From Candidatus Nitrosopelagicus sp. (GTDB lineage Archaea; Thermoproteota; Nitrososphaeria; Nitrososphaerales; Nitrosopumilaceae), in contig JAOMDA010000006.1 in assembly GCA_028345295.1 (NCBI GenBank), positions 1-64,000 of the forward strand: DNA of 64,000 bases. The letters run 5' to 3'. Both the position numbers and the translations under genes were made by a program. A model generated the notes under the pieces. That model worked only from the letters and a program-made list of their open reading frames with translations. It had not been told where the DNA came from and made no database searches. The stretch's first letter is position 1; every line of letters begins with the position of its first letter. Shown here piece after piece: positions 1-64,000 of the stretch.

Positions 1-395
1 GCTAAAGAGAATTTTGCACAATGTTGGCTATATCTAGCAATTTTACTAATTATTCTAGCAGTATAGTAATCAACAGTATCTAATGCATGCTCTGGTGGTG
101 TAAAACCAGTCTCAATTTCAATAATTGTTGCGCCATTACCTTTGCTAGCAAAAAGATCACAGACCAAAATATCAGACACTGATTTTTCAACATCTACATT
201 ATACCCATGTGAAATAAGTTCGGACGAACAGATTAATTCCAGGACTGAATGATTAATTTTTACAAGATTTTCTTTATATAGATCGATTAATTTTTGTCTA
301 ACAAAATTTAGCTTTGGTTTATCTTTTTCTTCTAAGCGACTAGAGAGGAGTTCAGTTATAGCGTAAACATCATCTCGGAATTTTTCTACGTCCAA
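1..395 (-). CDS. partial hypothetical protein (C-terminal end beyond window)
   Basis: Open minus-strand frame to the window edge (…VEKFRDDVYAITELLSSRLEEKDKPKLNFVRQKLIDLYKENLVKINHSVLELICSSELISHGYNVDVEKSVSDILVCDLF…); TTG start assumed at 395. Confidence 0.55.
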   Translation of the reverse strand, partial: MDVEKFRDDVYAITELLSSRLEEKDKPKLNFVRQKLIDLYKENLVKINHSVLELICSSELISHGYNVDVEKSVSDILVCDLFASKGNGATIIEIETGFTPPEHALDTVDYYTARIISKIARYSQHCAKFSL

Positions 396-497
396 GTATA
401 TAATTTTGAGATATATGGGCTTAAGAAGTTTGATAATGAAATACTAGTACAATAATCGTATAAAATTATAGAATTTATTAGTTACAGAGAAAATTAA

Positions 498-1376
498 CTA
501 TAGTTTAGGTGCTATACTTAGTCGTCCTTTTGCAGTTAAAACTATAATTGATGTAATAGCAACAACTAGAACTAGTGAAGCAATAGTTCCAAATTCTGGA
601 ATTACAGCGCCATCAGCAATTTCTACTTCTGCAGTGGATTGATATGCAGAGGCATCACCTTGCACAGCACTAACTGTGTATACTCCATCTTGACTCCACA
701 TTGAACCACCTACACCAATTTCAGATGAGAATGAACCATCACTTCCAGGAGATAATTGATCAACTGATACAATATTGCCATTAGGTGCAGTTACAGTTAT
801 TGTAATAGCAGAATTAGTTCTATCTGTGTTACCATTGATTGTAAATGATGTTGCACCTTCTACAGCATCAGCAGAAATTGAAAGACCTGTTGAACCTGGA
901 GTTGCAGATTGCATTTTTGTTTCATAACCATCATCATATGTACCAAGATTACTAAAATCAACGGAAGTTGCATCTGTTGAACCACCTGTAACACCAACTT
1001 CAAAATCATTTTCATATAACCCACCTGCACCTGCTTTAAGCTTTATTGTGTATGCTCCATCCTGACTCCATTGTGAGCCACCAACTGCAATACTTGTAGA
1101 AAATGATCCGTCACCTGCTGCAGATATTTGATCAACTGCTACAATGTTTCCATTAGGAGCAACTACAGTTAATGTAATTGCATCACTTTGTGCTGCACCA
1201 GTATACCCATCAACACTAATTATGTCAGAACCTCCAGATGCACTAACATTGACTGACATGCCAGGCTCAAGTCCTGCATAAGCATTATTTTGTAATGACA
1301 TTGCACTGATCATTGATACTGCAAAAAGCATTACAAACAAAGGGGCAACTTTACCTAAGCGGCTCATATCAAACAA
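498..1376 (-). CDS. secreted PEFG-CTERM surface protein with two tandem beta-type repeats
   Basis: N-terminal signal peptide; two internal repeats (ITLTVVAPNGNIVAVDQ…DGSFSTSIAVGGSQWSQDGAYT / ITITVTAPNGNIVSVDQ…DGSFSSEIGVGGSMWSQDGVYT); C-terminal VIPEFGTIASLVLVVAITSIIVLTAKGR. Confidence 0.85.
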   Translation of the reverse strand: MFDMSRLGKVAPLFVMLFAVSMISAMSLQNNAYAGLEPGMSVNVSASGGSDIISVDGYTGAAQSDAITLTVVAPNGNIVAVDQISAAGDGSFSTSIAVGGSQWSQDGAYTIKLKAGAGGLYENDFEVGVTGGSTDATSVDFSNLGTYDDGYETKMQSATPGSTGLSISADAVEGATSFTINGNTDRTNSAITITVTAPNGNIVSVDQLSPGSDGSFSSEIGVGGSMWSQDGVYTVSAVQGDASAYQSTAEVEIADGAVIPEFGTIASLVLVVAITSIIVLTAKGRLSIAPKL

Positions 1377-1520
1377 TTAGTCTACGCATCTATTTATCTA
1401 TTGTTTTTTATTATTTTTACACAAAAAAACAAGAAATATCATAGTTAGAGAACAGATGTGTTGCATGAATATCTGACTCTGAAAGAAACTGGTTCTATGT
1501 TACTTCAGATTGAAATATAA

Positions 1521-1814
1521 TTAACTGGTCCAGGCCATAAACCCACCTTCTAGATTTACGACATCAAAACCTGCTTTGCTTAACTCATCAGATGCTATAT
1601 TCCCACGATATCCTGATGCACAATAAGTACAAAGTTTTTTGGTTTTTAATTCATCAATTTTCCCCTGTTTTACATTACGTATAACTAGACCTAACGACAT
1701 ATGCTGTGAGTTCTCGATTGAACCTTTTTCAAATTCATCAATTTCTCGTACATCAATTATAGTATACTGCTCAATATTTTGCTTAAGTTCATCTTTTGTT
1801 ATAGAATTTGACAT
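1521..1814 (-). CDS. rhodanese-like domain protein
   Basis: IIDVREIDEFEKGSIENSQH and CTYCASGYRGNIASDELSKAGFDVVNLEGGFMAW motifs. Confidence 0.85.
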   Translation of the reverse strand: MSNSITKDELKQNIEQYTIIDVREIDEFEKGSIENSQHMSLGLVIRNVKQGKIDELKTKKLCTYCASGYRGNIASDELSKAGFDVVNLEGGFMAWTS

Positions 1815-1914
1815 AATATAGAATAATGATTTGAATATATAATTTTGACTGATAAAACAAACATAGTATTAAAATTCTTAAACAATTTTAATATGGATTT
1901 TTTAATATAATAAA

Positions 1915-2310
1915 ATGACTAATGAAATAGAAACAATTCTTAAAATGCAAAAAGATGAAAATTTAGTTTTTAAATTAATAATTGATAGAAATGAATTTCA
2001 AATAAAAAATCTGGAGATAAAAAATGAATCAACACATGTAACAGAACCTACAAAACGTGGGGGTGTTTATTTTTCAGATATAACAGTTTACAAAATTAAC
2101 GTTGTAATTAATGATCTAAAAATTACAAAATATTTAACAAAAGCTATGTTAGGCCCAAGTACAGAATTCCAAGACATAATAATACAGCCTATAAATAAAA
2201 AAAATAAAAAGAATGAACATGTCAAAATAATTACTCATTTAACAAGTAGTATACAAAATTCAAATAAAATCATATTAAATTTGACTATACAAAATATAAT
2301 TAAAAATTGA
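1915..2310 (+). CDS. hypothetical protein
   Basis: 131-aa ORF in intergenic context, no antisense competitor. Confidence 0.6.
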   Translation: MTNEIETILKMQKDENLVFKLIIDRNEFQIKNLEIKNESTHVTEPTKRGGVYFSDITVYKINVVINDLKITKYLTKAMLGPSTEFQDIIIQPINKKNKKNEHVKIITHLTSSIQNSNKIILNLTIQNIIKN

Positions 2311-2312
2311 AA

Positions 2313-3164
2313 TTAGAGTAGTTTATAATATTTATCATATTCATCACGTAATTTTTGATTAGAAAGAACTTCATATGCTTTGTTGATTTCAGTCATTTTT
2401 TCTTCTGAGGAATCCTTCCTTTTATCCGGGTGCCATTCTTTTGCTAGTAATCTAAATTTTTCTTTAATTTGAGATAATGTAGCAGATTGATTAATTCCCA
2501 GTATCTCATAATAATTTGGTAAAGTTTTATTTTTTAGCATATCATTAAATTCTTTTTTATTTGTAGAACTTTTTTTTCTATCTCCAAAAATTTCTTCTTC
2601 AGTCCAATCAGAATGATATTTTTCATAATCCCTATTTTTCTTTGAGTCTAAATTTAATTCATCATACTTAGTTTTTTTACGCAGTATAATATTTCGTGCA
2701 AGGTAGGCAAATATTCCTGCAACAACAACAATACATATTGTAAATGTTAAGACTAGATCTTCTTGAGTTATGTAAAATTCTTCAACAGCGGATGGGGGAT
2801 TAACTTGTGGACCAGAATCATAGAAAAATGTTACAGAACCAATTACTTCACCAGATTCCAGTAATATTTCATATGTTCCACTTTTTAACCAACCATTCAT
2901 TCCAGCAATAACAAGAGTTGAAAAATTTCCTTCATTATCAACTAAGATTTTTTCAGTCCATACAATTTCACCATCAGAATCTTTTATCGTAATGAAAACT
3001 AAATTCTGGGCTACATTAGGGGCTAACCCCCAAATTGAGATAATATCAGATTTCTCGTAAAAAGTATTATCTATGTTAATACCAATCTTGTCAGAAAATG
3101 AAAGATTTGTAGATGGTAAAATTAGAATTAAAAATAAAAAGATAAGTAAATAAATTTCCTTCAA
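2313..3164 (-). CDS. membrane protein: signal/extracytoplasmic beta domain + TM helix + C-terminal DnaJ (J) domain
   Basis: TM DLVLTFTICIVVVAGIFAYLA; J-domain NYYEILGINQSATLSQIKEKFRLLAKEWHPDKRKDSSEEKMTEINKAYEVLSNQKLRDEYDKY with HPD. Confidence 0.85.
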   Translation of the reverse strand: MKEIYLLIFLFLILILPSTNLSFSDKIGINIDNTFYEKSDIISIWGLAPNVAQNLVFITIKDSDGEIVWTEKILVDNEGNFSTLVIAGMNGWLKSGTYEILLESGEVIGSVTFFYDSGPQVNPPSAVEEFYITQEDLVLTFTICIVVVAGIFAYLARNIILRKKTKYDELNLDSKKNRDYEKYHSDWTEEEIFGDRKKSSTNKKEFNDMLKNKTLPNYYEILGINQSATLSQIKEKFRLLAKEWHPDKRKDSSEEKMTEINKAYEVLSNQKLRDEYDKYYKLL

Positions 3165-3321
3165 TACATTAGTAAATTATTTTATTAGATATAACATAAA
3201 CGAATAATATAATTTTCTTCCATTTTTTAGGAACAAATTATAATAAAATCGCTAAAAAAAACTAATATTGTTAACAATTTTTTACTGATTTTTGCTAATA
3301 ATAGAGTTCATTAAAAAAAAC

Positions 3322-3465
3322 ATGGTTATAGGTTACTGCGTAAAATGCAGAGACAAACGAGAGATGCAAGGAACCGAAGGAATTACCATGAAAAATGGGA
3401 AACCTGCAATAAAAGGTACTTGCCCTACATGTAGTACATCGATGTTTAGAATAGGTAAGGCCTAA
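3322..3465 (+). CDS. small zinc-ribbon-like protein (DUF5679-like)
   Basis: 47-aa ORF not in supplied track: MVIGYCVKCRDKREMQGTEGITMKNGKPAIKGTCPTCSTSMFRIGKA; two CxxC pairs. Confidence 0.75.
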   Translation: MVIGYCVKCRDKREMQGTEGITMKNGKPAIKGTCPTCSTSMFRIGKA

Positions 3466-3516
3466 CTAGACATCAGATACTTTTTTTTAAAGAATTTCTC
3501 TAGTTATGCATGTCCA

Positions 3517-3768
3517 TTAGTAATTCCATTCATCTGTGATTCCATTCCATAGTGAACGAAATGGTTTTGGATCTAAGCTAATTTCACCTTGTATTCTATT
3601 ATCAACTACAAAAAAGAAATTTTCCATAGCATCGAATCCTCCACTCTCAAAAAGTTCCTTGCCAATTTCCGTAAATCGTTCTTTTTTAGAACTAATTGTA
3701 TCAGAATTAGGATTTTGAAGACAAAATGTTAACAAATCTATCATCTCTTCCTCTAATATAAAATCCAT
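3517..3768 (-). CDS. hypothetical protein
   Basis: 83-aa ORF, same strand as upstream helicase; opposing ORF is antisense. Confidence 0.6.
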   Translation of the reverse strand: MDFILEEEMIDLLTFCLQNPNSDTISSKKERFTEIGKELFESGGFDAMENFFFVVDNRIQGEISLDPKPFRSLWNGITDEWNY

Positions 3769-3805
3769 AAAGAAATTTAATTTAAGTATTAAAAAAAATT
3801 TCTAT

Positions 3806-5515
3806 CTATTTTGAAGCCACTTTATCATGGATCTGTGCAAGTATCATTTTTGCCTTTTCTTTGTTTTCAAATGTTTCTGTCCCTGCATCAAGAATACTAT
3901 CAACTTCAAATTCTTTATCCACTAAAATATCAGCAACATGCTCATCTAATGTTCCAACACCAACCAAATAATATGCAAAGACCGTATTTTTTTGACCTAT
4001 TCTATGTAATCTATCTTCAGCCTGTCTGTGAATTGCAGGACTCCAATCCAATTCTGCAAAAATTACATACCGTGCCTTTGTAAGATTAATACCTACATTT
4101 CCAGCACGTAATCCGGCTACCATTAGTTTAGTATGACCTTTTTGAAACCTATCTATTTCGTTATCACGAAATGAAAGAGTTTGCCCACCTACTATTGATG
4201 CAGGATTATGATCTGATAGTTTTTCATGAAGTAATTTATGAAGTGCTTTATGATGACAGAATACAACTATACTTTCATCTGTCTCCATCACTTCATTAAC
4301 AAAATCAACTACATGCTTTAATTTTGACATGCCAGCTACCTGTCGTTCACTTTCAATTGCACGTTGATATGATGATGATTTGTCAAATGCAGTTTCAGCA
4401 TATTTTTGTTCTTCTTCAAGTTTTTTCCATATTTTATCTAACTCGGATTTATAATATTTATCATCAGCTTGAATTCTTTGTGTATGTCTTACTTTGTCTT
4501 TAAGATCTTTTAGTACGTCTGATTTTTTTCTACGTAACATAACATGTGTAGTAAGTTGTTTCCTTAAGGTATCACGCTTATTATCTAAAACCATTGCTTT
4601 TCCTTTTTCATCCACCCAACAAAAATACTCACAAAATTCTTTATAGTTTCCTAACAATCCAGGTTTAAGTATGTCAACTATCGGCCAAATTTCAGAACCT
4701 CTGTTATAGATTGGAGTTCCAGATAATCCCACTCTATATTTGATAGATTGCGTTGCAGCCAATTTTTTAACAGCTGCATATTTTTGTGTAGTTTTTGAAC
4801 GCAAGTGTTGTACTTCATCACAAACAATAGAACGAATATTAAGTTTTGATAGATCAGGTAATCGTTTGTGTAACAATTCATAATTAATTATGTAAAAATC
4901 ATATTCGCCAATATCACCTAACTTTCCAACTCTAATCATTGTTGACGTTGGTGAATCATTATCGATAATTTTTCCATTCTTACTTTTCTTTTTTAGAAAT
5001 TTACTAATTTCTTGTTGCCAATTTGTTAGTGTTACAAGTGGGGCAATAATCAATGCAGGGAATGCCTGTTTTTCCTTAGATAGATATGCAAGTGTTTGAA
5101 CAGTTTTACCTAAACCCATTTCATCTGCTAACAATGCATTTCCAGATGATTTTAAAAGAAAATCAAGTCCTTCGCGTTGAAAATCCAGTAATGTTCCTCG
5201 GAATTGATTAGATGGTGTTGCCCTTTCAAGCTTTTCAATTCTTGGTGTTCTTTTCTTCTTAACAACTAATGAAGCAATTTTTCGCTTCCAAACAGAACTA
5301 GAAACAATCTCCATTGGATAACGATCTGCAATTAATTTCAATTGCTTAACATTTTCATCATTATCAGAAACAATAGCCTCATCTGGTTTATCTCCATACC
5401 AAGCTCTAGGAATTAATTTTGCAGCCATATTTACTGCACGTGAACCACTGATTTTCCAACACCAAGTTCCAGAATATCGATCAAGAACAAATTCTAAAGA
5501 GCCAAAGTTTACCAT
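3806..5515 (-). CDS. SNF2/SWI2-family DEAD-like helicase
   Basis: LLADEMGLGKTVQTLAYL (motif I), CDEVQHLRS (DExH-like), GLSGTPIYNR, QAEDRLHRIGQKNTVFAYYLV (motif VI). Confidence 0.93.
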   Translation of the reverse strand: MVNFGSLEFVLDRYSGTWCWKISGSRAVNMAAKLIPRAWYGDKPDEAIVSDNDENVKQLKLIADRYPMEIVSSSVWKRKIASLVVKKKRTPRIEKLERATPSNQFRGTLLDFQREGLDFLLKSSGNALLADEMGLGKTVQTLAYLSKEKQAFPALIIAPLVTLTNWQQEISKFLKKKSKNGKIIDNDSPTSTMIRVGKLGDIGEYDFYIINYELLHKRLPDLSKLNIRSIVCDEVQHLRSKTTQKYAAVKKLAATQSIKYRVGLSGTPIYNRGSEIWPIVDILKPGLLGNYKEFCEYFCWVDEKGKAMVLDNKRDTLRKQLTTHVMLRRKKSDVLKDLKDKVRHTQRIQADDKYYKSELDKIWKKLEEEQKYAETAFDKSSSYQRAIESERQVAGMSKLKHVVDFVNEVMETDESIVVFCHHKALHKLLHEKLSDHNPASIVGGQTLSFRDNEIDRFQKGHTKLMVAGLRAGNVGINLTKARYVIFAELDWSPAIHRQAEDRLHRIGQKNTVFAYYLVGVGTLDEHVADILVDKEFEVDSILDAGTETFENKEKAKMILAQIHDKVASK

Positions 5516-5696
5516 ATCATTATCTTCCGAATTCCGATAATTGTTTTTTTGAGTTTATGAATCTTGGGGTTTAAGTGGATCAGTGTTTTGAGTAAAATTT
5601 TTGTTGCTTTTGAAAAATTAGTTTCAATAATTGCACTTTTCTAGTGTTTTTTTGGGATTTAATGAGTAATAATGAATATACATTAAATATTTTAGA

Positions 5697-6233
5697 ATGG
5701 ATTTTACATGTAGATTATTGGAAGAACCAAAAGATCTCATAGTTTTAGGTGTAATAATTAACGGTACAAAACAGTTCAACAAGATCACTAAAATGACAAA
5801 AATTCATCCAAAAGAACTCAATTCTATATTAGAAAAACTTGAAAATCTGGGATTTATTACTACTGAAGAAAAAAAAGGTTGGCTTGGAAAAAGAATTGAG
5901 TTACACATAACTGAAAAAGGAAATCACGAAGTAAATGAACGCATACATGAATTGCAAAAAAAATGGAATAATATGAAAATGGTGTATGAATCTGGTGATA
6001 AACAAAAGTTAGAGCAAGTTATGAAAGATGAGAAATCATTTCTTCCAAATATGATGTTTTTTGGGATTATAGATATCATGATGTTCAGTATGATGTTCAG
6101 TATGATGGGTGTAGCAATGTCAAGTTACATACCAACTGAAGACATATCACAATTTAATGATGATATGGCAAATGATGATCTTGGTGATTCAGGTATGGAT
6201 GACGGTGGATTTGATATAGACATAGGATTTTAA
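5697..6233 (+). CDS. winged-helix transcriptional regulator
   Basis: KLENLGFITTEEKKGWLGKRIELHITEKGNHEVNERI winged-helix pattern. Confidence 0.7.
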   Translation: MDFTCRLLEEPKDLIVLGVIINGTKQFNKITKMTKIHPKELNSILEKLENLGFITTEEKKGWLGKRIELHITEKGNHEVNERIHELQKKWNNMKMVYESGDKQKLEQVMKDEKSFLPNMMFFGIIDIMMFSMMFSMMGVAMSSYIPTEDISQFNDDMANDDLGDSGMDDGGFDIDIGF

Positions 6234-6234
6234 T

Positions 6235-7236
6235 TTGATATTTACATCATTTGATAACATTGGATTACTCAAAGTTTTAAATTTTTTAGAGTCACATGAA
6301 TCAGAATATTTATCAGGTCAAGATTTAAGCGATATATTAAAAATTAGTAGAGTTGCAGTATGGAAACATATCAAAAAAATTCGTTCGTTAGGATATACTA
6401 TCAAATCAAAACAAAAACGTGGTTACAAGTATGTAAGTTGTACAGAAAAATTACTTCCATGGGAAATTTCTAAAAATCTAACAACAAAATTTATGGGAAA
6501 ACGTATCTACTATTTTGATGAAATTGATTCAACACAAAATTTTGCATTAGAGTTATCAAACACAAACAAAGAAAATGGAACTGTGGTACTAGCAGAAAAA
6601 CAAACAGGTGGTAGGGGTAGATTAAATCGGAAATGGTATTCTCCAGATGGTGGAATATGGTTTTCATTAATTGTGAAGCCAAAATTTGAAATATTTGATG
6701 CTACAATAATTCCTTTGGCTTCATCATTGGCATTATGTATTGCTATAGAAAAAATTCATAAGATTAAGGTAAACGTAAAATGGCCTAATGATGTAACAGT
6801 TAAAGGCAAAAAAGTTGCTGGAATGCTTGTTGATGCAAATATACAATCTAATAATATAGAAAATTTTGTTTTAGGAGTAGGAATTAACTTTAAAATTAAT
6901 ATTATAAAAATGGAGAAACTGTTAGAAAATAATCCAAATTTTTATGGTATTACATCATTATTCAAACTTCAAGATAAAGTACATCGAATGAAATTATTTA
7001 ATCAATTCTTAGTTGAACTAGAACAAGTATTTGATGATTTAGTAAAAAGAAAAAAAGATAACATAATAAAGAAATGGTCAAAACATACAGAAATGTTTGG
7101 AAAACATGTTAAAGTAAATACCAATAGAGGAACAATATTTGGTGTTGCAAAAAAAATTGATTCTGATGGTGCATTAATAATTAAAACAAAAAATAAAAAT
7201 GAACGAATTTTTGTGGGAGATGTAAATCTAGCCTAG
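6235..7236 (+). CDS. birA: biotin--[acetyl-CoA-carboxylase] ligase / BirA with N-terminal HTH
   Basis: GRGRLNRKWYSPDGGIWFSLIVKP, KWPNDVTVKGKKVAGMLVD, VLGVGIN motifs; TTG start. Confidence 0.93.
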   Translation: MIFTSFDNIGLLKVLNFLESHESEYLSGQDLSDILKISRVAVWKHIKKIRSLGYTIKSKQKRGYKYVSCTEKLLPWEISKNLTTKFMGKRIYYFDEIDSTQNFALELSNTNKENGTVVLAEKQTGGRGRLNRKWYSPDGGIWFSLIVKPKFEIFDATIIPLASSLALCIAIEKIHKIKVNVKWPNDVTVKGKKVAGMLVDANIQSNNIENFVLGVGINFKINIIKMEKLLENNPNFYGITSLFKLQDKVHRMKLFNQFLVELEQVFDDLVKRKKDNIIKKWSKHTEMFGKHVKVNTNRGTIFGVAKKIDSDGALIIKTKNKNERIFVGDVNLA

Positions 7237-7617
7237 TCATTTACGAATTTTTCTTTTCTTTCGAGTTTTCTGCTTAGATTTTAAAATTTTTTTAGATTTT
7301 GTTTTTTTAATTTTAGTTTTTTTTGCTACTGAACGTCTTTTTTGTACTTTTTTCTTCTTGGGTTTATGAGAAATTCTTGATTTATTCTGGTAAGGCTTTG
7401 ATAGTAATTCTTCTAGAATCTCAATATATGATAAATAAACATTAACTAATAATGATTTTTTTTCAATAAGTTTTTTCAGTAGTTCATTTTGTCGTAAAAG
7501 ATTGGTTTTTTCAATAAGTTCTGGTACTTGGATTTCTTCTGCAGTAAGTGATGATATTTCAGACTGTAAGTTAGATAATTGGTTCTTGATTATTTCAAAT
7601 TTTGATGTGTTATACAT
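7237..7617 (-). CDS. small coiled protein with lysine-rich basic tail
   Basis: C-terminus KPKKKKVQKRRSVAKKTKIKKTKSKKILKSKQKTRKKRKIRK. Confidence 0.6.
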   Translation of the reverse strand: MYNTSKFEIIKNQLSNLQSEISSLTAEEIQVPELIEKTNLLRQNELLKKLIEKKSLLVNVYLSYIEILEELLSKPYQNKSRISHKPKKKKVQKRRSVAKKTKIKKTKSKKILKSKQKTRKKRKIRK

Positions 7618-7701
7618 ACATTTTATTAAATTGAATCATTGTTAAATTTTCAGTGAGGAAACTTTCGTTATATTTTAATCTGGTATTCGTGAAAAAAAAA
7701 T

Positions 7702-9216
7702 ATGAGAGAAGATAATAGAGTGCATTTAGCCATAATCTCACTTCTATTTTGTATATTATTCACATCCTCATTCAATCAAAGTGCCATTGCAGATGATACT
7801 TTGAAAATTCCAGCATTGTTTGAGGAAGCAACTAATCATTTTATGATAGGGGAGTATAGCCAAGCAATAATTCTGTATGATAAGATTCTTGCAATTTCAC
7901 CAACCGATACTAAGACATTATTGATGAAAGGTATTGCACTAGGTAACTTAGATCGACATAAAAATTCAATTCTTGAATTTAAAAAAGTTCTAGCAACTGA
8001 TCCAGATAATTTGATGGCACTGCTTGGAGTTGGTGTAGGATTTGGTAATTTTGGTGAATATAAGCAAGCACACAAATATTTTACCAGTGCGTACAAAATT
8101 TCCCCTGAAAATCATATTGCGTCTAACTACATGGAATTTGCAGAAAAAGTTATTGGAAAATATCCCTATAATGAAGTTGAAGGCCCAAAAATTCATGAAG
8201 TTATAAAAATAGAAGTAGTTCCTGATTGGGTAAAGAACTCTGCTGGATGGTGGGCGGAGGGTAAAATAACTGACATGGAATTTATTTCATCTTTACAATT
8301 TTTAATTAAAAATAATATTATAAAAATAGATGATGTTAAAGAAACCAAAAATAATTCAGAAGTATTACCTACATGGATTAAGAATAATGCTGAATGGTGG
8401 GCAACAAATGAAATTACTGATCAGGAATTTTTATCGGGAATTTATTATATGATTGAGAACGGAATTATAATAATTGAAATTCCAGAGAAAACAGAGTTAA
8501 CTAAAGAAGAACAATTAGTAATTAATAGAAATCTTTGGGAGTTTGAGAGATATTTAGATAGAATAATAAAAACTGTGAGTAGTGACACACGTTACATAGA
8601 ATATCCAAATCCTAGTGGTGATGTAATAAAGAAATTCATGCGAGACTATGTCAAATGGAATTTTGAACAACAAATTGAAATGGGAAATGCAAGTTTTCCT
8701 AGTCCTACTTATACAGAAATTGATGATACATATTTTGTTGAATACAAAATTTATGTAAATCAACAGCCTAATGGACTGCCATTAGATCATGTAAGTACAT
8801 TAAGTAATTCAATTGCTTATTGGGAAGCACGAACACTTTCTGCAGATAATGGTAAAGATGTAAAAATTCTATTCACTACAACTACGGCTAAGGCTGAGGC
8901 AAATTTATGGGTAACCTGGGTTGTACGTAGTCTTGGTGAAAATGTCTTAGGACATGCCAATTTAGGGAAAGGTGTTGTAGAAGTTGCATTAGGTGGATAT
9001 GGATGTGATGGAAACTTTCAATTGTATCATGTAGATACGGTTGAAAAAATTATGACTCATGAGTTAGGACATGGAATTGGTTTGATGCATAGTACAAATA
9101 AAAATAATATAATGTACCCATCATTAAGCAATACACAATATGCATATTGTTTGTTAGATGTAAACAAACAATTTACTAAAGATGTTAGTGGGATTGTTTT
9201 GAAAAAACAGTCTTAA
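7702..9216 (+). CDS. secreted TPR protein with matrixin-type zinc metalloprotease domain
   Basis: Signal peptide, TPRs, two WVKNxAxWW repeats, HELGHGIGLMHSTNKNNIMYP zinc site. Confidence 0.85.
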   Translation: MREDNRVHLAIISLLFCILFTSSFNQSAIADDTLKIPALFEEATNHFMIGEYSQAIILYDKILAISPTDTKTLLMKGIALGNLDRHKNSILEFKKVLATDPDNLMALLGVGVGFGNFGEYKQAHKYFTSAYKISPENHIASNYMEFAEKVIGKYPYNEVEGPKIHEVIKIEVVPDWVKNSAGWWAEGKITDMEFISSLQFLIKNNIIKIDDVKETKNNSEVLPTWIKNNAEWWATNEITDQEFLSGIYYMIENGIIIIEIPEKTELTKEEQLVINRNLWEFERYLDRIIKTVSSDTRYIEYPNPSGDVIKKFMRDYVKWNFEQQIEMGNASFPSPTYTEIDDTYFVEYKIYVNQQPNGLPLDHVSTLSNSIAYWEARTLSADNGKDVKILFTTTTAKAEANLWVTWVVRSLGENVLGHANLGKGVVEVALGGYGCDGNFQLYHVDTVEKIMTHELGHGIGLMHSTNKNNIMYPSLSNTQYAYCLLDVNKQFTKDVSGIVLKKQS

Positions 9217-9227
9217 TTAAAATATAA

Positions 9228-9809
9228 TTATCCTAATGATCTTGAATGTTTTTGTGTATGAGGTCTTTCGCCAGGAAATTTTCTTCTCATATGCCCTGAT
9301 GGACGTCCATAAATCAGCTCTAAGAACCAACTCTCATGCTCAATTTCTTCCATCAGTATATCTTTTGCAATATCATATGTTGCAGGATCTTTACCATGTG
9401 TCATTTTACAGACTTTATCCCAATTCACAATCGCACCTTGTTCTGCCTTTAGGCATTTCTCTAATATCGCCTTCATGTCAGTTGGATTTTTTGGTAACTG
9501 TAAAAATTCACAACCAGACATTTTGATGAATGCTTGTGCATCATTTGGTAGACTTCCACCTAACTGAAAGATTCTCTCAATACAAGACTCAAAGTGACTT
9601 AGATCTTCAAGACGTGCATCCTCTATGATTCCCTTAACTCCTTCACCCTCTAATCCAGTACAATGCATTCTAAGATTTGTAAAATAATAATATGCTGTAA
9701 ATTCTACAGAAGCATTACTAATTAATAATTTAATGAGTTTATCAATATCTAAGCCATTTTTTTTAAGAATTTCTACCCCAACAACATTAATTTTTCTTGC
9801 TTTAGCCAT
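9228..9809 (-). CDS. Dps/ferritin-like protein
   Basis: Ferritin-like helices: FTAYYYFTNLRMHC…EDARLEDLSHFESCIERIFQLGG…DILMEEIEHESWFLELI. Confidence 0.85.
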   Translation of the reverse strand: MAKARKINVVGVEILKKNGLDIDKLIKLLISNASVEFTAYYYFTNLRMHCTGLEGEGVKGIIEDARLEDLSHFESCIERIFQLGGSLPNDAQAFIKMSGCEFLQLPKNPTDMKAILEKCLKAEQGAIVNWDKVCKMTHGKDPATYDIAKDILMEEIEHESWFLELIYGRPSGHMRRKFPGERPHTQKHSRSLG

Positions 9810-9922
9810 TGTAAGAAATCAGGCAATTAGTTTTAAAAAGATTTAGAATGTTATAAAAAAACTATTCATACTATAAGCCACTTTGATCATTCATTCTACA
9901 CATTTGTAATTAGTAATTAGCT

Positions 9923-9985
9923 ATGCCTACATACCAAACACCCGAAGAAAGCAGCGAAAAGCGTAATAAGTCAAAAATGGAGTAA
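9923..9985 (+). CDS. possible upstream leader ORF of TFB (20 aa)
   Basis: ATG…TAA MPTYQTPEESSEKRNKSKME ending 8 nt before the TFB ATG, in a different frame. Confidence 0.3.
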   Translation: MPTYQTPEESSEKRNKSKME

Positions 9986-9993
9986 TACTTTAG

Positions 9994-10890
9994 ATGCAAA
10001 AAAGTGATAAGCAGCGTTGCCCATCTTGCAATAAACCATCGCTCGTTTTAGATGAAAGTTCTGGTGAATTAGCATGTAGCACTTGTGGTATTGTAGTAAC
10101 GGAAAAAGGTGCAGCAGACGGCCCTGAATGGCGTTCTTTTGCAAATGATGGAGTTGATAAAAGTAGAGTTGGTGCTGGAACATCAATTACAATGCATGAC
10201 ATGGGACTATCTACTGTAATTGGTGCAGTTAACAAAGATGCCACTGGAAAACCACTTTCTACATCTATGAAAAAATCAATTGAAAGACTCAGAACATGGG
10301 ACAGTCGTTCACAAGCACATACATCTACAGATAGAAATCTTCGACAGGCCCTAAGTGAGATGGATAAACTAAAAGACAAATTATCATTAACAGATGCAGT
10401 TATTGAAAAATCTGCATATATATATCGAAAAGCAATTGAAAAAAAACTTGTTAAAGGTAGATCAATACAAGGATTAGTAGCAGCATGTGTTTATGCAGGG
10501 TGTAGAGATACAGAAACACCTAGAACACTTGATGATGTTGCAGATGGAATTAATATTAGACGAAAAGATGTTGCAAGATGTTATCGATTAATTTTTAGAG
10601 AATTAGATCTCAAAATTCCTGTTGCAGATCCAATTAATGGAATAGCTCGAATTGCCAGTATTGCGGGATTAGGAGAAAAAACAAAACGTAAAGCAGTTGA
10701 AATTTTGAGTAAGGCAAAAAAAATTGGAATGGTTGCTGGAAAGGATCCAATGGGATTAGCAGCAGCTGCACTTTATTTGGCATGTATAACTAGTGGTGGA
10801 AGTAAAACACAGAAAGAAATTTCAGTAGCGTCAGGTGTAACTGAAGTTACTATTAGGAATCGTTGTGCAGGTCTTAGAGAATTAATTTAA
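9994..10890 (+). CDS. tfb: transcription initiation factor IIB (TFB)
   Basis: Zn ribbon CPSCNKPSLVLDESSGELACSTCG, B-finger region, two cyclin-like repeats. Confidence 0.96.
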   Translation: MQKSDKQRCPSCNKPSLVLDESSGELACSTCGIVVTEKGAADGPEWRSFANDGVDKSRVGAGTSITMHDMGLSTVIGAVNKDATGKPLSTSMKKSIERLRTWDSRSQAHTSTDRNLRQALSEMDKLKDKLSLTDAVIEKSAYIYRKAIEKKLVKGRSIQGLVAACVYAGCRDTETPRTLDDVADGINIRRKDVARCYRLIFRELDLKIPVADPINGIARIASIAGLGEKTKRKAVEILSKAKKIGMVAGKDPMGLAAAALYLACITSGGSKTQKEISVASGVTEVTIRNRCAGLRELI

Positions 10891-10897
10891 TTAATAA

Positions 10898-11455
10898 TCA
10901 TTCAAGTTCGTCAAGTGGATCTTGTTCTTTTCTTCTCATTACAATAAACATTCCAATTGTTAAACCAAACTGGTAGAATGCATATAGAATAATTTGAAAT
11001 GCTGTAGGTACATAATCTGTAAATTTACCCAGCATTGCTACAATTAGAACAATTGTGCTTATCGTGAAAATAAAATATCGCGAAATAGGATTGATATCTG
11101 CAAATCTAAAAATAAGAATTAATGTCACTGTAACAAAAATTCCTGTTATAGCAAGAAGTCCAGCATTTAGACCAAGAAAATCAATTAATAAATTGAAAAT
11201 TCCTTCAGGTGTTTCAGGTACAGCAAATTCATTCATTTCAACCTTTGAGGGGTCAGCAAATTTTGTTATATTTCCAGAAGCATTGATTACAAATAATATC
11301 AATAGAATAATTGATACGCCTTTTGCATATTTTTTTAATTTTGGGAATCTTTGCCTAATTCCTCTCGCAAGTATTGCACCCTGCAGCAAACCGACTCCAA
11401 AAACTATTGCAAATGTAATAAGAAAATTTTCTTCGGCAAGTTGCAGAATATCCAA
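10898..11455 (-). CDS. multi-pass membrane protein, hypothetical
   Basis: Several hydrophobic helices; co-terminal with TFB. Confidence 0.65.
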   Translation of the reverse strand: MDILQLAEENFLITFAIVFGVGLLQGAILARGIRQRFPKLKKYAKGVSIILLILFVINASGNITKFADPSKVEMNEFAVPETPEGIFNLLIDFLGLNAGLLAITGIFVTVTLILIFRFADINPISRYFIFTISTIVLIVAMLGKFTDYVPTAFQIILYAFYQFGLTIGMFIVMRRKEQDPLDELE

Positions 11456-11567
11456 TGTCTTATCATAATTTAGGTTGAGCCTTTTTTAAAGAGAAAGATT
11501 GCTAATTTCATACCAAATACGAAAATTTTGAAAAAACCTTTTCAACTAAGAGTATTTTTAAGATACA

Positions 11568-11873
11568 ATGGCAGACGAATTTAGAATAGATACACCGTAT
11601 TTACCTGGAGAAAAAGGCTGCAGATTCACATGGATAATATCTGAGGATGATGAAAAAACATTGTACCTAAGACATGAAGATCTGTTTGAATTAAATGATG
11701 TTCTAACACATGGATCATCAGCTAAGATTGAGATGGAAGATGGTGCTAGTTCAATATTAGTAAACTCTGATGTCACAGATTTTTTTCTTGCAGGACAGAG
11801 CCATCTAAAAATTGAGACATTAGCACTAAAAGTTGCATTAAGAGCGTTTATGAAAAATAATCCTGATGCATGA
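11568..11873 (+). CDS. hypothetical protein
   Basis: 101-aa ORF, preferred over antisense 11558-11776. Confidence 0.65.
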   Translation: MADEFRIDTPYLPGEKGCRFTWIISEDDEKTLYLRHEDLFELNDVLTHGSSAKIEMEDGASSILVNSDVTDFFLAGQSHLKIETLALKVALRAFMKNNPDA

Positions 11874-11910
11874 GATGAATTCTTATCATATAGATTAGGT
11901 GTGAATATTC

Positions 11911-12744
11911 ATGATAAGGAAGCCTGTTGTTGCTGGGTCATTTTATCCAGATAATTCTGATGAATTAGAACAAATGATTCAAAATTGTTTTACTCATAAA
12001 TTTGGACCAAATAGTAATCCCCCAAAACAAAGCATTGAGCGTGTATTTGGAGTAATTTGTCCCCATGCTGGTTACATGTATTCTGGTCCTATCGCATCAC
12101 ATTCGTATTATGAAATTTCATCTCAGAGATTTGATTTAGCTGTAATTATAGGTCCAAATCACTTGGCAATCGGAAGTAAAATTGCAACAATGAGTGATGC
12201 AAAATGGCAAACCCCATTAGGAATATCTGAGGTTGATAGTGAGTCATCTAATGAATTGCTGACTATAGCAGATAATATTGAACAGGATTATTTTTCGCAT
12301 AGTAAAGATCATTCTTTGGAGGTTCAAATTCCATTCCTCCAAAAAATATTTCCAAACAATTTGAAAATACTCCCTATCATAATGGCAAAACAAGACATTG
12401 ATGCAGCAAAAGAAGTTGGAAATGCTATTTCTCAGATTGCAAAATCTAAAAAGACCATGATAATTGGATCATCTGATTTTACCCATTATGAGGAAAATGA
12501 TTTTGCACATAAACAGGATATGTCACTAATTGAACCAATCTTGAAAATGGATGTGAATGGATTTTATGAAACATTAATTGGAAAAAAAATTAGTGCATGT
12601 GGTTATGGTGCTATTGCTGCAACTATGATTGCATGCAAAAATTTGGGTTCAAAAAAAGGAGAGTTGTTAGCATATGCAACTAGTGGTGATGTTGTTGGAA
12701 ACAAGGAATCAGTTGTAGGATATGGCTCAATAAAATTTGTTTAA
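11911..12744 (+). CDS. MEMO1 / AmmeMemoRadiSam system protein B family
   Basis: RKPVVAGSFYPDNSDEL, CPHAGYMYSGPIASHSY, IIGSSDFTHYE, DHSLEVQIPFLQ. Confidence 0.93.
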   Translation: MIRKPVVAGSFYPDNSDELEQMIQNCFTHKFGPNSNPPKQSIERVFGVICPHAGYMYSGPIASHSYYEISSQRFDLAVIIGPNHLAIGSKIATMSDAKWQTPLGISEVDSESSNELLTIADNIEQDYFSHSKDHSLEVQIPFLQKIFPNNLKILPIIMAKQDIDAAKEVGNAISQIAKSKKTMIIGSSDFTHYEENDFAHKQDMSLIEPILKMDVNGFYETLIGKKISACGYGAIAATMIACKNLGSKKGELLAYATSGDVVGNKESVVGYGSIKFV

Positions 12745-12745
12745 C

Positions 12746-13051
12746 CTATTTTTTGTCTCTGTTCTCAATTGATTGTTTACGTTTTTTGCGAGCTGTAGAA
12801 TAGATTAAAAATCCAATATTGACCATTGGAAATATCTCAATTAAATCAACACCATACATAAAAAAATCTAGTATAGGATGAACTCTACTTATCATTCCCG
12901 TTTCCAAATACAAATCAGCATTCCAAATCATGTGAGGAATCTGTATGTAGATTATGAACGCAGTCAAAATCAATGACTCTGTTACATGCCTTTCATACCA
13001 AGACCAAAATCTACTCCATGTAGATTGTTTTTCTACTTCTTTTGTTATCAT
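12746..13051 (-). CDS. small membrane protein, hypothetical
   Basis: 101-aa ORF with hydrophobic helices; operator-like repeats upstream. Confidence 0.65.
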   Translation of the reverse strand: MITKEVEKQSTWSRFWSWYERHVTESLILTAFIIYIQIPHMIWNADLYLETGMISRVHPILDFFMYGVDLIEIFPMVNIGFLIYSTARKKRKQSIENRDKK

Positions 13052-13091
13052 ATCCTGTATTGTAATTATTACATTTTAAAGGTTATTTTTT

Positions 13092-13168
13092 TTAGGATTT
13101 CCTAACTATTTTTGTAATTTTTACTTAGTTTTACCTAATTATATGTAAAAATTATTAGCCGAACCTAA
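13092..13168. promoter_or_regulatory. triple TTAG-N6-CTAA operator-like array
   Basis: TTAGGATTTCCTAA (13092-13105), TTAGTTTTACCTAA (13125-13138), TTAGCCGAACCTAA (13155-13168). Confidence 0.5.
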
Positions 13169-13183
13169 TTAAATAAAACACTT

Positions 13184-13208
13184 ATTCTCTATTCTAAGAA
13201 TAGAGAAT
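13184..13208. repeat. 25-bp perfect inverted repeat ATTCTCTATTCT-A-AGAATAGAGAAT
   Basis: Direct read; operator or post-23S terminator hairpin. Confidence 0.6.
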
Positions 13209-13247
13209 TATAGTGTATAGTATTCACTAAGTGATTTAAAATGATTT

Positions 13248-13263
13248 GTCATGCATAGTCTCT

Positions 13264-13278
<15 letters not shown>
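13248..13278 (-). promoter_or_regulatory. 3' half of 23S pre-rRNA processing stem with bulge-helix-bulge
   Basis: RNA UACGGCCACAA-ACAU-AGA-GACUAUGCAUGAC complements 16280-16310. Confidence 0.8.
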
Positions 13279-16279
<3,001 letters not shown>

Positions 16280-16294
<15 letters not shown>

Positions 16295-16310
16295 CACGAC
16301 TATGCATGAC
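16280..16310 (-). promoter_or_regulatory. 5' half of 23S pre-rRNA processing stem with bulge-helix-bulge
   Basis: RNA GUCAUGCAUAGUC-GUGU-AAA-UUGUGGCCGUA complements 13248-13278. Confidence 0.8.
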
Positions 16311-16389
16311 GATCATCACGAACTAGTGCGGTAGTCCGCTACATCCTTCATACATCATTTTCATGATGTATTGCATCGATGGCGATGCA

Positions 16390-16401
16390 AAGATTATGTG
16401 C
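16390..16401 (-). promoter_or_regulatory. 3' half of 16S pre-rRNA processing stem
   Basis: GCACATAATCTT (RNA sense) perfect 12-bp complement to AAGATTATGTGC at 17951-17962. Confidence 0.75.
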
Positions 16402-16417
16402 TTTCCGTAATTCTTTC

Positions 16418-17889
<1,472 letters not shown>

Positions 17890-17950
17890 CTGATCTTACT
17901 TATTCTAGTACACTTTTGTACAAATTTTTTATTATTGGAATTAACGGAAT

Positions 17951-17962
17951 GCACATAATCTT
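17951..17962 (-). promoter_or_regulatory. 5' half of 16S pre-rRNA processing stem
   Basis: Perfect complement of 16390-16401. Confidence 0.75.
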
Positions 17963-18105
17963 CACATCTCAGATTTGATCTTACGATCAGATCCTCATTT
18001 TGTATGCGTAACTGGAGGCCTGTAAATCACAAAATGGCAATTATACCATACTTCATCACAAGCGCCGCTCTTGCGTTACGTATGCAAAAACTCTGCATTA
18101 ATTTG

Positions 18106-18118
18106 CGAATATAAACTA
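18106..18118 (-). promoter_or_regulatory. candidate TATA box of rRNA operon
   Basis: Minus-strand …TAGTTTATATTCG… about 215 nt upstream of the 16S 5' end. Confidence 0.35.
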
Positions 18119-18178
18119 TTCAAAACTTAGGCTCAAAATATCCAAATTTGCGATCAGTAATATATTCATGAAAAAAAG

Positions 18179-19504
18179 ATGAAGTTAGAAATGGAAAATG
18201 TATTAAAAATATACAAAGAAAAAACGAAAAAATCAGCCAAACTATTTGCAGAGTCTAAAAAATTTCATGTAAACGGGGTTCATCATAATATCCGGTTTTT
18301 CAAGCCATACCCATTTATCACAGAATCATCCAAAGGAAAATTTCTGATAGATGTTGATTCAAACAAATATGTTGATTATTGGATGGGTCATTGGAGTTTG
18401 ATTCTAGGTCATGTTGAAAAAAATATCAAATTACAAACCATTCAGCAAATCAAAAAAGGCTGGATGCATGGTACAGCAAACCAGAACGCAATTTTGCTCT
18501 CTGAAAAAATTGCAAAGGCAGTTCCCATAGCTGAAAAAATTCGATATGTCAGCACTGGTACTGAAGCTACCATGTATGCAGTTAGACTTGCAAGAGCAAT
18601 TACTGGTAGAAAAACTATTGCCAAAATTGACGGTGGATGACATGGCTACACAACAGATTTGTTAAAGACTGTAAACTGGCCATTTAATGAATCTGAAAGT
18701 GAGGGTCTTACTGATGAAAAACACATTCTATCACTACCGTTGAACGATTTGGAAAAATCACTTTCTATGCTTCAGTCAGTCAAGAAAGATCTGGCTGGGA
18801 TTGTAATTGAACCAGTCCTAGGTGGTGGTGGTGCAATACCGGCAACAAAAGAGTATCTTAAAGGCCTAGATGAATTTTCAAAAAAGAATAATTCGCTCTT
18901 TTTGCTAGATGAAATTGTGACCGGATTTCGTTTCAGATATGGTTGTCTATATGAGACAATGAATCTGAAACCAGATATTGTCACACTGGGTAAGATTGTT
19001 GGTGGTGGATTTCCTATTGGTGTTATTTGTGGAAGTGAAGAAATTATGCAACATGCAAACACATCAACACATACCAAAGCAAATAGAACTTACATAGGTG
19101 GTGGAACATTTTCTGCTAACCCACTAAGTATGATTGCAGGTTATTCAAATTTAATGACAATGAAGAAAAAAGGAAAATCGCTTTATAGCAAGATTAACGG
19201 ATTTGGAAACGATACAAGAAAAATGCTTTCAAGGATTTTCAATAATGATGTGATAGTAACTGGAAAAGGTTCATTGTTTATGACTCATTTTCCAAAACAG
19301 AATATTACAGAAATTACAAATGCAGCAGATGCATCAAAATGTGACATTGCAAAGCTGCATAACTATCACTTTCAAATGATTGCAAAAGATGACATATTTT
19401 TCTTACCTGGAAAGCTAGGAGCCATCTCAGACACTCACACAGATTCAGACATTAAATCAATGAAAAAGGCAACTGAGTTATTTGTATCAAATCTTAAGAA
19501 ATAA
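18179..19504 (+). pseudogene. glutamate-1-semialdehyde 2,1-aminomutase-like class III aminotransferase interrupted by in-frame TGA at 18638-18640
   Basis: ORFs 18179-18640 and 18659-19504 are in the same frame: …[26 protein letters not shown]…; LFLLDEIVTGFR and PLP-Lys VTLGKIVGGGFPIGV. Confidence 0.8.
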
Positions 19505-19538
19505 GAACTGTTTTTAACAAATATGCATAGATTGGAGT

Positions 19539-20183
19539 ATGGACAAGAAGATTGACCGAAAAATGTCGTGGCCAAAAGGATATGAGCCAAAAGATGATTC
19601 TGCTAATGACCTAACTTTGAGGCTTGGTCTCATTTCTAGCATATTAAAAGATAAACCAAAAAAGAAAATGAACACTGAAATTTTCAACGTTATGGCAACA
19701 AGACGTTCTACTAGAAAATTCTCAAATAACCCAGTTGAAATGTGGAAAATTGATAAAATATTGGCAGCCGCAGACACCGCACCTACTGCTGGAAATTATC
19801 AAGGATTTGAGATTTTTTATGTGAGAGATGATGATAAAAAAGATAGTCTAGTAAAAGCTGCAAACAATCAACCATATGTCAAAACTCCAGTAGTGTTAGT
19901 TTTCTGTATGAATCCAGAAAGAATAAAACTTGATTTTCCAAAAGATGTAATCTTGAAATTCTCAATCCAAGATTCAACATTGGCTGCAGCATATTCACAA
20001 TTGGCTGCATCAGCACTTGGTCTTAGTAGTATTTGGATTGGAATGTTTGATGAAGAAAAAGTAAAAAAAATTATTGGAACCAAATTAAGACCTACATCAT
20101 TTCTTTGCATCGGTTATCCAGTTAAAAAAAGGCCTCCAAAATCAAGAAGACAGTTAAAGGAACTAATTCATGTAGTTGACTAG
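19539..20183 (+). CDS. nitroreductase family protein
   Basis: MATRRSTRKFSNNPVEMWKIDKILAAADTAPTAGNYQGFEIFYV; ASALGLSSIWIGMFDEEKVKKIIG. Confidence 0.92.
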   Translation: MDKKIDRKMSWPKGYEPKDDSANDLTLRLGLISSILKDKPKKKMNTEIFNVMATRRSTRKFSNNPVEMWKIDKILAAADTAPTAGNYQGFEIFYVRDDDKKDSLVKAANNQPYVKTPVVLVFCMNPERIKLDFPKDVILKFSIQDSTLAAAYSQLAASALGLSSIWIGMFDEEKVKKIIGTKLRPTSFLCIGYPVKKRPPKSRRQLKELIHVVD

Positions 20184-20184
20184 T

Positions 20185-20577
20185 TTAGTCAGATGCTAAA
20201 GAATCATCAGTAAAAATTTTAACTACATTTTCAGCTAATCTCTCAATGTCCAGACCAGGCTCAGCTGAGACTAAAAGAATTTTCTGACTAATTGGAAATG
20301 GAAAGCTTATCAGAACTACCTTATTTCGTCTGGATGCAATATAGTTTAACGCACCTAATGATGTAGAAAGATGATCATGTTGAAAAGAAAGATCTACTGC
20401 AGATTTGTAAAAGTCATGTAAACGATTCTCATCCTCTTCATATGGAACTACACCTTCCCGAAAACCACCAGCAATCTTTTTACCTTCTTTATCAATTATG
20501 GCAGCGAATCTAACACCATCTTGGTGCTGCACTTCAATACATCGTGGTTCGTATGGAGTAGAATTTTCTGGTGACAT
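20185..20577 (-). CDS. hypothetical protein
   Basis: 130-aa ORF, coding-like composition. Confidence 0.7.
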   Translation of the reverse strand: MSPENSTPYEPRCIEVQHQDGVRFAAIIDKEGKKIAGGFREGVVPYEEDENRLHDFYKSAVDLSFQHDHLSTSLGALNYIASRRNKVVLISFPFPISQKILLVSAEPGLDIERLAENVVKIFTDDSLASD

Positions 20578-20621
20578 TTAATTTCAATTAGTTTACGGCC
20601 AATATAACTATAGATTAAAAA

Positions 20622-20700
20622 TAGTGAGGACAGAGTGGTATCTGCCGTTAAGAGCAGGAGTTAACGCTCTTTGGATTTTAAGCAGGTATACCCCTCACTA
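20622..20700. ncRNA. structured RNA candidate, orientation undetermined
   Basis: 8-bp closing stem TAGTGAGG/CCTCACTA, inner GGTAT-CTGC/GCAG-gt-ATACC, apical CGTTAA-N9-TTAACG; intergenic. Confidence 0.5.
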
Positions 20701-20852
20701 AATTCTGACATTTTTTACTCTAATAAAAAGTAATTCAAAAATTTATTGTACTGTAATAATTTCTTGTTTTTTTATTTTTGCTTCTTTTCGCATTTTAGTA
20801 ATAACATTAACAAGCATTTGTGCCTGAATTGATTCTAATTCTTCACACATGA

Positions 20853-21224
20853 TTATTCATCTTCATCCTCATCTTCAAAGTTCCAATTTTTTAACAGCTG
20901 TTTTCGAAGATCTTGAACTTGTTTTTCATCTAGTGTCTTTCCAGTATTTTTATCAACTGGTACAACAGTCATTCCATCAAGTTTGTACTCCACATCATAT
21001 AGGGATAATTTTGATTTAGGTTGTAATACTAGATCTCCATCATCGTCAAGTGTTCGTTCTACATCCATTGGTTCTTCATCACCAATTTCACGATGCATAT
21101 AACTTGGTTTACCCTTTCCACTTTTTGGCTCGAATTTAGATAAAACAGTTTTTTCAATGTTTAGAGTTGTTTCATTTTCGTGGTATAGACGCTTACCTGT
21201 CTTTTCGTCTACATGTTCAGGCAT
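20853..21224 (-). CDS. hypothetical acidic protein
   Basis: 123-aa ORF, ends NWNFEDEDEDE. Confidence 0.65.
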   Translation of the reverse strand: MPEHVDEKTGKRLYHENETTLNIEKTVLSKFEPKSGKGKPSYMHREIGDEEPMDVERTLDDDGDLVLQPKSKLSLYDVEYKLDGMTVVPVDKNTGKTLDEKQVQDLRKQLLKNWNFEDEDEDE

Positions 21225-21248
21225 ATTTTTTCACTATTACATGTGCAT

Positions 21249-21476
21249 TTAATTCTTTTTGGTCTTTCTAAACAAAAAATTCCATAATGCCTCACGCCGT
21301 TCCTTCCTACTCATTCTTCTAGTCAGAAATCTGTACAATGCATAAAGTATTCCAATAGTAACTACTGCTACATAGCTAATACATGATGGATCTTCAATGC
21401 ATGGTGGTACTTCTAGTTCATTTTTAGCTGCAAATAATGAAGGTAAAACTACAGGAACAATACCACATGTATCCAT
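21249..21476 (-). CDS. small membrane protein
   Basis: CIEDPSCISYVAVVTIGILYALYRFLTRRMSRKERRE. Confidence 0.65.
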   Translation of the reverse strand: MDTCGIVPVVLPSLFAAKNELEVPPCIEDPSCISYVAVVTIGILYALYRFLTRRMSRKERREALWNFLFRKTKKN

Positions 21477-21484
21477 ACATACTT

Positions 21485-22324
21485 TTAGTTGCTAACCTTT
21501 AATTGTCTTCCATGCTCTGCTTTCATGATATAACGATCACGGATCTTTACACTAGCCCAATCAATTGCTAACACAGCAATTAAAACAACTAACATGAATA
21601 CTGCAGCTTTACCATATTCAAAGAATTTTATATAATTAATTATGTAGAAGCCTATTCCTCCTGCACCTACAATTCCAAGAATACTTGTTTGCCTAACGTT
21701 ATAATCAAACATGTAAAGTATTTGGCTTAAAAGATGTGGAGCAGATTCTGGAATTATCACATAGCGGATAAGCTGCAATTTTGATAAACCTATTGCATTA
21801 GTGGCTTCTACAGGATCATAATCTATTGCTTCAATTGATTCATACTGTAATTTACTGATAAAACCAACCGTGTACAATGTGATTGCAAGAATTCCTGCAA
21901 AAGGTCCTAGTCCTACAACAATGACAAAAAGTATTGCCCAAAGTATTGATGGAAAAGTCCTTGTGGCTGCTAACAGTGCACGTAATGGTGCATATACAAA
22001 TTTACTAGAAATATTTCTTGCTGCAAAAATACTAAGTGGTAATGATATCAAAACGCCAATAATTGTACCAACAAATGCCATCTCAATTGTCTCAAGCATA
22101 GCCCAAAATGCAGTTCCCCAGTGCTCTGACTCAAATTCTGTCATTTCTTTTGCAACAATTCCAAGATTTGGTAATCCTTCAAAAAATGCAATTGGCTCAA
22201 CACCTACATCATACGATGTAACAACTACAACTGCAATAATTGCCCCCACTAGAAGATTATTTTTGGGATTCACTGTACATCTCCAATATTTCTTGTTGAG
22301 TAAGGTTACCTGTCTGAAAATCAA
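21485..22324 (-). CDS. phnE: PhnE-type ABC transporter permease (start probably internal)
   Basis: Permease signature TRTFPSILWAILFVIVVGLGPFAGILAITLYTVGFISKLQYESIEAIDYDPVEATNAIG. Confidence 0.9.
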   Translation of the reverse strand: MIFRQVTLLNKKYWRCTVNPKNNLLVGAIIAVVVVTSYDVGVEPIAFFEGLPNLGIVAKEMTEFESEHWGTAFWAMLETIEMAFVGTIIGVLISLPLSIFAARNISSKFVYAPLRALLAATRTFPSILWAILFVIVVGLGPFAGILAITLYTVGFISKLQYESIEAIDYDPVEATNAIGLSKLQLIRYVIIPESAPHLLSQILYMFDYNVRQTSILGIVGAGGIGFYIINYIKFFEYGKAAVFMLVVLIAVLAIDWASVKIRDRYIMKAEHGRQLKVSN

Positions 22325-23072
22325 TTATCTGTTCACCTTCAACACCAATTTCTAAAACTTTTTCACCCTCTTTGATTACAGCGACACGATTTGCATACTC
22401 TAAAGCCAAATTCATATCATGATGAATCATTATTGAGGTAAGGTTTAATTTTTGTTGGGCATCTTTAATGACATCCATTACTTCTCTAGCTGTAACACTG
22501 TCCAACTCGGAAACAATTTCATCTGCAAGTAAAACATGAGGTTTTTGCATCAACGCACGTGCAATTGCAACACGCCGTTTCTCACCTCCACTTAACATGT
22601 GAACCTTACGATCTGATTTTTCATCCAGTCCAACTAATTTTAGAATATCATGTGCATATTCAATTTCCTTTTTTGGGAAGATCTTGAAAAATGATTTCAC
22701 ACCATCAATTCTTGGTAATGCACCAATCATGACGTTATCCATTACGGTAGAATTTTTTACTAACCCTAAAGTCTGAGGTATATACCCAATTTTTGCCATG
22801 GATTTTTTGTATGATTTATTTTTTACATCTGGTTTTTGATAATTATAGAGAACTATACCATTACTTGGTATCATCATACCATTCATTAGTTTTAACAATG
22901 TTGATTTTCCAGACCCTGATGCACCAACAATTGCATAGTTAGTTCCACGATGAACATTCATTGATACATTTTTCAAAATAGCATTTTTAGAATCATATGA
23001 TGCAGAAACATCACGCATCTGAATTATTGATAAAGTAGAGATTGATGCAGGTTTATTTTCTTCGTTTTCCAT
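22257..23072 (-). CDS. phnC: PhnC-type ABC transporter ATP-binding protein (start MENEENK preferred over 23108)
   Basis: Walker A GASGSGKST, signature LSGGEKRRVAIARAL, Walker B VLLADE. Confidence 0.9.
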   Translation of the reverse strand: MENEENKPASISTLSIIQMRDVSASYDSKNAILKNVSMNVHRGTNYAIVGASGSGKSTLLKLMNGMMIPSNGIVLYNYQKPDVKNKSYKKSMAKIGYIPQTLGLVKNSTVMDNVMIGALPRIDGVKSFFKIFPKKEIEYAHDILKLVGLDEKSDRKVHMLSGGEKRRVAIARALMQKPHVLLADEIVSELDSVTAREVMDVIKDAQQKLNLTSIMIHHDMNLALEYANRVAVIKEGEKVLEIGVEGEQIIDFQTGNLTQQEILEMYSESQK

Positions 23073-23132
23073 TGTAATTAACAGAATTTTCTGATAAAAT
23101 CTAGGCAATAAATCTAGATGATTATTAGACTT

Positions 23133-23155
23133 ATTCTAAGAATATAGAATGAGAA
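23133..23155 (-). promoter_or_regulatory. conserved operator-like motif upstream of phnC
   Basis: ATTCTAAGAATATAGAATGAGAA; one mismatch to 24260-24282. Confidence 0.55.
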
Positions 23156-23198
23156 TTTAAGCGTGAAAAATCAATATGGTTTAAAAAAAAGAAAGTGA

Positions 23199-24206
23199 TT
23201 ATTTTGGTGCGTCGTAGTTTTTCTTGTCAAATGTTGCCTGTTCAATTCCAGGTAACAAATCAAGATATTGTCCAAAGTCTCCTATATGCATTTCAGCAGT
23301 TGTTGGTAACAATGCATCAGCGCCATAGACATCTTTGAGGATTTGATTGTTATCTTGGTGATTGAGTTTGACCATTGAGTCCACTAAGTGTTGTTTTGTT
23401 TCAGATGATAGATCATTAGAAACTACAAACACGTGAGATGGTACTAATCCAAGTGTGTCAACTTTTTTGAGTTGTGCTTGTTGCTCAGGTGTTAGATATT
23501 TTCCAGGAGCTATGTCAGAACCAAATGCCATCTCAACAGAACCATTCAAAAGCAATTCTAAGGCTGCTTTGTATCCACCACCAAATGCATGGTACTCAAA
23601 TGAGTTATCCAGCGCTTGTTTCAATGCAACTATATCATCACCTTCAACAGTAACTAAACCTCGATCTACAAGAGTTCCCATAGGTCGAATGAATCCAGAT
23701 GAACCAGTGATGCTAGTAAATGCAACTTTGTTTCCAACTGCTTCATCAATAGATGAATAATTAGAATCAGCTCTCTGCCATACTGTTGCATAATATCCGA
23801 CTTTGCCTTTCTTTACTTCGGCCATAACAACTTCAGCATTTGCTCTGTCGTGTGCAATCCAGCCAGGTCCTGTATCCATAAATGCTGCATGGATGTGTCC
23901 AAATCTCAATCCTTCAATTATTGTTTCATAATTAGATGGAACAACAACTTCAACTTCGACTTCACCATCAAATTCAGATTCCACGAAACGTGCAAGTGTT
24001 TCAGCTTTTGGCGTGAGAGCATCTGCCTTTTCAGATGGAATGAATCCGATTGTTATTTTGTCAATACCATAATCTACTGATTCAGTCTGCATCATAGGTG
24101 CTGGTGCAGTTTGTTCAATTCCAGAATCAGCTGGTATGATAAATCCTATTGCAATACCAATGGCAAGTGTGCCAATAGCAATTCCTGCAATTTTTCCATT
24201 AGACAT
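23199..24206 (-). CDS. phnD: PhnD-type phosphonate/oxyanion ABC substrate-binding protein
   Basis: ITIGFIPSEKADALTPKAETLARFVE… EGLRFGHIHAAFMDTGPGWIAHDRA. Confidence 0.88.
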   Translation of the reverse strand: MSNGKIAGIAIGTLAIGIAIGFIIPADSGIEQTAPAPMMQTESVDYGIDKITIGFIPSEKADALTPKAETLARFVESEFDGEVEVEVVVPSNYETIIEGLRFGHIHAAFMDTGPGWIAHDRANAEVVMAEVKKGKVGYYATVWQRADSNYSSIDEAVGNKVAFTSITGSSGFIRPMGTLVDRGLVTVEGDDIVALKQALDNSFEYHAFGGGYKAALELLLNGSVEMAFGSDIAPGKYLTPEQQAQLKKVDTLGLVPSHVFVVSNDLSSETKQHLVDSMVKLNHQDNNQILKDVYGADALLPTTAEMHIGDFGQYLDLLPGIEQATFDKKNYDAPK

Positions 24207-24259
24207 GACGGAAATTCTTAGGGGAAACTAATTAAATGAATTGAAGTTTCTTTATTCAT

Positions 24260-24282
24260 ATTCTAAGATTATAGAATGAGAA
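24260..24282 (-). promoter_or_regulatory. conserved operator-like motif upstream of phnD
   Basis: ATTCTAAGATTATAGAATGAGAA, 54 nt upstream of phnD start. Confidence 0.55.
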
Positions 24283-24342
24283 ATTAGAATAGAGAAATAA
24301 ATTCAACCGTATTTTTAATAATTTGTAAAAATTAACTTCAGT

Positions 24343-24455
24343 ATACCGTTAGTGACCCATTGTCGCATGCTTGATCTCTAACCGACAACCATTGGCAAAA
24401 GAGTTTTTCATGAAAGTCACATGCCGTCGTCTACTGGAAGTGTTGCTAACGGTAT
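24343..24455 (+). ncRNA. structured RNA candidate, ~113 nt
   Basis: 10-bp perfect closing stem ATACCGTTAG/CTAACGGTAT followed by TTTTT; internal TTGTCG/CGACAA and GTGAC/GTCAC pairings; no ORF. Confidence 0.55.
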
Positions 24456-24528
24456 TTTTTCTAACTTTATAGAACAAAATCTTGAAAAGTTCACAGGTTT
24501 TTAATAATTAGATTTTGATATTTTTCTT

Positions 24529-24828
24529 ATGGAAGAAATTAACAGAGAGCCGTTTGTTCTTGTTAGTGTTTTCAAAGAAGATGCAAAGCCAGAAGAAATT
24601 GCAACTGCTATGCCTGCACTATCATTGATCATTGATGAATGGCATAATTCTGGGAAGACGATTTGGAGTGGTCCATTTGATGATAACAAAACTTCAATGT
24701 CAGTTATAGAGGCAACCAAGTCTGAGGCAGAGCAGTTCTACACAAAATACAATGGCACCGCAGAACAATTCCTGTCTACATACATGTACCAATGGGATGC
24801 AATGCCATTTTTTGTCACTAATTGGTAA
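24529..24828 (+). CDS. hypothetical protein
   Basis: 99-aa ORF, coding composition. Confidence 0.65.
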   Translation: MEEINREPFVLVSVFKEDAKPEEIATAMPALSLIIDEWHNSGKTIWSGPFDDNKTSMSVIEATKSEAEQFYTKYNGTAEQFLSTYMYQWDAMPFFVTNW

Positions 24829-24852
24829 CAAAGTAAACGAGGCTACGCTTCA

Positions 24853-24887
24853 GATTACTCCCGAACAACAGTAATCCTCCTTTTTTA
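24853..24887 (+). terminator. hairpin plus T-tract between convergent genes
   Basis: GATTACT-N10-AGTAATC then CCTCCTTTTTT. Confidence 0.45.
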
Positions 24888-25052
24888 TTCTATAACATAT
24901 CGCTTTGCCATTTGAATATGCTCATCTGCAAGATGTTTTGCCATCATTACACCAAGCATGTATGATCTAGCAACTGCATCATTAGGTTTGTTTTTCAAAA
25001 CCTGCATATTCATTTCAAATTGCTCTATTGCAATTCTGTTAAAATCAGTCAT
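24885..25052 (-). CDS. small hypothetical protein (55 aa)
   Basis: MTDFNRIAIEQFEMNMQVLKNKPNDAVARSYMLGVMMAKHLADEHIQMAKRYVIE; not in supplied track. Confidence 0.6.
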   Translation of the reverse strand: MTDFNRIAIEQFEMNMQVLKNKPNDAVARSYMLGVMMAKHLADEHIQMAKRYVIE

Positions 25053-25073
25053 AGACAGATGATATGATACATC

Positions 25074-25481
25074 TTAATCATTCTTACTTAGTGGTGTAGC
25101 AAACACGATAGGATAGCCATCAGGGTCTCGCACTTGGAAAAATCTCTCACCCCATTCAGCATCTGTAGGTTTTGTTTCAAATTTTCCTAGACTAGAAAAA
25201 GTATCATCATTTCTCAGGTAATAATACAATGCATCCACATCCTCTGTATGAAAAATAACTCTGCAATAGTCATTATTTGCTTTCTCAATAGTTTGCTGTT
25301 GTAGTTCTATGTTGAGATACATATCTGGTGATTGGCTAATTTTGAATGTGGTAAAATTTGAGTCTGGGCCACCATATGATATCTCAAACTTTGGGATGCT
25401 AGAATAAAACATGCAGGAGTTTTTCATGTTTTTTGTAAAAATCGTGATTGCCGAAATTTTTGAAACCTTCATAATATTCAT
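25074..25481 (-). CDS. glyoxalase/VOC superfamily protein
   Basis: SKISAITIFTKNMKNSCMFYSS… WGERFFQVRDPDGYPIVFATP. Confidence 0.85.
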   Translation of the reverse strand: MNIMKVSKISAITIFTKNMKNSCMFYSSIPKFEISYGGPDSNFTTFKISQSPDMYLNIELQQQTIEKANNDYCRVIFHTEDVDALYYYLRNDDTFSSLGKFETKPTDAEWGERFFQVRDPDGYPIVFATPLSKND

Positions 25482-25975
25482 TATATTGAAATTATTTCAA
25501 GTTTTGAATTTTTGTCTATTTTGAATTTGTCTACAAAGCCTGCTGTGACTTCTAATGCATATTTGGCATTTCCAGAAGTTGCTGCATCAGATTCACATGC
25601 CATAATTTCTACAGGTGTCACGCAAGGAGGAACGTCTTTTGATATGCTAACAACGTTACCATCTTCATCAAACCAAATAATATCAAGTGGAAATTGCATG
25701 TTTAACATCCACATAGATTTTGGACCAGATTCCTCAAAAACAAATAGCATTCCCTGGTCAAATGGTAATTCATTTTGGAACATTAAACCTCTTACATGTC
25801 TAGGTTCAGTGTCAGCTATCTGAACCTCTAATATTTTGTCATCAACCATAATTGTGCCACGTGGAAATTCAACTTGCTCTAACTTTACCTCAGCAGGTAA
25901 TGTTGCAACTCCTGCAACACCAACAATCAATGCTGCAATTCCAATTGGAATCAAAACTTGAAATCTGGTTGGCAT
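25481..25975 (-). CDS. DUF192 secreted protein
   Basis: VQIADTEPRHVRGLMFQNELPFDQGMLFVFEESGPKSMWMLNMQFPLDIIWFDEDGNVV. Confidence 0.9.
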   Translation of the reverse strand: MPTRFQVLIPIGIAALIVGVAGVATLPAEVKLEQVEFPRGTIMVDDKILEVQIADTEPRHVRGLMFQNELPFDQGMLFVFEESGPKSMWMLNMQFPLDIIWFDEDGNVVSISKDVPPCVTPVEIMACESDAATSGNAKYALEVTAGFVDKFKIDKNSKLEIISI

Positions 25976-26004
25976 GATATTTACTGATTTTTACAAAATA
26001 AAAA

Positions 26005-26361
26005 CTAAGATGGGCTCATATGACCTTTGAAGTTTTTTATTGTTGATATTGCTTCATTTGTATGACTGCCTATATCCTTGAGTGTTGCGCCATTGTATAC
26101 CTTATCTAAGTATCTGCCAGCTAAAATCATTGGTGCACCAACTGCAACAGTTACACCAGTAGGCTCTGGGACCCAAAGCATTATGAATCCTAGTTTTTGT
26201 AGTTTTTTCCCAGGTGCAGAAGCTCTGTTTAATGCACCTAATGATCTGCCGGTATCTTTGTTGTTAATTTTTGAAATATCTGAATAAAGGTTAGAGCGCC
26301 TATTTGCAGATTCTTTCATCTGCTTAAGCCTTTCTAAGCGTTTTTTGAATAAATCAGACAT
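26005..26361 (-). CDS. hypothetical protein
   Basis: 118-aa ORF. Confidence 0.65.
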   Translation of the reverse strand: MSDLFKKRLERLKQMKESANRRSNLYSDISKINNKDTGRSLGALNRASAPGKKLQKLGFIMLWVPEPTGVTVAVGAPMILAGRYLDKVYNGATLKDIGSHTNEAISTIKNFKGHMSPS

Positions 26362-26465
26362 TTCTAATTACTATCAAAAGAATTAGTTAAAAATCAGTGA
26401 TCAAATTGGATTACACTCATGTCAAGAATTTGTTACAAACTTAGGGAATTTATATCTGAAAGTTC

Positions 26466-26945
26466 TTGAAACAGACTGTAATGAAGAAACTAAGCTCCAA
26501 AAGACTTGATTCGATAAAGGCTGCACATGAATCAGAGAAATTAGAATCAAGTACAAGAATGGAGGATTATCTGGAAGTTATTGCCGAACTAGTTGATATG
26601 AAAGGATATGCGACTACATTAGATATTTCCAGGTACATGAATGTCAGTCCTCCAAGTGTCACAAAAATGCTCAAAAAATTAGATAAGAAGGGATACTTGT
26701 ATTATGAAAAATATCATGGAATTTCACTTACACCTACTGGTGAACAATTAGCAGAAACGATTAGACAAAAACATGCTACACTATTAGATTTTTTTGAAAT
26801 TCTTGGAATAGGGAGAGATATTGCTAATCAGGATGCTGAAGGAATTGAGCATCATCTAAATCCAAGAACAGTGAGACAGTTAAGAAAATTTATTACTTTT
26901 CTAAAATCCAATCCAAAAATTATAAATAATTTTAATGACTTCTAA
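26466..26945 (+). CDS. DtxR/MntR-family metal-dependent regulator
   Basis: MEDYLEVIAELVDMKGYATTLDISRYMNVSPPSVTKMLKKLDKKGYLYYEKYHGISLTPTGEQLAETI…AEGIEHHL. Confidence 0.9.
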   Translation: MKQTVMKKLSSKRLDSIKAAHESEKLESSTRMEDYLEVIAELVDMKGYATTLDISRYMNVSPPSVTKMLKKLDKKGYLYYEKYHGISLTPTGEQLAETIRQKHATLLDFFEILGIGRDIANQDAEGIEHHLNPRTVRQLRKFITFLKSNPKIINNFNDF

Positions 26946-28407
26946 GGAAAACCTGAACACTGCTTTTTGAATGTACAAATCTACTGAACTTTTTACCATC
27001 GGTTGAACGCTTTAAGATTTTGATTTGTCCCTTTCTGCCAATTCTTGAGGAAAAAAGATACTCACCCTCAACATGAATATCAGCAAAATTTCCAGTGTAT
27101 TGTTTACCAATATCTAATAATAGTGAAGTTCGAGATTCAGAAAAATCAAATGGTATACCACTGGTTAAATTAGAGTTACTGGTGTAGTCAGAAGTAATTT
27201 CTTCAACATCAATATGCAAGTTTAGCATTGCCTCTAATTCCTTGATATTACTTCCATTACGTCCAATTATTCCAGGTATGGAATCTTTGGAAACATATAC
27301 TCTAATTCTTGAATCACTAAGAAATTCTACCTGTGGATTAGAATCATAGCGTTTTAGTTTATCAATTATCTTTTCTTCAGCTAAACTTTCTATTCCTAAT
27401 TTTTTTTGTTTCTTTGATACTGGTATTATCACATTCTCTTCACCAAATGTATAAATCTCATATTCCAGGTTACTAGTTTCAAAATCACAAATTTCAATTA
27501 CAGGTCGTGCCAAATCCTGTTCTACCATTCCACTTGGTACTTTGACTTTTAATTCCAACTCGTAAACTTTGGTAATTTTTCCGTCTTTTACAAAAACAAC
27601 AGTATCTAAAATACTGGGAATTATTCCAAGCTCGATTTTTCCAATGAATCTCTGAACAGCATCAAGAGGTGTATTTGCATGTACAACACCAACCATGCCA
27701 ACTCCTGTTAATCTCAAATCACTGAAAATTCTAAAGTCATCTCTACGTCTAACTTCATCAAATATTGTATAGTCAGGTCTGACAAGTAAAAGAATATCTG
27801 CAGAATTTTCAAAACTTCCATCAAGTCTGGTATACTGGGTTACACCAGGATCTACTTGCAAGTCTCTAGGTGATTCAAATGTTTTTACAATTTTCCCACT
27901 TCGATTATAGAAATTTGCAAGTCCTGAAGCCAATGTACTTTTACCAGAACCAGGTGAGCCAGAAATCAATATTCCTTCTGCTTGCTCTGTTAATCTGGCC
28001 ATCAATTTTTCAGAAACGTTGTATTCTTCCAATGACATTTGTTTGATTGGATGAACAATTGTAATCTCTAATAATTCAGAAAATGGTGGTCTGGTAATGG
28101 CAATTCTATAATCCCTATACTGAATAACAAGAGCCCCTGGTTTTGAGATTTCAACATTTCCCAACATTTCATCATCAACTGCAGTAAGAATTTGGGATGT
28201 GATTAATTCAAGATAATCTCTTTGTAGTGTTTTATTGCCTATTTGGACAAGTTCAAAATTTCCTGGCTTTCCTTTTTTGCCTAAAGGTTTTTGATTTTCT
28301 TTTAGATGTATGCTCATAGTTGTTGGATCAAAGAATTTCAAAAATTCCAAGCCATTAGATTTTTGATCATCAATTAATTCTGATTCAAAATTTTGAGCCT
28401 CAGTCAT
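26932..28407 (-). CDS. PilT-type ATPase with KH domain (no N-terminal PIN domain)
   Basis: ISGSPGSGKSTLASGLANFY, PDYTIFDEVRRRDDFRIFSDLRLTGVGMVGVVHAN, KH PGIIGRNGSNIKELEAML. Confidence 0.88.
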   Translation of the reverse strand: MTEAQNFESELIDDQKSNGLEFLKFFDPTTMSIHLKENQKPLGKKGKPGNFELVQIGNKTLQRDYLELITSQILTAVDDEMLGNVEISKPGALVIQYRDYRIAITRPPFSELLEITIVHPIKQMSLEEYNVSEKLMARLTEQAEGILISGSPGSGKSTLASGLANFYNRSGKIVKTFESPRDLQVDPGVTQYTRLDGSFENSADILLLVRPDYTIFDEVRRRDDFRIFSDLRLTGVGMVGVVHANTPLDAVQRFIGKIELGIIPSILDTVVFVKDGKITKVYELELKVKVPSGMVEQDLARPVIEICDFETSNLEYEIYTFGEENVIIPVSKKQKKLGIESLAEEKIIDKLKRYDSNPQVEFLSDSRIRVYVSKDSIPGIIGRNGSNIKELEAMLNLHIDVEEITSDYTSNSNLTSGIPFDFSESRTSLLLDIGKQYTGNFADIHVEGEYLFSSRIGRKGQIKILKRSTDGKKFSRFVHSKSSVQVFLRSH

Positions 28408-28501
28408 AATTGTAGTTTGTTGATGGTTTTATTATGTCATTCTTAACGAATTGATTAATTATTAAGAAACTTATCAATAGTCATGGAACACGGAGAATTA
28501 A

Positions 28502-29230
28502 TTGGTCAGTAAACTAGATGAAATTACAGAGCGAGTCAAATCATGCCAAAAGTGTGATTTATGTCAAACTAGAACTAACGCAGTTCCTGGAAAAGGAAAC
28601 CCAAATGCTGAGATAATTCTTGTTGGTGAGGCGCCTGGTAGAAATGAGGATAAAAAAGGTGAGCCATTTGTAGGTTCTGCTGGAAAAAGACTAGATGAAA
28701 TTCTTTTGGATGCAGGAATTAACAGAGATGACGTATACATTACAAATATTGTAAAGTGTAGACCACCTAGCAATAGGATTCCAGCAAAAAATGAAGAAGA
28801 ATCATGCCTAGATTACATTAATGAAGAAATTTCGATTATTAATCCAAAAATTGTGTGTGTAATGGGAAATACTGCGTTCAACACACTTCTGGGTGGAAAA
28901 GAAATTAGTAAAAATCATGGGAATTTTGTAGAAAAGGATGGTAGAACATACTTTGTCAGTTACCATCCTGCTGCGACAATTTATAATCAGAAACTTATTG
29001 ATGAATTAAAAGCAGATTTTAAGAAATTGGCTGAATTTTTAGGGGATAATAATAAGGAAAAACTATACGAAGAAAGACGATGTGATTTCTGTATGGCAAA
29101 GACAAAACATGAAGTGTTAGTTATACCAAAAATAGTCACAAAGAAACGAAGGTGGTTATACAAATGTAGAGAATGTAATCATGAAAGATGGCTTATTCCA
29201 TACAGAACAGTTGCCGAAAGCTTGTATTGA
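28502..29230 (+). CDS. family 4 uracil-DNA glycosylase-like with C-terminal zinc ribbon
   Basis: CQKCDLCQTRTNAVPGKGNPNAEIILVGEAPGRNEDKKGEPFVGSAGKRLDEIL; C-term CDFC…CREC. Confidence 0.92.
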   Translation: MVSKLDEITERVKSCQKCDLCQTRTNAVPGKGNPNAEIILVGEAPGRNEDKKGEPFVGSAGKRLDEILLDAGINRDDVYITNIVKCRPPSNRIPAKNEEESCLDYINEEISIINPKIVCVMGNTAFNTLLGGKEISKNHGNFVEKDGRTYFVSYHPAATIYNQKLIDELKADFKKLAEFLGDNNKEKLYEERRCDFCMAKTKHEVLVIPKIVTKKRRWLYKCRECNHERWLIPYRTVAESLY

Positions 29231-29235
29231 ATAAT

Positions 29236-29514
29236 TTATAGTTCTAGACCAAATGAATTGGCAAAATCATAGAACTTTTGATATTCTGATAAAAACATAA
29301 TTCCTTTTTCAGTTATGACATAGCAATTTCTGCCATCATATTCAATCTTAGTAATAAGACCTGAACCAATCAAATTACTTGTAAGTGAAATTAATCTATC
29401 ATGAGAAAGATTTGCCTTTTGTGTTAGTCTGGAAATAATCAGACCTTGAGTTCCTGCATCTTGCATATTGTCAAGTACTTGGGCCATAATCTGCATATTT
29501 GTTCTGTACTTCAA
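29236..29514 (-). CDS. winged-helix protein
   Basis: GLIISRLTQKANLSHDRLISLTSNLIGSGLITKIEYDGRNCYVITEKG. Confidence 0.75.
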   Translation of the reverse strand: MKYRTNMQIMAQVLDNMQDAGTQGLIISRLTQKANLSHDRLISLTSNLIGSGLITKIEYDGRNCYVITEKGIMFLSEYQKFYDFANSFGLEL

Positions 29515-29615
29515 TTCTGCATGTCCTCCATATCAACAAGTAAACCTGACCACAAGTAATCAGAAGTCTGTTTTTCATCTTGTTGAATTCTAGATTCTTG
29601 TAATAATTTACTCAT
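29511..29615 (-). CDS. small ORF (34 aa) in operon
   Basis: MSKLLQESRIQQDEKQTSDYLWSGLLVDMEDMQN; overlaps both neighbours by start/stop coupling. Confidence 0.5.
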   Translation of the reverse strand: MSKLLQESRIQQDEKQTSDYLWSGLLVDMEDMQN

Positions 29616-30154
29616 GCAATTGCACCCCAAACGGTTGTTGCCAAATAATGTGTATTTAGACATGAATGACCTTCACTTTTTGCACAGCTGATTAGTTTAC
29701 TATCACAACTTAGAAGTGTGGCATTATGAATAATTGAAAATGCCAAAATCTGGTTATCTGGTTCATGAAGGCTTAGACTGTATTTACTTAGTAGATCATT
29801 TGCTAGTAAAATTGTATCATTAGAATGTGCTACAATCTTTACATTGGTGTGTAATTTATCCTGCAATTTATTGAGAATTTGTTCCAAGGTTAATTCAGGA
29901 TCAATTAATTGGATTTGATTTTTTATCTCCCACAAAACAGTTTTGCTTAGTAAAATCTTTGAATCTGAGAAATTTACATGTGTGCTAATACAGTCAAGGT
30001 AATTTGGATTTTCAAGAATTTTTCTTATCACACATGTATCTAATGTATATGTAGTTTGTTCCTGCTTTTCTACATAAAGTATTGTATTTCTCATCATAAA
30101 GCCTATTATGTTGTAGAATATAAGTATAGTGAGTGAAAGGTTCATTTTTTTCAC
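29612..30154 (-). CDS. PIN-domain protein (start possibly 30097)
   Basis: TYTLDTCVIRKILENPNYLD…HEPDNQILAFSIIHNATLLSCDSKLISCAKSEGH. Confidence 0.75.
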   Translation of the reverse strand: MKKMNLSLTILIFYNIIGFMMRNTILYVEKQEQTTYTLDTCVIRKILENPNYLDCISTHVNFSDSKILLSKTVLWEIKNQIQLIDPELTLEQILNKLQDKLHTNVKIVAHSNDTILLANDLLSKYSLSLHEPDNQILAFSIIHNATLLSCDSKLISCAKSEGHSCLNTHYLATTVWGAIA

Positions 30155-30223
30155 ATAATACCCTATTTTAGATCGATATAATAGATTATGTTAATTTTAA
30201 TACAAGTTATTTACACATAAAGT

Positions 30224-31594
30224 GTGCCTACAAAAGATTGGAATCGTATGAGTTCAGGTAATAGAATAGTTAGATTAAGTCCTGATCATCAGAGGAAAAT
30301 CAACCAGTTAGTTGAAGCAAATCCGGATAGATTTAGAGATGCTGATGATTTTATCTTTAGAGCAATTGATGTATTTCTGGCATGGGAAAAAAACCCAGTC
30401 AAAGTAATAGACAAATTAACTGATATGGAACCAACAATGCTTCAATTTACATTCATGCAAAGTATGATGGAGCCTGCTGTACTAAAACAAATCTATCCTG
30501 GATATCCTGAAAAGTATGGAAATGCATGGAACGAATTTCTAAATTCAATACCTGCCACAAATAAAACTGCAAATGAATCAGAAATAACCCACCAAACTTT
30601 TGAAACAGATAATGAATTTGAAAGTATTCAAATCAATTTAGATGCAACAAGAGAATTTATCAAACAAATCAATTTCAATGAAATTTCAAAAGAAGGATAT
30701 GATGATATTGAGTTTGATGGCTGGCCATTACTTTTTACACATTATAGTAGACTCTTACCAGTAAAGATTGCAATCTCCCTTCTTGGTAACATGATGAGAG
30801 AGCAAAAATCACCAGTAATAAATTTCAATGATTTTAGAGCAAGAGCATATGAACTTGCAGAAGAAATTTCAAAAAAGCTTACTGTATATGAAAAAGAAAA
30901 TAAGAAAACAAGAGATGAGAAAATTTCCACAGGGTTACCAAGACCTTCCATAATGAATGAAATTACAGCAAAACAAGCATTGGCAGAACAAAGATACAAG
31001 GATAGATATTTTGGAAAACTAAAGAAAAGTCAAGATACAGGAGAAACAACTTTTGAAGGTGCGCTTATGGCACTAGGTATAATTAAGATATTTGCAAAAA
31101 AGAAAGATGCACTAATCACACTAACTGATTTGGGTAAGAAATTATATCTCTTGGATAACCCAATAATTAATGGAATGAACTTTCCAGCATTCTCAAATGA
31201 AGAACGAGAATTTTTAGTGACAAAAATAATTCCAAATAGACCGTTAGAAACAAAGCTGATCAAGGCTGCAACAGAAATTATAACATATGAGGATGCACTA
31301 TCATCAGATATTACAGATGCACTTGATACAGAGTTTGAGAGTACACTGAGAAATTTTGTCAAATCATCAAATGATAAAAAATTCACTGATAAAATTCAGA
31401 GAGATATAATTGATAAAACAAATGAAATAAAACAAAATAATGAGGGTAAGCAGACACCTGTAGAAGCTTGTAGAATTGCCACCATGGGAAGATTAACGGA
31501 ACTAGGCGTAGTTTCTTGGGATATTAATAAAGAAGGAAAATCAGAATATGAAATTGCTGACAAAGAACTAGCCACAGCAATTAAAAAACTATAG
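30224..31594 (+). CDS. hypothetical protein with possible ribbon-helix-helix N-terminus
   Basis: 456-aa ORF; SGNRIVRLSPDHQRKINQLVEANPDRFRDADDFIFRAIDVFL. Confidence 0.75.
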   Translation: MPTKDWNRMSSGNRIVRLSPDHQRKINQLVEANPDRFRDADDFIFRAIDVFLAWEKNPVKVIDKLTDMEPTMLQFTFMQSMMEPAVLKQIYPGYPEKYGNAWNEFLNSIPATNKTANESEITHQTFETDNEFESIQINLDATREFIKQINFNEISKEGYDDIEFDGWPLLFTHYSRLLPVKIAISLLGNMMREQKSPVINFNDFRARAYELAEEISKKLTVYEKENKKTRDEKISTGLPRPSIMNEITAKQALAEQRYKDRYFGKLKKSQDTGETTFEGALMALGIIKIFAKKKDALITLTDLGKKLYLLDNPIINGMNFPAFSNEEREFLVTKIIPNRPLETKLIKAATEIITYEDALSSDITDALDTEFESTLRNFVKSSNDKKFTDKIQRDIIDKTNEIKQNNEGKQTPVEACRIATMGRLTELGVVSWDINKEGKSEYEIADKELATAIKKL

Positions 31595-31613
31595 AAAATT
31601 CGCTTTTCTGTTA

Positions 31614-31931
31614 TTACTTGTTGTCAAATACACGATATTCACCAATAATAGAAGAGCATTTTTGACAAATGTATTGTCCCCTTTCAACTAGAATTAATCC
31701 ATCCGCAATTTGCTCATTTGGTGTTTCTTCTATCTGATATTTTGGAGGACCGTCAAACTCGGATTCACATTTATTGCAAAAATGTTTATGCATGTCTTTT
31801 TCTGTAAGTTTTCCAACAGGTGCGAGAAAGCACTTATCGATATTTGGAACCAATTTTGATTTAGCTGCAAGTTCTTCAGATAATTCTGCAATTACATAAC
31901 CACCAGAACCTTCTAGTTTTAATTCAGCCAA
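31614..31931 (-). CDS. hypothetical zinc-ribbon protein
   Basis: CNKCESEF…YICQKCSSII. Confidence 0.7.
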   Translation of the reverse strand: MAELKLEGSGGYVIAELSEELAAKSKLVPNIDKCFLAPVGKLTEKDMHKHFCNKCESEFDGPPKYQIEETPNEQIADGLILVERGQYICQKCSSIIGEYRVFDNK

Positions 31932-32183
31932 TTCATAATATCTTAAAATTCTAAGAAATAAAGTGTTACTTAGTCCTCATCTAATTCTTCATTCTTTTCT
32001 TTTTTGTGGTACAAAATCCACTCATGTTTTTTGTATAATGGTTCCATTACGTTATTTCACAAGTTCAACGATCATTAATATGGTGATAAATAATGTTTGT
32101 CAAATTAGTCATTTATGCCATATTATTAAAAAATCTCCGTTTCTAACAGCATTCACTAAATATTGTAAACACTCAGTATTGGT

Positions 32184-32294
32184 ATGGAGAATGCATTAGA
32201 TAGTAAAAAAACACTGATTGTGGGTCTGCTTTTAATGCTCGGAATTACTGTCATGGGTGGGTTTATCATGACCACGTTTATGGGTGCAAAATAA
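32184..32294 (+). CDS. single-TM small protein (36 aa)
   Basis: MENALDSKKTLIVGLLLMLGITVMGGFIMTTFMGAK. Confidence 0.55.
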   Translation: MENALDSKKTLIVGLLLMLGITVMGGFIMTTFMGAK

Positions 32295-32297
32295 TAA

Positions 32298-32588
32298 TTA
32301 GAATCCTTCAGGTGGTTTCTGTACAAATACATTACAAACCAATGCATCAGTTTTTTCATCTCTATACTGAACATTACATGAAACAAATTTTCCTTTCAAG
32401 GCTTGTTCTAACTCTTCTTGTGTGGTTTCCCGATATTCTGGATTTTCTGGATTATCAATTTTTCCAATGATTATTTTCTCAATTCTGCTATATTGTTCTT
32501 GATTATCCTTTCTGTAATGTGTAACATCAAGTTCAAATGCATTGCCAGCAATACATCTTACGACTGGACCTCCAATGCCATCACCCAT
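32298..32588 (-). CDS. hypothetical protein
   Basis: MGDGIGGPVVRCIAGNAFELDVTHYRK…; shorter start chosen to avoid overlap with 32590-32958. Confidence 0.65.
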   Translation of the reverse strand: MGDGIGGPVVRCIAGNAFELDVTHYRKDNQEQYSRIEKIIIGKIDNPENPEYRETTQEELEQALKGKFVSCNVQYRDEKTDALVCNVFVQKPPEGF

Positions 32589-32589
32589 G

Positions 32590-32958
32590 TTAATTTTCCT
32601 TGGGTAAAACTGAAGAGTGATGAGAGATAATTTTCCACAATTCTCCGTTTCTACCATACACAAATGAAAATCTGGCAGTAATTGTTTCGTTTGGTAAAAC
32701 AAAATTGTAAAGGCCAGAGTTTACTGCAACTGTATCCCAAGCATATGGATTCTCTGATACGATTTCAACTGAAACTGGATTCTTGAGAAGGTGTACAAAA
32801 TATTCAGAAATTGCATTATGCCCAACTCTCTCTTTTGGCGAAAATGTACCCAGTAAAAGTGCCCTTTTGTCATAAAGAAGTGTAACTTGGTTTGCATCAC
32901 CATTCTTTATAGTATCAACCCACTTTTGTAATAATTCAGATGTAATTGAATCAGACAT
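32590..32958 (-). CDS. SnoaL/NTF2-like (CaMKII-association-domain-like) protein
   Basis: LLQKWVDTIKNGDANQVTLLYDKRALLLGTFS…ISEYFVHLLK…ARFSFVYGRNGELWKIISHHSS. Confidence 0.85.
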   Translation of the reverse strand: MSDSITSELLQKWVDTIKNGDANQVTLLYDKRALLLGTFSPKERVGHNAISEYFVHLLKNPVSVEIVSENPYAWDTVAVNSGLYNFVLPNETITARFSFVYGRNGELWKIISHHSSVLPKEN

Positions 32959-32999
32959 TGATTTTGCAAGTTCTATTGGGTAATTATTTTTTTTGTTTG

Positions 33000-33104
33000 C
33001 TATTTTTTCCAGTCAGATACCCAATATTTCAAGGAGCACTTTACTAGTTCTTTTTTTGTGTGTAATCTGAGATCCCTTTTACACTTTGGGCATACTGTGT
33101 CCAT
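33000..33104 (-). CDS. small CxxC protein (34 aa)
   Basis: MDTVCPKCKRDLRLHTKKELVKCSLKYWVSDWKK. Confidence 0.5.
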   Translation of the reverse strand: MDTVCPKCKRDLRLHTKKELVKCSLKYWVSDWKK

Positions 33105-33142
33105 TTTATTGATTTTACCATATAGTCACAAAAAAGTATATC

Positions 33143-33451
33143 CTAATAATCGATTTTCTTTATTCTTACATTACTTCCCTTTGTTTCAAGGTAGTGTCCA
33201 AGAAAGTTTTTCAATTGCTCGGTAAATCCTACTCCCTGTGCATTAATCATCATACCAGAAGTTTCTATCACAGACAACATTTCTGTACTCAATTCAATAT
33301 TAAAAAATGCCCATCCCGCCATCATTGATGGTTCTTTAAGGACAAAACCATTCTTTACATTACATTTGTTTTCAAGGTGCACCATAGCATTTTTTACTAG
33401 AATTATCTCTTCATCATATGTTCTTGTGCTTAACTGAAATAATGGTTTCAT
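33143..33451 (-). CDS. hypothetical protein
   Basis: 102-aa ORF. Confidence 0.6.
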   Translation of the reverse strand: MKPLFQLSTRTYDEEIILVKNAMVHLENKCNVKNGFVLKEPSMMAGWAFFNIELSTEMLSVIETSGMMINAQGVGFTEQLKNFLGHYLETKGSNVRIKKIDY

Positions 33452-33635
33452 TTTAAAATCGTATCAAAAATTAAACAGGAAGTTTGGTAATAAATAATTT
33501 GTAAGTGTCCCCAAACAGATTATACTGACTGCAATTATTACCCATTTCCACGGTATGTCAATCAATACTAGATATTTTTAGAATGCGTATTTAAGAGAAT
33601 ATTTCTTATAACTAACTTATACCATGAAATCTTAA

Positions 33636-33722
33636 ATGAAGTTTGGAACTTTATCAAAGATCATAATATTGCTCGGTGTATTCATTTTAGCATATGGAAT
33701 ATTTTCTATGATGGGTGTATAG
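33636..33722 (+). CDS. single-TM small protein (28 aa)
   Basis: MKFGTLSKIIILLGVFILAYGIFSMMGV. Confidence 0.45.
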   Translation: MKFGTLSKIIILLGVFILAYGIFSMMGV

Positions 33723-33724
33723 TA

Positions 33725-34327
33725 TTATTCTGTTCTGTCCAAAGCAGTAAGAATCTCACGTTTTGAATCTAATGTGTACTGATCAGTAGGATCCAATTCT
33801 AATGCCTTTTCTACATATTCTAATCCTTCTTTAGATTTACCAAGTTTATGTAATACATATCCAGCGTTATTCCATGCTGTAGCATAATTTTGATTAATTG
33901 ATATTGCACGCTCACTATTTTTTAACGATTCTTCATATCTGCCTAATCCACCCAATGCAAGTGCTTTATTCACAAAAGTTTTCTCATTTTTATCATCTAT
34001 AGCAAGTGCTTTATCATGATATTCTAGCGCATCTTCAAATTTACCTAACAGAGATAATGCGAATCCTTTATTGTCCAATGTAAAAGCAGTTGATATTTCA
34101 ATATCAGTAATAAAAAATGCATCTCCGTCAAGTATCTTATCACAGCACGCTATAGCATCTTCTAGTTTTTTCAATTTAATTAAACAAACACTTTTGTGAA
34201 GTAATGCATCAGCGTTTTTCTCATCTCGTGAAAGTTCCTTATCACATAAATCTAGGCATTCTTCATTTTTTTGCTGATCAGAAAGTAAATTTGCCTCATG
34301 TAAAAAATTATCACGTGACATCAGCAA
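33725..34327 (-). CDS. TPR-repeat protein
   Basis: Repeated A-x2-x-KA-L-x-D/P TPR signatures. Confidence 0.88.
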   Translation of the reverse strand: MLMSRDNFLHEANLLSDQQKNEECLDLCDKELSRDEKNADALLHKSVCLIKLKKLEDAIACCDKILDGDAFFITDIEISTAFTLDNKGFALSLLGKFEDALEYHDKALAIDDKNEKTFVNKALALGGLGRYEESLKNSERAISINQNYATAWNNAGYVLHKLGKSKEGLEYVEKALELDPTDQYTLDSKREILTALDRTE

Positions 34328-34475
34328 ATTATATGAAAACTATATGTTATATCAATTTTGACTTTTATCTGAAATTATCTTTTATCTGAGATTATCTTTT
34401 TTTACGCATTTATTGGACCAAACAGATAATGCATTCATAAAATCTTAACTAAGACAGAATTATTCTATTTTAATA

Positions 34476-35549
34476 CTAGTTCTGCTCTGCAAATTCGAGA
34501 AGCTTGTTAGCATCAGTTCCGTCAGTTGTCCATGTTAAACATCTAACACTACCCCCCATAAAGCAAACATCTTCTGCATTTATACTGACAACTTCCTTGT
34601 TCGTATAGGATTGAATTAATTCCAAAACATACTCATCTTCTTCCAAACCATAAACTGGAACATAGATGTAATTTTCAGTTACAAGAGAGTTAAGATAATA
34701 TCCGCATGCAGATGGCCAACCTTTCCATAATCCTTCTTGAAACACATATGGTATTTCAATTATTTCAATATCCGATAATGATTTTTCAAGTTCTATCAAA
34801 ACTTGAGTTCGAAATGGCTCGTTGTATTCATTAACTAGTAATCGATCATACTCAACCCACATTACCATTCCATCAGAGTGTCCAGTAATGTCACCTTCTT
34901 CTTCAGGCAGATATGCAATTTCAGTTACCTCCAGTAATTCTTTTAGCATTTGATCAATTTCATCTTGAGAGTATTGTGGATTATCTGCAAAAACTCTCAC
35001 AGAAGTTATTGCCTTATCTTGTCCATTAAAAACAAGATTACCTCCATCTAGAATTAAATCTGTTTTTTTACTCGTTAATTCTCTTGCAGAAAACCAATCT
35101 TCATAACTTTCATCAATCCAATCGGATTCATCGACGGATAGATATTGAGGTCTATACTCAAACTTGACTTCAGTAGTTGTATTCACTGTTCCAAAATCAC
35201 GAATCCATATGTCTGCAACGTTAGATGTCACCAATACCTCATCTGGTACTCTACCTTCAAAATATCCGATAGTTGCTTTATCTGCTAAAAGAATTACATC
35301 ATCTTTTCCATACATAGCATTTACTGCCATTACATCATAATCGATGACCTCTTGAAATACTTCTTTGTAATATTTTTCGTGTATAGATGGTGCAACCATT
35401 ACAATCAATGAGTTGGAATTTTCTGTAATTGGTTCAGATAGATTTTCAGAGTGATCCATATCATTTTGTGGCAGCATTGTGCCAAAAATTACTGTGATTG
35501 ATATTCCGACTACCACCAATCCAATTATACTGGTATAATCTAATTTCAT
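34476..35549 (-). CDS. agmatine deiminase / peptidylarginine-deiminase family protein with N-terminal membrane anchor
   Basis: DIWIRDFGTV, LDGGNLVFNG, GHSDGMVMWVEYDRLLVNEY, GGSVRCLTW catalytic Cys. Confidence 0.88.
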   Translation of the reverse strand: MKLDYTSIIGLVVVGISITVIFGTMLPQNDMDHSENLSEPITENSNSLIVMVAPSIHEKYYKEVFQEVIDYDVMAVNAMYGKDDVILLADKATIGYFEGRVPDEVLVTSNVADIWIRDFGTVNTTTEVKFEYRPQYLSVDESDWIDESYEDWFSARELTSKKTDLILDGGNLVFNGQDKAITSVRVFADNPQYSQDEIDQMLKELLEVTEIAYLPEEEGDITGHSDGMVMWVEYDRLLVNEYNEPFRTQVLIELEKSLSDIEIIEIPYVFQEGLWKGWPSACGYYLNSLVTENYIYVPVYGLEEDEYVLELIQSYTNKEVVSINAEDVCFMGGSVRCLTWTTDGTDANKLLEFAEQN

Positions 35550-35649
35550 CTAATTCAGAAATTAACGCCCGAAATATATTTTCATAATTCGTGTCTAAAC
35601 TAGAAAACTATTTTGAAAACGAATCCGTAATAAAGCTGAAAGATGGACT

Positions 35650-35723
35650 GGATCCGAAGGGATTTGAACCCTTGACCTCCGCAGTGTGAGTGCGGCATCC
35701 AAACCAAGCTAGACGACGGATCC
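35650..35723 (-). tRNA. tRNA-Val(CAC)
   Basis: GGATCCG…CCGCACTCACACTGCGG…GGTTCAAATCC…CGGATCC; anticodon CAC. Confidence 0.92.
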
Positions 35724-35802
35724 AAGATAAATTTGAAAATGTATTATTTAGACGTTAAAATACAGTGAAAAGATATACTAACTCTATCAAATCATAAAAA
35801 AC

Positions 35803-36057
35803 ATGGGAAGTGAATGCGAGCACTTTGGGCAGGCAAAAGATGTGGATGCAAACACAAAAGGTTGCGAAGAATGTGAAAAAGAAAAAACTCCATGGGTTGC
35901 AATTAGAATGTGTCTTACATGTGGGCATGTAGGATGCTGTGATTCATCAACTGGTAGACATGCGACAAAACACCATGAAGAAACTGGACATCCAGTAATG
36001 ATTGCCCTACCGACAAAGTCATGGCGATGGTGCTACATTCACAAGGATTACTATTAG
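35803..36057 (+). CDS. UBP-type zinc finger protein
   Basis: CEHFGQAKDVDANTKGCEECEKEKTPWVAIRMCLTCGHVGCCDSSTGRHATKHHEETGHPVM. Confidence 0.92.
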   Translation: MGSECEHFGQAKDVDANTKGCEECEKEKTPWVAIRMCLTCGHVGCCDSSTGRHATKHHEETGHPVMIALPTKSWRWCYIHKDYY

Positions 36058-36065
36058 GATTGAAA

Positions 36066-37835
36066 ATGAAAAGTACTGAAAATGGAAAATGGAGTTTGAG
36101 TGATTTAGTTAAAAATCCATCAAAGCAAGTATTCGATAAAAAAATTAAAGAGATTGAAAAAAAATCCACGCAGTTTGAAAAGCAAAAAAAGATGCTAAAT
36201 TCATCCATCACTGGATCAAAATTTCTTAAAATGTTACATCAAATTGAAGACATAACCGAAAAATCTAGCCATATTGGTGGGTATGCATCACTCAAGTATT
36301 CAGAAGATACACAATCAGATGAGGCAACTGCACTTCTAACAAAAATATCACAGTTTGGATCAAGGATTGAAAATCAGATATTATTTTTTGATTTATGGTG
36401 GAAGAAACAAGTAGATGATAAAAATGCAAAGCGACTCATGAAAAATGCAGGAGAACTTACAGATTATCTAAGATACAAGCGCTTAATGTCAAAATATTCA
36501 CTGACTGAGCCAGAAGAAAGAATAATCAACACACTAGATGTTACTGGTATATCTGCACTGATCAAATTATATGATAAAATTACAAATGCGTTTACCTACA
36601 CGATTAAGATTAACGGTAAGAAAAAAACAATGGGACGTGAGGAACTTACAACATATGTTCGAAACAAAAATGCAAAGATCAGAGAAGCAGCCTACAAGGC
36701 GTTACTAACAAAATATCAGAAAAACAAAGGTGTGGTAGGAGAAATCTATCAAAATATTGTTCTGAACTGGAAAAATGAAGGAATTGGAATGAGGAAATTT
36801 TCATCCCCAATATCAATTCAAAATGTTGGTAATGACATAGATGACAAAACAGTTGAATCATTATTGCAAGTTTGCAAAAAAAATGCACCGGTGTTTCAGA
36901 AATATTTTTCAAAGAAAGCAAAAATGGTTGGAATGAAAAAACTTAGACGATATGATTTATACGCACCAACAAAAAGTACGATAAAAGAAAAAAATTACTC
37001 TTATGATAATGCAGTAAAACTTGTTCTTGACTCGCTTGCCAAATTTAGTCCAAAGATCTCTGAATTTGCCTCACATGTATTCAATGAAAACCATGTTGAT
37101 CATTCCATTAGACCTGGTAAACGGGATGGTGCATTTTGTAGTACTCCATTACCATACATAACACCATTTGTTCTCATTAACTACACTGGAAAATCCCGAG
37201 ATGTCTTCACATTAGCACATGAAATAGGACATGCTGTACATAGCATTGCAGCATCAGACAAATCTATTCTAGTATCTGATGCATCATTACCACTTGCAGA
37301 AACTGCATCCACATACTCTGAACTCTTACTTTATGATAATATTTCTGACTCTATCAATGATTATGAGAAAAAATCAATGTTAGCTGAAAAAATTGATGAC
37401 TTTTATGCAACAATTTGTCGTCAATCATTTTTTACAATATTTGAAATGGATGCACATCAACAAATTGCAAATTCTACAACTGTCGATGAACTATCAAATA
37501 CATATCTTACAAATCTCAAGACACAGTTTGGAAATTCAATTGATATCTCAGATGACTTTGGGGTAGAATGGAGTTATATTCCTCATTTTTACCACAGTCC
37601 ATTTTACTGCTATTCATATGCATTTGGAAACCTTCTTTCTCTATCTCTTTTCCAAACTTACAAAAAAGAAGGTGATAGTTTTGCCTCAACGTATATTGAC
37701 ATTCTTGCAGCAGGTGGTTCCAAAAAACCTGAATTATTACTCAAAGAACATGGATTTGACATTAGTAAAACAAAATTCTGGCAAGATGGATTTGATTACA
37801 TCAAAAATCAAGTAAATACACTTTCTAAATTATAG
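36066..37835 (+). CDS. pepF: M3-family oligoendopeptidase (PepF-like)
   Basis: TLAHEIGHAVHSIAASDKSIL (HExxH), downstream E; start moved from 36021 to avoid overlap. Confidence 0.93.
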   Translation: MKSTENGKWSLSDLVKNPSKQVFDKKIKEIEKKSTQFEKQKKMLNSSITGSKFLKMLHQIEDITEKSSHIGGYASLKYSEDTQSDEATALLTKISQFGSRIENQILFFDLWWKKQVDDKNAKRLMKNAGELTDYLRYKRLMSKYSLTEPEERIINTLDVTGISALIKLYDKITNAFTYTIKINGKKKTMGREELTTYVRNKNAKIREAAYKALLTKYQKNKGVVGEIYQNIVLNWKNEGIGMRKFSSPISIQNVGNDIDDKTVESLLQVCKKNAPVFQKYFSKKAKMVGMKKLRRYDLYAPTKSTIKEKNYSYDNAVKLVLDSLAKFSPKISEFASHVFNENHVDHSIRPGKRDGAFCSTPLPYITPFVLINYTGKSRDVFTLAHEIGHAVHSIAASDKSILVSDASLPLAETASTYSELLLYDNISDSINDYEKKSMLAEKIDDFYATICRQSFFTIFEMDAHQQIANSTTVDELSNTYLTNLKTQFGNSIDISDDFGVEWSYIPHFYHSPFYCYSYAFGNLLSLSLFQTYKKEGDSFASTYIDILAAGGSKKPELLLKEHGFDISKTKFWQDGFDYIKNQVNTLSKL

Positions 37836-37844
37836 ATAATAAAA

Positions 37845-37888
37845 TGGGGCTGACAGTCAGAGCCATCCGACTGCCAGCTTGTTCCCCA
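37845..37888. ncRNA. compact hairpin candidate (possible terminator or leader element)
   Basis: TGGGG-CTG-A-CAGTC-N10-GACTG-C-CAG-CTTGTT-CCCCA. Confidence 0.4.
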
Positions 37889-37988
37889 ACGGTTTGAATC
37901 GATGTCAATTTTTGATAAATTCTATTTGGATTTAAACGTTTGATTGTTCATAGTAAAACTAATAATCCAAAATTTTTTCTCAAACATT

Positions 37989-39362
37989 ATGTTAAAGATG
38001 GTTTTTGTGATCTTTCTACTGGTCTTATCTATTGTAATAATACCACCTGCATTAGCACAAGAATTTAAGAATCCCTCATTTTCAGAAAATCTTGTTGTTG
38101 CATATAATCATCAATTAAGGATGGGTGATGATACTGGATCGATAATGATGGTCAAAACATCAGGTGATGTTGAAGTTTCAGTTGGATTACAAAGTTCAAG
38201 TAATGATGAATTCAAATTTTCCAATAGCACAATAGAAACGTTAAGACAGGAACCAATACTAAATTCAATTGTTTTTACAAATAAAGAAGAAATTGATCAT
38301 AAGGGAAATTTAATTGGATGTGTTCCCGGTGTTAAAAGTGGTAATCAGTGTATATTGATTAATCTGGATTTTCAAGAAATTAAAAAATTCATAACAGATG
38401 AGGACAAAAAGGAAAGTGATGGTAATGTAAAAAAAGTTCAATTAGAAACAAAAAAAATTGGTGAATCTCTAATTAATGACATTAATCAAGCTTTTAATTC
38501 TGATGCCAAATTTCATTCAGTCTATATTCAGCCAGGAAAAGATAATGTAGATGATGAGAGAGTGATTGAAGGTACAGTATCTGCTGTATATATAATGCCA
38601 AAACAATCCTCAACTGAATTATTTAAAAAAATTTCACAGTCATTTATATCAAATAAAATATCTGGTGCTGGTGGTTTTTATGATATAGCTAAAGAGTTAG
38701 CAAGTGATAGCACATATGATATACCGATATATGAAGGACAGATTGCAGGTCCATCTGTTACTAAATCAACTGTTGCAATGACAATATTTCTAGATGATGA
38801 TAAGGAACGTTACATGCTAAATGTTTCAACAAAATATATCAATACTATTAATAGCATAGGAAACATTTGGCCATTAGACCCTCTTTCCATAAAAGAATTA
38901 AACCGTTCCGATTACTTTGATAATGAATTTACTCCTCTAAATTCAATCTTAGATGTACTTGTGTTCACAGATGAAGAGGAACCAATGAAAATTACGTCTG
39001 CAAACAGTCATGTTATTAAAAAAATCTCATCAATTGAAGATATAACTAAAAAAGGATGGTTTTTTGAGAAATCCCATGGAAACTTTGTAGCTGGCAAATT
39101 TCTTTTTGGAGATAGTAAATCAGTCTCAAGTAATGAATTAAAATTCAGTATATCACCATGGGATGAAACAAGTCCAGTTACGATTCAATCAAGTGTGTTA
39201 GAAAAATCTGATGAACCATACAAACAAGATAAAGTTACTGAGGAAGAAATTGTGCAAGACAAGGCGAATGAACAGTCACAATACGCAATTTTAGCAGTAA
39301 TTATTGTAGTTGCTATAGCTGCCGCAATTTACTATATGAAAGGATACAAATCAAAACACTAG
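37989..39362 (+). CDS. secreted/membrane-anchored hypothetical protein
   Basis: Signal peptide MLKMVFVIFLLVLSIVIIPPALAQ; C-terminal TM ILAVIIVVAIAAAIYYMKGYKSKH. Confidence 0.75.
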   Translation: MLKMVFVIFLLVLSIVIIPPALAQEFKNPSFSENLVVAYNHQLRMGDDTGSIMMVKTSGDVEVSVGLQSSSNDEFKFSNSTIETLRQEPILNSIVFTNKEEIDHKGNLIGCVPGVKSGNQCILINLDFQEIKKFITDEDKKESDGNVKKVQLETKKIGESLINDINQAFNSDAKFHSVYIQPGKDNVDDERVIEGTVSAVYIMPKQSSTELFKKISQSFISNKISGAGGFYDIAKELASDSTYDIPIYEGQIAGPSVTKSTVAMTIFLDDDKERYMLNVSTKYINTINSIGNIWPLDPLSIKELNRSDYFDNEFTPLNSILDVLVFTDEEEPMKITSANSHVIKKISSIEDITKKGWFFEKSHGNFVAGKFLFGDSKSVSSNELKFSISPWDETSPVTIQSSVLEKSDEPYKQDKVTEEEIVQDKANEQSQYAILAVIIVVAIAAAIYYMKGYKSKH

Positions 39363-39910
39363 ATAATTAACACTGCTGCTGCAAACACTGTAGTCCATTT
39401 GCCATTTTTTTCGCCTTTTGCAGTTTGTGTAATATTCTGTGTTTTGTAAATTTTGCCAGAAATATTCCACTGTTGTCGCTTCTCATCCCAACTCTTGTCA
39501 GGATCAAAGTCAATACCCAAAGATGATGCAAGCATTTGTGCTGCAATATCTTCTGCATATTCACCTGCAACCTTTTCATTTTGACCAAATGCATCATATT
39601 CAGAAAGATACCCATATTTTTTACGGTCTTTTGGCTGTGCTATTCCAACTGATGCAGAAATCAGTCTATGTGGTTCATTTGTTTGGTTCTTGGAATAAAT
39701 TGTGAAAAGAATCTGTCCTGGTTGTATCAATTTCAAACCTTCCTTTCTTGATACTAGTTTTGCCATTGGTGGGAATATACTTGAGATAAGTACAATATTT
39801 GTACCCTCAATTCCAGCATCTCTCAATGCATACTCAAAGCTTGTAAGCTTATCTTCATGAACTCCAATTCCTTTTGTAAGAAATAATTTCTTTGCAACTA
39901 AATCAAGCAT
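39359..39910 (-). CDS. pdaD: pyruvoyl-dependent arginine decarboxylase
   Basis: FEYALRDAGIEGTNIVLISSIFPP; SASVGIAQPKDRKKYGYLSEYDAFGQNEKVAGEYAEDIA. Confidence 0.93.
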   Translation of the reverse strand: MLDLVAKKLFLTKGIGVHEDKLTSFEYALRDAGIEGTNIVLISSIFPPMAKLVSRKEGLKLIQPGQILFTIYSKNQTNEPHRLISASVGIAQPKDRKKYGYLSEYDAFGQNEKVAGEYAEDIAAQMLASSLGIDFDPDKSWDEKRQQWNISGKIYKTQNITQTAKGEKNGKWTTVFAAAVLII

Positions 39911-39955
39911 TGCAAGGAATTTCTATATCAACAATTTATAGTTTATAATTCGGTT

Positions 39956-40417
39956 CTAAATATGCTTTAATGACTCGACAATTTGCATGCCATGATTTTT
40001 TGCATCAATTTCTCGGAAAACACTTCTAACAATTCCTTTTTTATCAATTACAAAAGTGGAACGTTTTGCCAATCCGACCATATTTAGGCCGGCATATTTC
40101 TTACACACTGTTTTGCCAGTATCACTAAGATGTGTATAAGGAATTTTATATTCACCGACAAATTTTGCTTGTGATTCTATAGTATCAATTGAAATTGCAA
40201 AAATCACTCCATCTGCAGATTCAATCTGAGGAAAAACAGAGATTACACTTTCTGCCATCTCGAAGACTTTTTTTGATGGGCATGCAAAAAGATGATTCTT
40301 TGGATAAAAACATAATACAATATTTTTCTTATCTTTGTATGATTCTAAGCTTATCTTAGAACCATCGTGTGCAGTAAGTTCAAAATTTTCTGCTGTATCA
40401 CCTTGCTGTATTGTCAT
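39956..40417 (-). CDS. peroxiredoxin (BCP/PrxQ type)
   Basis: FELTAHDGSKISLESYKDKKNIVLCFYPK…CPSK… GLAKRSTFVIDKKGIV. Confidence 0.92.
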   Translation of the reverse strand: MTIQQGDTAENFELTAHDGSKISLESYKDKKNIVLCFYPKNHLFACPSKKVFEMAESVISVFPQIESADGVIFAISIDTIESQAKFVGEYKIPYTHLSDTGKTVCKKYAGLNMVGLAKRSTFVIDKKGIVRSVFREIDAKNHGMQIVESLKHI

Positions 40418-40466
40418 GATTGTAATTGTGGAATAGCTTATTTAACGAATACCCTCAAAGCGTTAC

Positions 40467-41015
40467 ATGGATACATCTTTTTTTGATTCAGACATGTTTG
40501 TAATTGGATACTACGTACTTACTGTTGGTAGCAGTCTACTTTTAATCAAAGAAACAAAAAAGAGAATATTCAATCTAAAAAATGGATTAAAGTCTATAAA
40601 ATATGCACCAATTCCATTTGGAATTTTGACATTTTATATCTTAGTTATTTTTCCCTACGTTGATCAAATACCAATACTAAATTGGAGTTGGTTGGGGTAC
40701 AACATTGCATTTGGTCCATTTGCAGATGAAGGTTTTTGGGGGATAGCACCGTTAATACCACTACTTCTTTACATGTTCCTTCACATTAACTACTTTGAAG
40801 AACGCTTTTTTAGAAAATCCAAAAAAATGGTAATTGTCTGGGCATTAATTCACATTGCAATGGGAATAAAAATTCACATGGCATTAATTCTCATACCAGT
40901 AGGTTTTGTATTCAAATATGTATATGACAAAAAAGGAGTAGACAATTCTTATGCAATGCACTTTGCAACAAATATTCTAGTTGTATGCACTCTATTTCTT
41001 TCGTTTATACTTTGA
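40467..41015 (+). CDS. multi-pass membrane protein
   Basis: Hydrophobic helices. Confidence 0.7.
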   Translation: MDTSFFDSDMFVIGYYVLTVGSSLLLIKETKKRIFNLKNGLKSIKYAPIPFGILTFYILVIFPYVDQIPILNWSWLGYNIAFGPFADEGFWGIAPLIPLLLYMFLHINYFEERFFRKSKKMVIVWALIHIAMGIKIHMALILIPVGFVFKYVYDKKGVDNSYAMHFATNILVVCTLFLSFIL

Positions 41016-41237
41016 GTCCTTTCTAGGATCTACATTTCGTACCTGTGTCAAGAATAGATACGCAAACAATGCTCCAAGTCCCAAATTAATAACACCAAGA
41101 ACTGTTATCATGAAATAATTAAGCGATGCCTGAAACTGACCTAACCACAAACCAAAAACTATTCCCCATAAACCAATACCAAAACAAACTGCCATGAGGA
41201 TTTTTAACTTCTTTGGTTCAACATACTTAAGTTTCAT
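40992..41237 (-). CDS. small membrane protein
   Basis: 81 aa, two hydrophobic helices. Confidence 0.65.
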   Translation of the reverse strand: MKLKYVEPKKLKILMAVCFGIGLWGIVFGLWLGQFQASLNYFMITVLGVINLGLGALFAYLFLTQVRNVDPRKDSKYKRKK

Positions 41238-41317
41238 TAATCGTTTGAGATTTTTGAAGTTATTAAATTGTGACTATCTTAACATTTTAAACCAACTATA
41301 TTTTAAACAAATTTAGT

Positions 41318-41392
41318 GCCAATGTAGCTCAGCCTGGTTAGAGCAATTGATTTGTAATCAATAGGTCGAGAGTTCAAATCTCTCTATTGGCT
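41318..41392 (+). tRNA. tRNA-Thr(TGT)
   Basis: GCCAATG…AGCTCAGCCTGGTTAGAGC…ATTGATTTGTAATCAAT…GAGTTCAAATCTC…TATTGGC; anticodon TGT. Confidence 0.94.
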
Positions 41393-41399
41393 TTTTTAA

Positions 41400-41768
41400 T
41401 TATAGATAATGGATTTTTTTGTGTGTGTTGTATTCTACCTCATATTGAGTAATAAATCCACAATGTGGACATGAAAAAAGATCAGCTGTTGGTTGGGCGT
41501 CACGCTCAATTACCTTGCCTGATATTGACTCTATTGCTATAACATCGCCCTTTGTAATTACAGCGAAATTCCTTTGTTCCCCGATTGACTCTAAAAACTC
41601 CTTAATTGATGTAACAACTTCCTTGGTATCAACAATATCATCATCTTCTATTCCTGATAAGATAAATTCATGATATTTGAGGTTTGGAACTGCCCCAACC
41701 TGATCGGCAACATAAACTACAAGTTCATTTTGTATTGATTCTACATCATGGCAATCAACTGTTATCAC
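41400..41768 (-). CDS. hypothetical protein with C-terminal zinc finger-like motif
   Basis: FSCPHCGFITQYEVEYNTHKKIHYL. Confidence 0.75.
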   Translation of the reverse strand: MITVDCHDVESIQNELVVYVADQVGAVPNLKYHEFILSGIEDDDIVDTKEVVTSIKEFLESIGEQRNFAVITKGDVIAIESISGKVIERDAQPTADLFSCPHCGFITQYEVEYNTHKKIHYL

Positions 41769-41894
41769 AATTTACAATCAAACCATTGATATTTTAATCA
41801 TCAGAATTATCTGATCGATGTTTGAGATGATCTATATTGTTACTATATAGATTATGTTGATCAGGGTTAATTGTAAATATTTTTTTGATAATAT

Positions 41895-42524
41895 ATGGGA
41901 CAGTTCTTCTCTTGGGTAAAATCAAACGAAAAGGAAATTTTAGTAACGTTAGATAATTTGGCAAAAAAATCTGTTCAGATATCTGAAGAATTAGTTATCA
42001 TGTTAACAGATCTTAAGATTAATGAATGTCAGAAAAAAATTCATGTTATTGAAACAGAGGCTGACAAACTAGTACGAGATATTTTTTCTGAACTAAACAG
42101 AACATTCATCACTCCTTTAGATCGTGAGGATATGCAAAGGGTTGCATCAAAAATAGATGATACAATTGATCATATTGATGGGATATCTGCAAGACTTCAA
42201 AGTTATAAAATAACTACTGCTCCTCCATATGCATTGGATATGGCAAATGAACTAGTCAAAGCAACAAAAGAAGTAGAACTAATGACAGCAAAATTACGAA
42301 ATATCAAGAACCCTTCTTCAATGATCGAGCACTGCAGAAAAACAAGCGAAATTGAACACAAAGTTGATGATTTGTATTCAGCTGCTATAACCAAACTCTT
42401 TGAGAGTAATGATCCAATAGAAATCATCAAGCTGAAAGATATCTACGAAAAATTGGAAAGTGCATCAGACAGATGTGTAGATGTTGCTGATGTTGTTGAG
42501 GATATAGTTCTAAAATATACTTAG
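41895..42524 (+). CDS. DUF47 PhoU-like phosphate transport regulator
   Basis: ETEADKLVRDIFSELNRTFITPLDREDMQRVASKIDDTIDHID. Confidence 0.93.
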   Translation: MGQFFSWVKSNEKEILVTLDNLAKKSVQISEELVIMLTDLKINECQKKIHVIETEADKLVRDIFSELNRTFITPLDREDMQRVASKIDDTIDHIDGISARLQSYKITTAPPYALDMANELVKATKEVELMTAKLRNIKNPSSMIEHCRKTSEIEHKVDDLYSAAITKLFESNDPIEIIKLKDIYEKLESASDRCVDVADVVEDIVLKYT

Positions 42525-42532
42525 GTGGAACC

Positions 42533-43519
42533 ATGTTAGAAATAGCAATAGCCGCCATAATCATAGCGTTAATCTTCGATTTTGTCAATGGTTTCAACGA
42601 CTCTGCAAACTCGGTTGCTACAGTGATTGGAACACGTGTTTTGCGACCAATCCATGCTGTTACATTATCTGCTGCTGCTAATTTTGCGGGTCCATTCATT
42701 TTTGGAGTTGCAGTTGCCACCACTATTGCAAAAGGAATCGTCAGCCCTGATGAGATTACTGTCTACATGATTATTGGTGGTTTGGCTGGTGCAATTACTT
42801 GGAGTTCATTATGCACCTATTTCGGGTTACCAATCTCTAACAGCCATTCCTTGATTGGTGGAATAATGGGTGCTGGAATTGCTGGATTAGGCTTTGAGCA
42901 GCTTGTTTTGGGTGGACTAACAAAAGTTTTTGCAGGAATAATAATTGCGCCAATAGGTGGTATGATTTTCGGTATTGCTTTAGCAGGAGTGATAATTTGG
43001 ATATTTGCTAGACGTAGACCTGCAATAGTTAACAGAACGTTTGGTAGATTACAAATAATATCTTCTGCATGGTTTGCACTTACACATGGAGCAAATGATG
43101 GGCAAAAAACCATGGGAATAATTGTTCTTATCTTGTTTTCAGCGGATCTTATTTCGGAAATTCATATGCCGCTTTGGGTAATATTTGCTGCAGCTGGTGC
43201 AATGGGTCTAGGTACATTCTTTGGTGGATACAAAGTTATCAAAACACTTGGTGTCAAAGTCACCAGATTAAAACCATATCAAGGATTTGCGGCTGAAACC
43301 GGTGGTGGACTGATGTTAGCTGTTTTTGCAATATTGGGAATTCCAGCAAGTACAACTCATGCAATAACAGGCACAATAATGGGAGCTGGTGCAGCACGAA
43401 GAAAACGTGCAGTTCGCTGGAAAGTTAGCAGACAAATAATATTTTCTTGGGTAATCACAATACCAGGAGCTGCCGGACTTGGTATAGCATTTACTTACAT
43501 AATTCACTTATTTGTTTAG
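42533..43519 (+). CDS. pit: PiT-family inorganic phosphate transporter
   Basis: FDFVNGFNDSANSVATVIGTRVL; GANDGQKTMGII; GIPASTTHAITGTIMGAG. Confidence 0.95.
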   Translation: MLEIAIAAIIIALIFDFVNGFNDSANSVATVIGTRVLRPIHAVTLSAAANFAGPFIFGVAVATTIAKGIVSPDEITVYMIIGGLAGAITWSSLCTYFGLPISNSHSLIGGIMGAGIAGLGFEQLVLGGLTKVFAGIIIAPIGGMIFGIALAGVIIWIFARRRPAIVNRTFGRLQIISSAWFALTHGANDGQKTMGIIVLILFSADLISEIHMPLWVIFAAAGAMGLGTFFGGYKVIKTLGVKVTRLKPYQGFAAETGGGLMLAVFAILGIPASTTHAITGTIMGAGAARRKRAVRWKVSRQIIFSWVITIPGAAGLGIAFTYIIHLFV

Positions 43520-43538
43520 GAATTATGATTTATTTGAA

Positions 43539-43931
43539 ATGAAAAAAGTACTTTTTGCTTGTGTAGAAAATGCAGGACGGAGTCAAATGGCAGAGGGATT
43601 TTTCAAAAAACTTGCTCCAGATGGTTATCAAGGAATTAGTGCTGGTACAAAACCTGTCTCAGAAATTAATCCACTTGCTATCCAAGCAATGAAAGAAGTT
43701 GATATCGACATTTCACAGAATCAATCTAAACTAATTACAAATGAAATGATATCAGAGTCAAATTCTGTTGTAAATATGGGTTGTATGGACAAGGAATCAT
43801 GTCCTGACTTATTTGTAGAAGATCTGGCTGATTGGGATATAGAAGATCCAAAAGGAAAATCCATTGAGGACATACGAAGAATTAGAGATTCCATAGAAAC
43901 CAAAGTAAAGGAGTTAGTAAGTGATCTCTAA
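43539..43931 (+). CDS. ArsC-like low-MW protein tyrosine phosphatase family
   Basis: MKKVLFACVENAGRSQMAEGFFKKLAPDGYQGISAGTKP; DWDIEDPKGKSIEDIRRIRDSIE. Confidence 0.9.
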   Translation: MKKVLFACVENAGRSQMAEGFFKKLAPDGYQGISAGTKPVSEINPLAIQAMKEVDIDISQNQSKLITNEMISESNSVVNMGCMDKESCPDLFVEDLADWDIEDPKGKSIEDIRRIRDSIETKVKELVSDL

Positions 43932-43934
43932 AAA

Positions 43935-44591
43935 ATGAAAAATTCTAGTCTGGTAATTTTTGTGGCAGAACTAGTAGGGACGTTTGGATTACTCATTGCA
44001 GCCACAAGTTGCATAGTTTATGATGGAATGTTGGGTGGTGCATATGGAATTGCATTCATTGCCATCATTCATTTTGTCGGGATTGCAATTGTGGTCAACG
44101 CATTTGGTAAATACTCCATGGCACACTTTAACCCAGCTGTTACGATTGCATTTTTCATAACAAGACATACGAAAGTAAGGCAACTTCCGGTGTATTTCAC
44201 GGCACAGGCAATTGGTGCATTTCTTGGTACTCTTTTTGTAAAGTTTGTTTTTGGAGATTATGCTTTACTTGGAACCAACACACCAAATCTAGAGTTTTCA
44301 ATGCCAGAAATTATTGGGTATGAGATACTTGCAACCGCATTATTGATGGCGGTCATCTATGTTGTGGTTCATAAGAAGATTTCAAAGTTCAGTGGAATCA
44401 TGATTGCTGGAATCATTGGGTTGGATGTGCTATTCGTTGGTCCAATATCTGGTGCCTCAATGAATCCAATTAGGTCATTATCACCTGCCATAGTGTCAGG
44501 TGTAACCACCGATTTATGGCTATACTGGACTACACCGTTCATTGGAAGCATAATTATGGCTGTTTTTTATAGAAAAAAATTCCAAAAATAG
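43935..44591 (+). CDS. aquaporin/MIP family channel
   Basis: HFNPAVTIAFFITRH and SGASMNPIRSLSPA. Confidence 0.92.
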   Translation: MKNSSLVIFVAELVGTFGLLIAATSCIVYDGMLGGAYGIAFIAIIHFVGIAIVVNAFGKYSMAHFNPAVTIAFFITRHTKVRQLPVYFTAQAIGAFLGTLFVKFVFGDYALLGTNTPNLEFSMPEIIGYEILATALLMAVIYVVVHKKISKFSGIMIAGIIGLDVLFVGPISGASMNPIRSLSPAIVSGVTTDLWLYWTTPFIGSIIMAVFYRKKFQK

Positions 44592-44628
44592 AATTACATT
44601 TTTACAATATCAAGAATAATTACTAATT

Positions 44629-45012
44629 ATGGGGGAATCAGAAACATTTGGTGCAGAAGAAGGCTCTGCAGAAGATGTTGTAAAATGGATGAATGAGGAA
44701 GCTGAAAGGAGAAAGGCAAAATTTGAAGCTAGACTTTACGGTTATGTAATTTCCACTGAAAATTTTGGCAAGTTTGAAATGTTTTCATGGATGGGTGATG
44801 TAAAACTTGCAAGACATTTGATTACCAAAGCTAGTAAACGATTCAAAGCAAAAGTCATTGAGGGTGGTTACAAAACAAAAGACAAAGTTTACAGTGCAAA
44901 AAAATCTGATTATGCGATGGTTCGAAAAGGAGACAGGGTGATTGGTCACTTGCAATTTTCTGCACCAAGATTTGGTGGTGACTGGGAACTTGTGGCGGAA
45001 GAACGAAAATGA
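44629..45012 (+). CDS. hypothetical protein
   Basis: 127-aa ORF; overlaps next gene ATGA. Confidence 0.7.
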   Translation: MGESETFGAEEGSAEDVVKWMNEEAERRKAKFEARLYGYVISTENFGKFEMFSWMGDVKLARHLITKASKRFKAKVIEGGYKTKDKVYSAKKSDYAMVRKGDRVIGHLQFSAPRFGGDWELVAEERK

Positions 45013-45881
45013 CAAAGGTTGGAATTATTGGTACTGGTATGCTAGGTGAAGCAGTAGGACTGCATCTATTAGATTCAAAATATGAAGTAACAATCTACAA
45101 CAGAACTAAAGACAAAGTAAAAAATTTAGTAAAACATGGTGCTATAGACGTTGACACACCAAAAGATGTTGCAGAAAAATCTGATATTGTAATAACAGTT
45201 GTAAAAGATGCAAGTGCTGTTAATGATGTATCCTTTGGCAATAATGGAATTATTCATGGTGTACATGATGAATTAGTTGTTGCTGATATGAGTACAATAA
45301 ATCCAAATTCAGCAAAGGAAATATCACAAAAATTTTCTGATTCTGGAGTTTCATTTTTAGAAATTCCAGTGATGGGTGGACCAAACGTTGCAATTGATGG
45401 AAAATTAGTTATGATGATTTCAGGCAATGAGCAAACATATGAAAAATTCAGTGATGTATTTGATACAATTGCAGAAAAAACATTCTTTTTGGGAGAATCT
45501 GGTACTGCACACTCGATAAAACTTGCTATGAATCTTCAGATTGCAATGCTTGCTTTATCGTTGTCAGAGGGAATCACATTGACAAGAAAGGCTGGATTTG
45601 ATCCTGAAATTTTTCTAAAAATTCTAAACTCTACATATTTCAAGACTGGAATGAGTGAAAAAAAGGCATACAAAATGATCAAAGATAATTTCGAACCAAC
45701 ATTCACTCTACAAAACTTAAAAAAAGATCTAGACACTATCAATGAAGCTGCTGAATCATTTAATGCAGAATTGTCAATGTCAAAAATGGCTAGTAAGGTA
45801 TACAAGAACGCTATGGACTCAGGATTTAGTGATATTGACTATACAGGAATTCTAGCATATTTAAAAAAAATCAACCAATAA
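45009..45881 (+). CDS. 3-hydroxyisobutyrate/6-phosphogluconate dehydrogenase-like NAD-binding protein
   Basis: VGIIGTGMLGEAVGLHLLDSKYEVTIYNRT; EIPVMGGPNVAIDGKLVMMISG; KLAMNL. Confidence 0.92.
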   Translation: MTKVGIIGTGMLGEAVGLHLLDSKYEVTIYNRTKDKVKNLVKHGAIDVDTPKDVAEKSDIVITVVKDASAVNDVSFGNNGIIHGVHDELVVADMSTINPNSAKEISQKFSDSGVSFLEIPVMGGPNVAIDGKLVMMISGNEQTYEKFSDVFDTIAEKTFFLGESGTAHSIKLAMNLQIAMLALSLSEGITLTRKAGFDPEIFLKILNSTYFKTGMSEKKAYKMIKDNFEPTFTLQNLKKDLDTINEAAESFNAELSMSKMASKVYKNAMDSGFSDIDYTGILAYLKKINQ

Positions 45882-45898
45882 AATGGAAATTATTTACA

Positions 45899-46018
45899 CT
45901 ATGAAGAAATTTTATTTCTTTTTTTCAGATAAAGTCTATAGGTAAAACCTGTCACAATCATCAACACTGCAGTAAGTCCAGACCAAAGAAAAAACTGTCC
46001 TAATTCGGAATCTGCCAT
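45899..46018 (-). CDS. single-TM small protein (39 aa)
   Basis: MADSELGQFFLWSGLTAVLMIVTGFTYRLYLKKRNKISS. Confidence 0.55.
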   Translation of the reverse strand: MADSELGQFFLWSGLTAVLMIVTGFTYRLYLKKRNKISS

Positions 46019-46069
46019 ACTATTAGCTAAAAAAACAACTAGATAAATTCATCATGAAAAAATAAAATC

Positions 46070-46564
46070 ATGGATGTACCAATAGAAGAACTGCTAAAAT
46101 CAGGACAGACACTACTAAACACAGGAAATCCAAAGGAGGCGATGATAATGTATGAAAAAGTTCTTGAAATTTCTCCAAACCATATTGATTCATTAATAAA
46201 AAAAGGAAACATTTTGGGTAAACTAGGAAAATATGATAATGCAATTATCTATTATGACCGTGTCCTAGAACAAGAAAATCAAAACATACTTGCCTTACTC
46301 AATAAGGGTCTAGCACATCATTACATTGGGCAATACGAAATAGCGTTAGATTGCTATGAACAAGTTTTGATGATAAAACCAAGAAACGTGACTGCATTAT
46401 ACAACAAATCCTCATCACTGATAAAATTAAACAGAATTAAGGAAGGACTAGAGGTTCTATCAGATGTAACAGAGATTGATTTTTCATTCAAGGCTAAAGC
46501 CAAATTTGATATTGATTTTACTGACATTCAAAAAAACAATGAATTTAGGAAGATAGTTCTATAA
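46070..46564 (+). CDS. TPR-repeat protein
   Basis: Four TPR-like repeats. Confidence 0.88.
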   Translation: MDVPIEELLKSGQTLLNTGNPKEAMIMYEKVLEISPNHIDSLIKKGNILGKLGKYDNAIIYYDRVLEQENQNILALLNKGLAHHYIGQYEIALDCYEQVLMIKPRNVTALYNKSSSLIKLNRIKEGLEVLSDVTEIDFSFKAKAKFDIDFTDIQKNNEFRKIVL

Positions 46565-46609
46565 TTATAGAGAGAAATGCTTAGGTTATAATGTTCACAG
46601 TGAGAATGA

Positions 46610-47824
46610 ATGCTATTGAATGAATATGATTTTGATTTAGTTATTGTAGGAGCTGGTCCAGCTGGATCATCTGCTGCCTTTGCTGCATCAAATGAAGGTG
46701 TGTCTGTTGCATTATTAGAAAAAGAAGAGGCAGTGGCAGAAACTGTTAGAACTAGTGGAGTTACATGGATTGCAGATACAAAGGAATTTGGAATTCCAGA
46801 ATCATGTTATAATCCAATTTCAAATTATTCATTCTGTTCCCCAACAAAAAGTGTAACAATTAGCGATAACAAACCAAAGGCGGCAGTATTAGACGTCCGA
46901 AAAACATATCGACATCTTGCAGAACAAGCACAAAATTCTGGAGCAAAACTATTTCTCAACACAAACGTTACAGAAATAGCAACTGATAACAACAACAGAC
47001 CAATTGGTGTTATTGCAAAAGTTTCCGAAAGCCAAGTCAAGTTCAATGCAAAGATGGTAATTGATTGTAGTGGATTTCAATCAGTTGTTGTAAAATCACT
47101 TGGATTAGCAGAACAGTGGAGCCGATTTGGTGCAGGTGCAGAATACGAAGTAAAGGTAGAAAATGTACAAAGTGACACATGGTGGTTAATGGTAGGAGAA
47201 GAATATTCTCCTGCAGGATATGCATGGATTTTTCCTGTTTCTAAAGATACAGTACGTATTGGGGTTGGTGTTGGTAAACCAGAATCAGATGTTGATCCTA
47301 CAGAAAGATTAGACAAGTTAATTGAAGAGAAGAAAGGTCCGATTAAGGATCTTGGAAATATTACAAAAATTGAATTTCATTATGGTCTAATTCCTAATGA
47401 TGGTCTTTCAAGAAAAACTGTATATGATAATCTGATTCTAGTAGGTGACTCTGCAGGTCAGGCAAATCCACTCGTGCTTGAAGGAATCAGATATGCGATA
47501 AGATTTGGGCGTGTTGCAGGAAGAACAGCAGCAGAGGCAATAAAATCTGGAGACACTACACAAAAATCACTTGAGGGATATGAAAAAATTTGGAAAAAGG
47601 CAATTGAGTCAAAAATCAAATCAGCATCTAAAATTCAAAGTAGGTGGATAGGACTAACAGATGAGGAGTGGGAAAAAGAACTTGAAGTAATCAGTGAACT
47701 TTCTGCCGATGAATTTTTAGATTTTATTCGTGCAGATTTTAGCGTTTCAAGTATTGTACGACTTGCAACACATCATCCAAAACTTGCAGTAAGGCAATTA
47801 TTTAATATTGTAAAGGGATCATGA
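46610..47824 (+). CDS. geranylgeranyl-reductase-family FAD-dependent oxidoreductase
   Basis: DLVIVGAGPAGSSAAFAASNEGVSVALLEKE; NLILVGDSAGQANPLVLEGIRYAIRFGRVAG. Confidence 0.9.
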   Translation: MLLNEYDFDLVIVGAGPAGSSAAFAASNEGVSVALLEKEEAVAETVRTSGVTWIADTKEFGIPESCYNPISNYSFCSPTKSVTISDNKPKAAVLDVRKTYRHLAEQAQNSGAKLFLNTNVTEIATDNNNRPIGVIAKVSESQVKFNAKMVIDCSGFQSVVVKSLGLAEQWSRFGAGAEYEVKVENVQSDTWWLMVGEEYSPAGYAWIFPVSKDTVRIGVGVGKPESDVDPTERLDKLIEEKKGPIKDLGNITKIEFHYGLIPNDGLSRKTVYDNLILVGDSAGQANPLVLEGIRYAIRFGRVAGRTAAEAIKSGDTTQKSLEGYEKIWKKAIESKIKSASKIQSRWIGLTDEEWEKELEVISELSADEFLDFIRADFSVSSIVRLATHHPKLAVRQLFNIVKGS

Positions 47825-48444
47825 TGGACAAAACTGCAAAGTATTTTGATCATTGGGCAAATATTGGAAGGTCAGAGGACATGGAAAAAGGACATGGAAC
47901 TACTGTAAACAAATTTTTAGATAAAATATCATTTGAAAAGAAATTTTCGTTTTTAGATATTGGCTGTGGAAATGGTTGGGTAGTAAAGAAGATGTCACAA
48001 TTGGATACTTGTACAAAGGCAGTTGGTATTGATAAGAGTAAAAATATGATAAGGAATGCTAAAAAAACAAAAATTTCAGTCAAGGAGCAATACTACACTA
48101 CAGATCTAGAGACGTGTAAATTTTCTACAAAATTCGATGTAATTTTTTCAATGGAGTCATTATATTATTCAGTTCCAATGGAACCTGCATTACATAAGGT
48201 GTATAAATTACTGAAAAATGGTGGAGTTTTTTATTGTGGTACTGACTTTTACAAAGATAATCATCTTACAACACGCTGGATTAAAGATATGAAAATACCA
48301 ATGGACTTGCGTTCAGAATCAGAATGGAAAAAAATGTTCAAGGAAGTAGGTTTCAAAACAAAAACAAAACATGTTACTGATCTGAATAATAAGGCTAAAT
48401 GGAAAAGAGAGTTTGGAACATTATTTTTAATTGGAATTAAGTAA
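47821..48444 (+). CDS. class I SAM-dependent methyltransferase
   Basis: FSFLDIGCGNGWVVKKMSQ; VGIDKSKNMI; FDVIFSMESLYYS. Confidence 0.9.
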   Translation: MMDKTAKYFDHWANIGRSEDMEKGHGTTVNKFLDKISFEKKFSFLDIGCGNGWVVKKMSQLDTCTKAVGIDKSKNMIRNAKKTKISVKEQYYTTDLETCKFSTKFDVIFSMESLYYSVPMEPALHKVYKLLKNGGVFYCGTDFYKDNHLTTRWIKDMKIPMDLRSESEWKKMFKEVGFKTKTKHVTDLNNKAKWKREFGTLFLIGIK

Positions 48445-50932
48445 TTGACTTCTCCTCTCTTTGAGTTTTTGCCTTAATTACAAAGATTACTGCAGCACCT
48501 AAGATCAATATCACTATTATTAAAATAAAAGAATAGTCATTTTGATTTGATTTTGATAATGATGTAGTAATTTCTACGCTTGGAAGAACTGTTATTGTGT
48601 CAGAAACTAGAAAACTGGTTGAATATTCAAATGGTCTTAAGACATCATCAGATGCAGCAAAAACTTTGAGCGTATTTGCACCTGTATTAAGATTTGATAA
48701 AATTTCTTCATCTAACGAAACTATTGATTTATTGTTATCAACTGGTACTTTTCCTTCAGAAATTATATCCCCACGTGAATTAGAGATAAAATAGTAAATT
48801 TCAGATGAATCTGCTGTTATTATTGGAATCTCCGTGTCAAAATCACTTGGTAACAATTCATCAATTTCTATTGAAACAATTTTAGGAAACTCAATATGTT
48901 CAAATCCATTCCATTTTCCAGGTGGAAATGGATAATCTCCATAGTCAAATGATTTAACCACTATAGTTCTAGATTCTGGTGAATATCTATCAAGGTAAAA
49001 TGGTCCATTGCTTATTATTGCATGATCATTTTCAAGAATCCAATCAATCGATTGTTGATATCGATTATCATAATATTGAATATTGGTTTCAAATTGATCT
49101 AGTGCCACAGGAATGTACTTGTTTTCTTTGTAATCTTCAAGAATATCTTGGATAATTTTTGCATCTTGAGGTACAATCAGTGAAAGCCAGCTAATGTTCT
49201 TTGTTATTGCATCAGAGCGTGAAAATGATACTTTTCCATCAATGACAGATTTTTCCATTGCAGTCATAATTTCCCAAGGTGTTGTACTCCAAATACCAGC
49301 CCATGATGCAATCTGATCTTGATCAAAATGCCAGTAATCGGTGTATACTTCTATTGTATTTGCATCTACAACCCTAAATCCAACCAATGAATTTACATTC
49401 TGAACTGCTTGAGGTGAGAAACTAGAATCATATGTTTTATCGTTTACCCCTTTTTCAGAACCCCACTCAGAAAGAAAATAGATTGAATACAAAACATCAT
49501 TCATGTCCATCATTTGTCCATTATGCCACTGACTAAAATTAAGATCAAAAGTTACTTTACTAATTGCTGTTGAGTCAGTTTCAACTTTTTCCCATCTTTG
49601 AATTTCTGTATTCCAAATTATGGCGTCATTATGTACAGGTACTGAATAATGTAAACCATTGGTTTCAATATCCCATGTAGTTCGTAGTGGAAAAATCTCA
49701 CCAGTAAATGGATGCCCATACATACCAGGATCAGAAAGTATTGTCCAAATCTGATTACTGTATATATCACCTAATCCAGCTATAGGATTCCATGCACCTT
49801 GATAGATTTGTTTTACACCAATAACCAAAGAATTATCTTCCGAATCTGCATTTATTGGTGTAAATCTGCTTGGTACACCTGCACCAAGTGCATTAATTAC
49901 TCCAGTGACATTTTCGTTTGCAACATATTGATCAACTTTACTAGCAAGAAAAATTCTGACTGATTCATTAACACCTTCCTTTGTTGCGTTTTTGATTAGT
50001 GAGGTTCTCTCTTCTGATGTTTCAAAATTTCCAGAATAAATGTTCTGTGTAACAGTGTCCAAATAATCATTTTGGTAGTTCCAATAAGTTGGCGTATTAT
50101 TTCCAGGCATATTAGAAAACCATGGCGCATACATCTGTGCTAATGAAATAGAATCATATCTTGAGAATCCAGTACTGCTCCATGCTTCAGTGTATAAATT
50201 CCACTTCTGCTCACTTGGATCAGATCCATATACAATCACATATGCTTTATTCAAATCTCCAAAGTCCTTTTTCACAAGAAATCCAAATGATTCTAGTTCA
50301 GATGATATAATTTCGCCAATTGATTTTCTAACTGGATCATCACTTCGAATAAAAATTGTAATTTCTATAGGTATATTATTGAAATTCCATACACCATCAA
50401 TTTTTTTTGCTCCTGATTTTTCTAATTGTTCAGAGATAATCTGTTCTGCAAGAACAGGATTATACGTAAACTGAAATGATTCTGTGACATCTAGTATTCC
50501 AAGATAGTCAGCAGAAAATATGCCATAATTTGAAATCATTGTAGAGCCAAATCCACCTAAGAGTTCATTAACAATGAGATTTCTATCAATAAGATAATTC
50601 AATGCAAATCTTACTTCCCTAATAGAAAATGGATTAAATTTTCCAGAGTCTGTAGGATTTGTAAGAATACTGTAATAACTACCAGTAGAATCAAAAACCT
50701 GTAAATTATTTCTTGAATCGAAATCTTCTAATCTATCTGATGGAACCCTAAAATAATATAGATCAAGATTTCCATTTCTAACCTCTTGAAGTGCAGTATT
50801 TTCATCAAGATATTGTATGAATTTAACTTCATCAACTAATGTTCCTTTATCAGCAAATGAAGATGGAAATACAAAAAGTAAAACCATAATAACAAAAAGA
50901 AGTTTAAATTTGATCAATTCTTCTAACACCAA
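48437..50932 (-). CDS. SBP_bac_5-type solute-binding protein, apparently circularly permuted, C-terminal TM anchor
   Basis: N-term has SBP second-half motifs (DENTALQEVRNGNLDLYYFR; IREVRFALNYLIDRNLIVNELLGG), C-term has first-half motifs (AWNPI…; WHNGQMMDMNDVLYSIYFL; NGPFYLDRYSPES). Confidence 0.8.
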   Translation of the reverse strand: MVLEELIKFKLLFVIMVLLFVFPSSFADKGTLVDEVKFIQYLDENTALQEVRNGNLDLYYFRVPSDRLEDFDSRNNLQVFDSTGSYYSILTNPTDSGKFNPFSIREVRFALNYLIDRNLIVNELLGGFGSTMISNYGIFSADYLGILDVTESFQFTYNPVLAEQIISEQLEKSGAKKIDGVWNFNNIPIEITIFIRSDDPVRKSIGEIISSELESFGFLVKKDFGDLNKAYVIVYGSDPSEQKWNLYTEAWSSTGFSRYDSISLAQMYAPWFSNMPGNNTPTYWNYQNDYLDTVTQNIYSGNFETSEERTSLIKNATKEGVNESVRIFLASKVDQYVANENVTGVINALGAGVPSRFTPINADSEDNSLVIGVKQIYQGAWNPIAGLGDIYSNQIWTILSDPGMYGHPFTGEIFPLRTTWDIETNGLHYSVPVHNDAIIWNTEIQRWEKVETDSTAISKVTFDLNFSQWHNGQMMDMNDVLYSIYFLSEWGSEKGVNDKTYDSSFSPQAVQNVNSLVGFRVVDANTIEVYTDYWHFDQDQIASWAGIWSTTPWEIMTAMEKSVIDGKVSFSRSDAITKNISWLSLIVPQDAKIIQDILEDYKENKYIPVALDQFETNIQYYDNRYQQSIDWILENDHAIISNGPFYLDRYSPESRTIVVKSFDYGDYPFPPGKWNGFEHIEFPKIVSIEIDELLPSDFDTEIPIITADSSEIYYFISNSRGDIISEGKVPVDNNKSIVSLDEEILSNLNTGANTLKVFAASDDVLRPFEYSTSFLVSDTITVLPSVEITTSLSKSNQNDYSFILIIVILILGAAVIFVIKAKTQREEKSIT

Positions 50933-50940
50933 CTAAACAA

Positions 50941-51450
50941 ATGATGGATTTTAGGCTTTTAATATTAACCAAATTTAGTAGATTTGGCATGAATAGTGGT
51001 AAACTCAAGGCAGCATTTACCGCAATCACAGATGGTTATCCAATAGAGGAAGTTTCAGAGTGTTTGGATTGGAAAGATTTTGAAGGATTGGTATGCCAAA
51101 TTTTACTTGAAAATGGATTTCAAGTAGAAAAGAATGTGATTTTAACAAAACCAAGAATGGAAATTGACGTTATAGGAATAAAACTCGATATTGTAATACT
51201 AATTGATTGTAAACATTGGAAAAGAATGAGTAATTCTGCTCTTAATGAGATTGTAAGAAAACAGGTTAATAGGGTAAAGAGGTACGCCGATGAAATTAGT
51301 GATATTATGACAATTCCAGTTATAGTAACACTACATCAAGAACAAGTTTCTTTCATTAACAAAGTTCCAATAGTTCCAATCATGCAATTATCGTCATTTC
51401 TAGATGAATTGTATGGTAATTTAGAACAGATTAAAACTATAGAAAAATAG
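50941..51450 (+). CDS. Mrr-like restriction-endonuclease-fold protein
   Basis: DWKDFEGLVCQILLENGFQVEKNVILTKPRMEIDVIGIKLDIVILIDCKHWKR. Confidence 0.75.
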   Translation: MMDFRLLILTKFSRFGMNSGKLKAAFTAITDGYPIEEVSECLDWKDFEGLVCQILLENGFQVEKNVILTKPRMEIDVIGIKLDIVILIDCKHWKRMSNSALNEIVRKQVNRVKRYADEISDIMTIPVIVTLHQEQVSFINKVPIVPIMQLSSFLDELYGNLEQIKTIEK

Positions 51451-53179
51451 AAAGTGCAAACAACCCAGCGTCTGCAAGCAAAAAGACCTTTGTTATATTC
51501 ATTGATTTATTCATGCATTTAAGATAGTCAGCATAGATATCAGAACCCATCACCTTAACTTTGGATTGGTTTTCCAGAATTTCAAAACTACATTCATTCA
51601 TTTGATTTTCTGCCTTTTGTGCCAATTCTAAATACCAGTTAGCAAGTTGTGTTGGTTTTGATATCATACCTAATTGAAAATAACCATTTTTGTTTCTTGC
51701 ACCATCAGCAGTAAAATGTGTATCAGATGTACATATCTCAATTAATTCATATCCAATGTTTGCAAAATGTTTTACAATCTGTTCTCTAACTCCGTTTTCC
51801 ATGTTGTTTGCATCAGCCCAACCAACGAAATATTTTTTCTCATTAATCTCTAAACATAAAATTGCAATTCCACCCATGGCTATATCTGCCTTCTTTATGT
51901 TCATATCATTCGAATTCTGATAGCCAAACTTGAAGGGGTAACTTTGTTTTGTTTTTAATGTATCTAAAGTTGATTTTGCTGCAATTAACAAGTCCTCAGA
52001 ATCTTCTTTAGAAATTTCATCTCCCATTGCATTATGCGTATCTACAATCATGACTTGCTCAAAGTTTCTATTTTTTGCAAATTGCTCAATCTGAGTTCTT
52101 ACCTCCATTGTCAAGTCTTCCATTCCATGTGGAGATAGAGACAAAAATAGTAGCGCTGTCTTGTCAAAGAGTAAGCCAGCAGCTCGTGCATTATTAATTT
52201 TAACACTCACTGGCTCTGTACATCCAACACCGTTTCTTAGAACATGACTATCTGATATGCTAGTGAGATAATTGCTTACTTCCTCTTGACTTGGGAGATT
52301 TAGATCATGATTGGATATACTATGCATGACCATAGCTGTAGAATCCATATTCTTGTAAATTAAATATGGAATGTTACTTCCCCCAACTGGATGAAATGGT
52401 CCAGGATGAATATCTGGTAAGACCATACTGAATCTTACTTGTTTATCATTTGATTGAAATTTGATTTGAGTAGTTGATACAGTTGAAGTTTTTGATTTTC
52501 GTTCAATAATTTGCTCCATTTCGCTTGGATCATTTTTTGATGCGGATGTAACATATGCTTGAATTAATTCATGTGTACTATCAACTGCAGGTCTACCTGC
52601 TCTATCTGTAAAATAACTCCAGCCAGTTGCTAGTCCTAAAAATGCGGCACCAAACAACAATGCCATCGGATTAGTCAAAGAGTCAAACCACATTGTAGGA
52701 GGAATTAGAACTAGATACATTGCCAATGGTTGAATGAATGCAACCCCCCATGCTTTTTTCAAACTTGCACCAAGAATAGTTGTGAATATTCCAATTCTAA
52801 AACTAGCAAAAACAAACATACCTATTGTGACATAAAATAAATCAAGATTATCTTTGGCAAATAGCATCATAGCGCCAAATCCTATAAGTGTACTTACAAA
52901 AAATAATCCATTCCCAAATAATGAAACATGTAATGATTTTGAGTATTCCTTATGTCTAGAAAATAAAATATCTAGAAACTGTGTTCCTACAAGAACTCCG
53001 ATTACACTAAGTACTGGAAAAATAACATCAGATATGTTTAGATATGTCAAAGATACAAATGCTGCCATTATTCCTGCAACGGCAACTGAAATTACCAATG
53101 AGATGTAATGTGATGAGGGGTTAAGTAGCGTTAATGAATATCGCTTCTGAATTTTACTAACGTCATCTTGTTCAGACAT
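51437..53179 (-). CDS. DUF2070-family membrane protein
   Basis: Multi-TM N-term plus LPDIHPGPFHPVGGSNIPYLIY; IVDTHNAMG; CTSDTHFTADGARNKNGYFQLG. Confidence 0.85.
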   Translation of the reverse strand: MSEQDDVSKIQKRYSLTLLNPSSHYISLVISVAVAGIMAAFVSLTYLNISDVIFPVLSVIGVLVGTQFLDILFSRHKEYSKSLHVSLFGNGLFFVSTLIGFGAMMLFAKDNLDLFYVTIGMFVFASFRIGIFTTILGASLKKAWGVAFIQPLAMYLVLIPPTMWFDSLTNPMALLFGAAFLGLATGWSYFTDRAGRPAVDSTHELIQAYVTSASKNDPSEMEQIIERKSKTSTVSTTQIKFQSNDKQVRFSMVLPDIHPGPFHPVGGSNIPYLIYKNMDSTAMVMHSISNHDLNLPSQEEVSNYLTSISDSHVLRNGVGCTEPVSVKINNARAAGLLFDKTALLFLSLSPHGMEDLTMEVRTQIEQFAKNRNFEQVMIVDTHNAMGDEISKEDSEDLLIAAKSTLDTLKTKQSYPFKFGYQNSNDMNIKKADIAMGGIAILCLEINEKKYFVGWADANNMENGVREQIVKHFANIGYELIEICTSDTHFTADGARNKNGYFQLGMISKPTQLANWYLELAQKAENQMNECSFEILENQSKVKVMGSDIYADYLKCMNKSMNITKVFLLADAGLFALSIFL

Positions 53180-53185
53180 TTAGAA

Positions 53186-53350
53186 TCATGGTATAAAAGC
53201 TAAATCTAGAAACCAAGACACTGCAATTATACTAATTGGAATAACTATAACAATTTTTGGTGATATCTTAACTCCTTTAGTTTCATCCTCAAAGAATCTT
53301 AATAGACCAGCACTGGATGCAGGCAATGGATTACTCTTTTTATCAGCCAT
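53186..53350 (-). CDS. secG: preprotein translocase Sec61-beta subunit
   Basis: MADKKSNPLPASSAGLLRFFEDETKGVKISPKIVIVIPISIIIAVSWFLDLAFIP; not in supplied track. Confidence 0.88.
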   Translation of the reverse strand: MADKKSNPLPASSAGLLRFFEDETKGVKISPKIVIVIPISIIAVSWFLDLAFIP

Positions 53351-53389
53351 TAATTCGAATGCACGAAAATAAGAATAAAAACTTTTGTC

Positions 53390-53710
53390 TTATCTTTTGA
53401 GTTTTTCAATGGTTTCTATAAGTAAATTAATTGATTTTAAGATCAATTGCTGTTTCTCATGCGATTTTTCCTTTGTTAATTCATCTGTAAGATCAGACAA
53501 TTTTTTTTCTAATTTTTCAAGTGTTGGTTTATCAGATGAAAAAGAGTTAATTTCAGATATCTTTTGATCTGGTTCACGACCACAGTTAATACATAATGCA
53601 TTTCCATCCTTCATTACACGTACTCCTTTACAATATGGACAAGGTTCACTAAGAAGAGTAGCACCACCAAGTAACATATCAACTGCCTTTTTTTTAAGAT
53701 CTTTTGACAT
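53390..53710 (-). CDS. Sjogren syndrome/scleroderma autoantigen 1 (p27)-like zinc protein
   Basis: KAVDMLLGGATLLSEPCPYCKGVRVMKDGNALCINCGRE. Confidence 0.88.
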   Translation of the reverse strand: MSKDLKKKAVDMLLGGATLLSEPCPYCKGVRVMKDGNALCINCGREPDQKISEINSFSSDKPTLEKLEKKLSDLTDELTKEKSHEKQQLILKSINLLIETIEKLKR

Positions 53711-53809
53711 AAGGATAGTTAATCGTCTTCATAAAAAAATTTAGTTACTTCAGAATTGATTAATTTCACCAAGGCTTAATAATATGTATTAACTAAGATT
53801 TTCGAACTA

Positions 53810-54118
53810 ATGGCGGTTATTTGTAATACTTGTGGACTACCTGAAGATTTATGCGCCTGTGGAGATTTAGACAAGGATAGCAATCATATTATCATAAGAT
53901 TAGAAACTAGGCGATTTAAAAAGAAGGGAACTATGATTGAGGGACTAGATCCAAAAATCAACAATCTGGAAAATGTTGCAAAAGAACTAAAAAGTAAATA
54001 TGCATGTGGAGGAACTGCAAAAGAAGGATATATTTTCCTACAGGGTGATCATAGAGAAACAATCAAAGAAACTCTTGTAAATCTAGGATTTGCAGAAGAT
54101 ACTATCGAACTTCATTAG
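53810..54118 (+). CDS. translation initiation factor SUI1/eIF1
   Basis: CNTCGLPEDLCACGDLDKDSNHIIIRLETRRFKKKGTMIEGLDP…GGTAKEGYIFLQGDHRE. Confidence 0.95.
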   Translation: MAVICNTCGLPEDLCACGDLDKDSNHIIIRLETRRFKKKGTMIEGLDPKINNLENVAKELKSKYACGGTAKEGYIFLQGDHRETIKETLVNLGFAEDTIELH

Positions 54119-55130
54119 AAACAATTTGACATTTCTAGCAAACGTTCTTCAAACTATTGGAATTCCTTATTCAGCCTTGATCTCGATTGTTTTTGGCTTG
54201 ATGATTGTATCATTTCCAATTGGTGCTTACCTGGTTTTCCATTCAGAAATTGGTGATAACATAGATTTTGGTTTTCCATTAGAAAAATTTGATCTCTTTA
54301 TTGCAGGAATAAATATGCAAATTCCTTTTGAATATGATATAGGTGATGCATTTGTATTAGCTTGGTGTGTCTTTGCAATTTTATTCACAATTGCTATCAT
54401 TGGACCAAAAAAGAGTTTTCTAAAATCAATTAGTGGCTTACTAATTAAAGAAAAAAGTCTTACAGACTCAAACTATCTAATAACTATAATCAAGTGGTTT
54501 TCAGTTCTTGTTGTTATTTCTGGACTGATTAATTTTGTTCAAGAAAGCTTTGGTATTGTTACAGAACCTCCAGAATCAACTAATGATTTAATACTATTTT
54601 TGGCTGTAACAATTGCACCTATTATTGAAGAACTAGGTTTTAGAGTAATACTGATTGGAATTCCGTTATTTTTAATATATTCATTCAAAACATCAATTCG
54701 GTCATTCTTTAATGTATTATGGCATCCTCATCAGAATTTACACATAGTAAATAATAAAAAAGCAATCCTGCTAATTACTTTAGTTGGAATATTTTTTGGT
54801 GCAGCGCATATAATTTCTGGTGAACCATGGAGTTCTGGAAAATTTGCTCAAGCCGCTGTAAGTGGAATCATAATTGGCTGGGTGTATTATAGATATGGCC
54901 TGCTAGCAGCAATATTGATTCATTGGGCAACAAATTACTTTATCTTCTCATATGTATTTGCAATTTCCGAAATTAATGGAATATCAGTTGAAAATGCAAT
55001 TTCTCATACCATGGTTAACACACTTGAATTAATACTAGTTGTGACTGGAATAGTATCAATATCCATGATAATCTTGAATTTCGTTAATTCAAAAAATCAA
55101 AATGAAGTAAGTAAAACGAAAATTCTGTAG
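54090..55130 (+). CDS. CPBP-family intramembrane metalloprotease
   Basis: APIIEELGFRVILIG; GAAHIISGEPW; HWATNYFIFS. Confidence 0.88.
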   Translation: MQKILSNFIRNNLTFLANVLQTIGIPYSALISIVFGLMIVSFPIGAYLVFHSEIGDNIDFGFPLEKFDLFIAGINMQIPFEYDIGDAFVLAWCVFAILFTIAIIGPKKSFLKSISGLLIKEKSLTDSNYLITIIKWFSVLVVISGLINFVQESFGIVTEPPESTNDLILFLAVTIAPIIEELGFRVILIGIPLFLIYSFKTSIRSFFNVLWHPHQNLHIVNNKKAILLITLVGIFFGAAHIISGEPWSSGKFAQAAVSGIIIGWVYYRYGLLAAILIHWATNYFIFSYVFAISEINGISVENAISHTMVNTLELILVVTGIVSISMIILNFVNSKNQNEVSKTKIL

Positions 55131-55132
55131 AA

Positions 55133-56056
55133 ATGTCAATTGAAAGAATTGTGTCATTTTTACCCAGTGCAACAGAGTTAATTTTTGAGCTTGGCTATCA
55201 GGATAAGTTATTTGGTGTTACACATGAATGCCTATATCCTAAAGATGCAACACTGATACCACGTGTAATTGACAGTGTTTTTGATCCATCCAATTTATCA
55301 AGTAAACAGATTGATGGCAAGATTATCGAGTTACTATCAGAAAGAAAAGATATCTTCAAACTAAATAATGAAGAATTAAAAAATGCAAATCCAGATTTGA
55401 TAATATCACAGGAGATATGTGAAGTATGTTCCGCATACACAAATCAAGTTAATGAAGCTATGAAAATCCTAGATAACAAACCAGAAATTTTAACAATGAA
55501 TCCACATGACGTTGAAGGAATTTTGTTAACAATCATAGATATTTCAAAAAAAATTGGTGCTGCTGAAAAAGGTAAAGAAATTGTTAACTCACTTCGTACA
55601 AGAATTGAGCATATAAAAAATAAAAAATTTAAACATAGTCCAAAAGTTCTTGCAATAGAATGGATTGAGCCATTTTTTACAGCTGGTCATTGGATTCCTG
55701 AGATGGTAGAGTTTGTAGGTGGAAAAAACCTCATTAGTAAAAAAAGTGAACATTCAAGAAAAATGACACTTGAAGAAATAGTTAACGCTGAACCTGAAAT
55801 CATAGTTTTAATGCCATGTGGATTTAATGTAGACAGAACCATTAAAGAATACAAAAATAGTTTACACAGTAATACAAAATGGAATACGTTAAGTGCTGTA
55901 AAAGAAAATAAAATTTTTGCAGTTAATGCTAATTCATTTTTTAGTAAGCCAAGTCTTAGAACAATAACTGGTATAGAAATTCTTGCAAAGATTATTCATC
56001 CAGAAATCTTTGATGAATTAGAGGTTCCAACAAAATCTTATACAAAAATAAATTAG
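55133..56056 (+). CDS. BtuF-like cobalamin/metal substrate-binding protein (no obvious signal peptide)
   Basis: RIVSFLPSATELIFELGYQDKLFGVTHEC; NPDLIISQEICEVCSA; GHWIPEMVEFVGGKNLI. Confidence 0.9.
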   Translation: MSIERIVSFLPSATELIFELGYQDKLFGVTHECLYPKDATLIPRVIDSVFDPSNLSSKQIDGKIIELLSERKDIFKLNNEELKNANPDLIISQEICEVCSAYTNQVNEAMKILDNKPEILTMNPHDVEGILLTIIDISKKIGAAEKGKEIVNSLRTRIEHIKNKKFKHSPKVLAIEWIEPFFTAGHWIPEMVEFVGGKNLISKKSEHSRKMTLEEIVNAEPEIIVLMPCGFNVDRTIKEYKNSLHSNTKWNTLSAVKENKIFAVNANSFFSKPSLRTITGIEILAKIIHPEIFDELEVPTKSYTKIN

Positions 56057-56064
56057 AAGGTTAT

Positions 56065-56145
56065 TTATTCTTCTTCTGCTTCCTCTAGATCTTCAACTTC
56101 GCTAGTACTTCTTGATGGTCTAATTGGAATGTATATTTTTGACAT
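56065..56145 (-). CDS. possible micro-ORF (26 aa, acidic tail)
   Basis: MSKIYIPIRPSRSTSEVEDLEEAEEE. Confidence 0.35.
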   Translation of the reverse strand: MSKIYIPIRPSRSTSEVEDLEEAEEE

Positions 56146-56287
56146 GATTTGAATAACAGTATAGATGGTTAGTCTACTTGGTTACAAAAAATTGTCTTTT
56201 TGTATAACAAATGTTTAACCAAGATAAAATTACAAAATTAAGATTAAATTTTAGTGTCTTTTATCAAATTTGATGGTTTTGAAAAAA

Positions 56288-56962
56288 TTACAATAGTGAA
56301 TTTATTACTTTTTCAAAAACAGAATAAGGCTGTGCACCAACAATTTTTTCTTCGTTGCCCGTTTCAGTATTTACAATGATAAATGTGGGTGTACTATTTG
56401 CACCGCCAGCTGATGCCTTCTGCCAGTTTAATTTCACGCGTTGATCATATTTACTAGAATCAAGACACTCCTCAAATTCATCCATATTCAAATCAAGGTT
56501 AAATGCAAATGACTTTAATCTATCAGAATTTGCCCAACCAGAATTCATGTGGCCTTGATAGTCATATAATATTATGTGGTAGTCCCAGTACTTGCCTTGA
56601 TCATCTGCACAATATGTTGCCTCAGCAGCTATTGCTGAATCAGGGCCTAGGATAGGATAATCAATAAAAAACATGTTAGCCTTTCCTGTGTCAATAAAAT
56701 TCTCAATGATTTTTGGTCTACTTTCATCGTACCAACGTTTGCACATTTCACATTGATAGTCACCCATCTCTATAATTGTCACTGGTGCAGTTTGTGAACC
56801 CAAAAGTGGTGGGAGATGTATAGTGGATAAAATCTCAGAATCATTCTGACTACTTTGTGTTTGCTGCTCAACCTGTCCAACATATGATGAAAAAGATGCA
56901 GCCAGTGCTACTACAATTATAACTCCAACAATAGCAACTATCGCCTTTTTCTTATCAACCAC
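56288..56962 (-). CDS. DsbA-family thiol-disulfide oxidoreductase, membrane anchored
   Basis: SQTAPVTIIEMGDYQCEMCKRWYDESRPKI; GGANSTPTFIIV. Confidence 0.92.
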   Translation of the reverse strand: MVDKKKAIVAIVGVIIVVALAASFSSYVGQVEQQTQSSQNDSEILSTIHLPPLLGSQTAPVTIIEMGDYQCEMCKRWYDESRPKIIENFIDTGKANMFFIDYPILGPDSAIAAEATYCADDQGKYWDYHIILYDYQGHMNSGWANSDRLKSFAFNLDLNMDEFEECLDSSKYDQRVKLNWQKASAGGANSTPTFIIVNTETGNEEKIVGAQPYSVFEKVINSLL

Positions 56963-57017
56963 ACTTTATTGGCAAGATTTTGATTAAAAAACCTATTCAA
57001 AAAATTTAGAGAATTCT

Positions 57018-57221
57018 CTAGTTTTTGTGTCTAAATATACTAAACAATTTTTGAATTGCTGAATCTATTGGACATGAATCACATGAAACACCAGAATTTT
57101 CATGGTCAAACTGTTCATCTAACTCTTCTTTAATTTTTTTATCTTCCATAGCAAAGTTAGGTAAATCTATGTAATAAAGAATCTTAAATTCTGTATTTAA
57201 GAAATTAACCAAAACTGTCAT
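57018..57221 (-). CDS. hypothetical small protein
   Basis: 67-aa ORF; start may be internal (MEDKKIKEELDEQFDHENSGVSCDSCPIDSAIQKLFSIFRHKN). Confidence 0.6.
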   Translation of the reverse strand: MTVLVNFLNTEFKILYYIDLPNFAMEDKKIKEELDEQFDHENSGVSCDSCPIDSAIQKLFSIFRHKN

Positions 57222-57324
57222 TAGAATTGAAGCATTGGTTTATTAGACGTAGAAAAAGCGATAAAACAGAAATAATGGTGGATTAAGCAAATGCTTTCTC
57301 TGTCATTGCTTTAAAGATAGAGAA

Positions 57325-58668
57325 ATGAAAACATTTGATGAATTAAAAGTAAAAGAAACCATACTGAAAGGAATTCAGGAATTAGGATTTGCTACACCAT
57401 TTCCTATACAGGCACAGTCTATACCATTACTACTAGAAGGAAATGATGTTATAGGTCAGGCACACACTGGCACAGGTAAAACTGCAGCATTTGGAATTCC
57501 TCTATTAGAACATATTTCCAATAACGGTGGAATTCAAGGTTTGATTATAGCACCTACACGAGAACTTGCATTACAGATTACCACAGAGGTGAAAAAGGTT
57601 GGTAGATTTACTGGAATTAAAGTTGCAACTGTTTACGGTGGCCAGGGAATGGGCATCCAACTTGATGCATTAAGAAATAAGCCAGAAATTGTTGTTGCGA
57701 CCCCAGGAAGATTAATTGATCATCTAAACAGAGGTACAATCAAGGTGGGTAATGTAAAATACATGGTACTTGATGAAGCAGACGTTATGTTAGATATGGG
57801 ATTTATAGATGATATTGAATTTGTTTTAGAAAGAGTACCAGAAAATAAAATTACTTCTTTATGGTCTGCAACAATGCCGCCAGAGATTTTAAGATTAGCA
57901 GACAAATATCTAAATGAACCAAAAAGAGTTTTGATAGATTCTGATGATCTAAGTGGTGAGGGAATTAATCAATCATTCCTTGTCATTAAAGACAGAGAAA
58001 AACAAAAGTATCTCACTAGTTTTATTAAAGATAATAGAAAGGGTCAGACAATTGTTTTTTGTTCCACAAAAATTCGTACCAGAAACGTAGCAAGAGATCT
58101 ACAAAAAGCTAAGTTTAACGCTGTTGCTATCGAAGGTGATATGTCTCAAAATAAGAGAGAATATTCAATGTCAAAGTTTAGAAAAAATCATGCAGATATT
58201 TTAGTAGCAACAGATGTTGCAGCACGTGGTATTGATGTTCCCAAAGTTGGCCTAGTAGTCAATTATGATGTCCCAAACCAAGATATGGTTTATTTTCATA
58301 GAATCGGTCGAACTGCAAGAGCAGGTGCAAAGGGAAATGCGATTACACTAGTATCATATTCCTCTGTAGGTGACTGGAATATTATCAAGAAACAGATTAA
58401 ATCCGATATGACTGATTTGAATCAGAAGTTAGGAGTAGAAATCAATATCCCTGATCCACTAAAAAGACAGGTAGGAAGAAGAATGGCACCACAAATACGC
58501 TCTGGATATGGAGGAAAATTTAGAAGAAGTTATGGTTCAGGTGGACGAAGAACTAATGGATATAACAGAAATGGAAGTGCAAGAGATGGACCTGCAAGAG
58601 ATCAATACAAAAAGAAAAGATTCACTCGTTCCTCATATAGTAAAAATACAAGTCGTAAAAGATGGTAA
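57325..58668 (+). CDS. DEAD-box RNA helicase with RG-rich tail
   Basis: AHTGTGKTAAFGIPLL; APTRELALQ; VLDEADVMLDMGF; SATMP; HRIGRTARAGAKG; C-term SGYGGKFRRSYGSGGRRTNGYNRNGSARDGPARD. Confidence 0.96.
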   Translation: MKTFDELKVKETILKGIQELGFATPFPIQAQSIPLLLEGNDVIGQAHTGTGKTAAFGIPLLEHISNNGGIQGLIIAPTRELALQITTEVKKVGRFTGIKVATVYGGQGMGIQLDALRNKPEIVVATPGRLIDHLNRGTIKVGNVKYMVLDEADVMLDMGFIDDIEFVLERVPENKITSLWSATMPPEILRLADKYLNEPKRVLIDSDDLSGEGINQSFLVIKDREKQKYLTSFIKDNRKGQTIVFCSTKIRTRNVARDLQKAKFNAVAIEGDMSQNKREYSMSKFRKNHADILVATDVAARGIDVPKVGLVVNYDVPNQDMVYFHRIGRTARAGAKGNAITLVSYSSVGDWNIIKKQIKSDMTDLNQKLGVEINIPDPLKRQVGRRMAPQIRSGYGGKFRRSYGSGGRRTNGYNRNGSARDGPARDQYKKKRFTRSSYSKNTSRKRW

Positions 58669-58727
58669 TTCAATAACAATATTTGAACATTTAAAGAATA
58701 GTAATATTATAGAATTCTAAGAAGAAA

Positions 58728-58964
58728 ATGCATGTTGGATTTGTACTATTGAATTGTGACTTAGGGGCAGAAGAATATATTCTGGATGAATTAAAACAGG
58801 TACCACAGATAAAAAATGCATATGTTACGTTTGGTGCATATGATATTATTGCTGAAATTCATGGTAGTAGTCAAGAAGAATTTGAAAAAACAGTTTCAAT
58901 GAAAATTAGACGTCTGTCACGAATAGTTAGTACAATGACATTAAACGTTGTTAAATCAGGATGA
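58728..58964 (+). CDS. Lrp/AsnC ligand-binding (RAM) domain protein, no HTH
   Basis: GFVLLNCDLGAEEYILDELKQVPQIKNAYVTFGAYDIIAEIHGSS. Confidence 0.9.
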   Translation: MHVGFVLLNCDLGAEEYILDELKQVPQIKNAYVTFGAYDIIAEIHGSSQEEFEKTVSMKIRRLSRIVSTMTLNVVKSG

Positions 58965-58987
58965 TTTTCTAAATTAAGTGGAAAAAT

Positions 58988-59278
58988 ATGCTTCAAAAAG
59001 TAGAATATTCAGGAACAGTCTGGGCATTAAGCCATAATGATCCAGAGCCACTAGTGGAACATAGTATTAAAAAAATACAAGAATGTGGAATTAAAAAAGA
59101 AGATATCAAAATTGTAGATGCTCCTAATAATCCGTCTGTTGGTGAAATTGTAGTTGAAATTTGGCCTCATGAACTGGTGATAGCACGAATTAGAACTGTT
59201 AGAGGAGAGTCATTTATCAGTGGTACAGAATTTACAGTAGAATTAAAGACTGATCAATCTGGTAACTACATAGATTAA
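58988..59278 (+). CDS. hypothetical protein
   Basis: 96-aa ORF in co-directional cluster. Confidence 0.7.
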   Translation: MLQKVEYSGTVWALSHNDPEPLVEHSIKKIQECGIKKEDIKIVDAPNNPSVGEIVVEIWPHELVIARIRTVRGESFISGTEFTVELKTDQSGNYID

Positions 59279-59279
59279 G

Positions 59280-59786
59280 TTGGTAAAGAAAAAGAAAAAA
59301 AATAAGGGACTTGGAAAATTTGCCTCGTTTGGAGTCTTAGTTATTCTAATAGGTATTACAATCTATTATTTTTATTCGGCTGAACAAGGGCAAATGAGAG
59401 GTTTGGAATTTGGTAATGAATTACAGATAATTCAAGAGGAATTAAAGACTGAGCAAGCAGTGTTTTATTCCAAAGTTTCAATGTGGGAAGAAGATAGTAT
59501 TTCAAAAGCAGATATTTTACAAATTTCAGAGAGTCATATAGTAAAAATGAATGAGATAATCACAAAATATGCAGACCTTCAGATTCCTGATACATTTTCA
59601 GGTGCTGTAAAACTTTTCAAACTCTCAACAGAGTCACAATTAGAGAGTGATATTCACCTAATCAATTGGATTGAATTTGGGGATCAAAGTGAAAAAATTA
59701 GATCTGATGAGTTACTTCAGCAATCTTTTGAGTATGAACTAGCAGGATTAAAATCATATAATGACGCTAAAAAGGGAAATCCATAA
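59280..59786 (+). CDS. hypothetical membrane-anchored protein
   Basis: N-terminal TM FASFGVLVILIGITIYYFYS; TTG start. Confidence 0.65.
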   Translation: MVKKKKKNKGLGKFASFGVLVILIGITIYYFYSAEQGQMRGLEFGNELQIIQEELKTEQAVFYSKVSMWEEDSISKADILQISESHIVKMNEIITKYADLQIPDTFSGAVKLFKLSTESQLESDIHLINWIEFGDQSEKIRSDELLQQSFEYELAGLKSYNDAKKGNP

Positions 59787-59816
59787 AATCTTTAAACATA
59801 CAAACTAAAGATTAAC

Positions 59817-60590
59817 ATGAAAAAATTACTGTTTTTAATACCATTGTTTCTGATTAGTCCAATAGCCTATGGTGAGATGACAATACAAAATGATCAAAAA
59901 TACGTTGATAGTGATGGACTACTCCATATTGTAGGTGAAATTGAAAATAATACATTAACACCTCTTAATCAAATTAAAATTTCTGCAATATTATTAGATA
60001 GAAATGGAACCGAAATCAAAAGTGTTGTAGGAGAAACTGTTTCAAATGTTGTAATGCCTGAAATGAAAGGTGCATTTGATATTTTAATAAAAAATGTCAG
60101 GAGTGAAAATATTAGTGATTATAAATTAAATCTTGACTATAGTCTGGCAGACCCAAAAAATCAGGTAATTGAAATTTCATCTACTACACTTACTAAAGAT
60201 ACACAGAACAACACGGTGATTACAGGAATCTTAGAGAACAAAGGTACTAGTACAGCAAATATGATTAGGGTTGTTGCAACACTTTATGATCGTGATGGTA
60301 ATGTATTGACAGTTTCGGAATTATATACAAAACCTGACTTTTTACGTGCAGGTGATAGTAGTAATTTTATAATTCCATTCCATGAAAAATATCAATCAAT
60401 TAATGCAGTTGATTATAGTATTACTGCAGAATCCGATGAGTATGTTATAGTTCCTGAATTTCCATTAGGAACTGGATTATTGTTAATTGTATCAGTGTCA
60501 TCATACATTCTGTTTTCAAAAAATCCAGAAAAAGTTACTAATCTTATTTCAAATATGGGTAAAACCAAAAAATTGTTTATACAAAAATAG
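59817..60590 (+). CDS. secreted FxLYD-like protein with PEF-type C-terminal anchor
   Basis: Signal peptide; two paralogous segments; C-term VPEFPLGTGLLLIVSVSSYILFSKNPEK. Confidence 0.8.
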   Translation: MKKLLFLIPLFLISPIAYGEMTIQNDQKYVDSDGLLHIVGEIENNTLTPLNQIKISAILLDRNGTEIKSVVGETVSNVVMPEMKGAFDILIKNVRSENISDYKLNLDYSLADPKNQVIEISSTTLTKDTQNNTVITGILENKGTSTANMIRVVATLYDRDGNVLTVSELYTKPDFLRAGDSSNFIIPFHEKYQSINAVDYSITAESDEYVIVPEFPLGTGLLLIVSVSSYILFSKNPEKVTNLISNMGKTKKLFIQK

Positions 60591-60625
60591 GATTAACTAT
60601 TATACAAAGATAGTATCTGTTACAT

Positions 60626-60910
60626 ATGACAATTTCTGACAGTAATAGAAAATTTTTAGATGATTTATTAGAATATTATATTAATGAATCAAGTTCTTAC
60701 ATGCAAATTGCAGAAGAATATAGTATTATAACTAATTCAAAAACTGATACTGCATTTGGAATAATTGTAGGTATAATTTATTCAAGCTTCTTACAGATTT
60801 ATTCAAATCAAGGAATATCTGTAGAACTAGATGACATAAATGAATTTCATGAATTGATTAAAGATAATGCAAATAAAATCAAGGAATCATTCAAACAAGA
60901 GAATGCATAA
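60626..60910 (+). CDS. hypothetical protein
   Basis: 94-aa ORF. Confidence 0.65.
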   Translation: MTISDSNRKFLDDLLEYYINESSSYMQIAEEYSIITNSKTDTAFGIIVGIIYSSFLQIYSNQGISVELDDINEFHELIKDNANKIKESFKQENA

Positions 60911-60940
60911 AGATAAATTTCAAAGAAATCTTGACTGTAT

Positions 60941-61261
60941 ATGTCAGAAGTAATTGCCTATAAGATTACACAGATAGTTGATAACGGTAGTGTAGTACAA
61001 ATGACACTTGTTGAAGATGTACAAACTGAACCTGTATCCCAAAAACAATTAATCATGGAAAACGTATCAAAAAAACTAGATACCGATACAAAACAACAAG
61101 TAATGCCATTACTAGAAGCAATACTTCAAGCACAACCAACCATCAAACTAAAAAGTTATGCACAAACATCTGTTGCAATTACCTTACCAAAAAATAGATA
61201 CGAAAAAATGGGAAGACCCCAAGTTGGACAAAAATTACAGGTTGATCTGAAAATTATCTAG
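60941..61261 (+). CDS. hypothetical protein
   Basis: 106-aa ORF. Confidence 0.7.
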
Positions 61262-63285
61262 AGATCATTTTCAATATCTTCAAAATTTAACAACGGTAAT
61301 GAACATGTGAAATTCTTACATACAAAAACAGATGTTTGTGACGGTTCAAATTTTTTTCCTGAAAAGAACAAACAACTAGACAATTCTTTTAATGCTTGCT
61401 CATCTCTCAATAAAACCATAATTGATTCTGGTATGAATTTCCTATTCAATTGTGTAATTAAATCGGAATTTTTGTCATTAAGTATAGTAATTTCTGTAGG
61501 TGTCTGAGTATACAAATAAAGTACATTTAGTAAATAGCCAAACGCAAATGGATTTTCAGCAGCTAGTGGACCCTGATGCTCTAAAATTTTTGTAGTAATA
61601 TCTAAGAATTTTTTATTCTGTAAAATATGATAAAGTCTTAACAACACGTTAGATGCAACAGAATTTCCTGATGGCATTGATAAGTCATAATTACTTTTAG
61701 GGCGTACTATCAATTTTTCATGTATATCACTTGTAAAAAAGAAACTGTTACTTGAATCATCCCAAAAATGTTTCACCATATAATCAGAAAGATTAGAAGC
61801 GAATGTAAGATACTTTTTTTCTCCAGTTATTTCGAATAGATCCAATACTCCATTTGCAAGATAAGCATAATCCTCAAGATATGCATTAAGTTTTGGAATA
61901 CCATTCTTGAAGGTTCTATACAAAATTTTGTTTTTCTCAAATTCAGTAAGGAAAAAGTCTGATGCATTTTTAGCAGTGTTAAGGTATAAAATATTCTCAG
62001 TTACACGATATCCTTTGGAAAATGCAGAGATCATCAATCCATTCCATGAAGTGATTACCTTGTCATCTTTGCCAGGCTGGATTCGTTTATTTCTAACATC
62101 AAGTAGTTTTTGAGAGCATTCTGTAATTTTGTTTTTAATTTTATTTTCAGGAATATTAAATTTGAATGATAATGCAGAAGTGTTGACATTATTTGCAAGT
62201 ATTGTTTGCCCTTCGAAATTTCCTCCATCGGTAACATCATAGTAGATGCAATATAATTCTGAATCACTACCTAGAATCTCATCTATCTCTCTTTTTTTCC
62301 ACACAAAAGTTTGACCCTCTTCCCCATTAGTATCAGCATCTTGTGCAGAAAAAAATGTTCCATGACTAGAAGTCATTTCACGAATTACATAATCAAGAGT
62401 CTTTTGTACAACATTGATGAAAAATTCATCTTTGGTTATTTGATATGCTTCTGAATAAACTATTGGTAACAATGCATTGTCATACAACATTTTTTCAAAG
62501 TGTGGTACGAGCCACCTAGCATCAGTTGAGTAGCGATGAAAACCACCACCGATTTGATCAAATATTCCACCTTTTGCCATTTTTTTGAGAGTAAGTAAGG
62601 TAAAATCCCTAAATTTGGATATTCCTGACAATTTCCAGTATCTTAACATGAACGATAAATTAGATGCGTTTGGAAATTTAGGTGCCTGACCAAATCCACC
62701 ATATGAAACATCTGCAATTTGTAAAAGATTCACTGCCGCCTCATCAAGAATAGATTTATCTATTTTATTTGGTATTGTTTTCTGTTCTATTCTTTTCAAA
62801 TTATTCATAAAATTGTCAGCTGCCTTCTCAATATCAGATGGTTTTTCTTTCCATGATTGGGCTAACTGTCTACAAAGACTTCCAAATCCAGGACGACCAT
62901 ATGAATCAAGAACAGGAAAATATGTGCCAACATAGAATGGACGTTGATCAGGAGTCAAAAATACACTTAATGGCCAACCGCCTTGACCTGTTGACATTTG
63001 GCATACTTTTTGATAGATATCATCAATATCGGGTCGTTCTTCACGGTCAACTTTGATATTTACGAAATACTCATTCATTATTTTTGCAACATCATCATTC
63101 TCAAATGATTCATGTGCCATAACATGACACCAGTGACAAGAACTGTAACCAACCGAAAGAAAGATTGGTTTATTTTCTTGTTTTGCCTTACTTAATGCTT
63201 CATCATTCCAAGAATACCAATTAACCGGGTTATCCTTATGTTGTAAAAGATATGGGCTAGATTCGTTAGCCAAATTGTTTGACAT
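61258..63285 (-). CDS. thioredoxin-domain DUF255 / YyaL (SPATA20-like) protein
   Basis: [61 protein letters not shown]. Confidence 0.95.
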
Positions 63286-63362
63286 GATAATGTTATGTAT
63301 GATGATTATTTGTATTTAACATGCCTTAACATTTCATATATTACCTGTCTGCATATAATACT

Positions 63363-64000
63363 ATGAGTGAAATCTTAAGAGTTGAAGGTCTAACCAAGAC
63401 TTTCTCAAAAAAAGGAATTTTTCGCTCAGACTCAAATTTTGTTAAAGCAGTAAACGATGTAAGTTTCTCATTATCAAGAGGAGAAATTTTAGCGATTGCG
63501 GGTCAATCGGGGTCTGGAAAATCAACTATTGCAAAATTAATTCTAAAAGCAATTGAACCTGACTCAGGTAAAATATTTTTTGATGGAAAAGAGATTTTAG
63601 ATAATTCTCAAAATCTTGAAAAATTTCGAAGACAATGCCAAATGATATATCAAGATCCATATGATTCAATAAATCCCAGAATGAAAATTTTTGATATAAT
63701 CAATGAACCATTAGAAATCCATGATGTAAAAAAAGAAGAACGCAGGAAAATTATCTTAGAAACGCTACATCTAGTAAAATTAGAACCTGCTGAAGAAATT
63801 TTAGAGAAATTCCCACACATGCTTTCTGGTGGACAACGTCAAAGAGTGGCTATTGCAAGAGCTTTGGTAACAGATCCACGGATAATAATTGCAGATGAAC
63901 CAGTCTCAATGCTTGATGTTTCTGTTCGGGGTGAAATTTTAGAGTTGCTGAATGAAATACAAAAAAAGAATAATATTTCATTTATTTACATCACACATGA
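63363..64000 (+). CDS. Opp/Dpp-type ABC transporter ATP-binding protein (partial, runs off window)
   Basis: MSEILRVEGLTKTFSKKG…AGQSGSGKSTIAKLIL… MLSGGQRQRVAIARALVTDPRIIIADEPVSMLDVS. Confidence 0.93.
   Translation, partial: MSEILRVEGLTKTFSKKGIFRSDSNFVKAVNDVSFSLSRGEILAIAGQSGSGKSTIAKLILKAIEPDSGKIFFDGKEILDNSQNLEKFRRQCQMIYQDPYDSINPRMKIFDIINEPLEIHDVKKEERRKIILETLHLVKLEPAEEILEKFPHMLSGGQRQRVAIARALVTDPRIIIADEPVSMLDVSVRGEILELLNEIQKKNNISFIYITH

What the first reader, a model, noticed from the sequence alone, without database searches (positions are those of the whole stretch)
48437..50932. Family-5 solute-binding protein with apparently circularly permuted lobe order
In SBP_bac_5 proteins the W-H-D/N-G…DV-x-YS and GPF/Y-x-L segments precede the D-E-x-x-ALQ-x-L-x-x-G-x-x-D and VR-x-A-x-x-Y-x-IDR segments. 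Here the order is reversed. After the signal peptide come VDEVKFIQYLDENTALQEVRNGNLDLYYFR and IREVRFALNYLIDRNLIVNELLGG, then the usual C-terminal-like region. Only then come SLVIGVKQIYQGAWNPIAGL, WHNGQMMDMNDVLYSIYFL and NGPFYLDRYSPESRTIVVKSF, followed by an Ig-like linker and a TM anchor. This suggests a natural circular permutation in a surface-anchored peptide/nickel-type receptor.
Basis: partly seen in the sequence, partly recalled or inferred. Interest (0 to 1): 0.62.

Follow-up and report, generated by a model that had tools for sequence, protein, structure and literature searches.

The report
Naturally circularly permuted archaeal peptide receptor
The gene encodes a cell-surface nutrient receptor of the peptide-uptake (OppA/DppA) type whose two halves are joined in the opposite order to the known solved relatives, and this rearranged form is the standard version across ammonia-oxidizing archaea and much of their phylum.

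Summary
The 831-aa minus-strand ORF (48437-50932) matches Pfam SBP_bac_5 in two pieces in inverted order: residues 32-257 fit model 147-352, and a later stretch fits model 19-140. A family profile covers Thermococcus kodakaraensis OppA (PDB 7fi3_A) almost end to end, again in swapped order: profile 381-673 to chain 16-309, then 27-369 to chain 312-722. There is one copy of each half, so this is a circular permutation, not two domains. With 32 relatives the AlphaFold model is confident (pLDDT 88.8, pTM 0.83). The cut lies in lobe I, after the GPFYL segment, rather than between the lobes. Of the two-module ORFs checked, 138 have the permuted order (repeat fetches included) and only one family of three genes has the canonical order. 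Relatives sit in dppBCDF-type operons. The window's genome has one such transporter, dispersed, and this is its only SBP_bac_5 gene. Trees place that canonical-order family inside the permuted clade, suggesting that order has switched at least three times, once back to canonical. Substrate, binding and docking are inferred from relatives. I found no earlier description in the open library.

The parts
48437..50932 (-). Complete ORF (831 codons, TTG start, stop at 48437-48439): circularly permuted family-5 solute-binding protein
   Evidence: start supported by 90%-identical L004
50852..50932 (-). Signal peptide, residues 1-27 (cleavage site by eye)
   Evidence: predicted helix 2-20, low confidence at 21-25; full-length relatives examined have a hydrophobic N-terminus just before module A
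49823..50839 (-). Module A, residues 32-370: equals the canonical C-terminal half (7fi3_A 312-722)
   Evidence: SBP_bac_5 model 147-352, 76.5 bits; profile alignment to 7fi3_A, 192 bits
50660..50704 (-). Long strand 77-91, likely first lobe crossover, kept intact
   Evidence: model secondary structure; crossover role inferred from family knowledge
49916..49957 (-). Long strand 326-339, likely second lobe crossover, kept intact
   Evidence: model secondary structure; crossover role inferred
49808..49837 (-). Junction, residues about 366-375, where the ancestral C-terminus is joined to the ancestral N-terminus
   Evidence: 7fi3_A residue 722 aligns to profile 369 and residue 16 to profile 381, about 11 positions apart
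48905..49822 (-). Module B, residues 371-676: equals the canonical N-terminal half (7fi3_A 16-309), with WHNGQ and NGPFYL motifs
   Evidence: SBP_bac_5 model 19-140, 25.6 bits; 7fi3_A 18-309 at E 8e-27 with this part alone
48563..48904 (-). Beta-strand-rich spacer domain, residues 677-790 (Ig-like by inference)
   Evidence: strands 684-777 in the model; no significant Pfam match
48452..48535 (-). C-terminal membrane anchor helix, residues 800-827, followed by basic residues
   Evidence: helix 800-827; hydrophobic composition of the sequence
63363..64000 (+). DppF/OppF-type ABC ATPase (runs past the window end), candidate partner 12 kb away
   Evidence: ABC_tran 126 bits; oligo_HPY at G000:C21:64059-64169 in the same 282-aa frame

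Best explanation
This is a family-5 (OppA/DppA/NikA-type) substrate-binding protein whose gene has been circularly permuted. The ancestral N- and C-termini, both in lobe I, are joined by a linker of about ten residues. New termini lie at a lobe-I loop between the GPFYL segment and the VDEVKF strand. The protein is exported by a signal peptide at the new N-terminus. At the new C-terminus a beta-domain spacer and a transmembrane helix should hold it on the outer face of the membrane. It most likely still folds as a two-lobed receptor, closes on an extracellular oligopeptide or a similar solute, and delivers it to the genome's single DppBCDF-type importer. Shown here: inverted order, single copy of each half, conservation, a confident model, operon linkage in relatives. 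Inferred: ligand, lobe closure, docking, anchoring. The likely origin is tandem duplication followed by loss of the outer halves, a textbook route for which no intermediate was found.
For: Inverted two-piece SBP_bac_5 match and nearly full-length swapped match to T. kodakaraensis OppA. Sequential Foldseek aligns only 403 columns against the 724 residues of that structure, as expected of a permutant. Model pLDDT 88.8, pTM 0.83 from 32 sequences. Same order down to about 25% identity across the class. SBP-permease-permease-ATPase-ATPase operons in relatives G151, G165 and G018 (domains checked for G151). The own genome has one SBP_bac_5 gene, one large DppB/C-type permease pair and two oligo_HPY ATPases. 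Shorter relatives L122 and L126 pass the Pfam cut-off separately in both halves, model 145-361 then 4-153.
Against: No structure or binding data were found for any permuted member. The model alignment contained only permuted sequences, so it does not independently prove the canonical fold, and Foldseek was not run on the halves separately. In the window's genome the gene is not next to the permeases.
Confidence: 0.85

Rival explanations
1. The protein is a fusion of two different or two tandem SBP domains, each incomplete or divergent, rather than a permutant.
For: 831 aa is longer than a bacterial SBP (about 500 aa).
Against: Each half of the canonical protein occurs exactly once, the halves share no similarity, and together they cover 7fi3_A 16-722 almost without gap or overlap. 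The extra length is insertions shared with TkOppA plus spacer and anchor.
Confidence: 0.02
2. The order is an assembly or gene-calling artefact of a metagenome-assembled genome.
For: The window's genome has 24 contigs and is 92% complete.
Against: Same single-ORF architecture in hundreds of genomes, including single-contig ones such as G046, G003, G007 and G109.
Confidence: 0.005
3. The protein is a permuted SBP that no longer serves transport and acts as a surface adhesin, sensor or scavenger.
For: In Nitrosopumilaceae-like genomes (family f1) the gene lies apart from the permeases and ATPases.
Against: Relatives in other families keep the SBP-permease-ATPase operon. Most related genomes tested have a single SBP_bac_5 gene, so the transporter would have no receptor. 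Residues across both modules stay invariant.
Confidence: 0.1
4. The receptor takes up nickel, a metal chelate or an oligosaccharide rather than oligopeptides.
For: Family 5 includes NikA and chitooligosaccharide receptors; NCBIfam's nickel model matches weakly (22 bits against a cut-off of 600).
Against: The closest solved relative by a wide margin is TkOppA, crystallised with a pentapeptide.
Confidence: 0.3

Closest known systems
Thermococcus kodakaraensis OppA (PDB 7fi3)
   Same: Best sequence and structure match; both halves align along nearly their full length, including most of the large insertions
   Different: Halves are in canonical order (B then A); the matched chain ends soon after module A, so no spacer domain follows module B
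Bacterial SBP_bac_5 proteins (AppA, DppA, NikA, NikZ)
   Same: Same domain family and individual motifs
   Different: Canonical order and about 500 aa; only one half can be aligned at a time
f46 proteins L162-L164 (G445, G512, G768)
   Same: Members of the same large-insert family, in a complete Opp-type operon (L187)
   Different: Canonical order although they nest among permuted sequences
Short permuted SBPs L122, L126, L144 and others
   Same: Same cut point and the same signal-A-B-spacer plan
   Different: About 610-770 aa in most, without the large insertions; their permutation may or may not share the same origin

Membership tests
SBP_bac_5 (family-5 solute-binding proteins) | Match to PF00496 above the curated cut-off | tested here: met
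   91.3 bits against 32.4; all 32 members of A1 match at E <= 0.01
SBP_bac_5 (family-5 solute-binding proteins) | Collinear match over the model | tested here: not met
   Model 147-352 precedes model 19-140
SBP_bac_5 (family-5 solute-binding proteins) | Two-lobed fold that binds a solute | tested here: inconclusive
   Confident model and Foldseek match over about half the fold; binding not testable
Circular permutant | Both parts of the relative present once, in swapped order, with breakpoints at its termini | tested here: met
   7fi3_A 16-309 and 312-722 matched in swapped order; no duplicated module
Opp/Dpp-type ABC importer receptor | Encoded with DppB/C permeases and oligo_HPY ATPases | tested here: met
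   Met in G151, G165, G018 (domains checked for G151); in the window's genome the parts are dispersed
TkOppA-type oligopeptide receptor | Binds oligopeptides | not testable with these tools
   No ligand data; inferred from 7fi3
C-terminally anchored archaeal SBP | N-terminal signal peptide and C-terminal transmembrane helix | tested here: inconclusive
   Helices 2-20 and 800-827 in the model; no dedicated signal or TM predictor was run

The most novel reading that the evidence does not exclude
In this archaeal receptor family the order of the two halves has switched at least three times at the same loop, including one return from permuted to canonical order (the f46 family), so circular permutation here is a recurrent and reversible change rather than a single accident.
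Probability: 0.6. Interest if true: 0.75.

Novelty: new variant of a known kind. Interest (0 to 1): 0.62.

Why it matters
Natural circular permutants are usually isolated cases found by comparing structures. Here one is the standard form of a nutrient receptor in most of the window's class that was examined and in many other members of its phylum, and tools that assume collinearity align only half of it. It moves the membrane anchor to another site of lobe I, which asks how such a receptor docks on its permease. The canonical-order members nested among permuted ones give a natural experiment on whether permutation is reversible and what it changes in folding, anchoring or transport.

Tried and rejected
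A single-sequence AlphaFold run was useless (pLDDT 34). The one genome-contig scan, made with a single protein, gave only close relatives, so other phyla were not surveyed. Plasmid records gave only partial matches in Agrobacterium and other Proteobacteria. Tandem domains and assembly error were considered and rejected. I first thought that the cut fell at the inter-lobe hinge; comparison with NikA numbering (lobe border recalled from memory) and the long strands 77-91 and 326-339 place it inside lobe I. A single origin for all permuted sequences with no reversal was rejected on the tree (AU p 8e-64 for all permuted together, 2.6e-5 for the large permuted ones together). Placing TkOppA as the basal canonical lineage is not rejected (p 0.30), while placing f46 outside is (p 0.002).

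Full report
What is there. The minus-strand ORF 48437-50932 encodes 831 aa. Pfam SBP_bac_5 matches residues 32-257 at model 147-352 and, further on, at model 19-140. The second piece alone (25.6 bits) is under the curated cut-off of 32.4; the whole protein (91.3 bits) is over it. Against solved structures, phmmer finds 7fi3_A at E 5.7e-48 in two swapped pieces. A profile of 32 relatives (A1) covers that chain from 16 to 722 with profile 381-673 first and 27-369 second, 188 and 192 bits. Foldseek names that entry as T. kodakaraensis OppA in complex with an endogenous pentapeptide. So each half is present once, and the order is a cyclic shift.

Where the cut lies. In TkOppA the break falls between residues 309 and 312; in the Pfam model near position 145. 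NikA is matched from residue 187. From memory, NikA's lobe border is near residue 245, so the cut is inside lobe I, and roughly the first 60 residues of module A still belong to lobe I. The model's long strands 77-91 and 326-339 are then the two lobe crossovers. The ancestral termini are joined within about 11 positions, which fits their being neighbours in lobe I.

Conservation. In 400 genomes of the class, 314 match, most of the listed ones over nearly the whole query, including single-contig genomes. Forty more divergent genomes were re-searched, and the retrieved ORFs are collinear with the query. With separate profiles for the modules, 138 ORFs have A before B, 4 have B before A, and none has a duplicated module. 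Some genes were fetched more than once, so 138 is not a count of independent genes; the 4 represent three genes, L162 (the same as L121), L163 and L164. In the phylum sample 278 of 398 genomes match at E 1e-8, but weak matches there include ordinary canonical SBPs, so this is not a count of permuted genes.

A second permuted group. Shorter proteins, most of about 610-770 aa (L122, L124-L128, L142, L144, L147, L156-L159, and the longer L143 and L161), also begin with module A after the signal and continue into module B. In L122 and L126 both halves pass the Pfam cut-off separately: model 145-361 first, then 4-153 or 4-148. For the others the second half was read by eye from the sequence. Ordinary canonical SBPs (L129, L145, L146, L148-L155) coexist in the same phylum.

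History. Sequences were put into one order and a tree was built. The large permuted, short permuted and large canonical sequences lie together against the small canonical ones. Within the large group the canonical f46 genes sit among permuted ones; the modB and modA trees place f46 next to the same three permuted genes (100/98 in modB, only 82/57 in modA). AU tests reject one clade of large permuted sequences (p 2.6e-5) and reject f46 as an outside lineage (p 0.002), but do not reject TkOppA as the basal canonical lineage (p 0.30). Parsimony needs three changes of order on the tree. Either one permutation was followed by two reversals, or two permutations by one reversal. The f46 reversal is the firmer part. 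Caveats: long branches, an outgroup joined by a very long branch, groups named after the first tree was seen, and a TkOppA sequence copied from the printed alignment.

Function. In G151, G165 and G018 the permuted gene heads a run of two permease-sized and two ATPase-sized ORFs in one direction; Pfam confirms BPD_transp_1 twice and ABC_tran plus oligo_HPY twice in G151 and in the f46 operon. In the window's genome the parts are dispersed: permeases on contig 2, oligo_HPY ATPases on contig 19 and at the window's right end, and this protein is the only SBP_bac_5 gene. Most related genomes checked also have one. The parsimonious reading is the receptor of the cell's one Opp/Dpp-type importer. Peptide as ligand is inferred from TkOppA only.

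Organism. The relatives found in named records are Marine Group I / Nitrosopumilales thaumarchaea, including a Candidatus Nitrosopelagicus contig, so the window is taken to come from a marine ammonia-oxidizing archaeon; this was not tested with marker genes.

Prior knowledge. Ten searches of the open PMC library found no report of a permuted family-5 SBP, and a 2025 preprint on finding circular permutants (PMC12667903) does not mention periplasmic or oligopeptide-binding proteins. Subscription papers, including any paper on the TkOppA structure, could not be read, so novelty is provisional.

Noticed in passing
L187:7179-14763 (G445) and L163, L164: Canonical-order members nested among permuted ones, in a complete Opp-type operon in G445: an apparent return to the ancestral order.
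   Followed up: partly
window 63363-64000 (+): DppF/OppF-type ATPase running off the window end, 12 kb from the receptor gene; the importer's genes are scattered in this genome.
   Followed up: partly
L142, L143, L159, L161, C-terminal ends: Short permuted receptors ending in paired DxDxDG-like repeats that look like dockerin modules (L143 also has CARDB repeats) instead of a membrane helix; Pfam made no dockerin call at E 1e-3 for L142, L143 and L161.
   Followed up: partly
window 50941-51450 (+): Small Mrr-type nuclease-domain protein (26.9 bits against a cut-off of 21) divergent from the receptor gene, 8 bases between the ORFs.
   Followed up: no
window 51437-53179 (-): DUF2070 predicted membrane protein (433 bits) upstream of the receptor on the same strand.
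   Followed up: no
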